DNA from: Blautia sp. SC05B48
GTDB taxonomy: Bacteria > Bacillota > Clostridia > Lachnospirales > Lachnospiraceae
DNA: 64,000 nucleotides
Direction: 5' to 3'
Assembly: GCF_005848555.1 (NCBI RefSeq)
Contig: NZ_CP040518.1
Coordinates: forward strand, 434,001 to 498,000
Below the pieces are notes generated by a model that searched no databases, was not told where the DNA came from, and was given only the letters and a program-made list of their open reading frames with translations. This document shows, piece after piece, positions 1-64,000 of this stretch. The translations under genes were made by a program, and so were the position numbers. The number at the start of each line of letters is the position of its first letter. Within the stretch, counting starts at the first letter, position 1.

Positions 1-608
1 CCCGCAGGATCCGCAAAATGAAAGAACACGGAACCCATCTCTGCTGCTCCATAGGCTTTCTCACAGAGCACCAGGCAAAAATGCTCAAAGAGGCTGGTCT
101 TGACCGGATCAACCATAACCTGAACAGCAGCCGTTCCTTTTATCATAATATCTGCAGTACACATACCTTTGACCAGCGTGTCCAGAATATCCATATGCTT
201 CAGGGACTTGGTTTCGAGATCTGCAGCGGCGGTATCATTGGCATGGGTGAAAGCAAGGCGGACGTTGTTGACATGCTTCTGGAATTACGTGAGATCCAGC
301 CGGAAGCACTGCCGATCAACTTTCTTCTTCCGATCAAGGGAACTCCTCTCGGAAATGCAGATATTTCCCAGCTGACAACAGAATACTGCATGAAAGTCCT
401 CTGCCTGGCAAGACTTCTTGTACCTAAAGCAGATATCCGATGTGCTGCCGGAAGAGAAGTTTATTTCAAGGGCGAAGAAAAAAAACTGCTCAGTGTTGTA
501 GACTCTATTTTCGCTTCCGGTTATCTTACAGAAGGTGGTCAGGGAATCGAAGACACTCTCAAAACCATCACGGATGCAGGATTCACCTATGAGATCGAAT
601 CTGCGTAA
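1..608 (+). CDS. bioB: Biotin synthase, C-terminal part
   Basis: Radical SAM enzyme that inserts sulfur into dethiobiotin, the last step of biotin synthesis. The frame is open from the window edge (first full codon at base 3), so the N-terminal part with the CxxxCxxC cluster motif lies outside. What remains is the barrel and C-terminal portion: 'INHNLNSS' (substrate-binding region, cf. HNLDT in the family), 'GGIIGMGE', 'PINFLLPIKGTPL' and the C-terminal 'AAGREVYF', all placed as in BioB. Stop TAA at 606-608. bioY follows 100 bases downstream on the same strand, so synthesis and uptake of biotin are probably co-regulated. The family call is firm from these motifs; only the missing N-terminus limits it. 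Confidence 0.9.
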   Translation, partial: RRIRKMKEHGTHLCCSIGFLTEHQAKMLKEAGLDRINHNLNSSRSFYHNICSTHTFDQRVQNIHMLQGLGFEICSGGIIGMGESKADVVDMLLELREIQPEALPINFLLPIKGTPLGNADISQLTTEYCMKVLCLARLLVPKADIRCAAGREVYFKGEEKKLLSVVDSIFASGYLTEGGQGIEDTLKTITDAGFTYEIESA

Positions 609-708
609 GCATCCTTATGGCATATGATCTTTCATACACACTTACAGCATTTCATTGCTTACCCAAACCAGTAAATACATTACCTTTTTCAAAGGAGGCT
701 CTTTTAAT

Positions 709-1254
709 ATGAACCAGACAAATACTGTCTCTGCACCACATACAAAAACCTACGAGATCACCATGACCGCTCTTATGGCAGCTGTCACCTGTATTCTTGC
801 ACCGCTGTCCATTCCAATCGGTCCGGTTCCGATCTCATTTACCAATCTTGCCATCTACCTGTCCCTTTATCTTCTCGGATGGAAAAAAGGAACCATCAGC
901 TATCTGATCTATCTGCTGCTTGGCCTTGTAGGTCTTCCGGTATTTTCCGGATTTACCGGCGGTCCTGCAAAGCTGGCCGGTCCTACAGGAGGATACATCA
1001 TCGGCTTTATCGTTATGGCTGTTATTGCCGGACTGGTAATTGACAACTGCCATAAGCCTCTGATCCAGCTCGTTGGTATGATCGCAGGAACAATTGTATG
1101 CTATCTTTTCGGAACTGTATGGTTCTGCATCGTTGCAGATTCCACTTTCAAAGCGGCTCTTGGAATCTGTGTAATTCCGTTTATTCCGGCAGATCTCATA
1201 AAAATGATCATCGCCATGATCATCGGACCAATGATAAAGAAAAGAATTCGATAG
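709..1254 (+). CDS. bioY: Biotin transporter BioY (ECF S component)
   Basis: Membrane protein that binds biotin and brings it in, usually with the shared EcfAAT module. 181 residues, usual for the family. Hydrophobic segments fill the protein and it carries the BioY signatures 'ISFTNLAIYLSLYLLGWKKG', 'GLPVFSGFTGG' and 'LAGPTGGYIIGF'. The ATG at 709 is chosen because AAAGGAGG lies at 691-698 directly before it; an in-frame ATG at 655 has no ribosome site. It follows bioB and ends in a strong hairpin terminator. No ECF ATPase or T component lies beside it, so it must use a module encoded elsewhere or act alone. Confidence 0.93.
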   Translation: MNQTNTVSAPHTKTYEITMTALMAAVTCILAPLSIPIGPVPISFTNLAIYLSLYLLGWKKGTISYLIYLLLGLVGLPVFSGFTGGPAKLAGPTGGYIIGFIVMAVIAGLVIDNCHKPLIQLVGMIAGTIVCYLFGTVWFCIVADSTFKAALGICVIPFIPADLIKMIIAMIIGPMIKKRIR

Positions 1255-1271
1255 GCTGAAACTCTGTACTA

Positions 1272-1313
1272 AAAGAGGCAGCAGGAAATTTCAACATTTC
1301 CTGCTGCCTCTTT
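1272..1313. terminator. Bidirectional terminator between bioY and CmpB-like gene
   Basis: An 18-base stem (1272-1289 with 1296-1313) with a 6-base loop. The arms start with AAA and end with TTT, so the hairpin works on both strands. It sits between two convergent genes. Confidence 0.85.
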
Positions 1314-1330
1314 ATCGCATTTCTTTTTTC

Positions 1331-2218
1331 TTATCTGAGTTTTTTCTTCAGCTCCTGGATCAGTTCAAAATAATCTCTGTGCTTCATCTCCGGGAAAGCC
1401 TTAATGATTCTTCCCTGGCCGAATACCGTATGATTTGTAATAGAGTTTGACAGCTCATCAAACTGTGCCTGAAGCTCCGCTTTCTTCATCCGAAGCATTT
1501 CAGCAGATTTTTCTCTCTGAGCCACAGTCGCATCTCTGAGCTCTGCCTTAGCAAGAGCAACCTGAACCTTTCCCTCTCCCACCTTCTGTGCTGTGTCAAT
1601 GGTAGTTGTTGCCAGAGTATCACTGAGCTTATCGCTCACGATCCTCAGATCTGCACGTACCTTATCCAGTCGGGTAAGCTTCTTATTCAGTCCGTGGATC
1701 ACCGCCACTGTTACAATAAAATCTACCAGATACACCGCATACAGAATTGCCATAACAACCCATTCCAGTGTGGAAGGTGTATGAGAAGCCTGACGCTCCA
1801 CATACTTCTGAAAAACCTTTACAACCATCACAATGGCAAGTCCCCATATCAGGGAAAACTCAAGACAGATATAGCCGTGAAAATTCAGTGGCTTATTGGA
1901 ATAATCCCACCATCTTGCATGGAAGCATACATCCAGAAGCCATCCGGCAACCAGCTCTACCGCAGTTGCAAGAACGATTCCAAACAGAAAGATCATTCCC
2001 TCACTCATCTGATGTCCGCCGCTCTGAAGCGTATTAAGCAACGCAAACACGGAAAGTACACCAAATCCGTACACCGGGCATACCGGACCGTTGAGAAATC
2101 CCCGGTTTATAACCTTTCCTAATGTTACTGCATGGAAGATAACTTCAACGACCCATCCTCCAAAAGAATAAAACAAAAAATACAGACATATCTGAAAATA
2201 CGTCATCCCGCAAATCAT
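1331..2218 (-). CDS. Putative ABC-transporter type IV (CmpB-like) membrane protein
   Basis: Family PF06541, found widely in Firmicutes and of unproven function. The N-terminal half holds about five hydrophobic segments with the family-typical 'FYSFGGWVVEVIFH', 'NRGFLNGPVCPVYGFG', 'ELVAGWLLD' and 'WWDYSNKPLNFHGYICLEFS'. Roughly residues 190-260 form a charged, Ala/Glu/Lys-rich helix likely to be a coiled coil. The start is put at 2218 because AAAGGAGG sits just upstream; the longer frame from 2245 would run through that ribosome site. It converges with bioY, and no ABC ATPase is nearby, so the transporter label is only a family name. Confidence 0.75.
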   Translation of the reverse strand: MICGMTYFQICLYFLFYSFGGWVVEVIFHAVTLGKVINRGFLNGPVCPVYGFGVLSVFALLNTLQSGGHQMSEGMIFLFGIVLATAVELVAGWLLDVCFHARWWDYSNKPLNFHGYICLEFSLIWGLAIVMVVKVFQKYVERQASHTPSTLEWVVMAILYAVYLVDFIVTVAVIHGLNKKLTRLDKVRADLRIVSDKLSDTLATTTIDTAQKVGEGKVQVALAKAELRDATVAQREKSAEMLRMKKAELQAQFDELSNSITNHTVFGQGRIIKAFPEMKHRDYFELIQELKKKLR

Positions 2219-2340
2219 CCAGTCCTCCTCCTTTACAGCTGTCAAGATTCCGGCAGCTATTTCAGGGTCAGTGCCATCACCTCTGCCGGGGTGATTTTGA
2301 TTATATCATATCACCCCCTCATTTACATCCCTTTATCCGG

Positions 2341-3692
2341 TCATTCTTCCGAAACAATTTCTTTTTTCGCACGAGTGAAGTACAGAAAGAATCCGATGTT
2401 CAGAATGATTCCCACTGTGGTAGATACCGGTGCTGCAAGTCCGATCTTTGTCAGGCTGGCATCCGGCTGGATACTCATGAAGTACGCCATTGGAAGTCGT
2501 ACCAGAAGCGTCTGGACCAGACCCTGGACCATAACCCAGATGGTCTGGTTGTTTCCGTTGAAATAGCCTATCATACTGAACAGAACAGCTGTAACCAGTG
2601 TCTCCGGTGCAAAGCCCTTCAGATAATCAAAGCCTTTTTGGATAACACCGGCATCTGTTGAAAAGAATCCTGCCAGTACATCCCCTTCAGAAGGATCAGG
2701 ATAAATACCAGGCATCCCACAGACAGACCAACTCCAATTCCCGTAAGCATAGATTTTTTCGCACGTTTTGGCTTTCCGGCTCCTACGTTCTGTGAAACAA
2801 AGGAAGCCATGGACTGCATCAGAGAGCTTGGAACCAGCATGGCAAAGTTTACGATCTTACATGCAACTCCGTAACCGGAGGATGCTTCCAGACCCAGGCG
2901 ATTGACAAATGCACACAAAGCAAGGAATGAAATCTGGGTCAGGAATTCCTGAAGTGCCAGCGGCAGTCCGATCTTAAGAAAACGTCTGCACTGAGGATTC
3001 AGCCGGAAATCTTTTTTTGTAATGGTAAACGGAAGCTTCTTCTTTATCAGCAGAACTACTGCAAATACAACACTTAAGGCCTGAGCAGAAACCGTAGCAA
3101 TAGCTGCCCCTGCTGCATCCATATGTAAGCCGGCTACCAGTACCAGGTCTCCGATCACATTTACAATACATGCCACCAGCACAAACAGCAGCGGAGATTT
3201 ACTGTCACCAAGGCCACGGAAAATAGCAGACAGCAGGTTATACGCAACAATAAAGAAAATTCCGCTTCCACAGATCCGTACATAAGATGCAGTCAGCGCT
3301 ACCGCTTCTTCCGGTGCCTGCATCAGCACGGAGATCGGATGTGCAAAACCTACCATAACAATAAACAGCACGATCGATATCATGGTAAAGACGATCGCAG
3401 CCCCACCGATGACGGAGCCGATCTGCTCCGGTCTTTTTTCTCCAAGATAACGCGCGATCAGAACTGTGATACCCATAGCAAACTGAATCACTACAAAGGT
3501 AACCAGATTCAGTACCTGACTTCCGGTGGAAACCGCTGACAATCCGGATGTGGAACCAAATCTTCCCACCACAAGAAGGTCGACCGCACCATAGGCTGCC
3601 TGCAGGATCAGTGCGCCGAGTACCGGCATCATAAATGCGACCAGCTTCTTCAGGATATTTCCCTGGGTAAAATCTGCCTTATCATTTGTCAT
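2341..3692 (-). pseudogene. MATE family efflux transporter, frameshifted
   Basis: A multidrug/toxin extrusion pump would be about 450 residues with 12 membrane helices. The sequence is split: the N-terminal frame (3692 down to about 2690, 'NILKKLVAFMMPVLGALILQ...') reads through helices 1-9 or so. The family sequence then continues in another frame ('GDVLAGFFSTD...' to the stop at 2341). The switch is at about 2682-2688, in an AAGGGG run on the coding strand, where one missing base would restore the frame. It is therefore either a real inactivating change or a homopolymer error. ATG 3692 has AGGAGAG before it. Its start overlaps the end of the marR-type gene by 11 bases, a typical regulator-pump pair. 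Confidence 0.85.
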
Positions 3693-4134
3693 AATCTTCT
3701 CTCCTGTCACACATAATCTGATAAAATTTCCCGACGGTCCGGATCATACTGTCTGCTTCTTCTTCGGAAATCTCTGAAAGATAGGGCGCCAGACTGCTGA
3801 AATAATCCTGATCATACTTCCTGGAAAGCCTCTCTCCTTTTTCTGTTATGGAGATGTAAGTAACGCGCCCGTCATCCGGAGACGTAAGCTTCTGAAGATA
3901 TCCCTTTGCCTCCATTTCTTTCACTGTTCTGGTAACACCCGGACGCGGCAGGTTCATGGCATCACTGATATCAGAGAGCCGGATATCCTTTTTTTCTCTC
4001 TGCAGAGAATGGATCACATCCAGATACTGTATGTAGGATGGCATTACTCCCTGTGGCAGTGGCGGAAGCATATCCCGGATCCGCTTTGCCTGATAAAACG
4101 CATCAAACATCCGCTTGATCTTTTCATTTGTCAT
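3682..4134 (-). CDS. MarR family transcriptional regulator
   Basis: 150-residue winged-helix regulator. The central segment 'IRLSDISDAMNLPRPGVTRTVKEMEAKGYLQK' is the recognition helix-turn-helix, followed by the wing 'SPDDGRVTYISITEKG', which carries the classic D-x-R of the family. The start at 4134 is preferred to 4149 because TGAGGAG lies 6 bases before it. It is translationally coupled to the MATE pump gene and very probably represses it, with release by a toxic ligand. An inverted repeat just upstream (4150-4183) is a good autoregulatory operator. Confidence 0.88.
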   Translation of the reverse strand: MTNEKIKRMFDAFYQAKRIRDMLPPLPQGVMPSYIQYLDVIHSLQREKKDIRLSDISDAMNLPRPGVTRTVKEMEAKGYLQKLTSPDDGRVTYISITEKGERLSRKYDQDYFSSLAPYLSEISEEEADSMIRTVGKFYQIMCDRREDYDK

Positions 4135-4149
4135 AAAAAAGCTCCTCAT

Positions 4150-4183
4150 ATAATTATCTTAGTTAATTACCATTGATAATTAT
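4150..4183. promoter_or_regulatory. Candidate MarR operator
   Basis: Perfect 9-base inverted repeat ATAATTATC (4150-4158) and GATAATTAT (4175-4183). A second near-palindrome, GTTAATTAC, lies between them (about 4162-4170). It sits right in front of the marR start. AT-rich palindromes like this are usual MarR sites; binding here is inferred. Confidence 0.5.
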
Positions 4184-4224
4184 ACGAGGAATTTATGGTT
4201 TGTCAAGCATGTTTTATTTTTCTG

Positions 4225-4278
4225 TTACAAAGTAGCTTTCTATTACAGAGTAGCTTTCTATTACAGAGTAACTTTCTA
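4225..4278. repeat. Three tandem 18-base repeats
   Basis: TTACAAAGTAGCTTTCTA at 4225-4242 and two near-identical copies at 4243-4260 and 4261-4278 (one or two differences). The array lies just past the stop of the decayed gene at 4284. No spacers, so not CRISPR. Confidence 0.85.
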
Positions 4279-4283
4279 TTAAT

Positions 4284-4692
4284 CTATGCTTCTAATGCCT
4301 CTTTCAGAGAAGCTTCAAAGATCTCAAGTCCTTTCTCCATCTGCTCATCGGTCATGGTAAGCGGTGCAAGGTTCAGATATCTGGCCTGTGCCATCACACG
4401 CTCTCGGCTTAAATGTTCTGCATCCAGAATAGAGGAAGACAGCTGCTCTGCGGCGTTTCTGTCCTTTTCCTCCAGCACGAGTTTCCGGCTGTCGTTGGTG
4501 ACACTGGGATTTGTCAGAACTACGAATTCTCCTCCATGGATATAGTTATTCAATCCTGTATTCACTTTTGATGCACGGCAGGCAGTCTGCAAAATAGCCC
4601 CATCGTACAGACTACTCCAGACCGTTTTCCCCTGCTTTCAGCTTCAGAACTTCTGTAAGCTCCGGGATCTGCATCATATTTCTACAATTCAT
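4284..4692 (-). pseudogene. PucR-type regulator remnant fused to an aminotransferase-like tail
   Basis: A possible start at 4692 has GGAGGAG before it and reads 'MMQIPELTEVLKLKAGENGLE', the beginning of a PucR/PurC-type N-terminal domain. A TAG stop then follows. The frame goes on as 'SVRWGYFADCLPC', and after a frameshift near 4555 continues as 'YIHGGEFVVLTNPSVTNDS' and 'LVLEEKDRNAAEQL'. A large middle part and the whole HTH domain are missing. The last 30 residues ('LNLAPLTMTDEQMEKGLEIF') look like the end of a class III aminotransferase, so a deletion probably joined two neighbouring genes. The PucR identity is fairly clear; the aminotransferase origin of the tail is an inference. Confidence 0.6.
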
Positions 4693-4698
4693 AAAACA

Positions 4699-5007
4699 CT
4701 ACTCCTCCCACTGATACTGCTTCATATCTACACATCCATTTGCCTTAAACTCCACACCCTCGTCTTCCAGAAGCATCTTCTGCTCTCTCCAGCCTGGTGC
4801 AGTACGCCCTGCATGGTTCACAACTCTGTGGCAGGGATACTTCCCGTAAAATTCTGCCATACCTAAGACTTTTCCTACAAGACGTGAATTTTTATCCCGG
4901 CCAATCAGACGTGCGATCTGTCCGTAGGAGGCCACTTTTCCTTCCGGTATTTCTTCCACTACGGACAGTATCTCGTAAATCAGATCCTCATCCAGTATTT
5001 TTCCCAT
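4699..5007 (-). CDS. MGMT family protein (DNA-binding domain only)
   Basis: 102 residues covering just the C-terminal DNA-binding and alkyl-acceptor domain of O6-alkylguanine transferases: 'IPEGKVASYGQIARLIGR' (helix-turn-helix), 'RLVGKVLG' and 'YPCHRVVNHAGRTAPGW'. The acceptor cysteine in PCHRV is present, unlike the alkyltransferase-like proteins that carry PWHRV. It lacks the N-terminal ribonuclease-like domain. The start at 5007 is chosen over 5055 because GGAGGAAAG precedes it. It lies downstream of a full Ogt-type gene, so two related repair proteins sit in tandem. Confidence 0.85.
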   Translation of the reverse strand: MGKILDEDLIYEILSVVEEIPEGKVASYGQIARLIGRDKNSRLVGKVLGMAEFYGKYPCHRVVNHAGRTAPGWREQKMLLEDEGVEFKANGCVDMKQYQWEE

Positions 5008-5114
5008 GATCTTTCCTCCGCAATCCTGCTGGCAATTTTCATAGCATGCTTTCATAAATAAAATATCTGTCTTTTCTTGGATGTCTGCACCAGACCGTCC
5101 TCTCAGCCGGAGTT

Positions 5115-5648
5115 TTACAGTGCAGTTCCTTTCTTTGGAACAAATAAACGGCTCATATCTGTACGCTCCAGCTTAAGAAGTAAAATTTTTTTGTCAATTC
5201 CTCCGGCGTATCCTGTCAGACTTCCATTTGTTCCTACGACCCGATGGCAGGGAATGATAATGGAAATTTCATTATGACCAACCGCACCGCCTACTGCCTG
5301 GGCCGACATATGAGAAGTATTTTTCATCACTGCCATTCTGCGCGCAATTTCTCCATATGTGATCGTCTGTCCGTAAGGGATCTGTAATAAAATCTTCCAC
5401 ACTTCCTGTCTGAATACTGAACCAGTGGGATGAAGTGGCGGAGTAAATTTCGGTTCTTCACCGGAGAAATATACATCCAGCCATTTTTTTGCTTTTGTGA
5501 GAATTTTCGTTTCCTGTGGAACATAATCTTCCGGAAGTGTATTTGCAAAATATTTCTGTCCTTCAAACCACAGACCGGTAAGTCCGATTTCATCTGCAGC
5601 AAGTAAAATATCTCCGATTAGCGCTTTATATTTGCATGTGTATACCAT
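5115..5648 (-). CDS. ogt: Methylated-DNA--protein-cysteine S-methyltransferase
   Basis: Suicide repair enzyme that takes the methyl group from O6-methylguanine. About 177 residues, normal for Ogt. The N-terminal domain ('ILLAADEIGLTGLWFEGQKYF') is followed by the helix-turn-helix 'IPYGQTITYGEIARRM' and the active site 'IIPCHRVVGTNGSLTGYAGG', whose cysteine accepts the alkyl group. The start at 5648 ('MVYTC...') fits the family N-terminus; 5666 is an alternative and neither has a strong ribosome site. Same strand as the MGMT-type gene, with about 107 bases between. Confidence 0.92.
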   Translation of the reverse strand: MVYTCKYKALIGDILLAADEIGLTGLWFEGQKYFANTLPEDYVPQETKILTKAKKWLDVYFSGEEPKFTPPLHPTGSVFRQEVWKILLQIPYGQTITYGEIARRMAVMKNTSHMSAQAVGGAVGHNEISIIIPCHRVVGTNGSLTGYAGGIDKKILLLKLERTDMSRLFVPKKGTAL

Positions 5649-5724
5649 ATTTTTCCCCACATTCATTTATCTCTACATTTTTTTCTAATTCACTTTCTGT
5701 ATCATCTTAAAAAACACTTTTCGC

Positions 5725-5957
5725 TTATACATATAGAATTTTCTTATCTTGTCTGCCTTTTTCCAATATCAGCTCCTGCAGTTTTTCATCCAATTCCCGT
5801 TTTTTATCTTCGGATAACTGTACCCAGACATCAGTAAGTCTGGCCATTTCCCGGATTACATCTTCATAGCCGTTAAGCCCCGCTATTGACATTCCACGGA
5901 AGCATAGAATGATTTCAGATCAATAGCTATATAGATATGTTCTTCTTTTTTATCCAT
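5725..5957 (-). pseudogene. Scar of a UmuC/DinB-like polymerase and YolD-like gene pair
   Basis: An ATG at 5957 with GGAGGTG upstream begins 'MDKKEEHIYIAIDLKSFYAS', the first residues of a Y-family DNA polymerase (the D-L-x-S-F-Y-A-S-V-E motif). It stops at TAG 5883-5885. In the next frame (5892-5725) a 55-residue stretch, 'LNGYEDVIREMARLTD...LSEDKKRELDEKLQEL', resembles the end of YolD-like proteins, which are often encoded beside such polymerases. About 400 polymerase codons are gone, so a deletion appears to have joined the start of one gene to the end of the other. Confidence 0.65.
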
Positions 5958-6038
5958 GGACACACCTCCGGAAATTTTTTCTTTTCTTATTATATCAGAA
6001 AATGTGTTCGATTATAGATTTTTTTCTCTTTTTATGCA

Positions 6039-6076
6039 AAAAAACTCCTCCGGTTTTACTGCCGGAGGAGTTTTTT
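6039..6076. terminator. Terminator after the antitoxin-like gene
   Basis: 15-base perfect stem (6039-6053 with 6062-6076), GC-rich core CTCCTCCGG, A-run on one side and T-run on the other, so active in both directions. It lies just past the stop at 6082 of the antitoxin-like gene. Confidence 0.85.
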
Positions 6077-6081
6077 CCATT

Positions 6082-6261
6082 TTATGCGTTTTTCTTTCGA
6101 TTTCGCTGTATCACACTGCTTTTAAAAGCTTTATACATTGCTGGTGACAATTCTGGTGCATCTTCATCTGGTACAATTGGTGATTTTTTTGCATTCATAA
6201 CTTCCTGTATTTGCTCTTTTGTCGGCTTCTGCCCTTTATTAATAGTAAATGTTTTGATCAT
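6082..6261 (-). CDS. Small antitoxin-like protein beside BrnT
   Basis: 59 residues, starting 'MIKTFTINKGQKPTKEQIQE' and ending 'PELSPAMYKAFKSSVIQRN'. The ATG at 6261 follows GGAGAGGAGG. Its start overlaps the end of the BrnT toxin frame by 23 bases, the usual toxin-then-antitoxin order of brnTA. The sequence is not a classic BrnA. The closest thing I recognise is the small acidic partner proteins seen next to BrnT in Clostridia, so antitoxin is inferred from position and size. The gene is intact although the toxin is broken. Confidence 0.6.
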   Translation of the reverse strand: MIKTFTINKGQKPTKEQIQEVMNAKKSPIVPDEDAPELSPAMYKAFKSSVIQRNRKKNA

Positions 6262-6517
6262 AATAGAGCCTCCTCTCCGATTCCGTTGCCAACCTAGCTG
6301 AAATCAACCGAATGTTTTCTTTTCTTTCGGTAAACACCACAAATAAAACTTCACCAACACATCCTATAGCAATATATCTGTCTTCTTCTGTACTGTGCTC
6401 AAAATCATACATTTCTATGTAATTCTTATCTTAAAATACATATGCTGCAGTTTCGAATGATATCTTATGTTTTTTCTGATTGATCAGATTCTTTTCCTGA
6501 TCCCACTCAAATTTCAA
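6239..6517 (-). pseudogene. brnT: BrnT family toxin with an internal stop
   Basis: Ribonuclease toxin of type II brnTA systems, about 92 residues. From a TTG start at 6517 (AGGAGAG upstream) it reads 'KFEWDQEKNLINQKKHKISF', then after the break 'DKNYIEMYDFEHSTEEDRYI', 'VVFTERKENIRLISARLA' and 'ESERRLY', matching BrnT from end to end. Codon 29 is TAA (6431-6433), so only 28 residues would be made. No frameshift is present; a single base change explains it. The antitoxin-like gene overlaps its 3' end. Confidence 0.82.
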
Positions 6518-6605
6518 TTAATCACTCTCCTACTTTTTTCTAAGTATATCATACATGGAATTTTCAGACTAGTAAAATAAATATAAACAATATTATAATA
6601 GTATA

Positions 6606-6653
6606 AGAAAAAGCGGCAGAACCTCTATTTCTGCAGGTTCTACCGCTTTTTAT
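6606..6653 (-). terminator. Terminator of fhs
   Basis: Imperfect hairpin with outer arms AAAAAGCGG and CCGCTTTTT and inner arms AGAACCT and AGGTTCT. Read on the minus strand it ends in a T-run, just after the fhs stop. Confidence 0.8.
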
Positions 6654-6687
6654 CTGAATTCCCCTCAAAAACTCTCTATACGTTATA

Positions 6688-8373
6688 TCAGAACAGTCCT
6701 GTGATCTTACCGCTCTCGTCTACGTCGATCTTAGTTGCTGCCGGTACTTTCGGGAGACCTGGCATGGTCATGATCTCACCTGTCAGTGCAACAACAAATC
6801 CTGCACCTGCGGAAATCTTAAGATTTCTTACTGTTACCTCGAAATCTGTCGGAGCACCAAGCTTTGTCTGGTCGTCTGTTAAGCTGTACTGGGTCTTAGC
6901 TACACAGATCGGACAGTTGCCAAATCCAAGTGCCTCCAGCTGTTTCGCCTGCTTCTGAGCATTTGCTGTAAGAACCACTTTCTTTCCACCATAAACCTTC
7001 TGTACGATCTGGTTCAGTTTGTCCTCGATGGAGCCTTCCAGTTCATAAGCATATGTGAAATCATTCGGCTCTTCAACAAGACGGATTACTTCCTCAGCAA
7101 GCTTGATTCCGCCTTCGCCACCTTTTGCCCATACCTCGGAAAGTGCTACGTTTACGCCAAGCTCCTTGCATTTTGCTTCCACAAAATCAAGCTCTGCCTT
7201 GGTATCGGTCGGGAATGCGTTAATAGCTACCACACATGGGAGTTTATATACATTCTTGATATTGCTTACATGCTTCAGAAGGTTCGGGATACCTTTTTCA
7301 AGAGCCTCAAGGTTTTCATTGTTCAGATCAGCCTTTGCAACGCCACCGTTGTATTTCAGGGCACGTACGGTTGCTACGATAACAACTGCACTTGGTGTAA
7401 GACCTGCCATACGGCACTTGATATCCAGGAATTTCTCAGCTCCAAGGTCAGCACCGAAGCCAGCCTCTGTGATCGCGTAATCAGCAAGCTTCATAGCCAT
7501 CTTTGTAGCGGTTACGGAGTTACATCCGTGAGCGATATTTGCGAATGGTCCGCCATGAACGATCGCCGGAACATGCTCCAGTGTCTGTACAAGGTTCGGT
7601 TTCAGGGCATCCTTCAGAAGTGCTGTCATAGCCCCCTCTGCATGAAGGTCTCCTGCTGTTACCGGTTTCTGCTCAGCAACCTTGCCATAAGTGTATCCGA
7701 TGATGATTCTGGAAAGTCTCTCCTTCAGATCTTTGATATCACTTGCCAGACAGAGAACTGCCATGATCTCAGATGCTACGGTAATGTCATATCCGTCCTC
7801 ACGTGGCATACCGTTTGTTCTTCCGCCAAGTCCGTCTACTACATTACGAAGCTGACGGTCGTTCATATCCACGCAGCGTCTCCAGGTGATCTTTCTCGGG
7901 TCGATATTCAGCTCATTACCCTGGAAGATATGGTTGTCGATCATTGCTGCAAGAAGGTTGTTTGCCGCACCGATCGCATGGAAATCACCGGTAAAATGAA
8001 GGTTGATATCCTCCATCGGAACTACCTGTGCATAGCCGCCGCCTGCAGCACCACCCTTGACACCGAATACCGGTCCCAGAGATGGCTCACGAAGAGCTAC
8101 CATAACATTTTTTCCAAGTCTCTGCATTCCATCTGCAAGACCTACGGTTGTCGTAGTTTTTCCCTCACCTGCCGGTGTCGGGTTGATGGCTGTCACAAGG
8201 ATCAGCTTTCCGTCTTTTTTGTCTGTTTCTTTCAGAAGATTATAGTCGATCTTTGCTTTATATTTACCATACTGCTCCAGATACTTGTCATCAATACCTG
8301 CTTTCTCCGCAATCTTGGTAATTGGCTCCATTGTGCACTCCTGTGCGATTTCGATGTCACTTTTGAATCCCAT
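6688..8373 (-). CDS. fhs: Formate--tetrahydrofolate ligase
   Basis: ATP-dependent joining of formate to tetrahydrofolate, giving 10-formyl-THF for purine synthesis and for the methyl branch of the Wood-Ljungdahl pathway. 561 residues, the normal length. The P-loop is '[18 protein letters not shown]'; the family blocks '[20 protein letters not shown]', '[11 protein letters not shown]' and '[16 protein letters not shown]' are all present. The ATG at 8373 follows GGAGAAC; upstream in-frame codons fall inside the riboswitch and are not translated. Controlled by the ZTP riboswitch and terminator in its leader. Confidence 0.97.
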
Positions 8374-8419
8374 AATGTTCTCCTTTCTCCGCTGCAACCG
8401 TCTGCATCTTTTATCCCAT

Positions 8420-8455
8420 AAAAAAGAGCAGTATCTGAAGTTTTTCAAATACTGC
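8420..8455 (-). terminator. Riboswitch-linked terminator of fhs leader
   Basis: On the minus strand, GCAGTATTTGAA pairs with the copy ending at 8428 across a short loop and is followed by a TCTTTTTT run. The left arm begins in the last bases of the ZTP aptamer, so ligand binding can compete with the hairpin. Confidence 0.8.
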
Positions 8456-8522
8456 CCAGACGGTCGACTCATCGAATCTCCGGCTCCCTCGTGGTTATCC
8501 CACAATTCCGTCAGTCACCGAA
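8455..8522 (-). ncRNA. ZTP (pfl) riboswitch
   Basis: Read on the minus strand, this leader contains GTGACTGACGG, GGGATAACCACGAGGGAGC and CCGTCTGGGC, which match the conserved core of the pfl/ZTP motif in order and spacing. The ligand, ZTP/ZMP, rises when 10-formyl-THF is short, and fhs is the classic target. Here the aptamer ends in the terminator stem, so ZTP should turn transcription on. Confidence 0.88.
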
Positions 8523-8545
8523 GACTTTATTAATTTGATGATTGA

Positions 8546-8574
8546 ATACTAACATATTTATTAATGGTTGTCAA
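8546..8574 (-). promoter_or_regulatory. fhs promoter
   Basis: Minus strand -35 TTGACA (8569-8574), 17-base spacer, -10 TAGTAT (8546-8551). Transcription would start a few bases before the riboswitch. Confidence 0.75.
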
Positions 8575-8601
8575 TAAATTATCAAATTATTTTTTTCACT
8601 T

Positions 8602-8757
8602 TTAAAGTGAGCTAAGTCTAATTTTCTGAATCATTTCCGTTCTATGTATTAGTTTTCTCTCCAACATTCGTACATATCTTTTTTCATCAAATCCTCTGTT
8701 GTTTAATCGTATCTTGTACTGGTCATCCGTTAATGCGACTGTCCAGACGCTATAAAC
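8602..8757 (-). other. Possible coding remnant, unidentified
   Basis: A 52-codon open stretch on the minus strand with protein-like composition ('LTDDQYKIRLNNRGFDEKRY') but no usable start codon near its beginning and no ribosome site. It may be the tail of a lost gene between fhs and the symporter. I do not recognise the family. Confidence 0.25.
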
Positions 8758-8769
8758 ATATTACCACAC

Positions 8770-10170
8770 TTATGAAATCAAATCTGCAAATCCTGTAGAT
8801 ACCAGGAATAATATCAGCATTACAACCGGCACTACATAACGGATCATAAAGCGATATAACCCTGCCCGTTTGAAATGTTCCCCATTTCGTTCCACTTCTC
8901 CTATGATCCAGTCAGGGCCGATCACCCATCCGATCAGAATACTTGTCAAGAGCGAGATAAACGGCATCAGAAAACTGTTGCTGATATAATCCATCACATC
9001 CAGAAGCTGTCCAACGGAACCATTTGGCAGCTTAAGTTCAAAATACAGTTTGTTATAACCAAGGCAGATCAGTACTGCTGTAACAAGCGAATAGATTCCG
9101 ACAGCACCACACATTTTCTTACGTGGTTTATGATAAAGTTCCATGCAGTTTGCAACCAGTGTCTCCATGACAGATACGCAGGAAGTCAGTGCCGCAAATC
9201 CCATCATCAGGAAAAATGCAATTGCCACCGGACGGCCAAATACTCCCATGGCATCAAAAACCTTTGGCAGTGAGATAAATATCAGGCTTGGGCCGGAAGC
9301 CATTCCATCCTTTCCGAGAAATACAAAAACAGCCGGTATGATCATCATTCCTGCAAGAAACGCAACGCCGGTATCAAAGATCTCAATCTGATTTGTTGCT
9401 TTATTTAAATTAACTTCATTTTTCACATAAGAACCATAAGTGATCATGATTCCCATAGATACACTTAAGGAAAAGAATAACTGGCTCATCGCATCCAGAA
9501 GGATCTCCAGGAAGCGTTTTACCGTCAGTCCATGAAAATCCGGTTTGAGGTAAACAGCCAGCCCCTGCACACCAGTGCGGACAGTTCCATCCGTATCAGT
9601 ATGGGACAGTGTCAGTGAAAAAATGGCAATGATCACGATCAGAAGAATCAGCCCCGGCATAATGATCCTGGAAAACTTTTCGATTCCCTTTTCCACACCA
9701 CGAAATACGATCCAGGCAGTCAGGGCCAGAAAAATCAGCATAAATACAACGGGTGCAATATCTGATGTAATAAATGATGTAAAGTATCCATCTGAAGCCG
9801 CATCTTTCCCATCAGAAATAATATAAGTAAAAAAATATTTTGCAATCCATCCACCGATAACAGAATAATAGGTCATGATCAATGCCGGAACCAGAAACGT
9901 TAAATGTCCTAAAAATTTCCACTTTGGATTAAGAGCTTCAAAAGCCCTCAATGCATTTTTCTTTGTCTTTCTCCCAAGTGCTACATCCGTTGTCAACAGT
10001 ACAAATCCAAAAGTCAGTACCAGTATCAGATAAACCAGCAGGAAAAGTCCTCCTCCATCTTTGGCACAGAGATATGGAAATCTCCAGATATTTCCAACTC
10101 CTACTGCACTTCCGGCTGCCGCCAGGACAAAACCTATTGAGCCGGAAAAGCTGCTTCCTTTTTCTTTCAT
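8770..10170 (-). CDS. Neurotransmitter:sodium symporter family transporter
   Basis: Sodium-driven amino acid uptake protein of the LeuT fold, 466 residues with about 11-12 membrane helices. The helix 1 signature 'AAAGSAVGVGNIWRFPYL' carries the residues that bind sodium and substrate, and helix 3 has the usual 'IMTYYSVIGGWIAKY'. Helix 6 ('FFSLSVSMGIMITYGSY') and helix 8 ('MMGFAALTSCVSVMETLV') are also recognisable. The substrate cannot be told from sequence; bacterial members move Trp, Tyr, Ala or Met. It is divergent from an XRE regulator that may control it. Confidence 0.92.
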   Translation of the reverse strand: MKEKGSSFSGSIGFVLAAAGSAVGVGNIWRFPYLCAKDGGGLFLLVYLILVLTFGFVLLTTDVALGRKTKKNALRAFEALNPKWKFLGHLTFLVPALIMTYYSVIGGWIAKYFFTYIISDGKDAASDGYFTSFITSDIAPVVFMLIFLALTAWIVFRGVEKGIEKFSRIIMPGLILLIVIIAIFSLTLSHTDTDGTVRTGVQGLAVYLKPDFHGLTVKRFLEILLDAMSQLFFSLSVSMGIMITYGSYVKNEVNLNKATNQIEIFDTGVAFLAGMMIIPAVFVFLGKDGMASGPSLIFISLPKVFDAMGVFGRPVAIAFFLMMGFAALTSCVSVMETLVANCMELYHKPRKKMCGAVGIYSLVTAVLICLGYNKLYFELKLPNGSVGQLLDVMDYISNSFLMPFISLLTSILIGWVIGPDWIIGEVERNGEHFKRAGLYRFMIRYVVPVVMLILFLVSTGFADLIS

Positions 10171-10312
10171 TTCAATTTCCCCTCTTCAAGTATATATTTG
10201 ATATAGGCTGAAACCTTCAGCCTAACAGCTATATCTTACCCTAAATAAAGATAAGTGCAAATGGCAGAAGTTTCTTTTTACGAAATTTTATTCCAAAAAA
10301 GTTTCTTACCAC

Positions 10313-10342
10313 TTTACAAATCACCTGTTTTTCCGATATAAT
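10313..10342 (+). promoter_or_regulatory. Promoter of the XRE regulator
   Basis: TTTACA at 10313-10318 and TATAAT at 10337-10342, 18 bases apart, 50 bases before the XRE start. Confidence 0.55.
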
Positions 10343-10391
10343 CGTATGCAATGAAAATTAATAAGAAAAATAGATAGTATGAGGAAACAAA

Positions 10392-11120
10392 ATGAGTGAT
10401 TTTACCTGTTATGTAGGTGAACAAATAAGAAAATACCGAAAAGCCGGAAAGATGACTCTGCAGGATCTGGCAGATGCCATCCATAAAAGCCGAGCTACCA
10501 TATGCAAATATGAAAACGGAGATATCTCCGTTGATATCGAAACTTTATATGAGATCAGCCAGATTCTCCAGGTATCTATGTCCCAGCTTACCACTGGTCT
10601 TCCTGAAACAGCCAGTGAACCGTCCAATGCACCGGGAAAAGGACAAAAAAGCCCATTTTTTCAGGCCCAGAGGCTATATTTTTACTTTTACGATGGACGA
10701 TATCAGCGTACAAAGGATGGCATCATCGATATTTATGAAAAAAAGGGCGAATCCGGAAAATATGAAGCAACCTTAACGATCTGTTCTGTTTCTGCCAACG
10801 GAAGAAGCAGTGAGATTTTTTACACCGGAAAAGTTCTTTACAGTGATATGCTGATCCGTTTTTCCTTTGTAAATCAGTATAACCCACTGGAAGAAGATCT
10901 CCTGTACATTTTTAATCCTCTGGAGCTTCGAGATTTTACAACAGGACTTTTGTGTGGGATTTCCAGTGCGGATCTGATGCCCTGCGCATTCAAATGTGTG
11001 ATCACTTTAAAACCGCAGGAGCTTACCGAAGCTTTCCGCCACCAGCTTCTTTTTACAAAAAAAGATCTGAAGCGCTGGGAACAGCTGAATATGTTACTGA
11101 TAGATAATATGGAAAAGTAG
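10392..11120 (+). CDS. XRE family transcriptional regulator
   Basis: 242 residues. Residues about 10-65 form a Cro/CI helix-turn-helix: 'IRKYRKAGKMTLQDLADAIH', 'SRATICKYENGDISVDIETL'. The remaining 170 residues form a mixed sheet/helix domain I do not recognise ('RLYFYFYDGRYQRTKDGIID', 'EKKGESGKYEATLTI', 'LLCGISSADLMPCAFKCVI'), perhaps a ligand or effector domain. It is transcribed away from the sodium symporter with 221 bases between, so symporter control is a reasonable guess. Confidence 0.8.
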   Translation: MSDFTCYVGEQIRKYRKAGKMTLQDLADAIHKSRATICKYENGDISVDIETLYEISQILQVSMSQLTTGLPETASEPSNAPGKGQKSPFFQAQRLYFYFYDGRYQRTKDGIIDIYEKKGESGKYEATLTICSVSANGRSSEIFYTGKVLYSDMLIRFSFVNQYNPLEEDLLYIFNPLELRDFTTGLLCGISSADLMPCAFKCVITLKPQELTEAFRHQLLFTKKDLKRWEQLNMLLIDNMEK

Positions 11121-11186
11121 TTTACTGTCTCAAAAAACGGTACATCTTATATTTTATAAGCTGTACCGTTTTCGTATTTTTCTGTA

Positions 11187-12035
11187 TCAGGATTTTCCTG
11201 CAAACCCACACCGGATCGCCTGTGTCGGACATATCTTTTTACATCTTCCACATCGGATGCACTCTGTACTGTTGGGATTCTCTGTCGGATCGACTTCCAT
11301 CTGGCAGATATTTCTGCATTTTCCGCAGTGAACACATTTTTCTTTATCTACTCTGTAACGAAAAACGGAAACTTTATTAAATACCGAATAAAAAGCTCCC
11401 AGCGGACAGATATACTTACAGAATGGCCGGTATATCATAATTGATAAGATAATGGTGATCACCAGGATCGTATTTTTCCACATGTACAGCCAGCCTACTG
11501 CACTTCGCATGGATTTGTTCAGCAGCACCAGCGGGATACCTCCCTCCAGCGTTCCTGCCGGGCAGATCAGCTTGCAGAAATATGGTGCTCCCTGCCCCAT
11601 GATATCTACTACAAACATAGGGAGTATGATCACAAATACAAGAAAGATCACATATTTCAGTTTTCGCAGAAGCTTATCTCCCCGAAATGTCCGAATCTTC
11701 TTTGGAAAAGGAATCTTGTTCAACAGATCCTGGATCAGTCCAAAGGGGCAGAGAAATCCGCACACCAGTCTTCCAAGCAACGCTCCCACAAAGATCAGAA
11801 ATCCAGCTACATAATATGCCATTTTGAAGTTCCAGCTTCCGATCACAGCCTGAAGAGAACCAATGGGGCAGGCCCCTCTTGCCCCGGGGCAGGAATAGCA
11901 GTTTAGCCCCGGAACACATACATTTTTCAGTTTTCCGGTATAGATCTTGCCAGTTATAAACCCTGATATGTGACTGTTTGTAAGGGCCGCCCACAATGCC
12001 TGGATCCCATGCCGCGGCCATTCATTTATTTTCAT
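11187..12035 (-). CDS. 4Fe-4S membrane protein (NapH/CcoG-like polyferredoxin)
   Basis: About 282 residues with four to five membrane helices. Cysteine clusters lie on the membrane faces: 'GLNCYSCPGARGACPIG', 'CGFLCPFGLIQDLLNKIP' and 'CKYICPLGAFY'. The C-terminus has two ferredoxin [4Fe-4S] motifs, CVHCGKCRNIC and CIRCGRCKKICP. This layout suits an electron carrier that takes electrons from the cytoplasm to the outer face. ATG 12035 is used; a TTG at 12050 overlapping the upstream stop is possible. It is last in an operon with a CXXC miniprotein and a TlpA-like protein, so it may feed electrons to an extracytoplasmic thiol system. Confidence 0.85.
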   Translation of the reverse strand: MKINEWPRHGIQALWAALTNSHISGFITGKIYTGKLKNVCVPGLNCYSCPGARGACPIGSLQAVIGSWNFKMAYYVAGFLIFVGALLGRLVCGFLCPFGLIQDLLNKIPFPKKIRTFRGDKLLRKLKYVIFLVFVIILPMFVVDIMGQGAPYFCKLICPAGTLEGGIPLVLLNKSMRSAVGWLYMWKNTILVITIILSIMIYRPFCKYICPLGAFYSVFNKVSVFRYRVDKEKCVHCGKCRNICQMEVDPTENPNSTECIRCGRCKKICPTQAIRCGFAGKS

Positions 12036-12042
12036 CTTCTTA

Positions 12043-12195
12043 TTATCCAATGCCTATACACTCCATACAGATGTTGATCGCTTTTGTAAAAACTACAGAT
12101 ACCTCGCCCCTGCAGATTCCCAGTATCATCAGTAAAATTCCAAAAAACGCCAGAGCTGGTCCGATCCACCTGGATTCTGTTATTTTCCGAATCAT
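12043..12195 (-). CDS. CD1871A family CXXC motif-containing protein
   Basis: A 50-residue gene, easily missed. One membrane helix ('PALAFFGILLMILGI') is followed by 'RGEVSVVFTKAINICMECIG', whose CMEC is the conserved CxxC of this family. The ATG at 12195 has GGAG 9 bases before it; an ATG at 12210 has none. It lies 27 bases after the TlpA-like gene and touches the polyferredoxin gene. The family is known from genome annotation, but its job is not established. Position suggests a membrane thiol relay between polyferredoxin and TlpA-like protein. Confidence 0.8.
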   Translation of the reverse strand: MIRKITESRWIGPALAFFGILLMILGICRGEVSVVFTKAINICMECIGIG

Positions 12196-12222
12196 TTTTC
12201 CACTCTCCATAATGATCATGTT

Positions 12223-13371
12223 TTACTTTGAAACGTTTTTAAGCTCTTTTTCCACGATTTCCTTCCATTCGTCCAGTGTATGGCTTCCTGTATAGGTGTC
12301 GCCTACAATGTTTCCATCTTTGTCGACAAAAAATGTTTCAGGAAATGCAGAAATCCCCTGCAGACGACCGTTCATCATAGTTGCATCCGGTGTCAGGAAC
12401 GGATATTCTGCTTTTGTTTTTTCCTGAAGAATGCCTGCTTTCTTTACAGCTTCCTCGTCCTGATTTCCCTTTTCATCTGTAGTATCAAGCACTACGCCTG
12501 CTACTCCAACGCCTTTATCTTTCATTTCTTTATAGAGCTCCTGAAGTTCCGGAATCTCTTTTACACATGGTGAGCACCAGGTTGTAAAAACATTTACCAG
12601 TGTCAGGTCATAGTCACTGAACACTTTTTCTGTATATGTTTTTCCATCTATTCCTGTTGTTTCAAATTTTCCTACAGATTTTACGTCCTCCGGGTTGCTG
12701 CTGGTATCCTGTGGCTGGTCAAACACGGAAATATTCTGATACGGTGTCATTTCCGTAATATCGGTTTTGATCTTTTCCAGCTCCTTTGTCAGCTTTTCAT
12801 CTGCATCTTTGTTGGTGCTCAGATAATATTTGTATTTCCCGTCACTGCTGCTTCCAAGCTCTTTATGCTCTGTACAGCCGGTGATCTCATCCAGCTTTTT
12901 CTGTGAAGCTTCGTCATAAACGCCAATTGTACCGATTCTGTCCAGACCTGCCACCCAGTCGTCATATCCTGTTCCCATCTTCTGTATTTCGGCATTTTTC
13001 TGTTCCTCTGTCATTTTGCTCCAGCTTACGTAGGCATATGTCACTGCATTGGTCTGATTCTCAAAATCTTCCGTGGTAAGCATTGCAATGCTCTGGTCCT
13101 TGATCTGCTTTAACAGCTCCTTCGAAAGTGAAAGCTTCAGTCCCAGAAACGGATATTCATAAGAATCCTGTGCCTTGCAGGTTACGTCGGAAGGCTTAAA
13201 TGTACCTGCTACCAGATCTGATGAAACTGCCTCTCCATCCATCATCATTGCCGCTCCGGGATCTGCTGTTTCCGTGCTTTCCGCCGCTGTTACCGGCACG
13301 CTTCCAAATGCAGATATTCCTAATACCGCAGCTGCCATAAGTGCTGTTATTTTCTGTGTTCTTAATTTCAT
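12223..13371 (-). CDS. Secreted TlpA-like thioredoxin-fold protein
   Basis: 382 residues. Residues 1-30 are a Sec signal peptide ending near 'VPVTAAES', with no lipobox. Residues about 40-230 form an acidic, lysine-rich domain I cannot name. The C-terminal 140 residues are a TlpA/ResA thioredoxin fold: 'DLTLVNVFTTWCSPCVKEIP' with the WCSPC active site, then 'GRLQGISAFPETFFVDKDG' containing the cis-proline. The start at 13371 follows AAGGGAGAA. It heads the operon with the CXXC miniprotein and polyferredoxin, and is divergent from a two-component system. Role: reduction or exchange of thiols outside the membrane. Confidence 0.88.
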   Translation of the reverse strand: MKLRTQKITALMAAAVLGISAFGSVPVTAAESTETADPGAAMMMDGEAVSSDLVAGTFKPSDVTCKAQDSYEYPFLGLKLSLSKELLKQIKDQSIAMLTTEDFENQTNAVTYAYVSWSKMTEEQKNAEIQKMGTGYDDWVAGLDRIGTIGVYDEASQKKLDEITGCTEHKELGSSSDGKYKYYLSTNKDADEKLTKELEKIKTDITEMTPYQNISVFDQPQDTSSNPEDVKSVGKFETTGIDGKTYTEKVFSDYDLTLVNVFTTWCSPCVKEIPELQELYKEMKDKGVGVAGVVLDTTDEKGNQDEEAVKKAGILQEKTKAEYPFLTPDATMMNGRLQGISAFPETFFVDKDGNIVGDTYTGSHTLDEWKEIVEKELKNVSK

Positions 13372-13576
13372 TGTTTCTATTCTCCCTTCTGATATCACCG
13401 GCCCATATCCGGAACCAGCATATATTTTATATATAAATTTTGTTCTCTGTAGCCTTACTATATCATCCCCTGTATAAAATCTCTGTTAAGAAACAAAAAA
13501 ATTTACAGGAATTTTATGCTATACATGATATTATAGATAACAAAGCAAAATCAACTGTTTTTTTGGAGGATTTATT

Positions 13577-14254
13577 ATGCATATATTGATAATCGAAGAT
13601 GAACAGCAGCTCTGCCAGTCTATTGCGGAGGGACTTCGTATGGATGGCTATGAAGCGGACACATGTTTTGACGGGGATGAAGGACTGGAATTATGTCTTG
13701 TGGAAAATTATGATCTCATCCTTCTTGATCTGAATCTTCCAGGCGTTGATGGTCTGGAAATCCTGCGCCAGTTTCGGGAATCCGATACTTCCACTCCTGT
13801 TTTGATCCTCTCTGCCAGAGGACAGATCCAGGATAAGGTTGAAGGGCTTGATCTCGGTGCCAATGACTATCTCACAAAACCTTTTCATTTTGAAGAACTG
13901 GAGGCACGGATCCGAAGTCTGACACGAAGAAAATTCATCCAGCAGGATGTGTGTCTGCAATGCGGACGTATCAGCTTTGATACCCGTACAAGAAAGGCCA
14001 GTATCGATGGACTCCCCCTTTCTCTGACCCGAAAGGAAAGTTCTCTTCTGGAATATTTCCTTCTTCATCAGAACCGTATCATAAGCCCGGAAGAAATGAT
14101 CGAGCATATCTGGGACGGAAGCGTCAACAGTCTCAGCAATTCCATTCGTGTCCACATTTCTTCTCTTCGAAAAAAACTGCGCACTGCTCTCGGCTTTGAT
14201 CCAATACAGAATAAGATCGGCCAGGGTTACATTTTAACGGAGGATATACAATGA
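13577..14254 (+). CDS. OmpR-family response regulator
   Basis: 225 residues. The receiver domain (1-115) starts 'MHILIIEDEQQLCQSIAEGL', has the phospho-acceptor in 'LILLDLNLPGVDGLE', and the switch residues in 'PVLILSARG' and 'DYLTKPFHFEEL'. A winged-helix DNA-binding domain follows (about 130-225: 'LPLSLTRKESSLLEYFLL', 'SNSIRVHISSLRKKL'). TTGGAGGATTT precedes the ATG. It overlaps the kinase gene by 4 bases (ATGA) and is divergent from the TlpA operon, its likely target. Confidence 0.95.
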   Translation: MHILIIEDEQQLCQSIAEGLRMDGYEADTCFDGDEGLELCLVENYDLILLDLNLPGVDGLEILRQFRESDTSTPVLILSARGQIQDKVEGLDLGANDYLTKPFHFEELEARIRSLTRRKFIQQDVCLQCGRISFDTRTRKASIDGLPLSLTRKESSLLEYFLLHQNRIISPEEMIEHIWDGSVNSLSNSIRVHISSLRKKLRTALGFDPIQNKIGQGYILTEDIQ

Positions 14255-15417
14255 AAAAAATAACCGGAAAGCTTTCTCTTCAATGGCGTCTGACACTGAT
14301 CACTGCGCTGCTTATGACAGTCACCTGCATTCTGATGTATTTTTTTATCAGCCAGTCCGCAGTTGCCGGAATGGAGGATCTGGGAGATTACATGATACGG
14401 ATCGATAACACTGATTCTGCTCCCATCACCTTTAATATGAATCCCTCCGTCTTATTTCCGGAGCTTTCCAATCAGCTGCAGCTAACAAAAAAGCTTTTTC
14501 TCACCAAAGGACTCATGGTAACAGGAATCATCATCCTTCTCAGCAGTATCTGCACATATTTTATCAGCCGTCAGGCATTACTTCCTCTTCGCAGGCTCAG
14601 CCAGGAGGTGAACAAAATAGAGGCCCAGAACCTTTCGAAGACTCTTGAAGTTCCTGCTACCAATGACGAGATTTCCCGCCTGACAATTTCATTTAACAAA
14701 ATGCTCGCACGCCTGGATGAAGCTTTTACTGCCCAGAAGCAGTTTTCTGCCAATGCAGCCCATGAGCTGAGGACTCCTCTTGCTGTTATCCAGACAAATC
14801 TGGAGGTCTTTGCCCGCAGGGAAACACCTGCTTTAAAAGATTATCAGGAGATTTTTGCCATGCTCCAGGAACAGACCGGGCGACTTTCCCATCTGGCTGA
14901 AATCCTCCTAGATATGACCGGTGTACAGACTGTTGAACGTTCCGAAAGGATCTCTCTGGCAGCACTGACTGATGAGGTTTTCTGCGACCTGGCTTCCGTA
15001 GCGGAACAGAAGGATGTTGAACTGATCCAGCAGGAGGGAGACTGCATCATTACCGGAAGCTATCTGCTGCTGTATCGCGCTGTGTACAATCTTGTGGAAA
15101 ATGCGATCAAATACAATCACTCCGGTGGAAAAGTAACCGTAAATATCCATCTTTCCGAAGAAATAACAGATACATCCGCATCTGTCAATTACGTCTTTCT
15201 TGAAGTCTCTGATACCGGAATCGGCATTCCTCCCGAATATCAGGAAAAAATCTTCACCCCGTTTTTCCGTGTGGACAAATCAAGAAGCCGTGCTATGGGA
15301 GGTGCCGGCCTGGGACTTGCACTTGTCAGTGAAATTGTCAGACAGCATAACGGACAGGTAAAAGTACTGGAAAGCAGCAAAAAAGGCAGCGTGATCGCAA
15401 TCATGCTGCCAGTCTGA
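14251..15417 (+). CDS. Sensor histidine kinase
   Basis: 388 residues. There are two membrane helices (about 15-33 and 88-107) around a short outside loop of about 55 residues. A HAMP domain comes next ('RQALLPLRRLSQEVNKIEAQ'), then the phospho-histidine box 'SANAAHELRTPLAVIQTN'. The ATPase has N box 'LYRAVYNLVENAIKYNH', G1 'VSDTGIGIP', F box 'FTPFFRVDKSRSR' and G2 'GGAGLGLALVSEI'. It pairs with the overlapping response regulator. The short sensor loop and the redox operon next door suggest a thiol or redox signal, which is a guess. Confidence 0.95.
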   Translation: MKKITGKLSLQWRLTLITALLMTVTCILMYFFISQSAVAGMEDLGDYMIRIDNTDSAPITFNMNPSVLFPELSNQLQLTKKLFLTKGLMVTGIIILLSSICTYFISRQALLPLRRLSQEVNKIEAQNLSKTLEVPATNDEISRLTISFNKMLARLDEAFTAQKQFSANAAHELRTPLAVIQTNLEVFARRETPALKDYQEIFAMLQEQTGRLSHLAEILLDMTGVQTVERSERISLAALTDEVFCDLASVAEQKDVELIQQEGDCIITGSYLLLYRAVYNLVENAIKYNHSGGKVTVNIHLSEEITDTSASVNYVFLEVSDTGIGIPPEYQEKIFTPFFRVDKSRSRAMGGAGLGLALVSEIVRQHNGQVKVLESSKKGSVIAIMLPV

Positions 15418-15428
15418 ACATGTTTGTA

Positions 15429-16322
15429 TTACACTTGTCTCATATTTCGATACTCTGTAGGTGAAATCCCATAGCAGCTTTTGAATACCTTCGAAAACTG
15501 AAACGGATTTGTATATCCCACATCTGAGGAAATATCCGATATGGAATATTCTGTAGTGGCCAGCAGGATTTTTGCCTGATTCATCCTTACTTTACGGAGA
15601 TATTCCCGTGGTGACTGGTCGTATTCCCTGCGGAACAATGTGCTGAGATAGTTTGGATGTACATGGAGGATTCCTGCCACATCCTGGATCCGGATATCCC
15701 GGCTGTACATGCGGTCCATATAGTTTTTGGCATCCTTGGCCAGATTTTTTTCTTCTTTTGTCAGCTTTTTTATATCGCCCTGTGTTTCAAGGAGCCTGGC
15801 AAAAAGATGCAGCATTCTGCTGTTTGCCTCCAGGGATGCGGAAAAATTCCGTATGGAGAAAAACTGCTCTCCCGGAAAATCTTCTTCCTGATAAATGGCC
15901 ACATCCTGAAGTCTTTTATCCATAACTGACAAAATCGACAAGATTTCTTTTTCCAGTTCTTTAGCCGAAAGCGCCAGATCCAGGATCTCGTTTTTTCCAA
16001 ATAGAAGATCAATAAATTTATTTCCGTTGTCTGCATAAAATCCGATCCAGGCATATTTCCAGGGGTTCTGCAGGGAAGCTATGTATTTTCCTTCTATTCC
16101 TGCTGGTATAAAAAATGCCTGTCCGGCATGTACATTCAGCATTCTGCCTGAGATTTTCAAGCTTCCTTCTCCCTGCAGTACAAAATGCAGCAGATGATAA
16201 GGTCTGGCCTGAAACTGCCACATATGTCCTTTTTCACATTCCTGGATACCGCAGTGGTTCATCTGCATAACCGACAATTCCCGCTTTGCCCGATCCAGAA
16301 AAATATCTTTACTTCCAAGCAT
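15429..16322 (-). CDS. AraC family regulator
   Basis: 297 residues. The N-terminal cupin-like sensor domain (about 20-90) has 'RPYHLLHFVLQGEGSLKISG' and 'VHAGQAFFIPAGIEGKYIAS'. The C-terminal pair of helix-turn-helix motifs is 'IRIQDVAGILHVHPNYLSTL' and 'YSISDISSDVGYTNPFQFSK', then the AraC signature 'FKSCYGISPTEYR'. It lies just after the ABC-2 exporter genes on the same strand and may be the last gene of that unit or an autonomous sugar-type regulator. Confidence 0.9.
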   Translation of the reverse strand: MLGSKDIFLDRAKRELSVMQMNHCGIQECEKGHMWQFQARPYHLLHFVLQGEGSLKISGRMLNVHAGQAFFIPAGIEGKYIASLQNPWKYAWIGFYADNGNKFIDLLFGKNEILDLALSAKELEKEILSILSVMDKRLQDVAIYQEEDFPGEQFFSIRNFSASLEANSRMLHLFARLLETQGDIKKLTKEEKNLAKDAKNYMDRMYSRDIRIQDVAGILHVHPNYLSTLFRREYDQSPREYLRKVRMNQAKILLATTEYSISDISSDVGYTNPFQFSKVFKSCYGISPTEYRNMRQV

Positions 16323-16348
16323 GGACTCACCTCCCCCGTAAACGATCT

Positions 16349-17194
16349 TTAATTCCCGGCACTTTCATATCTTCCCAGTCCACGTTTCAGGCACACTGCC
16401 GATAACCACAGCATCCCTATGCAAACAGGAAACAGTAACAGACATCCTGGCAGCATGTCCTTTTTTCCTAACAGAAAGTCCGCCGGATAATAGCTGATAT
16501 ATGCGTAAGGTATGATATATCCAAAGATTCCTTTCAGTAATCCCGGGTATATGATAAGTGGATATTTCGCCATCTCTCCTACAGAAAGAACCAGATAATT
16601 TAACGAATTTTTCGGTCCCTGCATCCAGAAGGACATACAGCTTGCCAGCCAGATCATGCAAAAACGGATCATAGATACTGTAAGCAGAGATACCACAAAA
16701 TACAGGATTTTTATGATCGTCCAGTTTATTTTACAGTTTTTTATTCCAACTGACAATATTCCCAGTGCTATGATCATTTTATTTAATCCGTCAAAATCAA
16801 TCCTGGAAGCTGCCATCTGCATTCCTGCCGGAAGCGGTCTTACGAGAAACCGGTCGATTTCTGATTTATTTACCATCTGTGCAATTTTCCAGGATCCCTG
16901 AAAGAAAAAGTTCACCCATCCTTCTGAAAATAACAGATATCCATCTAGCAATAAAATTTCCCATACAGACCAGCCGCCAACTGTGGGAATATTTGTATAG
17001 ATAATTCCAACAACAGCCAGATTTGATACCTGGGACAGCAATGTAAAAAATGTCATCATCAGAAAATCTGCCCGATAATACATCAGGGATTTTATATTCA
17101 TTTCCTGCATCTTCCGGTATATTTTGAAATATTTCCTGTATCTGCCCCTCTTTAACCTCCATATAATGCGATAACGGAAGAGGCTTTTTTCCAT
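16349..17194 (-). CDS. ABC-2 type permease (second subunit)
   Basis: Membrane part of an exporter, about 281 residues with six hydrophobic segments. It belongs with its neighbour to the ABC2_membrane_6 type ('YYRADFLMMTFFTLLSQVSN', 'EGWVNFFFQGSWKIAQMVNK', 'FLVRPLPAGMQM'). The start is uncertain: the family N-terminus 'RKYFKIYRK' needs a start at 17194, which overlaps the upstream gene by 43 bases. ATG codons at 17110 and 17101 lie later and have poor ribosome sites. The upstream permease and an ATPase complete the transporter. Confidence 0.8.
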   Translation of the reverse strand: MEKSLFRYRIIWRLKRGRYRKYFKIYRKMQEMNIKSLMYYRADFLMMTFFTLLSQVSNLAVVGIIYTNIPTVGGWSVWEILLLDGYLLFSEGWVNFFFQGSWKIAQMVNKSEIDRFLVRPLPAGMQMAASRIDFDGLNKMIIALGILSVGIKNCKINWTIIKILYFVVSLLTVSMIRFCMIWLASCMSFWMQGPKNSLNYLVLSVGEMAKYPLIIYPGLLKGIFGYIIPYAYISYYPADFLLGKKDMLPGCLLLFPVCIGMLWLSAVCLKRGLGRYESAGN

Positions 17195-17940
17195 AAGATG
17201 CTTCCAAATGCAAATAATATTACATTCCACACGCTCTGGAACAAAAGTGCTTCCCAGCATTTCTGCCAGCAAAATATTCCGTCAAATATGCAGCATGGAA
17301 TATATACAATCCCTGAAAAGGGCATAATCATAACAATTTTCTGCAAAAATCCAGGAAACAATGCCAGCGGAACCAAAGCTCCAGAACAGAAATTTGTCAA
17401 AACTTCTCTCCCTTTTACAACACCATATGCATTATCTGTATAAAAACAGAGCATGGAAAATATATGTTGGATGTTAAATTTGATTCCCATTCCCAAAAGT
17501 ATGGAAAAAAGCAGCAGAAGAACTCGCCACATCTCTATATTCTGCATTCCGTTACACATTACCAGGAAAATACCGCACCATAAAAATGTGATCAGAAATT
17601 CCATTCCTGCTGTTCCAACAGCTTTAAAAAAAGTCAAACTTCGGTAACTCAGCGGTTTCAACAAATCTGTGATTATATTTCCACTGATAATACTGTTGGC
17701 TGTCTGCATTTCAAATCCAAAAGAAAATGTACTATTGCACAAAAAAGAAACGATCACATATTTTTTCATAATTTTCCATGTATATCCATTAATCTCCGTA
17801 TGATATAAAAAAATACTTTTCCATACATAGTAAAAAACTACAACCTGAATAAAATTTGCAAGCAAACCGGTCAGGAAATTTTCTTTATAAGCAATTCCTT
17901 CCAAAAATCCCCCTTTTATCAGTGCCAGATATTTTCTCAT
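17152..17940 (-). CDS. ABC-2 type permease (first subunit)
   Basis: 262 residues, six hydrophobic segments. The N-terminus 'MRKYLALIKGGFLEGIAYKE' and the segment 'GNIITDLLKPLSYRSLTFFK' are typical of the ABC2_membrane_6 family, where two unlike permeases pair with one ATPase. It lies 33 bases after the ATPase gene. The family includes exporters of daunorubicin or viologen type; the substrate here is not visible. Confidence 0.85.
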   Translation of the reverse strand: MRKYLALIKGGFLEGIAYKENFLTGLLANFIQVVVFYYVWKSIFLYHTEINGYTWKIMKKYVIVSFLCNSTFSFGFEMQTANSIISGNIITDLLKPLSYRSLTFFKAVGTAGMEFLITFLWCGIFLVMCNGMQNIEMWRVLLLLFSILLGMGIKFNIQHIFSMLCFYTDNAYGVVKGREVLTNFCSGALVPLALFPGFLQKIVMIMPFSGIVYIPCCIFDGIFCWQKCWEALLFQSVWNVILFAFGSILWKKASSVIALYGG

Positions 17941-17973
17941 ATTTGCTCTCCTCAGAAAAACAAAATCAGACGG

Positions 17974-18786
17974 TTAATTCTTCGTATTTCCATTGAACAG
18001 TTCAATAACAATTTCTTCCAGTGTTTCTGCTTCCGGATAATCATCAAATATTTTTGTTATTTCATCATCAAATAAAATTTCTCCTTTTTCCAGAATGATA
18101 AGTCTCCGGCACAGCCATTCCATATCTTTCAGATCATGGCTTGTCAGCAAAATCGTGGTCTTTTTTTCTTTATTTATGTATTGTAAAAACTGATATACTT
18201 TCTGTTTGACTGCCACATCCAGCCCTATTGTTGGTTCATCCAGAAATAAAACCGGCGGATCATGTAAAAGAGCTGCTGCTATATCTGCCCTTACTCGCTG
18301 TCCCAGGGACAGCTTTCTTGCCGGCTGGTCCATAAATTCTTCCAGTTCCAGGATTTTCTTAAACAGATCCAGATTTTCTCCATAAACATTGTCCGGGATT
18401 TCATAAATACTATGCAGCAGTTCAAAAGAATCTTTTACCGAAATATCCCACCACAACTGTGTCTTCTGACCAAACACAACGCCTATCTTCCCGCCATTTC
18501 TGATCCGTTCCCTGAATGGATCATTTCCCATAACGGAAATCTTTCCGTCTGTCGGTTTCATGATCCCTGTAAGCATTTTAATGGTCGTTGATTTTCCTGC
18601 CCCGTTTGCACCAAGGAAAGCTACACATTCACCCTGCTGTATGGAAAAAGAAATTCCTTTTACAGCTTCCTTCTCTTTATATTGGGGATGGAATAAGTAT
18701 TTCACCATTCCGATAAAACCTTCCTGCCGCTGTGAAATCTTATATTTTTTGTACAGATTTTTAACCTCTATGCTATCCATATACAT
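17974..18786 (-). CDS. ABC exporter ATP-binding protein
   Basis: 270 residues. Walker A 'GANGAGKST', Q-loop in 'GVVFGQKTQLWWDISVKDSF', signature 'LSLGQRVRADIAAALLHDP', Walker B 'VLFLDEPTIGLD' and switch histidine in 'ILLTSHDLKDME'. The 'QKTQLWWD' region is typical of the ATPases that pair with ABC2_membrane_6 permeases. It heads the unit ATPase-permease-permease-AraC. Start at 18786, or 18780 as 'MDSIEV'. Confidence 0.92.
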   Translation of the reverse strand: MYMDSIEVKNLYKKYKISQRQEGFIGMVKYLFHPQYKEKEAVKGISFSIQQGECVAFLGANGAGKSTTIKMLTGIMKPTDGKISVMGNDPFRERIRNGGKIGVVFGQKTQLWWDISVKDSFELLHSIYEIPDNVYGENLDLFKKILELEEFMDQPARKLSLGQRVRADIAAALLHDPPVLFLDEPTIGLDVAVKQKVYQFLQYINKEKKTTILLTSHDLKDMEWLCRRLIILEKGEILFDDEITKIFDDYPEAETLEEIVIELFNGNTKN

Positions 18787-18911
18787 TCTTCTTTCTCTGT
18801 ATTTTGCTCTGTTGCGGTAAACTTGGTTACTGTCTATACAATAGCATCGTATATTTTATCCGTACATGTTCATTGTATAAATCTTTATGTTTATAATATA
18901 ATTTTCACTGC

Positions 18912-18956
18912 AAAAAAAGCTCCCCGGAAAACAGCTTTTTACTGATTTCGGGAAGC
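18912..18956 (-). terminator. Terminator after the amino acid/ADH operon
   Basis: On the minus strand, GCTTCCCG pairs with CGGGGAGC across a long loop and is followed by seven T. It lies about 80 bases past the alcohol dehydrogenase stop and closes the six-gene operon that starts at 24522. Confidence 0.75.
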
Positions 18957-19038
18957 CAATATCTTTTTTATTTACGCAAGTACTCTGATGACAGATTTTA
19001 TTTATACAGAGGTGTCACATACTTACCTGATACTATCT

Positions 19039-20187
19039 TTACAATGCCTCTTTATACAGTGCCAGGATATCCTCCCGAACGGTTTTCTGAGGATTCACCG
19101 CAATGTTTCCGCTTTTCATGGCATCCTCTGTCATCTGCGCAAAATACTCATCCGTAACCCCTGCGTGGGATAATTTTGCAGGGATTCCAACCTGTGTATT
19201 CAGTTCACGGACTGCCTGTTCCAGCATTCCTTTTGAAAACTCAGACTCACATTTCTTTTCCGCGGAAATATAATTATAGATCTTCCGATATTTTCCGAAG
19301 GCTGCCTCTTCGTTATATTTCACGATATACGGAAACAAGATTCCGTTTGCAACACCGTGCGGCACATTGAAAAAAGCACTGACCGGATGGCTCATGGCAT
19401 GGATATTTCCAAGTCTTGCCCATGAAAAAGCAATCCCGGCAAACAGAGAGCCTGCCAGCATATCGGAAGCTGCTTCCAGATTGCTACGGTCTGCCACGTA
19501 GGTGCGGATGCTCCGCCCGATCAGCTCCATTGCTTTTTCGCTCATGGCCTCGGAAAATGGGGATGCGTCCAGAGAAACGTAAGATTCCTCTGCATGGATC
19601 AGTGCATCGATCCCGCAGGCAGCTGCCACCGAAGCCGGTGCGGAGGTGAGAAGCAGCGGATCCAGAAGTGCATAAGCCGGGATCAGCTTATAGGAAAATA
19701 CTGTAAGCTTGTAATTTCGTCTGTGATCGGTAATAACAGAAAAAGCCGTAACCTCTGAACCGGTTCCTGCTGTTGTAGGAATGGCGATCAGCGGGACGAT
19801 CTCCCCAGGAACCTTGTCTGCACCTTCATATTCTGTGATGCTGCCGCCGTATTTTGCCACAACACCGACAGCTTTTGCCACATCCATAGGGGAACCCCCA
19901 CCAAGAGCGACAATAAAATCCGCTCCGCTTGCCCGGAACGCTTCTGCTGCACGTTCCACAGTCTCCACGGATGGATTTCCTTCTGTATCACAGAAGGTGC
20001 TGACTGCAATGCCGGCCTGTGTAAGGATTTCTTCACACTGCCCCACTACGCCAAGTCTGTTCAGTGTGGGGCCGGAAATGATAAAGCCATGTTTTCCTCC
20101 AAGCTTCCCGGCTGCCCCGGGAAGCTCCTTTAATACACCTTCACCAAAAAGAATATTCTGCGGTACAGAAAATGTAAATCTTTTCAT
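19039..20187 (-). CDS. Iron-containing alcohol dehydrogenase
   Basis: 382 residues. NAD(P)-binding 'ALGGGSPMDVAKAVG', then 'IPTTAGTGSEVTAFSVI' and the metal site: Asp and His of 'GIDALIHAEESY', and the two His of 'NIHAMSHPVSAFFNVPHGVA'. The start at 20187 is used because GGAGGAG sits 9 bases before it. It follows the class III aminotransferase by 18 bases at the end of the amino acid importer operon. In that setting it most likely reduces the semialdehyde made by the aminotransferase to a hydroxy acid, as 4-hydroxybutyrate or sulfoacetaldehyde reductases do. The substrate is inferred. Confidence 0.92.
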   Translation of the reverse strand: MKRFTFSVPQNILFGEGVLKELPGAAGKLGGKHGFIISGPTLNRLGVVGQCEEILTQAGIAVSTFCDTEGNPSVETVERAAEAFRASGADFIVALGGGSPMDVAKAVGVVAKYGGSITEYEGADKVPGEIVPLIAIPTTAGTGSEVTAFSVITDHRRNYKLTVFSYKLIPAYALLDPLLLTSAPASVAAACGIDALIHAEESYVSLDASPFSEAMSEKAMELIGRSIRTYVADRSNLEAASDMLAGSLFAGIAFSWARLGNIHAMSHPVSAFFNVPHGVANGILFPYIVKYNEEAAFGKYRKIYNYISAEKKCESEFSKGMLEQAVRELNTQVGIPAKLSHAGVTDEYFAQMTEDAMKSGNIAVNPQKTVREDILALYKEAL

Positions 20188-20205
20188 GCTGTCCATCTCC
20201 TCCGC

Positions 20206-21423
20206 TTATTCTGAAAGTGCTTTTACTGTCTCTTCAATGATGGCAGCCGCCTGATCACAGTTCTCCTCTGTAATGATCAGCGGCGGTACCATACGGATGG
20301 TATGTACTCCGATTGCAGTGATCAGAAGATGGCTGTCCAGACAGCCATGCTTTACATCCACACCGTAAATAGCATCATCAAATTCCACGCCTACCAGAAG
20401 GCCCTGCCCGCGGACTTCTTTTACATGAGGGATCTTTGCAAGTTTTTCCATAAAATAAGTACCCATTTTTTCCGCATTGCCAGCCAGATCTCTGTCGAGA
20501 AGTTCACCAACCTCTGCAAGTGCCGCAGCACAGGAAACCGGATGTCCGCCGAAGGTTGTTCCGTGGGAACCAGGTGTGAATGCTTTTGCCACTTCCTCTG
20601 TAGCGCAGATCGCGCCGATCGGCATACCTCCTCCAAGGGCCTTTGCCATGGACACGATATCCGGTTTGATCCCGTAATGCATATAGCTCATCACCTTACC
20701 GGTTCTGCACCAGCCTGTCTGAACCTCATCAATAAGAAGGAGCATATCGTTCTCATCACAAAATTCCCGAAGTCCCTTCATAAATTCCATGGTTGCCGGA
20801 TGGACACCACCCTCGCCCTGTACAGGCTCTATCATAATGGCAATGGTATTTTCCGTGCAGGCATCCTTGAAAGCCTCAAGATCATTGTACGGTGCATAGG
20901 AAAATCCGTAGGTCATAGGACCGAAGCCAACCTGGCATCCGTTTCCCGGCTGTCCGGTGGCGGACATGGCACCAAAGGTTCTTCCATGGAATCCCATTTT
21001 TGCAGTTACGATATGATAACGGTTCGGACCATATTTTTCGATTCCGTATTTTCTTGCCATTTTGATCATAGCCTCATTTGCCTCTGTACCGGAGTTCTGG
21101 AAAAAGATCTTATCCATTCCGATGGTTGTGCAGACCTTTTCAGCAAGAAGAGCCTGAGGAATGGTATACGGATAGTTGAAGGTATGCATCAATGTCTGTG
21201 CCTGGTCTACAACCGCTTTTACTACCTTCTCATTACAGCTTCCTGCGGAGTTTACTGCGATACCTGCATAAAAATCCAGATATTTTTCGCCCTTCTCATT
21301 GTAGATATACTGGTCTTTTGCACTTTCTGCCAGAAAATCCATTCTCTCATAGGTCTCGATCATGTATTTGTTTACTTTTTCCTTGATATCCTCAAATGTC
21401 AGTCCTGTTTCTTCCAGCTTCAT
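20206..21423 (-). CDS. Class III aminotransferase
   Basis: 405 residues, PLP-dependent, of the acetylornithine/GABA/taurine aminotransferase class. 'FFQNSGTEANEAMIKMAR' binds the cofactor phosphate, 'GFHGRTFGAMSATGQPG' and 'EPVQGEGGV' follow, then 'LLIDEVQTGWCRTGK' and the cofactor lysine in 'SMAKALGGGMPIGA'. No arginine genes lie nearby. The operon holds an amino acid importer upstream and an alcohol dehydrogenase downstream, which favours an omega-amino acid such as GABA, beta-alanine, taurine or 5-aminovalerate. It overlaps the kinase-like gene by 4 bases. Confidence 0.93.
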   Translation of the reverse strand: MKLEETGLTFEDIKEKVNKYMIETYERMDFLAESAKDQYIYNEKGEKYLDFYAGIAVNSAGSCNEKVVKAVVDQAQTLMHTFNYPYTIPQALLAEKVCTTIGMDKIFFQNSGTEANEAMIKMARKYGIEKYGPNRYHIVTAKMGFHGRTFGAMSATGQPGNGCQVGFGPMTYGFSYAPYNDLEAFKDACTENTIAIMIEPVQGEGGVHPATMEFMKGLREFCDENDMLLLIDEVQTGWCRTGKVMSYMHYGIKPDIVSMAKALGGGMPIGAICATEEVAKAFTPGSHGTTFGGHPVSCAAALAEVGELLDRDLAGNAEKMGTYFMEKLAKIPHVKEVRGQGLLVGVEFDDAIYGVDVKHGCLDSHLLITAIGVHTIRMVPPLIITEENCDQAAAIIEETVKALSE

Positions 21424-22100
21424 TTCTTTTCCTCCCCTTTTGTGATCTGTTCTGATAAGATCTGTTCCCGCGTGATCAGACCCTTCATCACCAGATATTC
21501 TTCAATCATCTTTACGCATCCTGCAATTCCGACTTTTTCACTGTTCAACGTCATATCGTAATTGACGGGATTAGTCCAGTAATTTCCTTTTGTATAATAT
21601 TTATAATAGTCCGCCCTGTACTTATCTGTATTCTCAATGGTGGCTGCTGCCACATCCGCAGATACTTTCATCCGCTGCATGGTACGGGCCAGACAGAAGG
21701 CACGTGGAGCTTCGATATAGATGCTGACCACATTTTTTCTGCCCTTCAGAACATAGTCCGCACATTTTCCAACGATCACACAGGATTCCTGATCTGCCAG
21801 GTTCCGGATAATCTGTGACTGATACTCAAACAGACGGTCATCCGAAACAAACTTCTCATTTCTCGCAATATACTGTCTGGATCTGGGCAGACCCTTAAGA
21901 AATCCGGTAAAACCTCCATTGTTTCGGATCCGCTCATTGATATCCAGAAACAGCTTTTCCTCCAGTCCGCTCATTTGGCTCGCCAGCGTCAGTATACGGT
22001 TTTCATAACAGTGGATCCCCAGATCTTTTGCCAGCATGGAAGCGATCTCTTTTCCGCCTGTTCCGAAACCTCTTGCAAAAGTTACAATAAAATTTTCCAT
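21420..22100 (-). CDS. Cytidylate kinase-like family protein
   Basis: 226 residues of the AAK/cytidylate-kinase-like family. The N-terminal loop 'FARGFGTGGKEIASMLA' is a P-loop variant of that family, and 'ESCVIVGKCADYVLKGR' and 'VVSIYIEAPRAFCLARTMQR' follow as in other members. It is not the housekeeping Cmk. The family has no settled function. Here it sits between the ABC ATPase and the aminotransferase, overlapping the latter by 4 bases, so it is part of the catabolic operon, perhaps as a regulatory or substrate kinase. Confidence 0.82.
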   Translation of the reverse strand: MENFIVTFARGFGTGGKEIASMLAKDLGIHCYENRILTLASQMSGLEEKLFLDINERIRNNGGFTGFLKGLPRSRQYIARNEKFVSDDRLFEYQSQIIRNLADQESCVIVGKCADYVLKGRKNVVSIYIEAPRAFCLARTMQRMKVSADVAAATIENTDKYRADYYKYYTKGNYWTNPVNYDMTLNSEKVGIAGCVKMIEEYLVMKGLITREQILSEQITKGEEKK

Positions 22101-22112
22101 TTTTCCTGCCTC

Positions 22113-22853
22113 CTATCCTGCCAGATATCTGCTTAAAAACTCTCTGGTACGGGCGTTTTTCGGATTTTTGAACAGCTCTGCCGGAGGTGCGTCTTCCACA
22201 ATGTAACCCTGATCCATAAAAATCGTTCTGGTAGAAACATCTCTGGCAAACGCCATCTCATGGGTTACAATGATCATGGTAAGTCCTGTGGTTGCCAGTT
22301 CTTTCATAACATTTAAGACTTCTCCTACCATCTCCGGATCAAGGGCTGAGGTCGGTTCGTCAAAAAGCAGGACCTCCGGGTTCATGCAGAGAGATCTTGC
22401 AATGGCAACCCTCTGCTTCTGTCCACCGGAAAGCTGTGTGGGGTTCGCATTGATAAACGGTGCCATTCCCACCTGTTTGAGATGTGTGATCGCCCGGTCA
22501 AAAGCTTCCTCTTTTGACAGATGGAGAACCTTTCTTGTACAGAGCATACAGTTCTGAAGAACTGTCATGTTATTAAAAAGATTAAAAGACTGAAAAACCA
22601 TGCCCACCTTTGACCGGTAATCATTGATCTCCTTCTGTACTGCCCCGATCTCTTTTCCGTGGTATCGGATCTTTCCGCTGGTCTGGGTTTCCAGTTTGTT
22701 GATGCAGCGGAGCAGCGTGGATTTTCCGGAACCGGAGGAACCTACGATACAGATGATCTCTCCAGGCTCCACATTGAAATCAATTTTCCGAAGTACCTCA
22801 TGCTGTCCAAAAGATTTACTTAATTCTTCAACGGATATGATTGCATCACCCAT
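22113..22853 (-). CDS. Polar amino acid ABC transporter ATP-binding protein
   Basis: 246 residues, GlnQ/HisP type. Walker A '[16 protein letters not shown]', Q-loop '[20 protein letters not shown]', signature '[19 protein letters not shown]', Walker B '[14 protein letters not shown]' and switch '[13 protein letters not shown]'. The ATG at 22853 follows AAGGAGGGAG; a longer frame from 22901 has no such site. It works with the permease 13 bases upstream and the binding protein before that. Confidence 0.95.
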
Positions 22854-22866
22854 AATTTCTCCCTCC

Positions 22867-23631
22867 TTACGGATTGTCCATATATTCCACTGCAAGTGCA
22901 TAGTTCTCTGTTTTTTTCATTTTCTTCTCAAGGAAAGTAAACAGACGGTTGAATACAAAACAGAGTACAAAATAGATCACTGCGATCACAAGATAGGATT
23001 CAAAATATTTATAATAATTTCCGCCTACTGTCTTTGCTGCCATAAACAGCTCCTGGACTGCAATAACATTCAGAACGGAAGTCATTTTCAGATTTGTAAG
23101 AAATGTATTTGCCATCTCCGGGATGATATTTTTGAAAGCCTGCGGAAGTACCACGTAGATCATGGTCTTCATAGGTGACATTCCCATGGCCCAGGCGCCT
23201 TCCCTCTGCCCCATATCAATGGAACCGATGCCGGCTCTGACAGTTTCTGCCATGTAGGCTCCGGTGTTCAGTACCGTTACCATAACACCTGCAAACAATG
23301 GTGTAATATTCACATTTGCCTGACGGATACCATAATACAGGACCATCGCCTGAACGATCATAGGCGTATCTCTGAAAACCTCCACATAGATCCTGCAGAT
23401 TGCCTTTAAAATTTTAAAAATTCCTTTTTTCAGAATGCTGTCGCCTTCATTGATACGGATATCCTGGATGATACCGATGATATAGCCCAGCAGGAAACCA
23501 AGAATGGTTCCTGCTACAGCTATATAGAGAGTCAGCCAGGTTCCTTCCAGAAACATGCCGGAATATTTTTTTGCCAGAAAGATCATCCATTCCAGGGAAT
23601 TAGACGGATCTGTAATTGAAAAGCCTAACAT
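22867..23631 (-). CDS. Polar amino acid ABC transporter permease
   Basis: 254 residues of the HisM/GlnP class with about five membrane helices. The N-terminal '[20 protein letters not shown]' and '[19 protein letters not shown]' match the family, and the coupling helix that contacts the ATPase is '[20 protein letters not shown]' with the EAA-type glycine. It follows the binding protein by 18 bases. One permease gene is present, so it probably works as a homodimer. Confidence 0.94.
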
Positions 23632-23649
23632 ATCTCCACCTCACTTGGA

Positions 23650-24522
23650 CTAGTTCGCTGCCGGCTGCTGTGTCAGAACAGTATCCATCAGCTCATCCAT
23701 TTTCTCTTTATCGTTCCAGCCGATGTCATCCATGGCACCCTGCAGCTTATCTCTCAGCTCTGTATCATCTTTTCTTGTTGCGATGCAGACATTGACCATT
23801 TCATCATCATTTTTAAAGGTGTCCTTCTCATCCAGGTTGATGATCTTCAGATCCTTGTTTGTCAGTGCTGCTGATTCTGCTGTAGGAACATCTACAACGC
23901 AGACATCTGCAACTCCGTTGGAGATTGCCATAAAGCACTCTGATGTTGTCTCATAGTTTCCGGACTGCTCTGCACCGTCGATCTGATCCAGAAGCGGTAC
24001 CCATCCGGTTCCAAGCTGTGTGGTAACCTTGCAGCCTGTTCCTGCAAGATCGGAAAGACCTTTGACATCGTCATATTTGCCTCCTGCCTTTACCACGATA
24101 CAGTTATCTCTGTAATAATATGGTTCTGTAAATGCATATGATTTTTCTCTTTCTGCCGTTTTTCCCATGCCAGCGATGATACAGTCATAATCGCCGGCAT
24201 CCATGGAGATTCCAATGGAGGACCACTCAACCTTATGGATCTCCAGCTTCATTCCAAGCTGATCTGCAAGCTTCTGAGCTACTGCCACATCGTAGCCATA
24301 TGCGTAATAATCACTGCCGTAAATAGGTTCTGCCTTGCTTCCGTCCGGAGTTGTATCTGTATCCTGGGTCCAGTTGAATGGTGCATAGGCACATTCCATG
24401 CCAACCCTTAACACATCCTTATCTGATTTGTCTGCTGCCCATGTGGAAGCTGCTGTAGATGCTAACATTGCTGCGGAAATAATACCTGTGATCACCATTT
24501 TGCCTAAAAGATTTTTTTTCAT
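23650..24522 (-). CDS. Amino acid ABC transporter substrate-binding protein
   Basis: 290 residues, SBP family 3. Signal peptide at 1-31 ('MVITGIISAAMLASTAASTW' then AADKS). It has no lipobox cysteine, unlike many Gram-positive binding proteins. Binding-fold blocks are 'LRVGMECAYAPFNWTQ', 'GYDVAVAQKLADQLGMKLE', 'DYDCIIAGMGKTAEREKSYA' and 'FTEPYYY'. ATG 24522 follows GAGGAGGAAAC. It is first in the operon. Conserved acidic and aromatic residues point to an alpha-amino acid or a related zwitterion; the ligand is not clear. Confidence 0.92.
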   Translation of the reverse strand: MKKNLLGKMVITGIISAAMLASTAASTWAADKSDKDVLRVGMECAYAPFNWTQDTDTTPDGSKAEPIYGSDYYAYGYDVAVAQKLADQLGMKLEIHKVEWSSIGISMDAGDYDCIIAGMGKTAEREKSYAFTEPYYYRDNCIVVKAGGKYDDVKGLSDLAGTGCKVTTQLGTGWVPLLDQIDGAEQSGNYETTSECFMAISNGVADVCVVDVPTAESAALTNKDLKIINLDEKDTFKNDDEMVNVCIATRKDDTELRDKLQGAMDDIGWNDKEKMDELMDTVLTQQPAAN

Positions 24523-24595
24523 ATTTGTTTCCTCCTCTTCTACATAGCTGGCACAAAACATATTTAGCTGGTCGACCTGAACGTTTTCGCCTGTA

Positions 24596-24643
24596 AACAA
24601 AAAGGGCGCTGAAAGAAATTTTTCATTTCCTTCAACGCCTTTG
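24596..24643 (-). terminator. Leader terminator or attenuator of the amino acid operon
   Basis: Hairpin of about 18 base pairs (24625-24642 with 24601-24619, one bulge), followed on the minus strand by CCCTTTTTG. It lies only about 10 bases after the predicted start site of the promoter at 24660-24687, so transcripts meet it at once. It also lies after the pucR stop and may close that gene. Confidence 0.75.
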
Positions 24644-24659
24644 TTGTTTGATAGACTTC

Positions 24660-24687
24660 ATTATACTCAGGAGAATCTTTTCGTCAA
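24660..24687 (-). promoter_or_regulatory. Promoter of the amino acid/aminotransferase operon
   Basis: Minus strand -35 TTGACG (24682-24687), 16-base spacer, -10 TATAAT (24660-24665). It lies between pucR and the binding protein gene and points into the operon. Confidence 0.8.
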
Positions 24688-24692
24688 CTTTT

Positions 24693-24724
24693 ATTTTGCA
24701 CAAATTAACTGTTCATTTTGCACA
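24693..24724 (-). promoter_or_regulatory. Direct-repeat operator, candidate PucR site
   Basis: Two exact copies of TGTGCAAAAT on the minus strand (24715-24724 and 24693-24702), 22 bases start to start, that is two helical turns. They lie directly upstream of the -35 box, where an activator would bind. The regulator gene next door is the natural candidate. Confidence 0.6.
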
Positions 24725-24750
24725 GTGTTGTATTTATATGAACCTGTTTT

Positions 24751-25947
24751 TTAGGAAAACATCAGCTGTTTGATCAGGATACAGTTTATCATATCCAGAT
24801 ATTCCATATAGTCATCCAGTTCAAAATCTATCAGCTCCTGGATCTTATTCAGCCGGTACTGCAGAGAATTTCTGTGAATAAAAAGTTCCTTCGCCGTTTT
24901 TCCGACGCTGAACCCGTTCATGTAATAGGCAAGCAGGGTATCCAGGAGAAACGTTCCGTTGGCATGATCATATTCCTCCAGCTTTCCCAGCCGTTCATTG
25001 CAATAATTCAGGATCTCATCATGGTTGTCGTTGTTGAACAGATACTGATAAATTCCCATGGCTGTTGCACTTAAAACTTTCTTGTGCTTGGGATTTGGAA
25101 GTATGTCTTTTTTGGGGATCAGACGCTTTGCCTCCTGATAGCTGGTGCCGAAGTCTGCCGGATTGGTGTAGATACCGCCCAGGATACAGGTGCTTCGGAT
25201 TGTTCCGTGAAACTGCGGACTGGCATCGATCTTCTGCAGAACCTTCTCCAGCTCATGTTCAATGCTTTTGTCTTTTTTTGCCTCAAAAAGAAGGACAAAT
25301 TTGTTGAGAAACCGAAGGAACATGGGCTTTCCTTCCATTGCCATGACTTCCTGGTTCAGATAATTGGCATAATACTCGTAGATATGCTCATCCTGCTCCA
25401 GATTGATGCCGTATTTCCGGTCAGCCACAATGATCCCTACTCTGCAGGGTGTTGTAAAGTTGATCCCGAACTGCTGGGAGATTTTTTCGATATAACGGTC
25501 ATTAACATCATAGCCAAACAAAAGATTATAAAGATAATCTCCCATCCGCCTGTTCTGCATTTCATATTCCAGGATGATCTTTCCCACACTCTGGGCAATA
25601 TCCACAAAAGAAGCTCCCTTCCACCGGATGTAAAACAGCGGGAGCTGAAGCGCATTGGCTTTGTCGATCATCTCCTTCGGAACGGGTTCTTTGTCATCGG
25701 TGATAGAAATCCCAAAGCCGGAAATTCCAAGCCCATACAGTTCTTCCATGGCTTTCTGTGCTTCTTCCAGGTCAAACCGGACATAGTCTACCACACAAAG
25801 GGCAAAATTCCCCTGGTTCATATGTTCCTCAAAAGGCCGGGTCTGCACCATATAGGTCCATGTGACAGGTCTTGTGAGACCTTTTTCCCCAGCAATCAGC
25901 TCCACTCCGTCCAGCTGCAGCTCCAATATATCCTGGCAGGTGATCAT
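24751..25947 (-). CDS. PucR family transcriptional regulator
   Basis: 398 residues. The N-terminal PucR domain (about 1-120) has 'ITCQDILELQLDGVELIAGE', 'TRPVTWTYMVQTRPFEEHMN' and 'MIDKANALQLPLFYIRWKGA'. A GGDEF-like CdaR middle follows, and the C-terminal helix-turn-helix is 'LLDTLLAYYMNGFSVGKTAK' with 'LFIHRNSLQYRLNKIQELI'. Start 25947 has AAGGAG 9 bases before it. PucR members often sense and activate genes for nitrogen compound use. Placed just upstream of the amino acid importer operon and its direct repeats, it is probably its activator. Confidence 0.92.
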   Translation of the reverse strand: MITCQDILELQLDGVELIAGEKGLTRPVTWTYMVQTRPFEEHMNQGNFALCVVDYVRFDLEEAQKAMEELYGLGISGFGISITDDKEPVPKEMIDKANALQLPLFYIRWKGASFVDIAQSVGKIILEYEMQNRRMGDYLYNLLFGYDVNDRYIEKISQQFGINFTTPCRVGIIVADRKYGINLEQDEHIYEYYANYLNQEVMAMEGKPMFLRFLNKFVLLFEAKKDKSIEHELEKVLQKIDASPQFHGTIRSTCILGGIYTNPADFGTSYQEAKRLIPKKDILPNPKHKKVLSATAMGIYQYLFNNDNHDEILNYCNERLGKLEEYDHANGTFLLDTLLAYYMNGFSVGKTAKELFIHRNSLQYRLNKIQELIDFELDDYMEYLDMINCILIKQLMFS

Positions 25948-26098
25948 ATACATCAACTCCTTATTATTGCAGTATTTCACACACTCTCTTCCATAAACAG
26001 GCAAAAACAATACCTGATTTTCTCATCCTTCAGTTATCCTAGCAGAAATATCTGATCCCTGCAACTCACAATTCCGGAGCTTTCAGCACTAAAAATAT

Positions 26099-27361
26099 TC
26101 AGTTTTCCAGAGACGGCTCACATTTTTCTTTCTCAGATATGTCCGTCTTTTTTCTTTCCTGCGCAAGATTCCGTCCAAGCAGAGTCAGGCATACAAATGC
26201 AATCCCTGCAAAAACAGCTCCGATTCCAAATACCACATTCATCTCATAGCATTTGCTGCTCACCAGACCGGAGATCGCCGGTGCGCCAAAGGTTGCAAAT
26301 ACGATGCCGAACATGACGAATCCGTAATTTTCTCCGGTGTGCTTCATTCCGAAAACAGAGCTTGTCAGAGACGGGAAGCTTCCCATGATACCTCCGTAGC
26401 AGCCGTACATCAGAACAATGGCAACCGTTACTGCCAGGGAGCTTGATACAGCGAGAACTCCCATAGCGATCACCGCCACGATCAGCACTCCTTTGATGCA
26501 GACGATCCTGCCTGCTTTATCTGCCAGTGTTGGAAGTACCAGTCTTGCTCCCGCATTGACAATGGATCCAAGCATAACGGCGCTGACTGCCACTGCAGAC
26601 GGGATTCCAAGGTCGATCTGGTAAGTCTGGGATACCGGTGAAACCATAAAATAAGAAATCAGTCCAAAGAACATGGTTGCAAGAAGAAGATAAAAATTTC
26701 TTGTCCGCATCATCTCTCCGGATGTATACTGCTTCATCTCCGGTGTCCCGGACTTTGCCGCAGAGCCACCTGCGTTCACCAGACTCTTAACGGGTGCCTG
26801 AAAAAAGATGCCGCACAGGATCCAGGAAACTGCGATGGCTACCCCAATGATCAAAAAGGTTTTCTGCACGCCCTCTGCCTCCAGCAGCTTTCGACTCAGC
26901 GGCGCCAGGAAAAATCCACAAAGTCCGTTGGCAGTTACCACAACGCCGGAAGCAAATCCGGTACGGTCCGGGAACCATCTCTGCACGGTTGCCAGGATCA
27001 CCGTGTAGATCATTCCCTGTCCGAATCCCTGCATCACTCCATAAGAGAGATACATAGGAAGCGGTGTGGGAACGATCAGAAATGCGGATGCCAGGATTCC
27101 TGCCGCAAAGATCCCGCCTCCGATCCATACGATCGTCTTTTCCTTAAAGCGGTTCTGCATCCTTCCGCCTACGATATTTCCGAATACAAAGGTGCTCAGT
27201 GCCAGATAAAAGCACATGGATGCCTGTCCCTGACTCCAGCCTGCCTGCTCCATCACATAGGGCTGGTAAATAGACCATACATGGGGATATCCGGTAAAAA
27301 AGATCGCGAAAGCTCCGAATATCATAGTCAGCAAACGCTGTTTTTTCTGTATTCCTGTCAT
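26099..27361 (-). CDS. MFS transporter, OFA (oxalate/formate antiporter-like)
   Basis: 420 residues with 12 membrane helices. The N-terminus 'FGAFAIFFTGYPHVWSIYQP' and 'GWSQGQASMCFYLALSTFVF' match the OFA type; the helix 2-3 loop has 'GGRMQNRFKEKTIVWIGGGI', and 'LADKAGRIVCIKG' marks the second half. The end is a charged tail. ATG 27361 follows GAGGAGGAAATT. Members exchange small carboxylates; the substrate is open. An array of CACGCA motifs upstream may hold its regulator. Confidence 0.88.
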   Translation of the reverse strand: MTGIQKKQRLLTMIFGAFAIFFTGYPHVWSIYQPYVMEQAGWSQGQASMCFYLALSTFVFGNIVGGRMQNRFKEKTIVWIGGGIFAAGILASAFLIVPTPLPMYLSYGVMQGFGQGMIYTVILATVQRWFPDRTGFASGVVVTANGLCGFFLAPLSRKLLEAEGVQKTFLIIGVAIAVSWILCGIFFQAPVKSLVNAGGSAAKSGTPEMKQYTSGEMMRTRNFYLLLATMFFGLISYFMVSPVSQTYQIDLGIPSAVAVSAVMLGSIVNAGARLVLPTLADKAGRIVCIKGVLIVAVIAMGVLAVSSSLAVTVAIVLMYGCYGGIMGSFPSLTSSVFGMKHTGENYGFVMFGIVFATFGAPAISGLVSSKCYEMNVVFGIGAVFAGIAFVCLTLLGRNLAQERKKTDISEKEKCEPSLEN

Positions 27362-27489
27362 AATTTCCTCCTCTGAAAAAGATTTCCGGCCTGCTCTGTA
27401 CTCTCTGCTCACAGAATGCAGCCTGTTTCTGTACTCACGATCTGCACGTTTTCATGCACATTAGCTCTGCTTATCCCTGATATTCTTTT

Positions 27490-27563
27490 ATTTGCGTGCC
27501 ATTACTCTTCATTTGCGTGTCAAATGCGTGTTAATTATGTTGTGTGTATGTTATCACACGCAA
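27490..27563. repeat. Cluster of CACGCA motifs upstream of the MFS gene
   Basis: ATTTGCGTG occurs at 27490-27498 and 27511-27519, AATGCGTG at 27523-27530 and, on the other strand, CACACGCAA at about 27555-27563. A tandem CACGCATATA pair follows at 27667-27686. The rest of the 27413-27736 gap is AT-rich, with no gene that I can see. Confidence 0.5.
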
Positions 27564-27736
27564 TCTTATTATGCAATATAAATTTACAGCTTTTTCTGTT
27601 TTCTCGTTTTTGTCCAAATTTTCCTGTTATTTCTTTGTATATTATTCACAATGCTCGTCTTTTAGGCACGCATATACACGCATATATTTTTTATTTAAAA
27701 TACCGTTTTTTCTATTTTATATTTCTTAATTCGCAT

Positions 27737-27767
27737 AAAAAAGCACGCCATGTTACAGGCGTGCTTT
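27737..27767 (-). terminator. Terminator of the DUF362 gene
   Basis: AAGCACGCC and GGCGTGCTT (9 base pairs, 8-base loop), with a six-T run when read on the minus strand. Confidence 0.85.
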
Positions 27768-27792
27768 CGTGATTTTATATAATTTCTGTTGC

Positions 27793-28917
27793 TTATTTGA
27801 TTATCTTCAGCTCATATTCCCTGGTTCCCAGGCCGATCTTTTCTGCCTGATCCAGAGTTGCCTTCCACTCAATATTCGGATTGGAATCCTTAAAGTGGTC
27901 ATGATGACAGTGCCATCCCGGCTCTGCCAGATGCTCTCCAAGCTGGCTATTGGCAATCGGTGTTGCCTTCAGGCAGGCATCTGCACAGGCCTGATCCAAT
28001 GCAACCGGGTCAAAGCTTGCGAACATTCCGATATCAGGAAGGATCGGCGCATCATTTTCACCATGGCAGTCACAGTTCGGGCTGATATCCTGTACCAGTG
28101 CAATATGGAAATGAGGACGTCCGTGACAGACAGCCTGTGCATACTCTGCCATCTTGCGGTCAAGAAGCTCGTTTGCACTGCTGTTCGGATTGTATACGGC
28201 ATCATAGCTGCAGGCACCGATACAGCGGCCACAGCCTTTGCATTTATCGTAATCGATAACTGCTTTCTTGTTTACATATGTAATCGCGTCACTTCCGCAC
28301 TCTTTCGCACAGCGGCGGCAGCCACGACAGACATCTTCATGGATGGCCGGCTTTCCGCTGGCATGCTGCTGCATTTTTCCGGCACGGCTTCCGCAGCCCA
28401 TACCGATATTTTTCAGGGCGCCGCCAAAGCCGGTTGCCTCATGTCCCTTGAAATGGCTGAGACTGATAAAAATATCTGCGTCCATGATAGCATGTCCGAT
28501 CAGGGCAGTTTTGCAGTATTCTCCGTTTACTACCGGAACTTCTACTTCATCGGTTCCTCGAACTCCGTCACCGATGATGATCTGACATCCGGTTGTGATC
28601 GTGTTAAATCCGTTAAGATTTGCACAGTCCAGATGCTCCAGTGCATTCTTTCTGCTTCCCGGATAAAGAGTATTACAATCTGTCAGGAACGGCATTCCGC
28701 CCTGCTCCTTACAAAGATCTGCGACTACCTTTGCATAGTTCGGACGAAGGAATGCCATATTTCCAAGCTCTCCGAAATGCATCTTGATGGCTACGAATTT
28801 TCCATCCATATCGATATCTTTGATTCCTGCGGCAACGCAGAGTTTTTTCAGTTTGTCCAGCTGGCTGGTTCCCACCGGACAGCGAAAATCAGTGAAATAA
28901 ACTGTTGATTTCTCCAT
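27793..28917 (-). CDS. DUF362 domain-containing 4Fe-4S protein
   Basis: 374 residues. The DUF362 part (about 1-190 and 250-374) carries 'FVAIKMHFGELGNMAFLRPN' and 'ISLSHFKGHEATGFGGALKN'. Inserted at about 195-245 are two [4Fe-4S] motifs, CRGCRRCAKEC and CKGCGRCIGAC. Such proteins are common in anaerobes and are thought to be cytoplasmic iron-sulfur electron carriers; no reaction is proven. The ATG at 28917 follows a GGAGG-type site. The next gene upstream is a cysteine-rich DUF2284 protein, so a shared metal or redox role is likely. Confidence 0.88.
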   Translation of the reverse strand: MEKSTVYFTDFRCPVGTSQLDKLKKLCVAAGIKDIDMDGKFVAIKMHFGELGNMAFLRPNYAKVVADLCKEQGGMPFLTDCNTLYPGSRKNALEHLDCANLNGFNTITTGCQIIIGDGVRGTDEVEVPVVNGEYCKTALIGHAIMDADIFISLSHFKGHEATGFGGALKNIGMGCGSRAGKMQQHASGKPAIHEDVCRGCRRCAKECGSDAITYVNKKAVIDYDKCKGCGRCIGACSYDAVYNPNSSANELLDRKMAEYAQAVCHGRPHFHIALVQDISPNCDCHGENDAPILPDIGMFASFDPVALDQACADACLKATPIANSQLGEHLAEPGWHCHHDHFKDSNPNIEWKATLDQAEKIGLGTREYELKIIK

Positions 28918-28981
28918 TCTGGTTTCCCTCCTGTTTGATCATTTCAAAATAAATTTACCCTTTTCCTGACAATATGTCTAG

Positions 28982-29006
28982 TTTTTATACAAAAAATGTA
29001 TAAAAA
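28982..29006. repeat. Inverted repeat between the DUF2284 and DUF362 genes
   Basis: Perfect 10-5-10 inverted repeat, TTTTTATACA (28982-28991) and TGTATAAAAA (28997-29006), 12 bases past the DUF2284 stop and 65 before the DUF362 start. It could be an operator or a weak AT-rich terminator. Confidence 0.4.
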
Positions 29007-29017
29007 GATGCTCTGCT

Positions 29018-29485
29018 CTACTCTCGAAAAAGAATCTGCGAAAAATACCGGAACTTTCCATCATTGGTCCAGCACTGCATTCCCACAGCATCTGCCATCT
29101 TCTGCGCATCCACACAATAGGCAGACATACAGGAATTATGCTTGTACGGTCCGGCGCTCATGATCAGAATATCTGTTTTTCCGCACTCTTTCATCTTCTC
29201 TGAGAGCTGCTCTGTCAGCTTATTATGTGCAAGCTTGGCTTTTTTGTAATCCATGAGTCTGTCCTGCGTCGTCTGGAGCACCAGGGTGTTCTCATAATCC
29301 AGGGCACGTTCCTTCATTTCTTCCACAGTCCCGCTTTCCGGTGGACATGCAGGGTTTTTATCATAATTACCACAGGCATTTTCTTCACAGAAAACACGGT
29401 ATTCCGGCACAAACACCAGCTTATCGGTTTTCATGACCGCAGCATCGGAAAAGCCAAGCTTCTTTGCTTCTTCAATAAAATCCAT
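29018..29485 (-). CDS. DUF2284 domain-containing (metal-binding) protein
   Basis: 155 residues. The cysteine pattern is that of DUF2284 proteins: 'CEENACGNYDKNPACPPESG' near residues 35-55 and 'NSCMSAYCVDAQKMADAVGM' near 120-140. These probably bind a metal or an iron-sulfur cluster. The ATG at 29485 follows AGGAGAG; a longer frame from 29524 lacks a site. It is upstream of the DUF362 gene on the same strand. Confidence 0.8.
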   Translation of the reverse strand: MDFIEEAKKLGFSDAAVMKTDKLVFVPEYRVFCEENACGNYDKNPACPPESGTVEEMKERALDYENTLVLQTTQDRLMDYKKAKLAHNKLTEQLSEKMKECGKTDILIMSAGPYKHNSCMSAYCVDAQKMADAVGMQCWTNDGKFRYFSQILFRE

Positions 29486-29551
29486 TTTTCTCTCCTGTAC
29501 TTTTTTTCTTTTATAGTGCCACATTTTATTTGTTTTTACAAGTTCTGACTT

Positions 29552-30424
29552 TTACTCTGCAGCCAGACGGATAAACTCCTCCATCTCTCTCGTCTTAAAC
29601 TTATTTTTGTGGTAAAAGATCTGCCGGTACATGGATATCTCCACATCTTCCACATGTAAAAGGGCAATTCTTCCTTTCCGGATATCCCGCTCCACAGCCA
29701 GATAGGGAAGAAAGGAAAGTCCGTGGTTCTTTTCCAGCATGCGGATGATAAAAGCGGTATCGCTGATCTCCAGCACCGGTGACAGGGCCTGCTTCTTAAG
29801 TGCCAGCTGCTGATCCAGAGCTTGTCGATAATTGGCATTCTTTTCCGTGAGAAAAAAAGGTTCTTCCAGAATATCCTCCATCTTCAGCGTCTTTCCCGCA
29901 AACTCCGAATCTGCAGAGGCCACAAATACTACCGGCTCCGCCTTCTCCATGACCTTCATCCAGTTCTGCTCCCACCTTGGGGTATCCAGTATGTAAATCA
30001 GATCCAGCCCGTTATGCTCCATCATTCGTATCAGCTGTTCCGGCGTATCAATAGTCACCTGCATATTTACTTTCGGGTGAAGCTCACGAAATTTGCTGAG
30101 AACAGCCGGAAGCTTTGCTGTGCAGAGAGATTCAATGGTCCCGATATGTAATGGATTTTTCAGTTCCGCATCATCATTCATTGACTTTTTTGCTTTATTT
30201 ACGTCATATAAGATCCGGCTTGCATGCCCCATAAACTCTTTTCCGGACGGAGTAAGCACCACACGCTTTCCGGTTCTGTCAAAAAGTCTTGTTTCCAGCT
30301 CACTTTCCAAAAGACGGATCTGGACAGTGATAGCTGACTGGGTGTATCCCAGAACCTCTGCTGCCCTGGAAAAACTCTGAAGCTGTGCTACATGTACAAA
30401 CGTCTCCAACTGACGGATTTCCAT
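29552..30424 (-). CDS. LysR family transcriptional regulator
   Basis: 290 residues. The N-terminal winged helix is 'MEIRQLETFVHVAQLQSFSR' and 'AAEVLGYTQSAITVQIRLLE', followed by a LysR substrate-binding domain (about 90-285, 'LHIGTIESLCTAKLPAVLSK'). Start 30424 follows GGGAGAAAA. It is divergent from the serine transporter and dehydratase genes and shares with them a region holding a clear inverted repeat, so it is probably their activator, responding to serine. Confidence 0.93.
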   Translation of the reverse strand: MEIRQLETFVHVAQLQSFSRAAEVLGYTQSAITVQIRLLESELETRLFDRTGKRVVLTPSGKEFMGHASRILYDVNKAKKSMNDDAELKNPLHIGTIESLCTAKLPAVLSKFRELHPKVNMQVTIDTPEQLIRMMEHNGLDLIYILDTPRWEQNWMKVMEKAEPVVFVASADSEFAGKTLKMEDILEEPFFLTEKNANYRQALDQQLALKKQALSPVLEISDTAFIIRMLEKNHGLSFLPYLAVERDIRKGRIALLHVEDVEISMYRQIFYHKNKFKTREMEEFIRLAAE

Positions 30425-30451
30425 TATTTTCTCCCTTTTTCTATGAAATTT

Positions 30452-30470
30452 TTTCATCGTGATGATGAAA
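30452..30470. promoter_or_regulatory. Candidate LysR operator
   Basis: Inverted repeat TTTCATC-GTGAT-GATGAAA, of the T-N11-A form used by LysR regulators. It is centred about 54 bases before the predicted start of the serine operon. Confidence 0.6.
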
Positions 30471-30479
30471 TCTGTGAAT

Positions 30480-30508
30480 TTGCTTTATTTTTATGTCAAT
30501 GTTACAAT
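30480..30508 (+). promoter_or_regulatory. Promoter of the serine operon
   Basis: TTGCTT (30480-30485) and TACAAT (30503-30508) with a 17-base spacer. The weak -35 suits an activator-dependent promoter. Confidence 0.6.
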
Positions 30509-30579
30509 ACAATCACGAGGACGTCAATCGTATTTTTGTGCAAAATGAATAAATTCATACTTAGGAGGAAAGAATCCAA

Positions 30580-31800
30580 ATGGAAAAGAAAAAAATCAAG
30601 ATCGGACTTGTGCCGAAGCTGATCATTGCCATCATCATAGGTATCCTGTTCGGCCAGTTCCTTCCGGAAGGCTTCTGTCGCTTTGTTGTAACCCTTTCCG
30701 GATTTTTCAGTACCTTTCTGAAATTCGTCATCCCGCTGATGATCCTTGCCTATGTGACCATGGGTATTGCGGATCTTTCACAGGGTGCAGGGAAGCTTCT
30801 CCTGATCACAGTGGCTCTGGCTTATGGCTCCACTCTGATCGCAGGTTCCGCATCCTATCTGGTATCATCCAGCCTGTTCCCGCACTTTATGAGTGAAGGT
30901 GCACTGGATCAGATCGCAGCTACCGCAGACGCATCCCTGACACCATTTTTCTCCATCACACTGGAGCCGGTCATGGATACTCTTTCTGCTGTTGCCCTTG
31001 CCTTTGTCATGGGACTGTGCCTCTCTTCCATGCGTGGAAAAGAAATGGGAAACAGCCTTTATAACGGAATGAGTGACTTTTCCAAGATCATTGACAAGGT
31101 CCTTCATACCATTATCATCCCGCTGCTTCCGCTTTACATCTGCGGAACCTTCACAGATATGACTATTTCCGGAAAAACCTTTGCCATCTTAAGCATCCTC
31201 TGGAAGGTATTCCTTGTTGTTATCATCATGCACCTGATCTGCATTACGATCCAGTTTGTGATCGCAGGTACTGTCAGCAAAAAGAATCCTTTCACTCTGA
31301 TCAAAAATCAGATCCCGGGATACACAACCGCGCTGGGAACCCAGTCTTCCGCAGCTACCATCCCGGTCAATCTGGAATGTGCCAAAAAAGACGGCGTGTG
31401 CGAGCAGATCCGCAACTTCGTAGTACCGCTCTGTGCAAACATCCACATGGCCGGTTCCATGATCACCATCACAGCCTGTGCTACTGCAGTCTGCCTTATG
31501 AACCAGCTGCCCATCAGTCTTGGGATCATCGTTCCGTTCATCATGACTCTCGGTGTTGCCATGGTTGCATCTCCCGGTGCTCCCGGTGGTTCCATCATGA
31601 CTGCCCTTCCATTCCTTTACATGGTATTCGGAGCGGAAGCCGGTGATCCGGACGGTGCAATCTGCGCGATCATGGTTGCCCTTTATATCACACAGGATTC
31701 CTTTGGAACAGCCTGCAATGTATCCGGTGACAATGCTATCGGCGTGATCGTTGACACTATTTATAAGAAATTTATTGTAAAAACACCACAGGAGAATTAA
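30580..31800 (+). CDS. Dicarboxylate/amino acid:cation symporter, probably serine
   Basis: 406 residues, DAACS (GltP/SstT) family with about eight helices and two hairpin loops. Hairpin 1 is 'ALGTQSSAATIPVNLECAKK' with the serine-rich motif; helix 7 is 'VPLCANIHMAGSMITITACA'; helix 8 has 'DSFGTACNVSGDNAIGVIVD'. AGGAGGAAAG precedes the ATG. It is followed after 5 bases by L-serine dehydratase, so serine or threonine is the likely substrate, which is an inference from context. Confidence 0.92.
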   Translation: MEKKKIKIGLVPKLIIAIIIGILFGQFLPEGFCRFVVTLSGFFSTFLKFVIPLMILAYVTMGIADLSQGAGKLLLITVALAYGSTLIAGSASYLVSSSLFPHFMSEGALDQIAATADASLTPFFSITLEPVMDTLSAVALAFVMGLCLSSMRGKEMGNSLYNGMSDFSKIIDKVLHTIIIPLLPLYICGTFTDMTISGKTFAILSILWKVFLVVIIMHLICITIQFVIAGTVSKKNPFTLIKNQIPGYTTALGTQSSAATIPVNLECAKKDGVCEQIRNFVVPLCANIHMAGSMITITACATAVCLMNQLPISLGIIVPFIMTLGVAMVASPGAPGGSIMTALPFLYMVFGAEAGDPDGAICAIMVALYITQDSFGTACNVSGDNAIGVIVDTIYKKFIVKTPQEN

Positions 31801-31805
31801 GCAAA

Positions 31806-32474
31806 ATGTCTTTTATCAGTGTATTTGACGTTATGGGTCCCAACATGATCGGTCCTTCCAGTTCTCATACCGCAGGGGCTGCACGCATTGCTTTCCTTGC
31901 CCAGAAGATGATCACGCCGCCCCTGAAAAAAGTGGAATTCATCCTTTACGGTTCCTTCGCCAGAACATACAAGGGACACGGTACAGACCGTGCCCTCCTT
32001 GGCGGGATCATGGGCTTTTCCACAGATGACATGCGTATACGGAATTCTTTTGATATTGCCAGGGAACAGGGGATCGACTTTTCCTTTACTCCAAATGAAA
32101 CAGAAACCGATGTCCATCCCAACACTGTCGATATCCACATGGTCAATGACCAGGGACAGGAAATGACAGTCCGGGGGGAATCGCTGGGCGGCGGCAAGGT
32201 CCGTATTGTGGAGATCAACCACGTGAAAGTGGATTTCACCGGCGAATACAGTGCCATCATCGTGATCCATCAGGATACTCCCGGTGTTGTGGCCTACATC
32301 ACCAAATGCTTAAGTGAACGTAACATTAACATTGCCTTCATGCGCCTCTTCCGTGAATCCAAAGGAACCACAGCCTATACGATCGTGGAATCCGACGGTC
32401 ATCTCCCGGAAGATATCGTAGAAAGCATTCACCGGAACACCAACATCCATGATGTCATGGTTGTTCAGATGTAG
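31806..32474 (+). CDS. sdaAB: L-serine ammonia-lyase, iron-sulfur-dependent, beta subunit
   Basis: 222 residues. Forms, with the alpha subunit, the oxygen-sensitive enzyme that turns L-serine into pyruvate and ammonia. The N-terminal domain has 'FDVMGPNMIGPSSSHTAGAA' with the substrate-binding SSSHT, and 'GHGTDRALLGGIMGF'. The C-terminal ACT domain is 'SAIIVIHQDTPGVVAYITKC'. It lies between the symporter and the alpha subunit gene. Confidence 0.96.
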   Translation: MSFISVFDVMGPNMIGPSSSHTAGAARIAFLAQKMITPPLKKVEFILYGSFARTYKGHGTDRALLGGIMGFSTDDMRIRNSFDIAREQGIDFSFTPNETETDVHPNTVDIHMVNDQGQEMTVRGESLGGGKVRIVEINHVKVDFTGEYSAIIVIHQDTPGVVAYITKCLSERNINIAFMRLFRESKGTTAYTIVESDGHLPEDIVESIHRNTNIHDVMVVQM

Positions 32475-32494
32475 GGAAAAGGAGGATGTGTTTT

Positions 32495-33364
32495 ATGGAT
32501 TTCAAAAATGCCAAGGAACTTCTTGCTCTCTGCCAGAAAAAAAAGCTTCCGATTTCCGAAGTAATGCGCCAGCGTGAGATCCTTCTCGGTGAAACCACTG
32601 CTGAAATCGTGGACCAGCGCATGGACCGTGTTCTGGAGATCATGAAGGACGCTGCTTTTTCCCCCATCAAAGATCCGGTGATATCTATGGGCGGACTGAT
32701 CGGCGGTGAAGCCCGAAAGCTCTGCGAATTTCATGACCTGGGAAAAAGCCTGTGCGGAAATGTTCTCGGAAAGGGAATCACCTACGCTATGGCAACCCTT
32801 GAGACCAACGCTTCCATGGGACTTATCGTTGCCTCTCCTACTGCCGGCAGTGCCGGGATCGTTCCCGGAATGATGCTTGCTCTTCAGGAGGTCTACGGCT
32901 TTTCCGATAAAAAAATCCGCCAGGCACTATTTAATGCAGGCGCGATCGGCTATCTTGCCATGCGTAATGCAACAGTTGCCGGTGCGGTTGGCGGATGTCA
33001 GGCTGAGGTCGGAATCGCTTCTGCAATGGCTGCTTCCGCTGCTGTGGAACTTCTTGGCGGTACACCTCTTCAGTGTACTTATGCTGCTTCCACGGTTCTT
33101 ATGAACATGCTTGGACTTGTGTGCGACCCTGTAGGCGGCCTGGTGGAATATCCCTGCCAGAACCGTAACGCAGCCGGTGTTTCCAATGCCCTGATCGCAG
33201 CGGAAATGTCACTGGCCGGTATCCCCCAGTTCATCCCTCTGGATGAGATGATCGATGCCATGTATACTGTGGGCAAAAAACTTCCTGCAGAGCTTCGTGA
33301 GACTGCTCTTGGCGGATGCGCAGCCACGCCGTCTGCCTGTGAGAAATGTCATCTTTGCAGCTGA
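32495..33364 (+). CDS. sdaAA: L-serine ammonia-lyase, iron-sulfur-dependent, alpha subunit
   Basis: 289 residues, catalytic subunit with the [4Fe-4S] cluster. Family blocks: 'ETNASMGLIVASPTAGSAGI', 'NAGAIGYLAMRNATVAGAVG' and 'GGCQAEVGIASAMAASAAVE', with the C-terminal cysteine cluster 'GGCAATPSACEKCHLC'. The ATG at 32495 follows AGGAGG by 9 bases; the ATG at 32486 lies too close to that site. It ends the operon before a strong terminator. Confidence 0.96.
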   Translation: MDFKNAKELLALCQKKKLPISEVMRQREILLGETTAEIVDQRMDRVLEIMKDAAFSPIKDPVISMGGLIGGEARKLCEFHDLGKSLCGNVLGKGITYAMATLETNASMGLIVASPTAGSAGIVPGMMLALQEVYGFSDKKIRQALFNAGAIGYLAMRNATVAGAVGGCQAEVGIASAMAASAAVELLGGTPLQCTYAASTVLMNMLGLVCDPVGGLVEYPCQNRNAAGVSNALIAAEMSLAGIPQFIPLDEMIDAMYTVGKKLPAELRETALGGCAATPSACEKCHLCS

Positions 33365-33420
33365 TGAGCAGAGTATAACACATAATAAACAGGGTCCCGA
33401 CTGAAATGACTCAAACAACA

Positions 33421-33472
33421 AAACGGAGAATTCCTGAACTTCTTTTTTAGGGAATTCTCCGTTTTCTTTTTT
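33421..33472 (+). terminator. Terminator of the serine operon
   Basis: 14-base perfect stem AAACGGAGAATTCC (33421-33434) with 33451-33464, followed by TTCTTTTTT. Confidence 0.9.
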
Positions 33473-33499
33473 ATAACAGGCATTCTGATCTCACATTCG

Positions 33500-33775
33500 C
33501 TGATTGTTCGGATTTTTTCAATTTTATTTCGTAATTCCAGCATTCTGTAGTCCAGATTCGCAATTTCTTCTGCATATTTTTTTTATTCTGCTTCAATTTC
33601 CGCATTGTCTCTTTTTTTATAATACAACTCATATTCTAACACAGACCAGTAATCCATCGCAATGGTCCGAAGCTGTATTTCCACCAGTTCTTTCTGTTCA
33701 CCTTCCGCAGAATAGATGGGGACTTTCACAATGAGATGCAGGCTTTTGCAGCCGTTTTTCTTTGGATTTCTGAAA
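33500..33775 (-). pseudogene. RelA/SpoT-type alarmone synthetase fragment
   Basis: On the minus strand this reads 'RNPKKNGCKSLHLIVKVPIY', 'GEQKELVEIQLRTIAMDYW' and 'SVLEYELYYKK', the second half of the small RelA/SpoT synthetase domain (compare 'NGYRSYHMIVEIPV' and 'EIQIRTNGMDFWATLE' in the intact gene at 54123). A TAA at 33583-33585 breaks it, after which the frame goes on as a helical tail. The N-terminal half with the ATP site is missing and a stop closes the frame upstream. The gap 33365-33894 holds only this and the terminator. Confidence 0.72.
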
Positions 33776-33894
33776 GAGTTTTCTCGCTATTTTTCTGTTT
33801 TCTTACAGAATTACTATGTTTTATGTGGATATGAAATTTATTTTCGGCAATCTATCCGATTATAAATATTAGAAAGATTTTATTTTATCTCTTA

Positions 33895-34617
33895 CTATAT
33901 TATAACGCGGACTATACTCAGTACCAGCAGATGTGCCGGATAAAAAACATAGAAAAACCATTTGGAAAACTTCGGTGCTTTTTCGGATTTTTTGCCATTA
34001 TAGAAGCATAGGATGATGATTCCTGACGCCACGATCCCTAATGCCGAAAGCAGAGCATGGATCATTGCCGGTCCGGCTGCCATTTTTTCCACGTAGGAGC
34101 TGTAGTTAAACAGCGCAAAAAGGATAGCACCGACTCCGTACGCTGTTATCATCCTCTTCCTGTTCCCCCAGCCTTCATGGAACCAGATGGTAAAAACCGG
34201 TGCCAGAATCGCCCAGTCCGAACAAATGGATAGTAGAAGGAGCAGGATCAAAAGTGGAATTCTCCATTTACTTGCCATCATCCTTTCCTGAACAACCAGG
34301 ATCATAAAACAGATAAACAGAGTAAAGATCATATTCAGCTGTGAATTCCCAAAAGCCATCATATAGGGAACCTGGGAGATCCCGGCAAAGATCAGAAGTC
34401 TTTCACCGTATTTTCTCCGGGAATGTGTATAGTAAAAACCTTCCACAAGAAAATAGCACATGGTAATGGCTGTGAAGTAGCCAATGTCTATAAACGCTTC
34501 CCACAGGATCGTGTTTTCCGGCAAAAGCACGTTGGCGATATGATTCAGAAGCATGGTAAAAATTGCCAGATATTTAATGGCATCTCGGGTCAGTCCCGGC
34601 TTTTCTGTTGTTGACAT
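33895..34617 (-). CDS. TraX family membrane protein
   Basis: 240 residues, about seven or eight hydrophobic segments. 'LTRDAIKYLAIFTMLLNHIA' at the N-terminus and 'FFYVFYPAHLLVLSIVRVII' at the end are the two TraX/acyltransferase-like signatures. TraX acetylates F-pilin in plasmids, but chromosomal copies like this one are of unknown function and may acetylate a surface molecule. GGAGGAGATC precedes the ATG. Next to it is a RelA/SpoT fragment and a repeat-rich gap. Confidence 0.85.
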   Translation of the reverse strand: MSTTEKPGLTRDAIKYLAIFTMLLNHIANVLLPENTILWEAFIDIGYFTAITMCYFLVEGFYYTHSRRKYGERLLIFAGISQVPYMMAFGNSQLNMIFTLFICFMILVVQERMMASKWRIPLLILLLLLSICSDWAILAPVFTIWFHEGWGNRKRMITAYGVGAILFALFNYSSYVEKMAAGPAMIHALLSALGIVASGIIILCFYNGKKSEKAPKFSKWFFYVFYPAHLLVLSIVRVII

Positions 34618-34729
34618 GATCTCCTCCTTCTATGCAGAAAAATTTTCAGACCTTTCACATCTTCTGCACAATATAATACATTTATCTTACACTGATTTTC
34701 TGACTCATACAACTTTTTTTGTTATTTCT

Positions 34730-34825
34730 GGTCACCAAAAGGACAGTTGCCGTTACTGTTCACTGGTAATGTCCCGCGAGGTGTTTTTTGTGAGCGAAGG
34801 TCACAGAAAAGGACAGTTGCCTTTT
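34730..34825. repeat. Intergenic element with two AAAAGGACAGTTGCC repeats
   Basis: GGTCACC-AAAAGGACAGTTGCC at 34730-34751 and GGTCACAG-AAAAGGACAGTTGCC at 34799-34821 frame a GC-richer core (GTCCCGCGAGGTG, then GTGAGCGAAGG). The arrangement looks like a small dispersed repeat unit. The gap 34618-34926 has no gene that I can see. Confidence 0.55.
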
Positions 34826-34926
34826 TCTCAAGGTAAGCTTATACTGTAGAAAACGTGCTGTATTTATATGGCAAAACTTCTCAGCAAACGCTGTAAAACA
34901 ATAAATTCGGAAAGGAATTATCGATC

Positions 34927-35763
34927 ATGATCCAGGATATCGCACCACATACCTATCACAATGAGTACAAACCTGTGGCTCCGGATAAAGAAAGCCACAT
35001 CCTCGCCTATGGAGAAGGAAATATCCTTATGAAAAAAGATGGCGAAACTATAACTCTTCCAAGCTTTGGAGAGCTGGAAGGAAAAGTTGAAAATCTCTAT
35101 GAGAATTATATCTATCTCTTCTCTGTTGATGAAGAACATTTTTATCTGATCCCGGATCTGGATACCAGCCTTCTTCCCGGATATCAGTTTGAGATCATCC
35201 GTGTGCTTCGCACAGCAGAGCCTCAGTATCTGGCCTTTGCCGGAATCACCGGATATCAGCTTTTTCAGTGGTACAGCAAGCGTCGTTTCTGCGGTTGCTG
35301 CGGCCAGCCAATGGTACACGATAAGACAGAGCGCAAAATGATTTGTCCTTCCTGCGGAAACGGAGAATATCCGGTACTTTCCCCGGCTGTGATCGTTGGC
35401 GTTACCAATGGCGATAAGCTGATCCTTTCCAAATATGAGGGACGAAGCCACACACGTTATGCCATGATCGCCGGTTTTGCCGAGATTGGCGAGACTATTG
35501 AAGAAACTGTACACCGCGAAGTTATGGAGGAGATCGGCGTAAAGGTCAAAAATCTCCGCTACTACAAGAGCCAGCCATGGTCTTTCTCCGGCACTCTCCT
35601 GTTCGGCTTCTACTGTGACCTGGACGGCGACGACACTCTCACTGTAGACCACAACGAACTCTCCATGGCCTCCTGGTTCAACCGCGAGGAAATCCCGGAT
35701 GAGGGTGATAATATCAGTCTTACCAAGGAAATGATGATGGCATTTAAGCATGGAAAGGCCTGA
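34927..35763 (+). CDS. nudC: NAD(+) diphosphatase NudC
   Basis: 278 residues. Splits NAD(H) to NMN and AMP and can remove NAD caps from RNA. The middle zinc ribbon has two CxxC pairs, 'FCGCCGQPMVHDKTERKMIC' and 'PSCGNGEYP'. The Nudix box is 'GFAEIGETIEETVHREVMEE' plus IGV, and the NudC marker S-Q-P-W-S-F is present as 'YYKSQPWSFSGTLLFGF'. The ATG at 34927 follows GGAAAGGA. Convergent with glycogen phosphorylase. Confidence 0.95.
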   Translation: MIQDIAPHTYHNEYKPVAPDKESHILAYGEGNILMKKDGETITLPSFGELEGKVENLYENYIYLFSVDEEHFYLIPDLDTSLLPGYQFEIIRVLRTAEPQYLAFAGITGYQLFQWYSKRRFCGCCGQPMVHDKTERKMICPSCGNGEYPVLSPAVIVGVTNGDKLILSKYEGRSHTRYAMIAGFAEIGETIEETVHREVMEEIGVKVKNLRYYKSQPWSFSGTLLFGFYCDLDGDDTLTVDHNELSMASWFNREEIPDEGDNISLTKEMMMAFKHGKA

Positions 35764-35813
35764 AGTATCGCTTGCCTGATTCCGTAAACAATTTTTCGTA
35801 ACCAATTTCACAA

Positions 35814-35917
35814 AAAAACACCGACCATTCATCTGTACCATGTTCTGTCCAGGCTGCCAGATCATCTCTGACAGCTCAGACCCGGTACATATTTCCGATG
35901 AATGCCGGTGTTTTTAT
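35814..35917. terminator. Long nested bidirectional terminator
   Basis: Outer arms AAAACACCGACCATTCATC (from about 35815) and GATGAATGCCGGTGTTTT (to about 35914) pair with few mismatches, and inner GTACC/GGTAC extends them. A second hairpin, CTGCCAGA with TCTGACAG, sits in the loop. T-runs end both strands. It lies between convergent nudC and glgP. Confidence 0.75.
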
Positions 35918-35968
35918 TTTCTATTTTTCTATTTTCTTCCGTACCGGAGTAAGCTGGCTAAAACCAGT

Positions 35969-38236
35969 TTATTTCTCCGCCGTCAGATGCCAGATATCTC
36001 TGTTGTATTCCTCGATAGTTCTGTCTGAAGAAAAGTATCCTGCTTTTCCGATGTTTACAAGCATTTTTTCTGCCCATGCGGTTCTGTCCTCATAATCGGA
36101 CAGTGCCTGATCTTTCACCTTCGCATAATCCTCGAAGTCAAGAAGAGTCATGAACCAGTCTTTGCTTACGATCTCATGATGCAGTCTTCTTAAATGCTCT
36201 TCACTTCCAATAGAAAGAAGTTCGTTTCCTACGATAAAGTCTACTGCACGACGGATGCGCTCGTCTTTTTCATAGAAATCTCTGGAGCAGTAATCTGCCT
36301 TTTCATAGTGTTCGATAACCTGCTCACTGGACTCACCGAAGATATAGATATTATCCTTACCTACCAGCTGGCTGATCTCCACATTTGCACCATCCATAGT
36401 ACCAAGTGTCACAGCACCGTTAAGCATAAATTTCATGTTTCCTGTTCCGCTGGCCTCTTTGGAAGCAAGAGAGATCTGCTCGGAGATATCGCAGGCAGGG
36501 ATCAGCTTCTCTGCTGCACTTACGTTGTAGTTTTCCACCATAACAACCTTCATGTATGGAGAAACCTCCGGATCATTGTTGATAAGCTCCTGTAAGCAGA
36601 GAATCAGGTGGATAATGTCCTTTGCGATAACGTATGCAGGAGCTGCTTTTGCACCGAAAATGAAAGTTACCGGGCGCTGCGGCTTCTCGCCTGCTTTGAT
36701 CTTCAGATAACGGTCAATGATGTAAAGTGCATTCAGCTGCTGACGTTTGTACTCATGAAGACGTTTGATCTGGATATCATAAACACTGTGAGTATTGATT
36801 TCCTCTCCTGTGTTGGCTTTGATAAACTCTGCACATCTCTTCTTTGCATCCTGTTTGATCTTCAAGATATTTGCAAGAACATCCTGGTTTCCTTTGAAGT
36901 CAAGCATCTTGTCAAGCTCAAAAGAATCCTTGCGGAAGCCGTCACCGATCATGGATGTGATGTACTCAGTCAGCGGATGGTTGCAGTGAAGGAGCCATCT
37001 GCGGAAGGTAATTCCGTTTGTCTTGTTATTGAATTTCTCCGGATAGATCTCATAGAACTGATGAAGCTCTGTCTCCTTCAGGATATCGGTATGAAGGGAT
37101 GCAACACCGTTGATGGAAAATCCGTAGTGGATGTCCATATGTGCCATGTGGACCAGGTCGTTCTTGTCGATGATGGCAAGATTTTCCTGCGGATATTTTG
37201 CTTTGATACGCTCGTCCAGCTTGCGGATGATCGGCATCAGGTGCGGAACAACCTCCTCAAGATAAGAGATCGGCCATTTCTCAAGTGCCTCTGCAAGAAT
37301 GGTATGGTTGGTATAAGCGCATACATGAGATACGATCTCGCATGCCTCCTCAAACTCGATCCCACGCTCTGTGAGAAGACGGATAAGTTCCGGAATTACC
37401 ATACTCGGATGTGTATCGTTGATCTGGATCACTGCATAATCGGCAAGGTCATGAAGATTGCAGCCTTTTGCTGTTGCCTCATCCAGAATCAGCTGTGCCG
37501 CATTGCTTACCATGAAGTACTGCTGATAAATACGAAGCTTTCTTCCTGCGTCATCGCTGTCATCCGGATACAGGAACAGTGTCAGGTTGTGGAGCAGATC
37601 CTTCTTATCAAAGGAGATTCCCTCGCCTACAATGCTCTCATCTGCAATATCAATATCAAAAAGGCGAAGCTTGATCGCTTTGTTCTCATAGCCTGCCACG
37701 TCAATATCATACAGTGTGGATTTCAGCATAAAGCCCTTAAACGGCACGTAATAGGAAACGCCTGCATCTGTAAGCCAGCTCTCCGGCTGGATCCACGGAT
37801 TCGGTGTCTCAAACTGAAGATGATCCTTAAACTCCTGTTTGAAAAGTCCGAGGTGATAATTAAGTCCGATTCCTTCTCCCGGAAGTCCCAGAGTTGCGAT
37901 GGAATCCAGGAAGCAAGCTGCCAGACGGCCAAGTCCGCCATTTCCGAGAGATGGCTCCGGCTCGATCTCCTCGATCATGGAAAGCTCTTTTCCGTTTTCT
38001 TTAAGATATTTCGCAACTTCATCGTAAACGCCCAGATTGATCAGGTTGTTGGAAAGAAGCTTACCGATAAGGAACTCTGCGGAAATATAATAAATTTTCT
38101 TTTTTCCTTCCTGGTAGCCGCGGCCCTTCAGCTGCTCCTTTGTCCAGGAGAGAAGTCCGTGATAGATTTCCTCGTTTGTACAATCTTTTACATTTTTGTT
38201 ATATTTGTCTTCAAATACTTTGCTTAATGTTTCCAT
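35969..38236 (-). CDS. glgP: Glycogen/alpha-glucan phosphorylase
   Basis: 755 residues. Releases glucose-1-phosphate from glycogen or maltodextrin. N-terminal '[20 protein letters not shown]' and '[20 protein letters not shown]', the middle '[16 protein letters not shown]' and '[16 protein letters not shown]', and the cofactor lysine in '[20 protein letters not shown]'. Near the end '[20 protein letters not shown]' completes the family pattern. AAAGGAGATC precedes the ATG. An AraC regulator lies upstream on the same strand, but there are 215 bases between them, so glgP probably has its own promoter. Confidence 0.97.
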
Positions 38237-38451
38237 TTTTGATCTCCTTTCATGGATCTTGATGGGATGAAATATGTTTTTACAAGGTTGTTTGCTTTGT
38301 TTTTGATGTTATTAGGATATCACGCATTTCTTTTCAAAAATATAACAATCCTGTCATGATATGCAAGATATTTGTCAGACTGTTTTCACTTTTTACTGTA
38401 GCTCTGCATAAAAACGCAAACGTGACATATGCGGTTGCTTCGGGATCTTTC

Positions 38452-39369
38452 TCAGGTCTGTCTCATACTCTTCCTGTACTTATGCGGTGAAATCTTATTG
38501 GACTGCTGAAATTTCTTTATAAAATAACTTGTACTGTTAAATCCCACCTCCATGGCAATCTCCGTCACAGGTGCATCGGAATGTGTAAGAAGATACTTTG
38601 CCTTCTCCATACGGAAGTCATTGATGTACTCCACCAGGGTTTTTCCCGTATACTGGCGAAAAAGCTTCATAAAATAATACTCACTGTAATTGGAAAGTCC
38701 GGAAAGCTCTGAAACGGTAAGATTCTCCTGATAGTGAAGGCTGATATGATCCAGCACTTCCTTTACTGCTGCAAGGCTCTTGTTCTGCTCTGTGCTTACC
38801 GGGATAATATAATGCTTCGTCAACATCTCATAAAAGAAATCAAAGAACAGCATTTTCAGCTTCACATAAAAATATGGCTTTTTCTCCGTATGACAGTCAT
38901 GGATCTCCAGAAAAATTTCCCGAAGCTTCTCATATCCGGAATCTCCTTCTTCTATATGATGGCAGAATTCTGCCTTGTTTTCTATTAATGGTGATACCAC
39001 ACATTCCTGGCAGATATCTCCCGGCTGACCTGCAAGGAAGCCCAGGCTGAAAACCACACTCTTATAATAAAGAGGCTTCTTAAGATCAGTCCGCATACTA
39101 TGGAGAACTCCACAGTTCACGATCAGGATATCCCCCTTTTTCAGGCGGATGCTCTCCCGGTTCAGTCTGGCAAAGCCACTGCCTTTTTCAATATACATGA
39201 TCTCCATCTCACTGTGCCAGTGGTCATACAGTGCATGAAAAATCTCACAGTTCGCCATATAGGTTTCCACCGGAAGCTCGAAGGAACCGTGAGGGCTTAA
39301 TTCTTTTAAATTATCATCCACTTCGGATACGTGAAGAGGATTTTTTTCGGATGTGTCTGTTTCTGGCAT
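38452..39369 (-). CDS. AraC family regulator
   Basis: 305 residues. The cupin sensor domain includes 'HWHSEMEIMYIEKGSGFARL' and 'IRLKKGDILIVNCGVLHSMR'. The C-terminal helix-turn-helix pair is 'NLTVSELSGLSNYSEYYFMK' and 'APVTEIAMEVGFNSTSYFIK', and the protein ends in 'FQQSNKISPHKYRK'. ATG 39369 follows GGAGGAAATC; a longer frame from 39441 would pass through the structured element upstream. Its target is not clear. Confidence 0.9.
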   Translation of the reverse strand: MPETDTSEKNPLHVSEVDDNLKELSPHGSFELPVETYMANCEIFHALYDHWHSEMEIMYIEKGSGFARLNRESIRLKKGDILIVNCGVLHSMRTDLKKPLYYKSVVFSLGFLAGQPGDICQECVVSPLIENKAEFCHHIEEGDSGYEKLREIFLEIHDCHTEKKPYFYVKLKMLFFDFFYEMLTKHYIIPVSTEQNKSLAAVKEVLDHISLHYQENLTVSELSGLSNYSEYYFMKLFRQYTGKTLVEYINDFRMEKAKYLLTHSDAPVTEIAMEVGFNSTSYFIKKFQQSNKISPHKYRKSMRQT

Positions 39370-39404
39370 GATTTCCTCCGTGATCTTCAGGTGAATACCG
39401 CAAG

Positions 39405-39487
39405 CAGTTATTCCACTCAAGCGGATATTCGCAATCCGCATTCGCTACTTGCTCATAACAGAATAACTGCCAAACAGTTATTCTGTT
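39405..39487. repeat. Structured element with alternative hairpins
   Basis: CAGTTATTC occurs at 39405-39413 and 39475-39483, and its complement GAATAACTG at 39461-39469. The middle copy can pair with either side: as a 13-base stem AACAGAATAACTG (39457-39469) with 39475-39487, or as a 9-base stem enclosing 39414-39460. Inside, GCGGAT (39421-39426) pairs with ATCCGC (39434-39439). The part 39425-39458 is repeated at 53651-53684 with 29 of 34 bases the same. It overlaps the stop of the PIN-like gene. Confidence 0.65.
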
Positions 39488-40421
39488 AAAATATAATATC
39501 AATTCCGTCTGGCTGCATAAGCATATCTGCCAGTTCTTCGGCATCTGATGAAATCTCTTTTACACGAATATCTCTTTTTCTTATTCCCAGTACTACAAGA
39601 TTTCCCGATATTCCTGCGCTCATAATTTCTCTTATGTGATCTTTTTCTGTCAAAATTCCTTTTCTGAACAAAACCTGAACCAATTTCGGTGTACTGTATA
39701 TGCCGATTTCTTTCCCACGATACTGCATTCTTGTCCGTTTAAATAAATTATCTATTTTACCAGCTGCGCCTTTATCATCCGTAATAACATAAAACTTTTC
39801 ATCTGCTTCTCCGGGAATATTTGCCAAAATATGAAGACAAACAGCCAGTATTTCCTCACCAAGGTTATCGCCCGATTCTTTATTTTTTCGTACTGTTTCA
39901 AAAAAATGTCGATATATTTCTTTACTGTTGAGATTTTTCCCCTGCATAACTTCTTTATTAATCTCGGCATTATTTTCAATGGTATATGTTATGGTACTGA
40001 CCGGTCCTTTTAATAGTCTTACCGCCCAGCATAAATAATTATTGATCGCAGCATTCGTGTTAAAAACCATCTCCATGATGAAAAAAATATCCTCTTCATA
40101 CAGAACCACTACCGGTATTCCATATTCCCGTATGTATTTTATATATTCCATATATTCCTGATTTAGTATTCCACTATGAGAAGCCAGTTCCATCAAAATG
40201 CATCTCGTAATTACAAGAACGGTATCCTGAGTCTTCATATGCTTCAGTAAATACCCAGCTTCTTCTTTTTTCAGCTTGGAATGTCTCCGGAATGAACAAG
40301 CATCATAAAAACAACATTTCTTTCTGGAAAAAATTTCTGATATGATCTGATCTTTCCCGGTAATTATCCAAGGCATGATTTCTTGTATATTATAGGGGTT
40401 ATCCACATAGCCTTCTGCCAT
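39486..40421 (-). CDS. PIN-like domain protein, third gene of an HTH-ImmA/IrrE module
   Basis: 311 residues; no named family recognised. Acidic residues are spaced as in a PIN ribonuclease: Asp40 in 'KKCCFYDACSFRRHSKL', Glu78 in 'TRCILMELASHSG', Glu189/Glu190 in 'NLGEEILAVCLHIL' (the GExEAxALA-type helix) and Asp215/Asp216 in 'FYVITDDKGAAGK'. An insert of about 90 residues separates the second and third. It starts 3 bases after the ImmA/IrrE gene. RNA cleavage is inferred from the residue pattern alone. An alternative is a non-catalytic partner of the peptidase. Confidence 0.65.
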   Translation of the reverse strand: MAEGYVDNPYNIQEIMPWIITGKDQIISEIFSRKKCCFYDACSFRRHSKLKKEEAGYLLKHMKTQDTVLVITRCILMELASHSGILNQEYMEYIKYIREYGIPVVVLYEEDIFFIMEMVFNTNAAINNYLCWAVRLLKGPVSTITYTIENNAEINKEVMQGKNLNSKEIYRHFFETVRKNKESGDNLGEEILAVCLHILANIPGEADEKFYVITDDKGAAGKIDNLFKRTRMQYRGKEIGIYSTPKLVQVLFRKGILTEKDHIREIMSAGISGNLVVLGIRKRDIRVKEISSDAEELADMLMQPDGIDIIF

Positions 40422-40424
40422 TTG

Positions 40425-41228
40425 CTATTCCCCCCTTACTTCTCTGTAGAGCCTTTTCATATTCTGAAGAACTTTTTTTAATGTTCTTTCATTTAAATAA
40501 GCTCCTTCCATACATTCTTCACCATATCGCTTCACCATGTACTCCAACTTGTCGTAATCATCCCTATACGATGGATTTAAAATACTTTCATCCAGCCATA
40601 GTCTGGAAAAACCATTCTTTATATCATCTGCAGATATTTCCAGTAACATCTTTGATATATCTGATTCTTCCAGAAGTTCCAGTTCAAAGCATCGGACCAG
40701 TACAGCCATATAAGGAACCTGATAATAATTCATCAGGCGAAATACTGTATCTCTTTCATTATTTTCAGATTCCGCATGAAATTTCTGAAACATAAAACGA
40801 AATCCGCTTGTGGGCATCAAAAGCATTCCGGCAAACAAATTAGCTGCAACTTCCTCTTCATGTGTATAATAATCATCATTGGCAAACTCCACCTTTGTAC
40901 GAAAATCTGTTTTCTGATAAAGCACATGATACAGTTCATGGCACAAAGCAAAATTCACATTTACCTTTGGCAATGATGTATTAAGTACAATATATCCCAA
41001 CGCATCTCCTTTATAACAAAGAGCTCCTATTTCCTGATCACAGAAAGGCAGTTCTATAATAAGATATCCTTTTTTCTGAAAAGATGGTCTTACGATCTGC
41101 ATAATATTAAGAAGTTCTTTATCGTTACTGATTCCCGCAAAAGAACAGAAGCTTCTTATCTTCTCTTCCATCTCTTCTTTATGACAATCCCCATATTGGA
41201 TTATCTTTCTAAGACGTTTAATATCCAT
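40425..41228 (-). CDS. ImmA/IrrE family metallo-endopeptidase
   Basis: 267 residues. Zinc peptidase motif HELYH at 97-101 (in 'VNFALCHELYHVLYQ') with the third ligand Glu126 in 'HEEEVAANLFAGMLLMP'. The N-terminal helix and 'GALCYKGDALGYIVLNTSLP' match the family, and the tail of about 110 residues is helical. Relatives cleave the repressor protein next to them (ImmA cuts ImmR, IrrE cuts DdrO). Here the repressor gene at 41232 lies 3 bases upstream and the PIN-like gene 3 bases downstream, so cleaving the XRE protein to release the operon is a reasonable model. Confidence 0.85.
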   Translation of the reverse strand: MDIKRLRKIIQYGDCHKEEMEEKIRSFCSFAGISNDKELLNIMQIVRPSFQKKGYLIIELPFCDQEIGALCYKGDALGYIVLNTSLPKVNVNFALCHELYHVLYQKTDFRTKVEFANDDYYTHEEEVAANLFAGMLLMPTSGFRFMFQKFHAESENNERDTVFRLMNYYQVPYMAVLVRCFELELLEESDISKMLLEISADDIKNGFSRLWLDESILNPSYRDDYDKLEYMVKRYGEECMEGAYLNERTLKKVLQNMKRLYREVRGE

Positions 41229-41231
41229 GGA

Positions 41232-41597
41232 CTACTCCTTTGATATATTCATAAATCGATGTTTCGCACTCATTACTTCATCAATATTTTCCATCAGATT
41301 TTCAAGCTTTCCCGCAATTTCATTCTGACGTTCTGTAGGATTTCCTGCATAAAAAGCAATTTTTTCCTGTGTGTAATCACTGATCTGAGGGATAAAAAAA
41401 GAATCTTTCATAAAGAAATCCATTTTTTTCCCCAACGCAGATGCTATTTTTTCCATATCGGTGCTGTTTATATCCTGTACACCAGTCAGAATACGCGACA
41501 ATTTTTTCCCATCAATTCCCGTTTTCAAACTGATATATGTCTGCTTAATCTTCATCTGTGAGAGATAAACATTTACATTTTCTATATATTTTGTCAT
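41232..41597 (-). CDS. XRE family regulator of the ImmA/IrrE-PIN module
   Basis: 121 residues. The N-terminal helix-turn-helix (about 5-62) is 'VNVYLSQMKIKQTYISLKTG' and 'IDGKKLSRILTGVQDINSTD'. The C-terminal half is helical and may be the dimerisation and cleavage region. A clear promoter lies 57 bases upstream. The three genes differ from their neighbours in high AT content and use of ATA codons, which suggests transfer. Role: probably autorepressor, and antitoxin if the PIN protein is a toxin. Confidence 0.82.
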   Translation of the reverse strand: MTKYIENVNVYLSQMKIKQTYISLKTGIDGKKLSRILTGVQDINSTDMEKIASALGKKMDFFMKDSFFIPQISDYTQEKIAFYAGNPTERQNEIAGKLENLMENIDEVMSAKHRFMNISKE

Positions 41598-41653
41598 GTC
41601 ACATCTCCTCTTCCTTATCTTTCTGTTTATATATTATCTTGCTATGTACTATA

Positions 41654-41681
41654 ATTATACGCTCTTTCATTAATATATCAA
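41654..41681 (-). promoter_or_regulatory. Promoter of the XRE-ImmA/IrrE-PIN operon
   Basis: Minus strand -35 TTGATA (41676-41681), 16-base spacer, -10 TATAAT (41654-41659), 57 bases before the XRE start. Confidence 0.7.
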
Positions 41682-41795
41682 CAAGGAAATCTCATTTAAC
41701 AGGATTTTTATTTATATTTTTATTTTTCAAAAATTTTTTTTTAATTTCGAACCATATTTTCTCATTTTTTAATACTCTGATTTATTTTTCATCGC

Positions 41796-41824
41796 TTGAC
41801 TTTTCCCATTTCAACTGCTATATA
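41796..41824 (+). promoter_or_regulatory. Promoter of the alcohol/aldehyde dehydrogenase pair
   Basis: TTGACT (41796-41801), 17-base spacer, TATATA (41819-41824), 49 bases before the alcohol dehydrogenase ATG. Confidence 0.6.
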
Positions 41825-41872
41825 TAATATTTGAAATAAAATAATTTGACTTTAAAAGGAATAAAAACTACC

Positions 41873-43087
41873 ATGAATCCATTAAAAAAAGCTTACTGCC
41901 GGATTTTCCAGAATGTCTTTAAATTCGCCCTTCCACTGCTTCCTTACCGCAATCCGAAGATCATAGGAAGTGTCAAAGGGATCCCGGAAGTTCTGGAAAA
42001 AAGAAACTATAACAATGTACTCATCATCACAGATGCAGGTATCCGAAGCCTTGGCCTTACAGAAAGACTGGAGCAGACACTGAAGCGAAGCTGCATCTCT
42101 TACCATATCTACGACAAAACCGTTGCCAATCCAACAACCATCAATGTGGACGAAGCCCTTCACATGTATCTGGATCATGACTGCCAGGCGATCATCGGCT
42201 TCGGCGGTGGTTCCAGTATGGACTGTGCAAAAGCCACAGCAGCCCGCATTGCCAAGCCACACCAGTCTCTTGCTCAGATGAAGGGAATCCTGAAGATCCA
42301 CAAAAAGCTTCCTCTTCTCATCGCCATCCCCACGACTGCAGGAACAGGAAGTGAAACAACACTTGCTGCTGTCATTACCGATGCAGAAACACGGCACAAA
42401 TATGCCATCAACGATTTTCCGCTGATCCCACGCTACGCAGTTCTTGACCCCAAAGTGACTTTAAGCCTTCCGCCGTTTATCACAGCTACCACCGGCATGG
42501 ATGCCCTGACTCACGCAGTGGAAGCCTACATTGGAAATTCCACTACACCTGGCACAAGAAAAAATGCCCTGGATGCTGTCAGACTGATCTTTGAAAATCT
42601 GGATACCGCCTACACACACGGCAATAATATTGAAGCAAGACGAAATATGCTCCGCGCCTCCTATTTCGCAGGCTGTGCCTTCACCAAATCCTACGTTGGA
42701 TATGTCCACGCAATTGCACATTCTCTCGGCGGAAAATATAATGTTCCACACGGGCTTGCCAATGCAGTGATCCTTCCTATGGTGCTGGAAACCTATGGAG
42801 ACAGCATTACCCATAAGCTTCGCAGCCTGGCTCTGGCTGTCGGTCTCTGCGATAAACATGAGGACGATAAAACTGCTGCCCGGATGTTTATTGATGCAAT
42901 AAAAGATATGAAAAAACGCTTTGGCATCGGAGACTATATTCCGGAAATCCAGGAAACGGACATCCCGGAGCTTGCCCATTATGCAGATAAAGAAGCCAAT
43001 CCTCTGTACCCGGTTCCTGTGCTGATGGATGCCAGCGAACTTGAGACACTGTATTACAGGCTGATGCCTCCGGCAGGCAATTGTTAA
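41873..43087 (+). CDS. Iron-containing alcohol dehydrogenase
   Basis: 404 residues. Cofactor site 'IIGFGGGSSMDCAKATAARI', then 'IPTTAGTGSETTLAAVI', with the metal ligands in 'TGMDALTHAVEAYIG' (Asp, His) and 'VHAIAHSLGGKYNVPHGLAN' (two His). ATG 41873 has AAAAGGA upstream. It is not close to the other iron alcohol dehydrogenase here (19039). It precedes an aldehyde dehydrogenase by 69 bases, so the two should interconvert an alcohol, aldehyde and acid. The substrate is not visible. Confidence 0.93.
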   Translation: MNPLKKAYCRIFQNVFKFALPLLPYRNPKIIGSVKGIPEVLEKRNYNNVLIITDAGIRSLGLTERLEQTLKRSCISYHIYDKTVANPTTINVDEALHMYLDHDCQAIIGFGGGSSMDCAKATAARIAKPHQSLAQMKGILKIHKKLPLLIAIPTTAGTGSETTLAAVITDAETRHKYAINDFPLIPRYAVLDPKVTLSLPPFITATTGMDALTHAVEAYIGNSTTPGTRKNALDAVRLIFENLDTAYTHGNNIEARRNMLRASYFAGCAFTKSYVGYVHAIAHSLGGKYNVPHGLANAVILPMVLETYGDSITHKLRSLALAVGLCDKHEDDKTAARMFIDAIKDMKKRFGIGDYIPEIQETDIPELAHYADKEANPLYPVPVLMDASELETLYYRLMPPAGNC

Positions 43088-43156
43088 AACAGACATTGGC
43101 ATAAACAGATTTCGATATTTCGAATACAGGATTTTTTCAGAAAGGACTATAATTCC

Positions 43157-44536
43157 ATGGAAAAAGAACAGATCAACCAGCTTTTAGATAAACAGCGCCA
43201 GTACTTCTACTCCGGCGCAACTCTTGACCTTGATTTTCGCATCAGCGCCCTGAAACGTCTCCGCGCTTCCATCCGGAAATACGAGGATCAGATCCACGCT
43301 GCGCTGAAAAAGGATCTGGGAAAAAGTAATTTCGAAAGCTATATGTGTGAGACCGGACTGGTGCTCTCCGAGATCACACATATGCTGAAAAATATCCGCT
43401 CTTACGCGAAGGAACATACTGTTCCAACCCCGCTGGCACAGTTCCATTCCCGCAGTTTCCGTAAACCATCTCCCTACGGTGTGGTTCTCATTATGAGTCC
43501 GTGGAACTATCCGTTTCTTCTCACCATGGAACCACTGGTAGACGCCATTGCAGCCGGAAACACAGTCATCCTGAAACCAAGTGCCTACTCACCGGCAACA
43601 AGTGAAGTGATCCGTCTTCTCATCCATGAATGCTTCGATGAAAAATACGTTGCAACTGTCACAGGCGGACGTGCGGAAAACACACATCTTCTCAGTCTGC
43701 ACTTTGATTACATCTTCTTCACGGGAAGCCAGTCTGTGGGAAAAGAGGTCATGAGAAAGGCTTCCGAGTACCTCACACCAGTCACTCTGGAGCTGGGTGG
43801 AAAAAGCCCCTGCATCGTGGACAAAACAGCCAATCTCCGCCTTGCGGCAAAACGTATCGTCTTCGGCAAGTTTCTGAACTGCGGCCAGACCTGCGTGGCT
43901 CCGGACTACATCTACTGTGATCCGGAGATCAAAGAAGCCCTGATCGCAGAGCTTCGCAGGCAGATTACACGCCAGTATGGAAAAGAACCTCTGAAAAACC
44001 GGAATTACGGAAAGATCATCAACGAAAAGCATTTCGACCGTATCAACAGTCTGATTGATCCTGCCAAAACTGTCTGCGGCGGTGGTTCCAGCCGTGAAAC
44101 ACTTCAGATCGAGCCGACGGTTCTTGACAACGTAACCTTCGATGATCCGGTCATGCAGCAGGAAATCTTCGGCCCGGTACTTCCGGTCCTCACCTATGAC
44201 TCTCTCGGAGGTGCCGTAACAAAGATCAATTCCATGGCACATCCACTGGCTCTTTATATCTTCACCGAAGATGAAAAAAATGCCCGGGAAGTTACTTCCC
44301 GATGTGGTTTCGGCGGTGGCTGTATCAACGATGTCCTCATACATCTGGCAACCAGCAATATGGGGTTCGGCGGCTTTGGTGAAAGCGGTATGGGATCCTA
44401 TCATGGCATCGACGGCTTCCGAACATTCTCTCATTATAAGAGTATCGTAGATAAAAAGACCTGGATCGATCTTCCTATGAGATATCAGAAATATCGGAAG
44501 ATTTATGAGAAAATGGTACGGTTGTTTATGCGGTAG
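43157..44536 (+). CDS. NAD(P)-dependent aldehyde dehydrogenase
   Basis: 459 residues, class 3 (fatty or aromatic aldehyde) type without an N-terminal leader. Blocks: 'GVVLIMSPWNYPFLLTMEPL', 'GNTVILKPSAYSP', 'FFTGSQSVGKEVMRKASEYL', 'PVTLELGGKSPCIV' with the general base Glu, and the catalytic cysteine in 'KFLNCGQTCVAPDYI'. 'QQEIFGPVLPVL' and 'GFGGFGESGMGSYHG' complete it. The C-terminus is hydrophobic ('YEKMVRLFMR'). AAAGGACTATAATTCC precedes the ATG. It pairs with the upstream alcohol dehydrogenase. Confidence 0.94.
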   Translation: MEKEQINQLLDKQRQYFYSGATLDLDFRISALKRLRASIRKYEDQIHAALKKDLGKSNFESYMCETGLVLSEITHMLKNIRSYAKEHTVPTPLAQFHSRSFRKPSPYGVVLIMSPWNYPFLLTMEPLVDAIAAGNTVILKPSAYSPATSEVIRLLIHECFDEKYVATVTGGRAENTHLLSLHFDYIFFTGSQSVGKEVMRKASEYLTPVTLELGGKSPCIVDKTANLRLAAKRIVFGKFLNCGQTCVAPDYIYCDPEIKEALIAELRRQITRQYGKEPLKNRNYGKIINEKHFDRINSLIDPAKTVCGGGSSRETLQIEPTVLDNVTFDDPVMQQEIFGPVLPVLTYDSLGGAVTKINSMAHPLALYIFTEDEKNAREVTSRCGFGGGCINDVLIHLATSNMGFGGFGESGMGSYHGIDGFRTFSHYKSIVDKKTWIDLPMRYQKYRKIYEKMVRLFMR

Positions 44537-44544
44537 ATATGAAG

Positions 44545-44573
44545 GGAGGGCGATGTCTGATTCATCGCCCTCC
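44545..44573. terminator. Hairpin between the aldehyde dehydrogenase and GH3 genes
   Basis: 10-base perfect stem GGAGGGCGAT (44545-44554) with ATCGCCCTCC (44564-44573). A T-rich stretch begins about 10 bases later on the plus strand, so it is a less than ideal terminator between convergent genes. Confidence 0.55.
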
Positions 44574-44593
44574 TGTTACTTTAGATTTTTTTA

Positions 44594-46687
44594 TTATTTT
44601 TCCCAGATGATCCTTACCGGCATGATTCCGGTCAGTTCTTTGCTTTTTTCATCCGGCTGGCTGCAGCCTGCATAAATTTCAAATTTCTTTCCTTCTTCCA
44701 TCCGTTTCCCCATTTCATCTACTACGGTGAATGCTTTTTCCCATATTGGGATTTCTATTTTTCGGCATTCTCCCGCCTTCAGGAATATCCGCTGAAAACC
44801 GGCCAGCATCGGATTGGGAATGGCGTTTTTGCTGTCGATATTTTTTACATAGATCTGAACAACATCCTCTGTATCATATGCGCCGTTATTCCGCACTTCT
44901 ACCTCCACGTTTATCTTCTGTCCACATGTTTTGACCTCTGCTTTATCTACTGTCACATTACTGTACGTCAGACCAAATCCAAAAGGAAACTGTGCTTTTC
45001 GTTCCATATAGCGATATGTTCTGCCTTTCATGGAATAATCGGTAAAATCCGGAAGTTCTTCCAGGCTTTCATAAAATGTCACCGGAAGTTTTCCTGATGG
45101 CGAGATTTCTCCAAACAGTACCTTTGCCGCTGCCTTCCCGCCCTGGCATCCAGGGTACCACAGCATCATGACTGCATCAAATTTCTCTGCCGCATATTTC
45201 AGATTAAGATCACTTCCTGCCAGCAGACAGAATACTGCCGGTTTTCCGGTGTCTGCGATTGCTTCCATCAGTTCCCGCTGTACTCCGGGAAGTTCAATAT
45301 CTTCTTTATCTCCCGATACATAGCTGTTTCCGGTGTCTCCCTCTTCTCCTTCCAGTGTCTCATCCAGTCCCATACATAAGATCACCACATCGCTGTTTTC
45401 CGCAACCACCTTTGCTTCCGCAATACGATCTCTGGTAAACGCAAGGTGCTCCGTCCGGTCTCGGAACAGATCACAGCCTCTGGAAGTAAGGATCCTTACA
45501 TCGTCTCCCACATAATCCTGGATGCCTTCCTGTATGGTAATATACCTGGAAGCTGTTCCGTGATAATTACCGATCAGCGCCTGTCTGCTGTCTGCATTTG
45601 GTCCAATAATTCCTATTGTTTTCAGTTTTTCTTTATCAAGCGGAAGAATCCCGTTATTTTTCAGCAAAACAAAACTTTTTTCCGCTGCTTTCTCCGCTGC
45701 AGCCAGATTCCTGGGAGATTCCACCTCCAGGTAGGAGATATTGTCATATTCGCTTCCATCAAACAAGCCCAGCAGATACCTTGTAGTAAAAAGCCGCACT
45801 GCTGCCTGGGTTATGGTTTCTTCTGTGACAAGCCCTTTTTCGTATGCTTTCATAATGTGAAGATAGGTATTTCCACAATTCAGGTCACAACCATTATTAA
45901 TAGCCAGTGCTGCAGATTCAACGGCTGTATCCGTTACCATATGGTGTTCGTGAAAATCACGGATTGCCCAGCAGTCTGATACAAAATGCCCCTGAAATTT
46001 CCATTCGCCTCTGAGTTTTTTCTGTAATGTGGGACTTCCGCAGCAGGGTTCCCCGTTTGTCCGGTTATAAGCTCCCATAACCGCTTCTACTTTCGCTTCT
46101 TTTACCAGACCTTCAAATGCCGGCAGATACGTTTCTTCCATATCTTTTGCGGATGCTTCCGCATCAAATTCATGACGAAGTGCCTCCGGCCCGGAATGTA
46201 CTGCAAAATGTTTGGCACAGGCTGCTGCCTTCATTGTATCCCCATTTCCCTGAAGTGCTTTTACAAAGGAAACTCCAAGTTCTTTTGTAAGATACGGATC
46301 TTCCCCATAAGTTTCATGTCCTCTACCCCATCGTGGATCACGAAAAATATTGACATTAGGAGACCAGAACGTCAATCCCTTATAAATATCTCTGTCACCG
46401 TTTACGGAATATGCATTATACTTTGCTCTGCCCTCTGTTGCCACGATACCGGCCATCTCTGCCACACTTTTCCTATCAAAAGTTGCCGCCATTCCGATCG
46501 CCTGTGGAAAAACCGTTGCCTGCCCTGCTCTGGCAACACCGTGAAGTCCCTCATTCCACCAGTTATATGCCGGAATTCCCAGTCTTTTTATTGCAGGTGC
46601 ATCGTACCTTAACTGACTGGCTTTTTCCTCCAGCGTCATTCTGGCAACCAGCGCTTCTGCTTTCTTCTTTGCTTCCTCCCGATTCAT
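44594..46687 (-). CDS. Glycoside hydrolase family 3 (beta-glucosidase/xylosidase type)
   Basis: 697 residues, no signal peptide, so cytoplasmic. The TIM barrel has 'AYNWWNEGLHGVARAGQATV', 'FPQAIGMAATFD', 'AACAKHFAVHSG' and the nucleophile Asp in 'GHFVSDCWAIRDFHEHH'. The sandwich domain follows ('VILCMGLDETLEGEEGDTGN'), then a fibronectin III-like end ('VEVEVRNNGAYDTEDVVQIY'). The WWNE...HGVARAG block is more like beta-xylosidases than cellobiases. Start 46687 follows GAGGAGG; a GTG at 46705 overlaps that site. No transporter is adjacent. Confidence 0.92.
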   Translation of the reverse strand: MNREEAKKKAEALVARMTLEEKASQLRYDAPAIKRLGIPAYNWWNEGLHGVARAGQATVFPQAIGMAATFDRKSVAEMAGIVATEGRAKYNAYSVNGDRDIYKGLTFWSPNVNIFRDPRWGRGHETYGEDPYLTKELGVSFVKALQGNGDTMKAAACAKHFAVHSGPEALRHEFDAEASAKDMEETYLPAFEGLVKEAKVEAVMGAYNRTNGEPCCGSPTLQKKLRGEWKFQGHFVSDCWAIRDFHEHHMVTDTAVESAALAINNGCDLNCGNTYLHIMKAYEKGLVTEETITQAAVRLFTTRYLLGLFDGSEYDNISYLEVESPRNLAAAEKAAEKSFVLLKNNGILPLDKEKLKTIGIIGPNADSRQALIGNYHGTASRYITIQEGIQDYVGDDVRILTSRGCDLFRDRTEHLAFTRDRIAEAKVVAENSDVVILCMGLDETLEGEEGDTGNSYVSGDKEDIELPGVQRELMEAIADTGKPAVFCLLAGSDLNLKYAAEKFDAVMMLWYPGCQGGKAAAKVLFGEISPSGKLPVTFYESLEELPDFTDYSMKGRTYRYMERKAQFPFGFGLTYSNVTVDKAEVKTCGQKINVEVEVRNNGAYDTEDVVQIYVKNIDSKNAIPNPMLAGFQRIFLKAGECRKIEIPIWEKAFTVVDEMGKRMEEGKKFEIYAGCSQPDEKSKELTGIMPVRIIWEK

Positions 46688-46787
46688 CCCCAATTTCCTC
46701 CTCACCTTTTTTTATATCATCTATCACCTGGTCTCTAACTGTCAAGTAGATATTTTCTGTAATTTCTCCGAAATCTGCTCAGCACGA

Positions 46788-46830
46788 AAAAAATCTGCTT
46801 TACCCTTTTTTTGGATAAAGCAGATTTTTA
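46788..46830 (-). terminator. Terminator of the trp operon
   Basis: AATCTGCTTTACCC and its partner GGATAAAGCAGATT around a T7 loop, with seven T on the minus strand after the stem. It lies 40 bases after the trpA stop. Confidence 0.85.
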
Positions 46831-46869
46831 TTACACTTTGTGATCTGTGTTACGATTTCAGCCGGAAAC

Positions 46870-47640
46870 TTATCTGATCGCATCCTTCATCTCTTTCACA
46901 TAAGCCTTCACCTTCGGCACGCAGTCTTTGCCGTAGGCACCACAAAGCTTCACAATGGCAGATCCTACAATGGCACCGTCCGACTGGTCTGCCATCTTTT
47001 TTGCCTGCTCCGGTGTGGAGATTCCGAATCCTACTGCACATGGAATATCTTTCTGGGCTTTTACCAGCTTCACCATAGCTCCGATATCTGTGGTAATGCT
47101 GGTACGCATTCCTGTTACCCCAAGGGAAGATACGCAGTAAACAAAACCTTCCGACTCTTTTGCGATCATGGCGATCCGCTCATGGGAAGTCGGTGCGATC
47201 AGGGAGATCAGATCAAGGCCGTACTGTTTGCACACAACATCAAACTCTTCTTTTTCCTCAAACGGAACATCCGGAAGGATCAGTCCATCCATTCCAACTT
47301 CTGCTGCTTTCCTGATAAAACGCTCTGTTCCGTAAGAAAATACTACGTTTGCGTAGGTCATAAATACCATTGGGATTTTTGTGTTTTTACGGATTTTTTC
47401 TACCATTGCAAAAACTTTATCTGTAGTCACGCCGCCTGCAAGTGCCCGAACATTGGCTTCCTGGATCACAGGTCCCTCTGCGGTAGGATCTGAGAACGGG
47501 ATTCCAAGCTCGATCAGATCTGCTCCTGCTTCTTCCATTGCATAAACCAGTTGCTCTGTTACCTCCAGAGACGGATCTCCGCAGGCCAAAAAAGGAATAA
47601 ATGCTTTTCCGTTTGCAAATGCTTCTGTAATTCTATTCAT
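46870..47640 (-). CDS. trpA: Tryptophan synthase alpha subunit
   Basis: 256 residues. Cleaves indole-3-glycerol phosphate to indole, passed to TrpB. Catalytic Glu in '[20 protein letters not shown]', then '[16 protein letters not shown]', the Asp of '[11 protein letters not shown]', '[12 protein letters not shown]' and the phosphate site 'PCAVGFGIS'. ATG 47640 follows GGGGAGGAT. It overlaps trpB by 8 bases and ends the operon. Confidence 0.96.
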
Positions 47641-48817
47641 GAATATCCTCCCCTCTGTAGCGGGCGATCGCCGCACAGTCCTTATCTCCACGTCCTGAAA
47701 CAGTAACTACCATGATCTTGTCCTTTCCAAGTGTCGGTGCGATCTTTTTCGCATAAGCCACTGCATGAGCACTTTCGATTGCAGGAATAATTCCTTCTGT
47801 TCTGGAAAGATATTCAAAAGCATCTACTGCTTCGTCATCTGTAACAGGCACGTACTCTGCTCTTCCGATATCATAAAGGTGTGCATGCTCCGGACCTACA
47901 CCCGGATAATCAAGACCTGCGGAGATGGAGTATACCGGTGCGATCTGTCCGTACTCATCCTGGCAGAAGTAGGATTTCATACCATGGAAGATTCCGAGAC
48001 GACCGGTTGCGATGGTTGCCGCAGTCTCCGCAGTATTCACGCCACGTCCTGCTGCCTCACAGCCGATGAGACGAACGTCTTTGTCCTCAATGAAATTGTA
48101 GAAGGTTCCGATAGCATTGGAGCCGCCGCCCACACAGGCCAGGACAACATCCGGAAGTCTTCCCTCTTTTTCCAGCATCTGTTCTTTGATCTCCTTGGAG
48201 ATCACTGCCTGGAAATCACGGACGATAGTCGGGAACGGGTGCGGCCCCATAACAGATCCCAGTACATAATGGGTATCTGCAATACGGTTTGTCCACTCAC
48301 GCATGGTCTCCGAAACAGCATCCTTTAAGGTTGCAGTCCCGCTTGTGACTGCATGGACTTTTGCTCCGAGGAGACGCATTTTGTAAACATTCAGGGCCTG
48401 ACGTTCCGTGTCTTCTTTTCCCATGAAAACTTCACATTCCATCCCCATCAAAGCTGCTGCGGTTGCAGTTGCAACACCATGCTGTCCGGCTCCTGTCTCA
48501 GCGATCACACGTGTCTTGCCCATTTTTTTTGCCAGGAGCACCTGACCAAGTACGTTGTTGATCTTGTGGGCTCCTGTGTGGTTTAAGTCTTCTCTTTTCA
48601 GATAGATCCTGGCTCCGCCAAGGTCCTCGGTCATATGTGCCGCATAGTAAAGACGGGATGGTCTTCCTGCGTATTCATTGAGAAGCTCTGTGAGCTCACG
48701 GTTGAATTCCGGATCGTTTTTGTAATGGTTGTATGCTTCCTCAAGCTCCAGAACGGCGTTCATCAGTGTTTCCGGGATGTACTGTCCGCCATGGATGCCG
48801 AATCTTCCTTTTGACAT
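47633..48817 (-). CDS. trpB: Tryptophan synthase beta subunit
   Basis: 394 residues. Joins indole and serine to tryptophan with PLP. The cofactor lysine is in '[20 protein letters not shown]', the phosphate loop is '[12 protein letters not shown]', and '[17 protein letters not shown]' is the catalytic Glu region. Typical TrpB1, not TrpB2. It starts 1 base after the trpF stop. Confidence 0.97.
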
Positions 48818-48818
48818 G

Positions 48819-49466
48819 TTATATTTCCTCCTTTATGTTCCTTACTGCGTATACTGCTTCTAATATTTTATCCGGGTCTTTGTGACCGTCGGTTTCTACA
48901 CTGCTGCTTAAATCTACTGCCCAGGGGTGAAGCAGATGTATGGCCGATTCCAGATTTTCACAGCCCAGACCTCCGGCCAGAAACCAGGGACGTTTGATCG
49001 CCGGTACCAGACTCCAGTCGAAAGTTTCTCCTGTTCCTCCTGCGCCCTGATCCAGCAGAATATAGTCTGCTTCCGAACGGATCGCTTTCTTTATATCTGC
49101 TTCTGTTTTTATGGAAAAAGCCTTTATCAGAAGCTGGTCTGTCATGGTCTTAAGCTGTCTGATATAATTCTCGTCCTCCTGGCCGTGAAGCTGTGCCAGT
49201 GCGATGGTTCCTTCGTTTAAAAGCTGTGCGGGAAGCTCCATCGGTGCATTGACGAATACGCCTACCGGCAAAATGCTATCATCCAGTTCTTCCCGGAGAG
49301 CCTTCAATTGCTCCACGGTGACGTTTCTTCTACTTTTTGGGAATTCTACAATGAATCCTGCAAAGTCCGGTTTAGCCTGGTTCACTGCCTGGATATCTTC
49401 CGGGCGGGTCAGGCCGCAGATCTTGATCCTGGTTCTGCTCCCATGTTTCAACGGTTGTTCTCTCAT
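48819..49466 (-). CDS. trpF: Phosphoribosylanthranilate isomerase
   Basis: 215 residues. Rearranges phosphoribosylanthranilate. Catalytic Cys in '[18 protein letters not shown]', Asp in '[17 protein letters not shown]', and the phosphate-binding '[15 protein letters not shown]'. The end '[19 protein letters not shown]' is typical. A separate gene, not fused to trpC. About 90 bases separate it from trpC. Confidence 0.95.
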
Positions 49467-49554
49467 ATTCAGCCAATCCTGCCCTTTCCTGTTTCGTTAC
49501 TATTTGCCGCTGGTCAGCTCTATTACTTATTTGCTCTATTCTTTCGTTTGGCCT

Positions 49555-50349
49555 TTATACAAGTGCTCCACCATTCAGATTTTCCAATGCTGCTTTCTTA
49601 TCCGGGCTTCGCATCAGGGTTTCACCGATCAGGACTGCACCTACCCGGTTTCTTTCCAGGATAGCGATATCACCTGCGTTTTTGATTCCGCTCTCAGACA
49701 CAAATACCACATTGTCCGGTGCCAGGTTTCGAAGACGGACGCTGTTGTTCATATCAACCTTAAAGGTTTTCAGGTCACGGTTATTTACGCCGACGATCTT
49801 TGCACCTGTCTTTAATGCTCTTGCCACTTCATTCTCGTCATGAGCTTCCACCAGTGCATCCATTCCCAGAGCTTCTGCTAACTCCCTGTATTCCAGGAGT
49901 TCCTGGTCATTTAAAATAGCACAGATCAGAAGTACAGCCGATGCGCCGAATGCTTTTGCCTGATAGATCATGTACTTATCCACCGTGAAGTCCTTCCGAA
50001 GGATAGGAATATCCACTGCTTCTGTGATCTCACGGAGATAAGTGTCACTTCCCATGAAATAAAATGGCTCTGTGAGGCAGGAGATCGCAGATGCACCTGC
50101 TGCCTCGTATTCTTTCGCAATTTCCAGATACGGAAATTCCGGTGCGATCAGCCCCTTGGAGGGGGAAGCTTTTTTTACTTCACAGATGTAGGACATACCC
50201 GGCTTTTTCAACGCTTCCAGAAAGGACGGCTGCTGTGGTGCTTTTTCTGCCAAGGTTTTCAGCTGATCCAGGGGAAACTGACGTTTTTCCTTCCGGATAC
50301 GTTCTCTTGTTTTTTCTGCAATTTCCTCCAGAATGTTTTTTTCGCTCAT
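49555..50349 (-). CDS. trpC: Indole-3-glycerol phosphate synthase
   Basis: 264 residues. Closes the indole ring. Catalytic lysines in 'ICEVKKASPSKGLIAPEF' and 'PILRKDFTVDKYMIYQAKAF', Glu in 'DALVEAHDENEVARAL', and 'IVGVNNRDLKTFKVD' and 'VVFVSESGIKNAGDI' to follow. ATG 50349 has AGGAGAG before it; an upstream ATG at 50379 has none. Confidence 0.96.
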   Translation of the reverse strand: MSEKNILEEIAEKTRERIRKEKRQFPLDQLKTLAEKAPQQPSFLEALKKPGMSYICEVKKASPSKGLIAPEFPYLEIAKEYEAAGASAISCLTEPFYFMGSDTYLREITEAVDIPILRKDFTVDKYMIYQAKAFGASAVLLICAILNDQELLEYRELAEALGMDALVEAHDENEVARALKTGAKIVGVNNRDLKTFKVDMNNSVRLRNLAPDNVVFVSESGIKNAGDIAILERNRVGAVLIGETLMRSPDKKAALENLNGGALV

Positions 50350-50473
50350 TCTTTGTTTCTCTCCTTGATATTTCAACACTCATTTGGCAATTTCAAAAAG
50401 TCTGACAGATTAATGTTTCCGTTCATATCTCTTCCGATAGGGATTGCCGATTTCTCTTCTGCCGCTATTATTT

Positions 50474-51487
50474 TCAAATCTCGTTACTTAATTTGATAAA
50501 TTCCGCAAGCTTGGCAGCAGCTGCACCACTGTCGATCAGGTTTTCAGCCATCTTCACGCCATCTTCTATAGTCTTCGCCTTTCCTGCGATATAAAGTGCT
50601 GCACCTGCGTTCATGCAGACCGCCTGACGCTTCGGGCCTTTTTCGGTTCCGTTTACAATGGCTTTTGTGATCTCTGCGTTCTCTGCCGGTGTGCCGCCTG
50701 CCAGATCTTCTTTGCTGCAGCGTGTATAGCCGAACTGCTCCGGTGTGATCTCATAGGACTGGAACCATCCGTCCTTGATCTCGCACACAGAAGTCGGTGC
50801 GCTCATGGAGATCTCATCCAGCTTATCCTGCCCGAAAACTACCATTCCGCGGTTCACGCCAAGCTTCATCATAACCTGTGCCAGCGGCTCTACCAGAGAC
50901 TGGTCAAAGACTCCCATCAGCTCCATGTTTGCGCCTGCCGGGTTGCTTAATGGTCCGAGGATATTAAATACCGTGCGGATTCCCAGCTCTTTACGGATCG
51001 GTGCCACATATTTCATGGCAATATGATAATTCTGTGCGAACAGGAAACAGATGTTGATCTTTTTCAGGATCTCTGCACTTTTTTCCGGCGGGATAGTGAT
51101 CTTTACGCCAAGTGCTTCCAGAACATCTGCTGCACCGCTCTTGGAAGATGCTGCACGGTTTCCGTGTTTTGCTACCGGAACGCCACCTGCTACGATCACA
51201 AGAGAAGATGTCGTAGAAATATTAAAGGAGTTTGCTCCGTCACCACCGGTTCCTACGATTTCCAGAACATTCATATCGTGGAGAAGCTTGATGCAGTGTG
51301 CACGCATTCCGGCTGCTGATGCAGTGATCTCATCAATAGTCTCTCCTTTCAGGGAAAGTGCAGTAAGGTAGGATGCCATCTGTACCGGTGTTGCCGCTCC
51401 GTCCATGATCTCATTCATTACGGCTTCTGCTTCGTCATATGTAAGATCTTCTTTTTTTGAAAGCTTGATGATTGCTTCTTTGATCAT
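50474..51487 (-). CDS. trpD: Anthranilate phosphoribosyltransferase
   Basis: 337 residues. Adds phosphoribose to anthranilate. The PRPP loop is '[17 protein letters not shown]', with '[20 protein letters not shown]', '[13 protein letters not shown]' and 'DEISMSAPT' as in the family. Not fused to trpG. The 124 bases before trpC may hold a spacer only. Confidence 0.96.
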
Positions 51488-51544
51488 TGTTGTTTCCTCC
51501 TGTTCTGTAACGATTCTATCTTTTATGGATTGCTGTTCTCTGTC

Positions 51545-52123
51545 TTATCTGTCTCTGATAACCTTCATAAAGTTCTCGACCATTGTTTTTCCATCCGGTG
51601 TCATAACAGATTCCGGATGGAACTGTAATCCGAATATCGGATATTCTTTATGCTCCAGTGCCATCACCTCTCCGTCCTCAGACTCAGCGGTAACAACCAG
51701 TTCCTCCGGTAAGGTATCCCGGATAGCTGCCAGTGAGTGATATCTGGCTGCCGGAAAAGTTTCCGGAAGTCCTTCAAACATCCGGCTCTTTCCAACTTTA
51801 TGTATCTCTTTCTGCTTTCCATGCATCAGCTCTTTTGCGTAGGATACTGTCCCTCCGAAGGCTTCACAGATGGACTGATGTCCAAGGCAGATACCCAGGA
51901 TCGGCAGCTTGTTTTTGAAATATTTTATGGATTCAATACAGATTCCCGCATCCTCCGGTTTTCCCGGACCAGGGGAAAGAATCAATGCCTCCGGCTTCAT
52001 GGCCTCCAGCTCTTTGATGGTCACTTCATCATTTCTTACCACTTTGATATCCGGCTCCACAGAACCGATTAGCTGGTAAACATTGTAGGAAAAGCTATCA
52101 TAATTATCGATCAGTACTATCAT
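51545..52123 (-). CDS. trpG: Anthranilate synthase, glutamine amidotransferase subunit
   Basis: 192 residues. Supplies ammonia to TrpE. 'MIVLIDNYDSFSYNVYQLIG' at the N-terminus, oxyanion 'ILSPGPGKPEDAG', nucleophile Cys in 'PILGICLGHQSICEAFGG', and His/Glu in 'FGLQFHPESVMTPDG'. The ATG at 52123 overlaps the trpE stop by 4 bases (ATGA). It may also serve a folate p-aminobenzoate synthase. Confidence 0.95.
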   Translation of the reverse strand: MIVLIDNYDSFSYNVYQLIGSVEPDIKVVRNDEVTIKELEAMKPEALILSPGPGKPEDAGICIESIKYFKNKLPILGICLGHQSICEAFGGTVSYAKELMHGKQKEIHKVGKSRMFEGLPETFPAARYHSLAAIRDTLPEELVVTAESEDGEVMALEHKEYPIFGLQFHPESVMTPDGKTMVENFMKVIRDR

Positions 52124-53607
52124 TCCAGTCCCTCCTGTGCAGTTTCGATTGCCTGTACAACGGCTCTTGCCTTGTTGCAGCACTCCTGAAATTCACTTTC
52201 CGGAATACTGTCTGCTACGATCCCTGCTCCTGACCGGATACAGATCTCACCGTTTTTCTTATAAACCAGGCGAATGGCAATACAGGTATCCAGGTTTCCG
52301 GCAAAATCCAGATATCCGATAGCACCGCCGTAAATGCCTCGCTTGATCTGTTCCAGTTCCTGGATGATCTGGCAGGCACGGAATTTCGGTGCTCCGGAAA
52401 GTGTTCCTGCCGGAAGGATGGCATCCACTGCATCCACCGCATCCCTGTCATCCCGGATCTGGCCGGTAACTGTGGAACCAATATGCATCACATGAGAAAA
52501 ACGCTCGATGCACATATATTTTTCTACATTCACAGTACCGATCTTACTGATCTTTCCGATATCATTTCGACCAAGATCCACCAGCATGTTATGCTCGGCA
52601 CATTCCTTCTCATCAGCCAGGAGTCCTTTTTCCAGCGCCAGGTCCTCTTCTTTTGTCTTGCCTCTTGGTCTTGTTCCTGCAAGCGGGAAGGTACTTAATT
52701 CTGTTCCTGCAAGCCTGGCAAGTGTTTCCGGGGAGGCTCCTGCAATCTCAATATCATCACTGGAAAAATAAAACATATACGGCGAAGGATTGGTAGCCCT
52801 AAGAACACGGTATGTATCAAACAGACTTCCCTCTGCTTTCGCTCGCATCGGATTGGAGAGCACCACCTGGAAAATATCTCCTTCGTGGATGTAATGCTTC
52901 GCTTTCTCAACCATCTCACAGTATTTTGCTTTCGGGAACTGCGGCTCAATGGAAGATTTCAGTTTCAAAGACGGAAATTCCTTCTGTTTTCCGTTTCGGA
53001 TCAGATCTGTCATCTCTTCTAATTTTGCTTCCGCCTTCTGATAGGAATTTTCCAGATCATCCGTCATCACCCCGGTGATCAGAAGCACCTTCTGTCTGTA
53101 ATGGTCAAAGGCGATCACCTGGTCAAAAAGCATCAGATCCATGTCCCGAAAATCCTGTACTGTCTCGTCGGTAAGCTTCAACTTCGGCTCGCTGTACTTA
53201 ATATAATCGTAGGAAAAATATCCTACCAGACCTCCGGTAAAGGTCGGCATATTTTCCAGCACCGGGCTTTTGTATTCTTTCAGGATCTCCCGAATAGCAT
53301 CTCCCGGATGCTTCACCTGCTGTACGGTTTTTTCTTCCGTTCCGTCCTCATGGATCCTGCGGATCTGAAGCTTTCCGTCTGTACAGGTGATCTCCATGGA
53401 TGGCTCATATCCCAGGAAGGAATAGCGTCCCCATACCTCTGTCTGGCTGGCACTTTCCAGAAGATAGCAATGTCTGCTGGCTGTGCGTAAGGTCTTCATG
53501 ACTTCTACGGGTGTATAGCGGTCGGAATACAGCTCTCTGCATACAGGGATTCGCCGGTATTCGCCTGACTGTGCGAGTTCTTTGATTTTTTCTAATGTTG
53601 GATACAT
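52120..53607 (-). CDS. trpE: Anthranilate synthase component I
   Basis: 495 residues. Makes anthranilate from chorismate with ammonia. The tryptophan feedback site has the LLES motif in 'CYLLESASQTEVWGRYSFLG'. The chorismate domain includes 'FQVVLSNPMRAKAEG', 'PLAGTRPRGKTKEEDLAL', 'LVDLGRNDIGKIS' and 'DAILPAGTLSGAPKFRA', ending with 'SGAGIVADSIPESEFQE'. First gene of the operon, after the T-box leader; CAGGAGGGCC precedes the ATG. Confidence 0.97.
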   Translation of the reverse strand: MYPTLEKIKELAQSGEYRRIPVCRELYSDRYTPVEVMKTLRTASRHCYLLESASQTEVWGRYSFLGYEPSMEITCTDGKLQIRRIHEDGTEEKTVQQVKHPGDAIREILKEYKSPVLENMPTFTGGLVGYFSYDYIKYSEPKLKLTDETVQDFRDMDLMLFDQVIAFDHYRQKVLLITGVMTDDLENSYQKAEAKLEEMTDLIRNGKQKEFPSLKLKSSIEPQFPKAKYCEMVEKAKHYIHEGDIFQVVLSNPMRAKAEGSLFDTYRVLRATNPSPYMFYFSSDDIEIAGASPETLARLAGTELSTFPLAGTRPRGKTKEEDLALEKGLLADEKECAEHNMLVDLGRNDIGKISKIGTVNVEKYMCIERFSHVMHIGSTVTGQIRDDRDAVDAVDAILPAGTLSGAPKFRACQIIQELEQIKRGIYGGAIGYLDFAGNLDTCIAIRLVYKKNGEICIRSGAGIVADSIPESEFQECCNKARAVVQAIETAQEGLE

Positions 53608-53650
53608 ATACAGGCCCTCCTGAGTTTTTCATTCCTTACCGGAGGACGGG

Positions 53651-53684
53651 ACATTCGTGATCTGCATTCGCTGCTTGCTCATAA
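53651..53684. repeat. Second copy of the 34-base repeat
   Basis: Matches 39425-39458 at 29 of 34 positions, all five differences being transitions. It lies between the T-box terminator and trpE. Confidence 0.6.
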
Positions 53685-53687
53685 AAT

Positions 53688-53970
53688 CAAGAAAAGCCCG
53701 TCTCCGACAGAATCTGGTTCTGTCAGGGACGAGCTCTAAATTCAAAATCACCCGCGGTGCCACCCTGATTCACGGTCTGACCCGTGCACTTGGCGGAATA
53801 CCTTCATATTCCCGGCAACTGACGTATGCCCTCACGTCACAGAATACTTGATACCCGAAAATATCTTTCCCTGTGCCCTCTGCGGTCCATTTGATAAACT
53901 GCCTCTCGACCCGGCTCTCACCCTCCCGGACTCTCTGTGCGCGCATGAATATCTTTATCTCCGCTTCAAC
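53688..53970 (-). ncRNA. T-box leader (tryptophan) with terminator
   Basis: Minus strand leader of trpE. The T-box core AGGGTGGCACCGCGG is at 53752-53766. A codon TGG, followed by A, lies in the expected specifier loop region (53887-53889), which matches tryptophan. The terminator stem is at about 53690-53735 (CGACAGAAT with ATTCTGTC, then TTTTC). Uncharged tRNA-Trp would favour the antiterminator and so the operon. Confidence 0.92.
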
Positions 53971-54004
53971 GGTTTAGTGGTTTACTCAATTAAATTTTTT
54001 CTAT

Positions 54005-54033
54005 AAAATAGCACAGCTTTTCTGATATGTCAA
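54005..54033 (-). promoter_or_regulatory. trp operon promoter
   Basis: Minus strand TTGACA (54028-54033), 17-base spacer, TATTTT (54005-54010), just upstream of the T-box. Confidence 0.65.
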
Positions 54034-54122
54034 TACAAAAGTTGAAAAAAATATCATTTTGTTCTATAATTGTATAAAAGTAATTGTTATAAATGTCACA
54101 TGGAAAGGACCAGAAAAACACT

Positions 54123-54800
54123 ATGGCAGAAAGAAATACAAACACCTGGCTGGATACCTCCGATCCACAGGTTTTTATCAAAAATTCCGCAAAATTTAAT
54201 GATTTAATGATGATGTATCGATGTACGGTCCGTGAGGTACGCACCAAGCTGGAAGTCCTCAACGATGAATTTTCATTGGAATATAAACGTAACCCGATCT
54301 CCTTCATCAAGACAAGGATCAAAAAGCCGGAAAGCATTTACAAAAAGCTCAAAAGGCTCGGCTATGAGTTTACTGCGGAGAATATTCAGAATCAACTGAA
54401 TGACGTGGCAGGCATCCGTGTTGTCTGTGCTTTTATCGATGATATCTACACCATTGCAGACCTGATCACCAAGCAGGATGACATTACCGTCATTCAGGTA
54501 AAGGACTATATCAAAAATCCAAAACCAAACGGCTACCGCAGTTATCACATGATTGTGGAAATCCCTGTATTCTTCTCCAAGGGAAAAACTCCCATGCGTG
54601 CGGAAATCCAGATCCGTACCAATGGAATGGATTTCTGGGCTACTCTGGAACATCAGCTGCGTTACAAACAGAATATCGAAGAAATGGACGGTTATGAGGA
54701 AGTCAGCAATGAGCTGCTGAACTGCGCTCGCGCTGTGATCGATATGGATAACGAAATGCAGCGGATCAAAAACAAGATCGGACAATTCCATGATATTTAA
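54123..54800 (+). CDS. Small alarmone synthetase-type (RelA/SpoT domain) protein
   Basis: 225 residues. Single synthetase domain, no hydrolase or TGS/ACT domain, as in RelP/RelQ-type enzymes that make (p)ppGpp. 'PESIYKKLKRLGYEFTAENI' holds the ATP-binding region, then 'LNDVAGIRVVCAFIDDIYTI', 'YIKNPKPNGYRSYHMIVEIP' and 'EIQIRTNGMDFWATLEHQLR'. The ATG at 54123 is preferred, although AAAGGA is rather far away; the ATG at 54093 has no site. Divergent from the trp operon. Confidence 0.92.
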   Translation: MAERNTNTWLDTSDPQVFIKNSAKFNDLMMMYRCTVREVRTKLEVLNDEFSLEYKRNPISFIKTRIKKPESIYKKLKRLGYEFTAENIQNQLNDVAGIRVVCAFIDDIYTIADLITKQDDITVIQVKDYIKNPKPNGYRSYHMIVEIPVFFSKGKTPMRAEIQIRTNGMDFWATLEHQLRYKQNIEEMDGYEEVSNELLNCARAVIDMDNEMQRIKNKIGQFHDI

Positions 54801-54802
54801 AA

Positions 54803-54833
54803 AACAGGTGAGGCTGTTACAGCCTCACCTGTT
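54803..54833. terminator. Shared terminator, with the araC-type stop codon in its loop
   Basis: 14-base perfect stem AACAGGTGAGGCTG (54803-54816) with 54820-54833. The three-base loop TTA (54817-54819) is the stop codon TAA of the convergent AraC-type gene. A T-run follows on the minus strand, and CTTTCTC on the plus strand. Confidence 0.85.
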
Positions 54834-55800
54834 CTTTCTCACTGTTTTTCACCCGGAACGCCCGCGGTGTCATGTGATAATGTTCCTTGAATACCCGATG
54901 AAAATAACTGTTATTTTCATAGCCTACAGCTGCAATGATGTCACTGACAGGCAGATCTGTTTCACACATCAGCTCTACAGCTTTATTCAATCTCTTTCTC
55001 TGAAGCAGCTCCTTGAAATTAAATCCTGTCGTTTTCTTGATCATTTTGCTTAAAACATGCATAGGCAGGTGAAGTCGGCTACACAGCTCAGTCAAGGTAG
55101 CAGTCCGATATTTCTGCTCAATGTAATCCAGTGTTGTCATAGAGATCATATTTTCGTACTGATTGGGCAGACGCATCTCCACATACTGCACCGCTTCTAT
55201 CAGATACATGAATATCAGGCCCATTGTGGTCTGATTGATCCGCTCTCTGTTCTCCTCACCGTTTACAAGAGAATAGATGATATTTTCCAGAAGATTCTGG
55301 ATCTGCAGCACTTCCGCAACCTTAAAATGAAGATATTCCCCACGCTCTTCATCCTGACGCAGGACATTCACCAGAAAATCTGCCAGCATATTATCATTGC
55401 CCGCCATGGAATAGGCCACATCAAAAAACTCCGGCAGCACCATAAAATTGATCGCAATATCATTCTGTCCCGCTTTCAGAATCTCATGCTTCGTAAACTG
55501 ATTGAGAAAAAGCAGCTCACCTTTGTTAACTATGACTTTTTTTCCGTCAATGATATTCGTCAGAGATCCCTCACACACATACAGCACTTCCACAAAATTA
55601 TGCCTGTGCGCCGGAAAATACACAAAACGGGTGTGTGTACGCACAGCGATCAGCCTGCCTTCTTTCAGCATCTTACGGCTGTCCACGGTAAAGTCCCGAC
55701 CGGATGTGTAGAGATCTCTATCCACCTCTGCTTCTCCATCCAGGATTTTTCTCTCTTCCTCTGTGATCTTTCTCAGCTGATCCAGTAATGCCTGCTGCAT
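54817..55800 (-). CDS. AraC family regulator
   Basis: 327 residues. The N-terminal cupin sensor has 'FPAHRHNFVEVLYVCEGSLT' and 'VIVNKGELLFLNQFTKHEIL' (written KVIVNKG in the chain). The C-terminal pair of helix-turn-helix motifs is 'TATLTELCSRLHLPMHVLSK' and 'LPVSDIIAAVGYENNSYFHR', closing with 'FKEHYHMTPRAFR'. The last codons (QVRL stop) are encoded by one arm of the terminator. It lies upstream of no obvious sugar gene on its own strand; the sugar transporter at 56015 ends towards it. Confidence 0.9.
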   Translation of the reverse strand: MQQALLDQLRKITEEERKILDGEAEVDRDLYTSGRDFTVDSRKMLKEGRLIAVRTHTRFVYFPAHRHNFVEVLYVCEGSLTNIIDGKKVIVNKGELLFLNQFTKHEILKAGQNDIAINFMVLPEFFDVAYSMAGNDNMLADFLVNVLRQDEERGEYLHFKVAEVLQIQNLLENIIYSLVNGEENRERINQTTMGLIFMYLIEAVQYVEMRLPNQYENMISMTTLDYIEQKYRTATLTELCSRLHLPMHVLSKMIKKTTGFNFKELLQRKRLNKAVELMCETDLPVSDIIAAVGYENNSYFHRVFKEHYHMTPRAFRVKNSEKEQVRL

Positions 55801-55936
55801 GTGTTTTGCTCCTTCATCTGTTCATGGTTTTCTATTCTGCTGTCCTCATTTTAACACCGCAGCCATAAGAGTACAACCAGAATCAAAAGACTGAAATTTT
55901 TTCGGAAACCTTCTATACACCAAATTCAAATATACG

Positions 55937-55970
55937 AAACAAGGCGGAGTCCAAAGACTCCGCCTTGTCC
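55937..55970. terminator. Terminator of the sugar transporter operon
   Basis: 13-base perfect stem ACAAGGCGGAGTC (55939-55951) with GACTCCGCCTTGT (55956-55968), 4-base loop. Few T residues follow, so it relies on stem strength. Confidence 0.75.
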
Positions 55971-56014
55971 CGAAAGGATTTATCATATGATTATACAGTC
56001 AATCTGAGGATTGA

Positions 56015-57082
56015 TTAGTACAGCTTAGCCATCTCCTCGATGTTGCTTGTATCGAATTTCAGAGGTGCACCAAGAACAACCTCTGTACCGCCGTCATCTG
56101 CCTCTGTTACTGTGTAGTCACCAAGGTCACCAGCTGTGAACTTGTCATCTTTAGCACCTGTGATGTCGCCGTTGATCAGAGAGATTGTTGTGTAAGCACT
56201 GAGTTTTCCAAGGCCCTGCATATCCCACAGATAGAAGTATGGGCAGGAATGAGAATCATCATCACCTGTGTACTCCTGCATCTCAGATGGAAGTCCAAGT
56301 CCTGTCAGCTTGCAGGAAGATCCGTTATCCTGAAGATATTTAGCTGCTGCTGCGATACCAACTGTTGTAGGTGCGCAGATAACTTTCAGATCCTTATAGT
56401 TCTGAAGAAGAGCTGCTGTCTGGTCTGTGGATTTCTGTGGCTCATCATCACCGTATACAACGTCTACAAGCTCAAGCTTGCTGTATTTGTCGTCGCCTTC
56501 CATGATAGTCTTCATTGCATCGATCCATGCGTTCTGGTTAGCGGACTGAGATGTAGCGGAAAGGATAGCGAACTGTCCCTCACCACCGGAAATATCAAGA
56601 ACTGCATCCATAAGTGCCTGAGCAACTTCTTTTGTACCAGCCTGGTTTACGAAAATCTCACGGCTGTCTTTGTTCGGTGCGGAGTCGAAGGAAGATACTT
56701 TGATTCCCTCATCCATAGCTTCCTCAAGCTTAGCCTGAAGAGCGTTAACATCGTTAGCGGAGATACAGATTGCATCGAAGTCCTGGGAAATCAGGTTGTC
56801 AAGAACCTTGATCTGTGCATCAGCTGTAGCTGTCTCAGGATAAACGACCTGAACCTCGCCACCTTCAGCCTCTACTGTCTCCTGGAAAGATTTCGCTGCG
56901 ATCTCGAAGAATGCGTTACCGGCTGCTTTACCAACCAGAGCGATCTTTTTGCCTTTTGCGGAATCGCCAGCTGCTGCTTCTGTCTTAGTATCTTCGGATT
57001 TGTCATCTGCTGCAAGAACCGGGCAAACTGTACCAAGAACCATTGCTCCACAAAGGATTGCGCTAATTACCTTTTTTTTCAT
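56015..57082 (-). CDS. Sugar ABC transporter substrate-binding protein (RhaS/LsrB type)
   Basis: 355 residues. Signal peptide at 1-24 ('MKKKVISAILCGAMVLGTVC' then PVLAADD). Its one cysteine, at position 20, might act as a lipid anchor. The periplasmic-binding fold reads 'KKIALVGKAAGNAFFEIAAK', 'DNLISQDFDAICISANDVNA', 'IKVSSFDSAP' and 'GLGLPSEMQEY'. This type binds rhamnose or autoinducer-2. It is the last gene of its operon, after a hairpin. GGAGGAACAAC precedes the ATG. Confidence 0.9.
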   Translation of the reverse strand: MKKKVISAILCGAMVLGTVCPVLAADDKSEDTKTEAAAGDSAKGKKIALVGKAAGNAFFEIAAKSFQETVEAEGGEVQVVYPETATADAQIKVLDNLISQDFDAICISANDVNALQAKLEEAMDEGIKVSSFDSAPNKDSREIFVNQAGTKEVAQALMDAVLDISGGEGQFAILSATSQSANQNAWIDAMKTIMEGDDKYSKLELVDVVYGDDEPQKSTDQTAALLQNYKDLKVICAPTTVGIAAAAKYLQDNGSSCKLTGLGLPSEMQEYTGDDDSHSCPYFYLWDMQGLGKLSAYTTISLINGDITGAKDDKFTAGDLGDYTVTEADDGGTEVVLGAPLKFDTSNIEEMAKLY

Positions 57083-57122
57083 TGTTGTTCCTCCCTATAA
57101 GAATATAATTTTTTTATATGCT

Positions 57123-57151
57123 GCTGCCTCCGCTACACCAATGGAGGCAGC
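57123..57151. promoter_or_regulatory. Intercistronic hairpin before the binding protein gene
   Basis: Stem GCTGCCTCC (57123-57131) with GGAGGCAGC (57143-57151), with no T-run on the minus strand. It lies between the last permease and the binding protein, where such stems often stabilise the transcript of the highly needed binding protein. Confidence 0.5.
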
Positions 57152-57181
57152 TAACAATCATATGAGTTTCAAAAGTGATAT

Positions 57182-58189
57182 TTAGTTTTTCTTCATTGCG
57201 ACTGCTTTTTTCACATCGCCGATGATATTCGGAAGAGCTACTGCTGCTACCAGAAGTACACCGATGATGAGAAGGATCACCTGTGCATTTACGTTCTTCT
57301 GTCCAAGGCCAACTCGTAAGCATACGATGATGAATGCAGAAATGATACCGCCGGCCAGGTTTCCTTTACCACCTGTGGAGGAGATACCTCCGAATACTGC
57401 CATTGCGATGGCATCCATCTCAAATCCGTTACCGGTCGTTGTGTTTGCACCGTAGGAAGAGGATACCAGGAACACTGCACAAAGTCCAGACATAAGCCCC
57501 ATAATTGTATAGATGATGAAACGGATCTTCTCTACGTGGACACCTGCGTAATAAGCTGCCACACGGTTTGTTCCGATCGCATATGTACGGCGTCCGAATG
57601 TGCTCTTTCCAAGGAAGATTGCAAAGATCACACCAAGGATCAGTACCAGGAAAAGAATATATGGAACATTTCCAACCTTTCCACCGATGGCACGGAAGCC
57701 GTCTGTGTTTGTGATTGCAATACTTCCGCCGGCTCCAAGTGTTACCTCAGCGATACCACGGAAGATGATCTGTGTTGCCAGTGTTACGATCATTGGAGGC
57801 AGCTCCTTGAAACGGGTAAGGATAAATCCGTTAACCGCACCACAGAGGGCACCAACAACCAGTGCTGTAAGTACTACTACAATGAACGGAGCGTTTGTGT
57901 TGCAGACCATACAGCTTAAGGTAGCGGAGAGACACACGATCGCACCTACGGAAATATCGATCTCGCCTAATACCAGGATGTACGCCATCGGGAACATCAT
58001 GAATACCTCTGCAAGGTAAACCGGCATCTGACGAAGAACACTCTTCATATTATAAAACTCAGAAAATGATGCGCAGAAAATATTTACCAGGATAAAGAGA
58101 ATGACCAGGATGCCTTCCCAACTGAATATGATGTGTTTCATCGGATTTTCCGGCACATTGTTAATACTTCTTCCAGATTTTCCAGCCAT
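57182..58189 (-). CDS. Sugar ABC transporter permease (RhaQ/LsrD type)
   Basis: 335 residues, BPD_transp_2 family with about 8-10 helices. 'FMMFPMAYILVLGEIDISVG' and 'AIVCLSATLSCMVCNT' hold the G-E-I-D-I-S-V-G motif, and 'AIGTNRVAAYYAGVHVEKIR' is the coupling loop to the ATPase. GGGAGATGTAAATC precedes the ATG. It starts 3 bases after the other permease gene, and both belong to one heterodimer. Confidence 0.92.
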   Translation of the reverse strand: MAGKSGRSINNVPENPMKHIIFSWEGILVILFILVNIFCASFSEFYNMKSVLRQMPVYLAEVFMMFPMAYILVLGEIDISVGAIVCLSATLSCMVCNTNAPFIVVVLTALVVGALCGAVNGFILTRFKELPPMIVTLATQIIFRGIAEVTLGAGGSIAITNTDGFRAIGGKVGNVPYILFLVLILGVIFAIFLGKSTFGRRTYAIGTNRVAAYYAGVHVEKIRFIIYTIMGLMSGLCAVFLVSSSYGANTTTGNGFEMDAIAMAVFGGISSTGGKGNLAGGIISAFIIVCLRVGLGQKNVNAQVILLIIGVLLVAAVALPNIIGDVKKAVAMKKN

Positions 58190-58192
58190 GAT

Positions 58193-59185
58193 TTACATCT
58201 CCCTTCCCTTTAATGCGTTTTTATCTGCGATTCTCTGCAGAACAACGTTGATCACAACTACTACCAGGATGATAACACCCTTGATCATGTTCTGCCACAG
58301 TGAACTGATACCTACAAGCGGAAGAGCTTTTGCGATCGTTGCAAGGATAATGGAACCGAGGAATGCACCTACTACGGTTCCACGTCCACCACTCATGCTT
58401 ACACCACCGATAACGCAGGCTGCGATAACATCCATCTCACCGCCGTACTGCATATCAGGCATTGCAGAAGCATAAACAGATACCTGAAGTGCTCCGCCAA
58501 GACCTGCGAGGAATCCCATGATCACATATACAAGAAGGTTGATATTCTTTGCATTGATACCGGAAACCTGTGCTGCGCTTGCATTACTTCCTACTGCGTA
58601 GATCCTTCGTCCCGTTCTTGTCCATTTCATAAAGAAGAAGAATACCACGTAGCATACGATGATCACCCAGATAACCTTGTTGATGCCAAGGAAGCTGGTT
58701 GTTGCAAAATTCTTAAACTCACCGAGAGCTGCGGCACTTGCCCATTCACCACCGTGGGAAACAAGATAACCCATTGCTCTGTAGATGTACATAAAGCCCA
58801 TGGTTGCAATGATAGGCGGAACGTTTGCTCTTGAGATCACAAGACCTACAACCAGTCCGCAGGCAATACCGATCGCCATTGCAATGATGAAAGCAAGTAA
58901 TGTACTTGTAATATGTCCATATTTCAGGAGCATACCGATGGACATACCGGAAAGTGCCAGAGTTGACATGATGGAAATATCGATTCCGCCTACCAGCATG
59001 ACACACAGCATACCAAGTGACATTACCATTGTTACTGCATTATTTTTCAGCATCTCCATGAGTGACTTCGGCGTAAGGAATGACGGGCTGATCACTGTGA
59101 CAACGGCAAACAGCACGACCACGATAATTGCCAGCAGAGCCTCTCGGGAGCCTGTAATCTTCTTGATAACAGATTTCTTTTCCAT
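58193..59185 (-). CDS. Sugar ABC transporter permease (RhaP/LsrC type)
   Basis: 330 residues, BPD_transp_2 family. 'MSLGMLCVMLVGGIDISIMS' carries the G-x-I-D-I-S motif; 'AVGSNASAAQVSGINAKNIN' is the ATPase contact loop; 'GEMDVIAACVIGGVSMSGGR' is the conserved late helix. It overlaps the ATPase stop by one base (TAATG), so the two are translationally coupled. Confidence 0.92.
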   Translation of the reverse strand: MEKKSVIKKITGSREALLAIIVVVLFAVVTVISPSFLTPKSLMEMLKNNAVTMVMSLGMLCVMLVGGIDISIMSTLALSGMSIGMLLKYGHITSTLLAFIIAMAIGIACGLVVGLVISRANVPPIIATMGFMYIYRAMGYLVSHGGEWASAAALGEFKNFATTSFLGINKVIWVIIVCYVVFFFFMKWTRTGRRIYAVGSNASAAQVSGINAKNINLLVYVIMGFLAGLGGALQVSVYASAMPDMQYGGEMDVIAACVIGGVSMSGGRGTVVGAFLGSIILATIAKALPLVGISSLWQNMIKGVIILVVVVINVVLQRIADKNALKGREM

Positions 59186-60690
59186 TATTTAGTCCCCTTT
59201 CCAGTGCTCTTTTCCATGGACAGCTCAAGGATTCCTTCCTGTGTTGCCTCTCCTCTGTTCAGTTCTCCTGTCTTACGGCCATTACACATAACGATGATAC
59301 GGTCTGCCATACCCAGGATCTCCGGCATCTCGGAAGAAATCAGGATAATCGCATAGCCCTTCTTCGCAAGATCTCCCATGATCGCATAGATCTCGGCTTT
59401 TGCACCAACATCGACACCCTTTGTCGGCTCATCCATGATAACGACCTTCATTTCCTGAGCAAGTGCCTTGGCAACAACAACCTTCTGCTGGTTACCACCG
59501 GACAGTGAACTTGCAGGCTGGAAAATATCAACAGCCTTGGTATCTACTTCTTCAAGAAGCTTCTTGGAAAGCTCTCTTTCTGCTTTCTCGTCATTGAATC
59601 CGGATTTTGCATATTTGCTGATGATCGGAAGTGTTACGTTTCTTCCAAGTCCCCAGCTCATGACAAGGCCCTGCTTCTGTCTGTCCTCAGGAAGAAGGAT
59701 AATACCTTTTTCCATTGCTTCGGAAGGAGTCTTGATATAAACCTCTTTTCCCTCAAGGAAAACCTTTCCTTCGTCCGGACGGGTGATTCCACAGACAGCT
59801 TCCATAACCTCTGTACGTCCTGCACCAACCAGACCTGTAAGACCTACGATCTCGCCTGCATGTACATTGAAAGAAACATCCTTGAAAAATCCTGTTCTGG
59901 AAAGATGTTCGATACGGAGCATCTCATCTCCCAACTCAACTTCCGGTTTCGGGAACAGATCATTGATCTCACGGCCAACCATTGCCTTGATCAGATCTGC
60001 GTTTGTGATTCCATCTACATCATAGGTTCCAATGTACTGGGAATCACGGAATACGGTAACTCTGGAAGCCAGACGGTACATATCTTCGAAACGATGGGAG
60101 ATAAAGATAATGGAAACACCATTCTCTTTCAGCTTGTCAACCAGTGTGTAAAGCTTCTCGGACTCGTTTCTGGTAAGTGCTGCTGTAGGCTCATCCAGAA
60201 TGATGATCTTTGCATTTGTGGAAAGTGCTTTGGCGATCTCAACCATCTGCTGCTGTGCAACAGAAAGAGTTCCCATCTCAGCGGTTGCATCAAAATCTGC
60301 ATCCAGCTCACCTAAGTACTTGTTCGCCTCCTGATTCATCTCTTTCCACTGGATCATATGATGTTTGATGATCTCGTGACCCATAAAAATATTTTCTGCA
60401 ACTGTAAGGTGCGGATATGATGTCGGATGCTGATATACGGCTGCAATACCTGCCTCCTGAGCATCCTTCGGACCCTTGAAGTCAACCTTCTGTCCGTTCA
60501 GGAACATCTCACCTTCTTCTGCTTTATGTACTCCGGTAATAACCTTGATAAACGTAGATTTACCAGCACCATTCTCACCCATCAGCGCGTGAACCTCACC
60601 AGGCTTGAGCTGGAACTGTACATTATTCAGAGCTTTGACACCGGGGAATATCTTCGTAATACCTTTTAATTCAAGAACATATTCTGACAC
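59185..60690 (-). CDS. Sugar ABC transporter ATP-binding protein (double ATPase)
   Basis: 501 residues with two ABC domains, as in RbsA, RhaT and LsrA. First domain: Walker A 'GENGAGKSTFIKVITG', signature 'LSVAQQQMVEIAKAL', Walker B 'IIILDEPTAAL'. Second: degenerate Walker A 'GLVGAGRTEVMEAVCG', signature 'LSGGNQQKVVVAKALAQ', Walker B 'VVIMDEPTKGVD'. The start is GTG at 60690, preceded by GGGAGGAGAAAGAGCC; the ATG at 60744 is upstream of the promoter. First gene of the operon. Confidence 0.94.
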   Translation of the reverse strand: MSEYVLELKGITKIFPGVKALNNVQFQLKPGEVHALMGENGAGKSTFIKVITGVHKAEEGEMFLNGQKVDFKGPKDAQEAGIAAVYQHPTSYPHLTVAENIFMGHEIIKHHMIQWKEMNQEANKYLGELDADFDATAEMGTLSVAQQQMVEIAKALSTNAKIIILDEPTAALTRNESEKLYTLVDKLKENGVSIIFISHRFEDMYRLASRVTVFRDSQYIGTYDVDGITNADLIKAMVGREINDLFPKPEVELGDEMLRIEHLSRTGFFKDVSFNVHAGEIVGLTGLVGAGRTEVMEAVCGITRPDEGKVFLEGKEVYIKTPSEAMEKGIILLPEDRQKQGLVMSWGLGRNVTLPIISKYAKSGFNDEKAERELSKKLLEEVDTKAVDIFQPASSLSGGNQQKVVVAKALAQEMKVVIMDEPTKGVDVGAKAEIYAIMGDLAKKGYAIILISSEMPEILGMADRIIVMCNGRKTGELNRGEATQEGILELSMEKSTGKGTK

Positions 60691-60720
60691 GGCTCTTTCT
60701 CCTCCCTTTCCTTTGATCTG

Positions 60721-60811
60721 ATTATATTCTATCATCCGGCCCACAGGCTGATAATGGGAATATTTTTGGATAAGGGTAAAATATTATTCTTTTCCCTGTA
60801 AAATATTACTC
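60721..60811 (-). promoter_or_regulatory. Promoter and direct repeats of the sugar ABC operon
   Basis: A -10 TATAAT (60721-60726, minus strand) lies about 31 bases before the GTG, with no good -35. On the plus strand, two copies of GTAAAATATTA-T/C-TC occur at 60776-60789 and 60798-60811, 22 bases start to start. This suits an activator of the AraC/YesN kind binding two turns apart. Confidence 0.55.
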
Positions 60812-60868
60812 ATAAACCATTATCCCATTCTCGTATTTCTATATACTTTATGCTATAATGATAACGCT

Positions 60869-60911
60869 GACGTTACAGTTTTCTGGGAATATAAACAGAA
60901 CTGTAAACGTC
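60869..60911. repeat. Inverted repeat in the leader of the YesN-type gene
   Basis: GACGTTACAGTT (60869-60880) and AACTGTAAACGTC (60899-60911) pair with one extra base. An extended -10, TGCTATAAT (60851-60859), lies just before, so the repeat falls at or just after the transcription start. It may be an operator or an RNA stem. Confidence 0.55.
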
Positions 60912-60955
60912 CGATTTACAAAGCTATGAAGCTATGCTCGATTGGAGAACTGTAT

Positions 60956-62521
60956 ATGAAATTACTGATCGTTGATGACGAAGAACTTACGCGTACCGGG
61001 CTGATCTCATCTATCGACTGGGATTCTCTGGGGATCACCGAGATCCTTCAGGCAGACGATGGTGTGAACGGACTGGAAATGGCCAAACTGTATAAACCGG
61101 AGATCATTCTCTGCGATGTACGGATGCCACGGATGACCGGCATTGCCATGCTGGAACGTCTGGAAAAATTCCTGCCGGACAGTATCCCTATCTTTATGAG
61201 CGGATATTCTGACAAAGAGTATCTGAAAGCTGCCATCAAACTAAAAGCCATCAATTACATCGAAAAGCCTCTGCATCCCGAGGAAGTACAGGCTGCAGTT
61301 CTGGAAGCGCAGACTCTTTACAAACAAAAGCTCCGCTCCCATCGTGGCGAAGCGATCCATTCCCAGGAAATCGCCACCCGGCTGGCACAACAGCTGACTC
61401 TTCCACCTTCCGATAACAACAAAATTGCAGCTCTCTGTCTGGAGCTGGGACAGTCGGAACTTCTTGAGAACGGCATGAATTTTACCTCTGTGATCGTGAA
61501 GCTCAATGGATCTGTGGAGGCCTCCGGCATTTTCCTGGAAGATCTCCAGAACGACATTTCCCGTTTTCTGGAGCATTACCATCTGAAATGTCTTTTTGCG
61601 GAAAAAAGGGTTCAGTATCTGGTTCACCATATATATGGAAGAAATGCACTTTCCCCGACTACCCTTTCCGCAGTGGGAAGCTATATTTCCAGACAATATG
61701 ACACCTGCGGAAAGCATCTGATCGCAGCCGGAAATACCGTAACGGATATTTTCAGGGTTTATCAGTCCTACGCTTCTGCCGTGATCCTTCTGCAGAACTG
61801 TTTTTTCTTTCCGGAAAAAACATTTCTGACGGAAAATGCCATCCGCCGGCTTTCCCCGAAGGGACCGGTTCCGGATTTCCTGCAGTCACCGGAAAATACT
61901 TTTTCCAAATATCTCCTGGCCGGAGAAGAAGAACACTGTTCTCAGTTTCTTGATGAGCTTTTCCGGTATTACAGCTGCAATCACACATTTATGCCCAACC
62001 AGATCCGTGATCTTTATTACCAGCTGTTTAATACACTTTCGGCTTCCCGTAAAAAAAATCAGCTGGAAACCGAACTTCATGAAAAGCAGGATCTGATTGT
62101 GGATACGTTAAACAACGCCTTCACCTACGAAGAGCTTCACAAAGCTCTGAAAGAAAAAACCGCCCAGTATTTTGAAGATGCGAAAAATTCCCAGCCGGAA
62201 AATTCCACGATCTTTATGATCAAGGATTATATCAGCCGGAACTATATGAACGATACACTTTCCGTAAAAGATATCAGCGGCCATGTATACCTTTCCGCAT
62301 CTTATGTATGCACTTTTTTCAAAAGTGAGACCGGACAGACTCTCAATCAATATCTGACAGAATACCGAATGGAAAAGGCCAAGCAGCTGCTTTCCGATCC
62401 CAGATACAAGATTTCCGAGATTTCTTCCAAGGTAGGCTATACGGATGGTAATTACTTCGGAAAAAGCTTCAAAAAATACTCCGGCTTTTCCCCGTCTGAA
62501 TACCGGGAGAAAATGTCATGA
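60956..62521 (+). CDS. YesN-type response regulator (receiver plus AraC HTH)
   Basis: 521 residues. Receiver domain 1-120: 'MKLLIVDDEELTRTGLISSI', phospho-acceptor Asp in 'IILCDVRMPRMTGIAMLE', 'IFMSGYSDKEYLKAAI' and Lys in 'INYIEKPLHPEEV'. A long middle region of about 270 residues is not recognised. The AraC pair at the end is 'NDTLSVKDISGHVYLSASYV' and 'YKISEISSKVGYTDGNYFGK', with 'FKKYSGFSPSEYREKM'. ATG 60956 has GGAG upstream. It overlaps the kinase by 4 bases and is divergent from the sugar ABC operon, its likely target. Confidence 0.94.
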   Translation: MKLLIVDDEELTRTGLISSIDWDSLGITEILQADDGVNGLEMAKLYKPEIILCDVRMPRMTGIAMLERLEKFLPDSIPIFMSGYSDKEYLKAAIKLKAINYIEKPLHPEEVQAAVLEAQTLYKQKLRSHRGEAIHSQEIATRLAQQLTLPPSDNNKIAALCLELGQSELLENGMNFTSVIVKLNGSVEASGIFLEDLQNDISRFLEHYHLKCLFAEKRVQYLVHHIYGRNALSPTTLSAVGSYISRQYDTCGKHLIAAGNTVTDIFRVYQSYASAVILLQNCFFFPEKTFLTENAIRRLSPKGPVPDFLQSPENTFSKYLLAGEEEHCSQFLDELFRYYSCNHTFMPNQIRDLYYQLFNTLSASRKKNQLETELHEKQDLIVDTLNNAFTYEELHKALKEKTAQYFEDAKNSQPENSTIFMIKDYISRNYMNDTLSVKDISGHVYLSASYVCTFFKSETGQTLNQYLTEYRMEKAKQLLSDPRYKISEISSKVGYTDGNYFGKSFKKYSGFSPSEYREKMS

Positions 62522-64000
62522 GGGCCCTCTGGCGCCGTTTCAAAAACGGCTACCTGAATTTAAACCTGCAGACAAAATTCACCATTGCGCTGATCAGCAT
62601 TGTGGTAGTTCCTGCATGTCTTATCGCCTTTCTTTTTTATGGGCGACTTTATAGCATGGTGGTTTCCAATACCATCCGGCAGGAACAGGATGCCTCCGCA
62701 AAAACTGCACCTCTGATCGAACGGACTATGGATACGATTCTCGCTACTACCCGTAATATTACAGGACAGAATTTTTTTCAGGAACTTTTTTATATGCCGG
62801 TCAGCGATTCAGCAGAACAGCTTGCAGCATCTAACCATGCCACTGATTTTAAAAATGCCGTTCAGCGTCTGACCACCGATTCCATTGTTACCGATGTACA
62901 GATCTATGTGGATTTTCCTGATGATCTGAAGGCACTGGATACTTATCCCAACACTGAGAATATCCTTGCCCCCTTAAGTCAGGCGAAAGGTACCTACTGG
63001 TACGGTATCTTTCAGGGAAACCGTAACACCCAGGAAATGTTCTGTCCTTCCTTCTATCTTGGTCCCAGGGAAAAAAAGAATTATGGTGATATGGCATATA
63101 TTTGTCCTTTGAGCCTTTATTATCACTCCACTGCTTATAAGGCTTATCTGGCAGTGTATTATTCTGATGACAAGCTTACTTCCATTCTTTCCGACAATCT
63201 ATCTCTGGAGGGAAGTGTTTCATATATTGTAAACGAACGTGATGCCATTGTTGCTACCTCAGATCTGTCATTATCCGGAATCTACCAACTGGATTACGAC
63301 ACCATCAAGGCTTCCTTTATGTCTTCCAATAACTTCATTGAACGGAACATTCTGGACACAAAGGTTTATGCCGGTTTTTACAGTATTTCCAATACGGACT
63401 GGTTTATGGTGACGGTCCTGCCTTCCCCGCCGCTGATACATGAGAGCAACCGGCTGATGATCCAGATCGTACTGATCTATGCAGTTTTTCTGGTTCTGGC
63501 ACTTATTTTTGCCAATGTACTGGCTCATTCCATTACCGGAAGACTTTCTTCTGTGATCCGGCAGATGCAGACCGTCCGCCACGGCCCGCCTACTCCTATG
63601 GAAAGTCCACAGGCACATGATGAGATCGGTAATCTTATCGATACCTACAACTATATGACTCGAAAAATGGAAGAACTGATGGAGAAGCAGGCTAAGGCTG
63701 CCGAAGATCTCCGGATCGCAGAATTCAATTCCCTCCAGGCACAGATCAATCCACATTTTCTTTATAACACCATGGATATGATCAACTGGATGGCACTGCA
63801 GGGACAGACCGATGAGATCAGTCACGCAGTACAAAGCCTTTCCCGTTTTTATAAGCTGACCCTGAGCCGCAAAAAGGGAATCTCTACCATTGCAAGGGAG
63901 CTGGAGCATGTAACCATCTACGTGCAACTCCAGAATATGCGCTACCATGACAGCATTGAGCTGATCACGGATATCCCGGATGAGCTTTCAGAATACCAGA
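62518..64000 (+). CDS. YesM-type sensor histidine kinase, partial
   Basis: At least 494 residues; the frame is open at the window edge. A first membrane helix at about 22-45 ('FTIALISIVVVPACLIAFLF') is followed by a 260-residue outside sensor part. A second helix ('LMIQIVLIYAVFLVLALIFA') and HAMP follow, then the phospho-histidine in 'FNSLQAQINPHFLYNTMDMI'. The ATPase end lies outside. Start ATG 62518 overlaps the response regulator stop (ATGA). The pair probably senses a sugar and drives the divergent ABC transporter. Confidence 0.93.
   Translation, partial: MRALWRRFKNGYLNLNLQTKFTIALISIVVVPACLIAFLFYGRLYSMVVSNTIRQEQDASAKTAPLIERTMDTILATTRNITGQNFFQELFYMPVSDSAEQLAASNHATDFKNAVQRLTTDSIVTDVQIYVDFPDDLKALDTYPNTENILAPLSQAKGTYWYGIFQGNRNTQEMFCPSFYLGPREKKNYGDMAYICPLSLYYHSTAYKAYLAVYYSDDKLTSILSDNLSLEGSVSYIVNERDAIVATSDLSLSGIYQLDYDTIKASFMSSNNFIERNILDTKVYAGFYSISNTDWFMVTVLPSPPLIHESNRLMIQIVLIYAVFLVLALIFANVLAHSITGRLSSVIRQMQTVRHGPPTPMESPQAHDEIGNLIDTYNYMTRKMEELMEKQAKAAEDLRIAEFNSLQAQINPHFLYNTMDMINWMALQGQTDEISHAVQSLSRFYKLTLSRKKGISTIARELEHVTIYVQLQNMRYHDSIELITDIPDELSEYQ

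Follow-up and report, generated by a model that had tools for sequence, protein, structure and literature searches.

A compact Xre-ImmA/IrrE cassette with a probable PIN-clan nuclease gene in Blautia sp. SC05B48

Do three small adjoining genes in Blautia sp. SC05B48, a repressor-type gene, a zinc peptidase gene and a gene that fits no named family, form a unit in their own right, and could that unit be a toxin released by proteolysis? The window analysed here is a stretch of 64,000 nucleotides. ORF analysis places three ORFs on its minus strand, spanning 39486-41597 (-) and separated by 3-base gaps, as the preliminary description had stated. The features of the locus are as follows.

41232..41597, minus strand: XRE/HTH gene, 121 aa; HTH at about residues 14-62; HTH_3 and PDC-M69A matches
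40425..41228, minus strand: ImmA/IrrE (Peptidase_M78) zinc peptidase gene, 267 aa; H97, E98, H101 and E126
39486..40421, minus strand: third gene, 311 aa, probable PIN-clan nuclease; D40, E78, D185/E189, D215/D216
41654..41681, minus strand: promoter-like site TTGATA-16-TATAAT, 5' of the XRE gene; 11/12 matches
41689..41705, minus strand: operator-like inverted repeat, consensus ATCTC-N7-GAGAT, directly upstream of the -35 element
39386..41794, no strand: inserted segment, missing from three same-genus genomes with the same flanking genes

The three genes lie in a distinct, AT-rich inserted segment. Its G+C content is 34.2% (39386-41794) against 44.4% for the whole window, which confirms the earlier remark that it is AT-rich relative to its neighbours, and values as low are found in 0.49% of 616 overlapping windows of equal size. 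In the three same-genus genomes that share the flanks, 113-190 bp replace the segment; the genus has a clean presence/absence site for the cassette. A further same-genus hit is a 50-aa C-terminal scrap (locus L007). That the cassette belongs to a larger integrative element was rejected, since the segment holds the three cassette genes only, with no mobile gene among them, and since a comparison of 100 and 140 bases at its two ends revealed no direct repeat of at least 7 bases. The sole repeat-like matches between these ends are two 7-base inverted ones.

With the third protein alone as query, 58 loci were retrieved, and in 56 of them the XRE and ImmA/IrrE genes lie upstream in the same order and on the same strand. 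Homologues lacking the XRE and ImmA/IrrE genes had been named beforehand as one of two outcomes that would refute the proposal, which came through this test, and chance adjacency of the three genes was rejected on the same count. Pairwise distance matrices of the three proteins are correlated across 50 trios, including that of the window (Mantel r = 0.86-0.89, a level reached by 0/999 permutations), and purifying selection acts on the third gene, with dN/dS values of 0.09-0.21 among the listed pairs with dS < 1 (n = 12). The host record titles, many of them metagenome bins, name Lachnospiraceae, Oscillospiraceae, Selenomonas, Succinivibrionaceae and Treponema, and one copy of the cassette lies on a Treponema plasmid. 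No conserved neighbour or widely recurring fourth gene was found, most of the 58 loci repeating no neighbour; among 96 scanned neighbours (of 189), 40 PADLOC families were matched, each of the 25 families listed by one member. Weak matches at L006, L008 and L070-L072 were discarded, being located in other, longer ORFs, and a single-protein scan of genome contigs yielded 17 stretches, none of which was confirmed.

No homologue of the third protein was found by tblastn in 50,697 phage records. Viral contigs searched with the third-protein and peptidase profiles returned 22 and 50 stretches, respectively, none confirmed, and two PDC-M69-type third proteins found nothing there. A sister trio is complete in all five of the viral contigs recovered with its own third protein, and it sits among phage-like (structural) genes. 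This setting, the Treponema plasmid copy and the lack of a recurrent defence neighbour among the 96 scanned would suit a selfish addiction module, in which the HTH protein restrains a toxin, the peptidase merely tunes antitoxin turnover and the cassette persists through the harm done to cells that lose it, with no role in phage defence. We give this reading a modest chance: the window's segment carries no mobile gene, most loci repeat no neighbour, and RosmerTA, VapBC52 and CapP/CapH have been linked to phage defence (PMC10440598, PMC13273310).

The first two proteins are readily placed. The HTH protein matches HTH_3 of Pfam (6.5e-5) and the PADLOC model PDC-M69A (E = 2.2e-6, residues 6-109), and its C-terminal tail is conserved (FYAGEP...Q...A..L...MENIDEV.SAK.RF). 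The peptidase matches Peptidase_M78 of Pfam (6.8e-17; 61.9 bits against a cut-off of 22) and, in PADLOC, PDC-M69B (1.9e-22, residues 56-238), capP (1.4e-13) and the RmrA models (up to 3.7e-13), while its family profile matches CapP (PDB code 7t5t) at 0.0049. The HELYH residues H97, E98 and H101 are each present in 54/54 aligned sequences and E126 in 53/54, so that the zinc peptidase with an intact HELYH and Glu126 proposed earlier is borne out. Judged by its HExxH motif, the downstream glutamate and the M78 model, the second protein is classed as ImmA/IrrE (Peptidase_M78, COG2856).

A zinc-binding switch cysteine is present in VapB52 as C229, 9 residues past H220 (PMC13273310). In the 54 aligned peptidases of the present family, no switch cysteine after the HExxH is conserved, the maximum being 7/54 at column 104; only columns 28, 71, 96 and 180 are rich in cysteine, and in column 110 it does not rank among the five most frequent residues. 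Because the family lacks a conserved cysteine past the HExxH, its trigger may differ from that of VapB52 and CapP. COG2856 appears in one table of Makarova 2009 as a predicted toxin paired with an Xre antitoxin (PMC2701414), and the roles might accordingly be swapped, with the peptidase as toxin and the third protein as antitoxin or regulator. Such an exchange seems highly improbable, as the authors themselves prefer, in their text, a regulatory role of the protease over RelE/PIN toxins (PMC2701414), and overexpressed pneumococcal COG2856 proteins were not toxic (PMC4257102).

The third protein was searched against Pfam, PADLOC, NCBIfam and PHROGs and none of these libraries matches the protein itself at E ≤ 1, in line with the preliminary description, which could not assign it to a named family. 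Among 55 third proteins, D40, E78, D185, E189 and D216 are invariant, whereas D215 is found in 49 (E in the remaining 6) and E190 in 49. Of the acidic residues that had been likened to those of PIN nucleases, D40, E78, E189 and D216 thus held in every sequence, and D215 and E190 did not. H47, E109 and K181 are conserved just as strictly, a set not known as a standard PIN signature. In PIN domains, an aspartate follows strand 1, a glutamate lies in the helix after strand 2, and an aspartate or glutamate and then an aspartate after a later strand complete the site. The AlphaFold model of the third protein is confident (pLDDT 94.3), and with its strands at residues 35-39, 67-72 and 210-213, the positions of D40, E78, D185/E189 and D216 fit this order. 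A small C-terminal α/β extension occupies about residues 260-311.

A Foldseek search with this model returned no match below E = 0.001 in the PDB or in BFVD (viral). The top weak PDB matches are tyrosyl-tRNA synthetases, Rossmann-type enzymes, with VapC (PDB code 5ecw) at rank 23 (E = 0.17, TM = 0.51 by target length). PIN_12 weakly matches 7/55 members of the family (best 6.3e-5), the window protein itself having no Pfam match, and the third protein of a distant trio lies at the PIN_12 cut-off (31.7 bits against 32 in one scan, 33.6 bits in another). In one pairwise hhalign comparison, the family was linked to PDC-M69C-type third proteins (E = 7.8e-6, probability 84%); another profile comparison did not link it to a self-assembled set of six PIN_12 proteins (E = 0.22). 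The two matches from PDB sequence searches were set aside, namely 8qah (molecule sc-CC-8-58), with no stretch passing alone, and mS112 of 8a22, with a profile match at E = 0.044.

Taken with the residue order, the weak PIN_12 matches and the PDC-M69C-type profile link point to a probable, distantly related PIN-clan nuclease as the third protein. The PIN-like third gene of the preliminary description is partly supported to that extent, and lacks a significant Foldseek match. A toxin-free regulatory unit has also to be considered, in which the HTH protein and peptidase switch in response to stress, as ImmR/ImmA or DdrO/IrrE do, with a Rossmann-like sensor or adaptor as the third protein in place of a nuclease. 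It would account for the missing PIN fold match and the Rossmann-type enzymes heading the weak PDB matches, for the unusual invariant H47, E109 and K181, and for the faint matches to named PIN families with one negative profile comparison. We hold it to be unlikely in view of the profile link to PDC-M69C-type thirds and to the trio at the PIN_12 cut-off, of the invariant acids in D/E/D-E/D order after the right strands, and of a cassette without a conserved adjoining target gene.

The promoter-like site, with 11/12 matches, is the best among 11 sites in 39300-41900. Shuffles of this region yield a mean of 11.7 such sites, so their number is no more than chance; the earlier proposal of one shared promoter retains the single promoter-like site 5' of the XRE gene, set against a site number at chance level. 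TTG and TATAAT elements resembling those of the window are visible by inspection, uncounted, in many homologous upstream regions. The repeat ATCTC-N7-GAGAT, allowing at most 2 mismatches of 10, is found in 45/51 upstream regions, compared with a mean of 4.1 (maximum 9) in 200 shuffles and of 5.9 (maximum 11) in 100 random-window draws; the window's own copy carries 2 mismatches of 10. Its conservation suggests an operator-like role.

On balance we favour a horizontally moving, self-contained three-gene Xre-COG2856-PIN (PDC-M69-like) cassette that acts as a protease-triggered toxin-antitoxin or abortive-infection module. The HTH protein would bind the putative operator at the operon's own promoter and repress the operon, and would probably also restrain the third protein. 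A stress or phage signal would lead the ImmA/IrrE peptidase to cut the HTH protein, by analogy with ImmA/ImmR, CapP/CapH and VapB52; cleavage would derepress the operon and free the predicted PIN-clan ribonuclease, which would then cleave RNA and stop growth. VapBC52 offers a published precedent (PMC13273310) for the release by a protease and the triggering by phage or stress that we infer. The co-inherited trio, the clean insertion site, the conserved repeat and the invariant acids support the toxin-antitoxin or abortive-infection reading; the lack of a significant fold match, the negative comparison with the PIN_12 set, the unusual invariant H47, E109 and K181, the missing homologues in the phage records searched, the lack of a conserved switch cysteine and the non-toxic pneumococcal COG2856 proteins count against it. 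More tentatively, the cassette might represent a separate branch of protease-gated effectors, spread among gut Clostridia, spirochaetes and gammaproteobacteria. In this branch, the split HTH/peptidase pair, which lacks the known ssDNA-dependent cysteine switch, would sense another signal and release a remote PIN-clan nuclease whose active site is altered by additional invariant His, Lys and Glu residues and which carries a C-terminal domain not shared with its relatives.

The design itself is already known, and the window holds a diverged branch of it, with a third gene unnamed by the searched libraries. Makarova 2009 predicted Xre-COG2856-PIN three-component toxin-antitoxin systems, in which a single operon encodes an Xre repressor, a COG2856 Zn peptidase and a PIN toxin, an arrangement that the window trio resembles, and proposed that the protease cleaves an Xre repressor (PMC2701414). 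More than half of those cases have the HTH and the peptidase fused, and the toxins are of the PIN or RelE families (PMC2701414), whereas the window trio consists of three separate proteins and its PIN-like member escapes Pfam on its own. In PDC-M69, a candidate anti-phage system of PADLOC-DB 2.0.0, the first two proteins are of the same kind and size (models of 113 and 272 positions), and the third genes matching PDC-M69C start, as read by eye, with a D-T/A motif, as does the window's third protein. The latter (311 aa) has no HMM match to the PDC-M69C model (188 positions), from which it differs by a longer helical middle part and the C-terminal extension. Since the A and B models match and the C model does not, the trio is a relative of PDC-M69 and not a member; a literature search by this label found no mention of it.

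In VapBC52 of Mycobacterium tuberculosis, described in 2026, a PIN toxin is kept under control by a self-cleaving IrrE-type peptidase antitoxin, which cuts its own toxin-holding domain in response to ssDNA, and phage protection is reported on VapC52 overexpression (PMC13273310). There, peptidase and substrate form one self-cutting protein, whereas they are encoded by separate genes in the window, where the peptidase has no conserved switch cysteine and the nuclease candidate is larger. CapH/CapP resemble the window in placing a separate HTH repressor and IrrE-type peptidase over a defence effector, but activate CBASS (PMC13273310), the candidate effector here being one PIN-like protein. RosmerTA (RmrA/RmrT) combines an ImmA-type peptidase antitoxin with varied toxins and is anti-phage, and ImmA with PIN-like partners is also noted in that paper (PMC10440598). 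Different parts of the RmrA models (about 357-400 positions) match the window's HTH protein and peptidase, as in a fusion; the tested Kita phage toxin depolarises membranes (PMC10440598). The RES-Xre system (PMC12457610) was set aside as a comparison.

The cassette in this gut bacterium seems to belong to a known self-poisoning or virus-defence design, as a branch that has received little study. It gives the 2009 Xre-protease-PIN prediction the form of a concrete, compact and testable unit made of three separate genes and one operator-like repeat, inserted at a clean site and accompanied by a sister form located among phage genes. Should the protease free the nuclease, VapBC52 would be joined by another experimental case, in which the peptidase and its substrate are different proteins. 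As four libraries leave the third gene unnamed, gut bacterial cassettes of this branch may go unrecognised as toxin-antitoxin or defence genes. Membership of the third protein in DUF4411 was rejected, that model having no HMM match to it. In one of the 150 genomes searched, that of a family-level relative, a DUF4411 PIN toxin of 169 aa (locus L089) directly follows a COG2856-like gene, whose 396-aa regulator product appears by eye to be fused.

Three open reading frames on the minus strand, separated by gaps of 3 bases, make up the cassette, and re-reading of their coordinates, strand and spacing confirmed the arrangement given in the preliminary description. The features of the region are as follows:

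39486-40421, minus strand: third gene, ORF encoding 311 aa; no Pfam match
40425-41228, minus strand: ImmA/IrrE peptidase gene, ORF; Pfam Peptidase_M78, 6.8e-17
41232-41597, minus strand: XRE (HTH) gene, ORF; Pfam HTH_3, 6.5e-5
41681-41654, minus strand: promoter-like site, 11/12 matches
41689-41705, minus strand: operator-like repeat, 2 mismatches to ATCTC-N7-GAGAT

Promoter-like sites occurred in the scanned stretch at a chance-level number (11 observed vs a shuffle mean of 11.7). The third protein returned no match in Pfam, PADLOC, NCBIfam or PHROGs.

The trio is conserved as a unit. A profile from six third proteins, searched in genome contigs, yielded 81 candidate stretches and from these 58 loci, a set that includes near-duplicates (L021/L023, with third proteins 99% identical; L034/L055, which look alike) and four apparent repeats of genomes behind the profile (L037, L049, L061, L064). 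HMMs of the XRE and ImmA proteins, applied to these loci, located ImmA in 57/58 and XRE in 56/58, with gene order and strand unchanged. The loci that depart from this are L028, in which the contig begins within the ImmA gene and XRE thus lies outside the view, and L052, where the third gene is a 174-aa scrap. In 53/58 loci the ORF lengths show the three genes to be intact, a broken or cut gene being present in L022, L028, L042, L052 and L065. Judged from their sequences, the three proteins evolve together, with Mantel r values of 0.89, 0.87 and 0.86 between protein distances (50 trios, window included) and 0/999 permutations as high, and dN/dS of 0.09-0.21 (12 pairs with dS < 1 among the pairs listed) indicates purifying selection on the third gene. 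A 50-aa C-terminal scrap in a same-genus genome (L007, 1507-1659) represents a decayed copy of this gene.

Alignment of 55 third proteins (the window and 54/58 loci; L028, L042, L052 and L065 were omitted as short) revealed invariant D40, H47, E78, E109, K181, D185, E189 and D216, while position 215 is D in 49/55 and E in 6/55. An AlphaFold2 model based on this alignment (mean pLDDT 94.3, pTM 0.91) has a strand (35-39) ending before D40, a strand (67-72) running into the helix with E78, a helix (187-199) bearing E189 and a strand (210-213) ending before D215/D216, a placing that we take to be the order of PIN active sites. Foldseek returned no PDB match below 0.001 for the model; the top PDB matches were tyrosyl-tRNA synthetases (0.037), and VapC ranked 23rd (E 0.17, TM 0.51 by target length). 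A comparison with BFVD likewise gave no match below 0.001. At the profile level, PIN_12 was matched by 7/55 family members (best 6.3e-5), the window protein not among them. In a small set of ORFs, the window-family profile found the third protein of L096/L104, a distant trio of another family of the class, at 1.4e-25; the PIN_12 score of this protein is at the cut-off. Pairwise profile comparison linked the window family to the third genes of seven PDC-M69-type or sister trios (E 7.8e-6) and to the sister family (5.3e-5, the alignment extending through the C-terminal part), and gave no match with six collected PIN_12 proteins (E 0.22). Weighing the residue order, the PIN_12 matches and the profile links against the negative Foldseek, BFVD and PIN_12-set comparisons, we regard the third protein as a probable, though unproven, remote PIN-clan nuclease. 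The interpretation given in the preliminary description is upheld in part: the trio is conserved, the PIN fold is probable but unproven, and release of the nuclease by the protease is a prediction.

An inverted repeat, ATCTC-N7-GAGAT, lies upstream of the XRE gene and adjoins the -35. Scoring covered 51 upstream regions, drawn from 53 aligned rows that include the window, after L030 and L043 were set aside as too short. The repeat was present in 45/51 if up to 2 of its 10 positions may differ, vs a mean of 4.1 for 200 shuffles (maximum 9) and of 5.9 for 100 random-window draws (maximum 11), an excess flattered by a motif picked on part of the same data, by pattern-guessed start codons and by related loci that are not independent. 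Several loci have their best match elsewhere than beside a promoter. Loci with Selenomonas, Succinivibrionaceae and Treponema in their record titles carry the repeat too. For autoregulation of the operon by the HTH protein, this putative operator is the simplest evidence; its position upstream of the -35 would fit a repressor or an activator alike.

In the likeliest mechanism, the HTH protein would sit on this putative operator until, on a signal, the peptidase cleaves it; the operon would then be derepressed and the PIN-like nuclease freed to cut RNA, and growth would stop. Much the same logic is proposed in Makarova 2009 (PMC2701414) for COG2856-Xre proteins that neighbour toxins of the RelE and PIN families. 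PIN-like partners of ImmA antitoxins, and an association of such antitoxins with RosmerTA defence, are mentioned in a PNAS 2023 network paper (PMC10440598). Two points speak against a simple reading: overexpressed COG2856 proteins of pneumococcus were inert (PMC4257102), and the third protein carries additional invariant residues (H47, E109, K181). The switch cysteine described for VapBC52 (PMC13273310), a Mycobacterium tuberculosis PIN toxin with a self-cleaving IrrE-type peptidase antitoxin, has no conserved counterpart in the window peptidase family, so the signal may differ from that of VapBC52.

The cassette is a discrete insertion. Of 60 same-genus genomes, 45 were matched at E ≤ 0.001 by a 2.5-kb query taken from its dehydrogenase side (own included; many partial), and the site was compared in four. 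G004, G005 and G016 are collinear with the window up to 39383-39385 and again from 41795, with window 39386-41794 (2409 bp) replaced by 190, 181 and 113 bp, respectively; G046 aligned on the dehydrogenase side only. The segment holds the trio alone, and its G+C is 34.2% vs 44.4% in the window. Its compared end stretches contain no direct repeats of at least 7 bases and only two inverted matches, of 7 bases each. Elsewhere, a second low-G+C stretch (16349-18786; 35-37% over 17001-19000) appears by eye to encode an ABC exporter ATPase and two permeases.

Sampling of whole genomes shows that the third gene is rare, with matches in 8/194 relatives (5 full length) and 6/392 genomes of the order (3 full length), own included in each. 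The peptidase profile (E ≤ 1e-20) matched 7/291 genomes of the class (own included), six of which have a third gene of the window or sister family; in L106, the seventh, the available stretch shows no 100-aa ORF downstream. No match to the third protein was found in 50,697 phage records, and one was found in 72,556 plasmid records, Treponema succinifaciens pTRESU01, annotated HTH, ImmA/IrrE and hypothetical. On this plasmid (L009) the trio is flanked by genes annotated phage tail sheath, VWA, FHA, PAAR and M23 peptidase, a contractile-injection-like cluster. The 311 neighbour ORFs include clusters common to at least two loci, but these are small (largest, 10 ORFs). We scanned 96/189 ORFs of at least 100 aa from the two nearest places per side (92 nearest, 4 second-nearest): the commonest Pfam family was HTH_3 (3/96), and 40 PADLOC families were matched, AbiLi (4.4e-88) among them, with one member each for the 25 listed. 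Some copies thus lie near defence-like genes; no such neighbour recurs among the 96.

This kind of cassette is already known, and the variant is new. Neither the four databases nor the open-access literature searched, the coverage of which is incomplete, gave a name for the branch's third gene. Window genes A and B match the models of PDC-M69, a PADLOC candidate anti-phage system, whereas gene C does not, and the cassette is thus, on its model matches, a diverged relative. The PDC-M69B model (E ≤ 1e-20) matched 50/299 genomes of the phylum (own included). Ten of the best 20 of 59 places have a same-strand downstream ORF starting D-T or D-A (read by eye), eight with D-T/A-D, L119 with D-A-N and L124 with D-T-S, L108 and L111 being short; at the remaining places other genes follow, an ORF of 100 aa is lacking or the contig ends. 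PDC-M69C was matched by 7/10 third proteins tested and not by L102, L104 and L105, of which L102 and L104 were recovered with the profile built from the window family.

The L105-type sister trio occurs in five IMG/VR contigs, with HTH and ImmA upstream in 5/5 (L132 and L133 have identical trio sequence), and a sixth copy in an unverified phage-labelled record (L134). Naming genes by eye, it lies between HNH-like and terminase-small-subunit-like genes in L127 and L128, before a gene of the latter kind in L129, which is truncated at its other side, and directly before a tape-measure-like gene in L132 and L133. By this naming, the sister HTH-ImmA-PIN-like trio is cargo amid genes for phage packaging or tails, and its sites are of more than one kind; such a setting would suit a superinfection or addiction role. 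Behind two PDC-M69-type HTH-peptidase pairs we found, again by eye, a MazF/PemK-type-looking gene (L110, 2470-2829) and a nucleotidyltransferase-HEPN-like pair (L114, 311-1171), possible cases of effector swapping.
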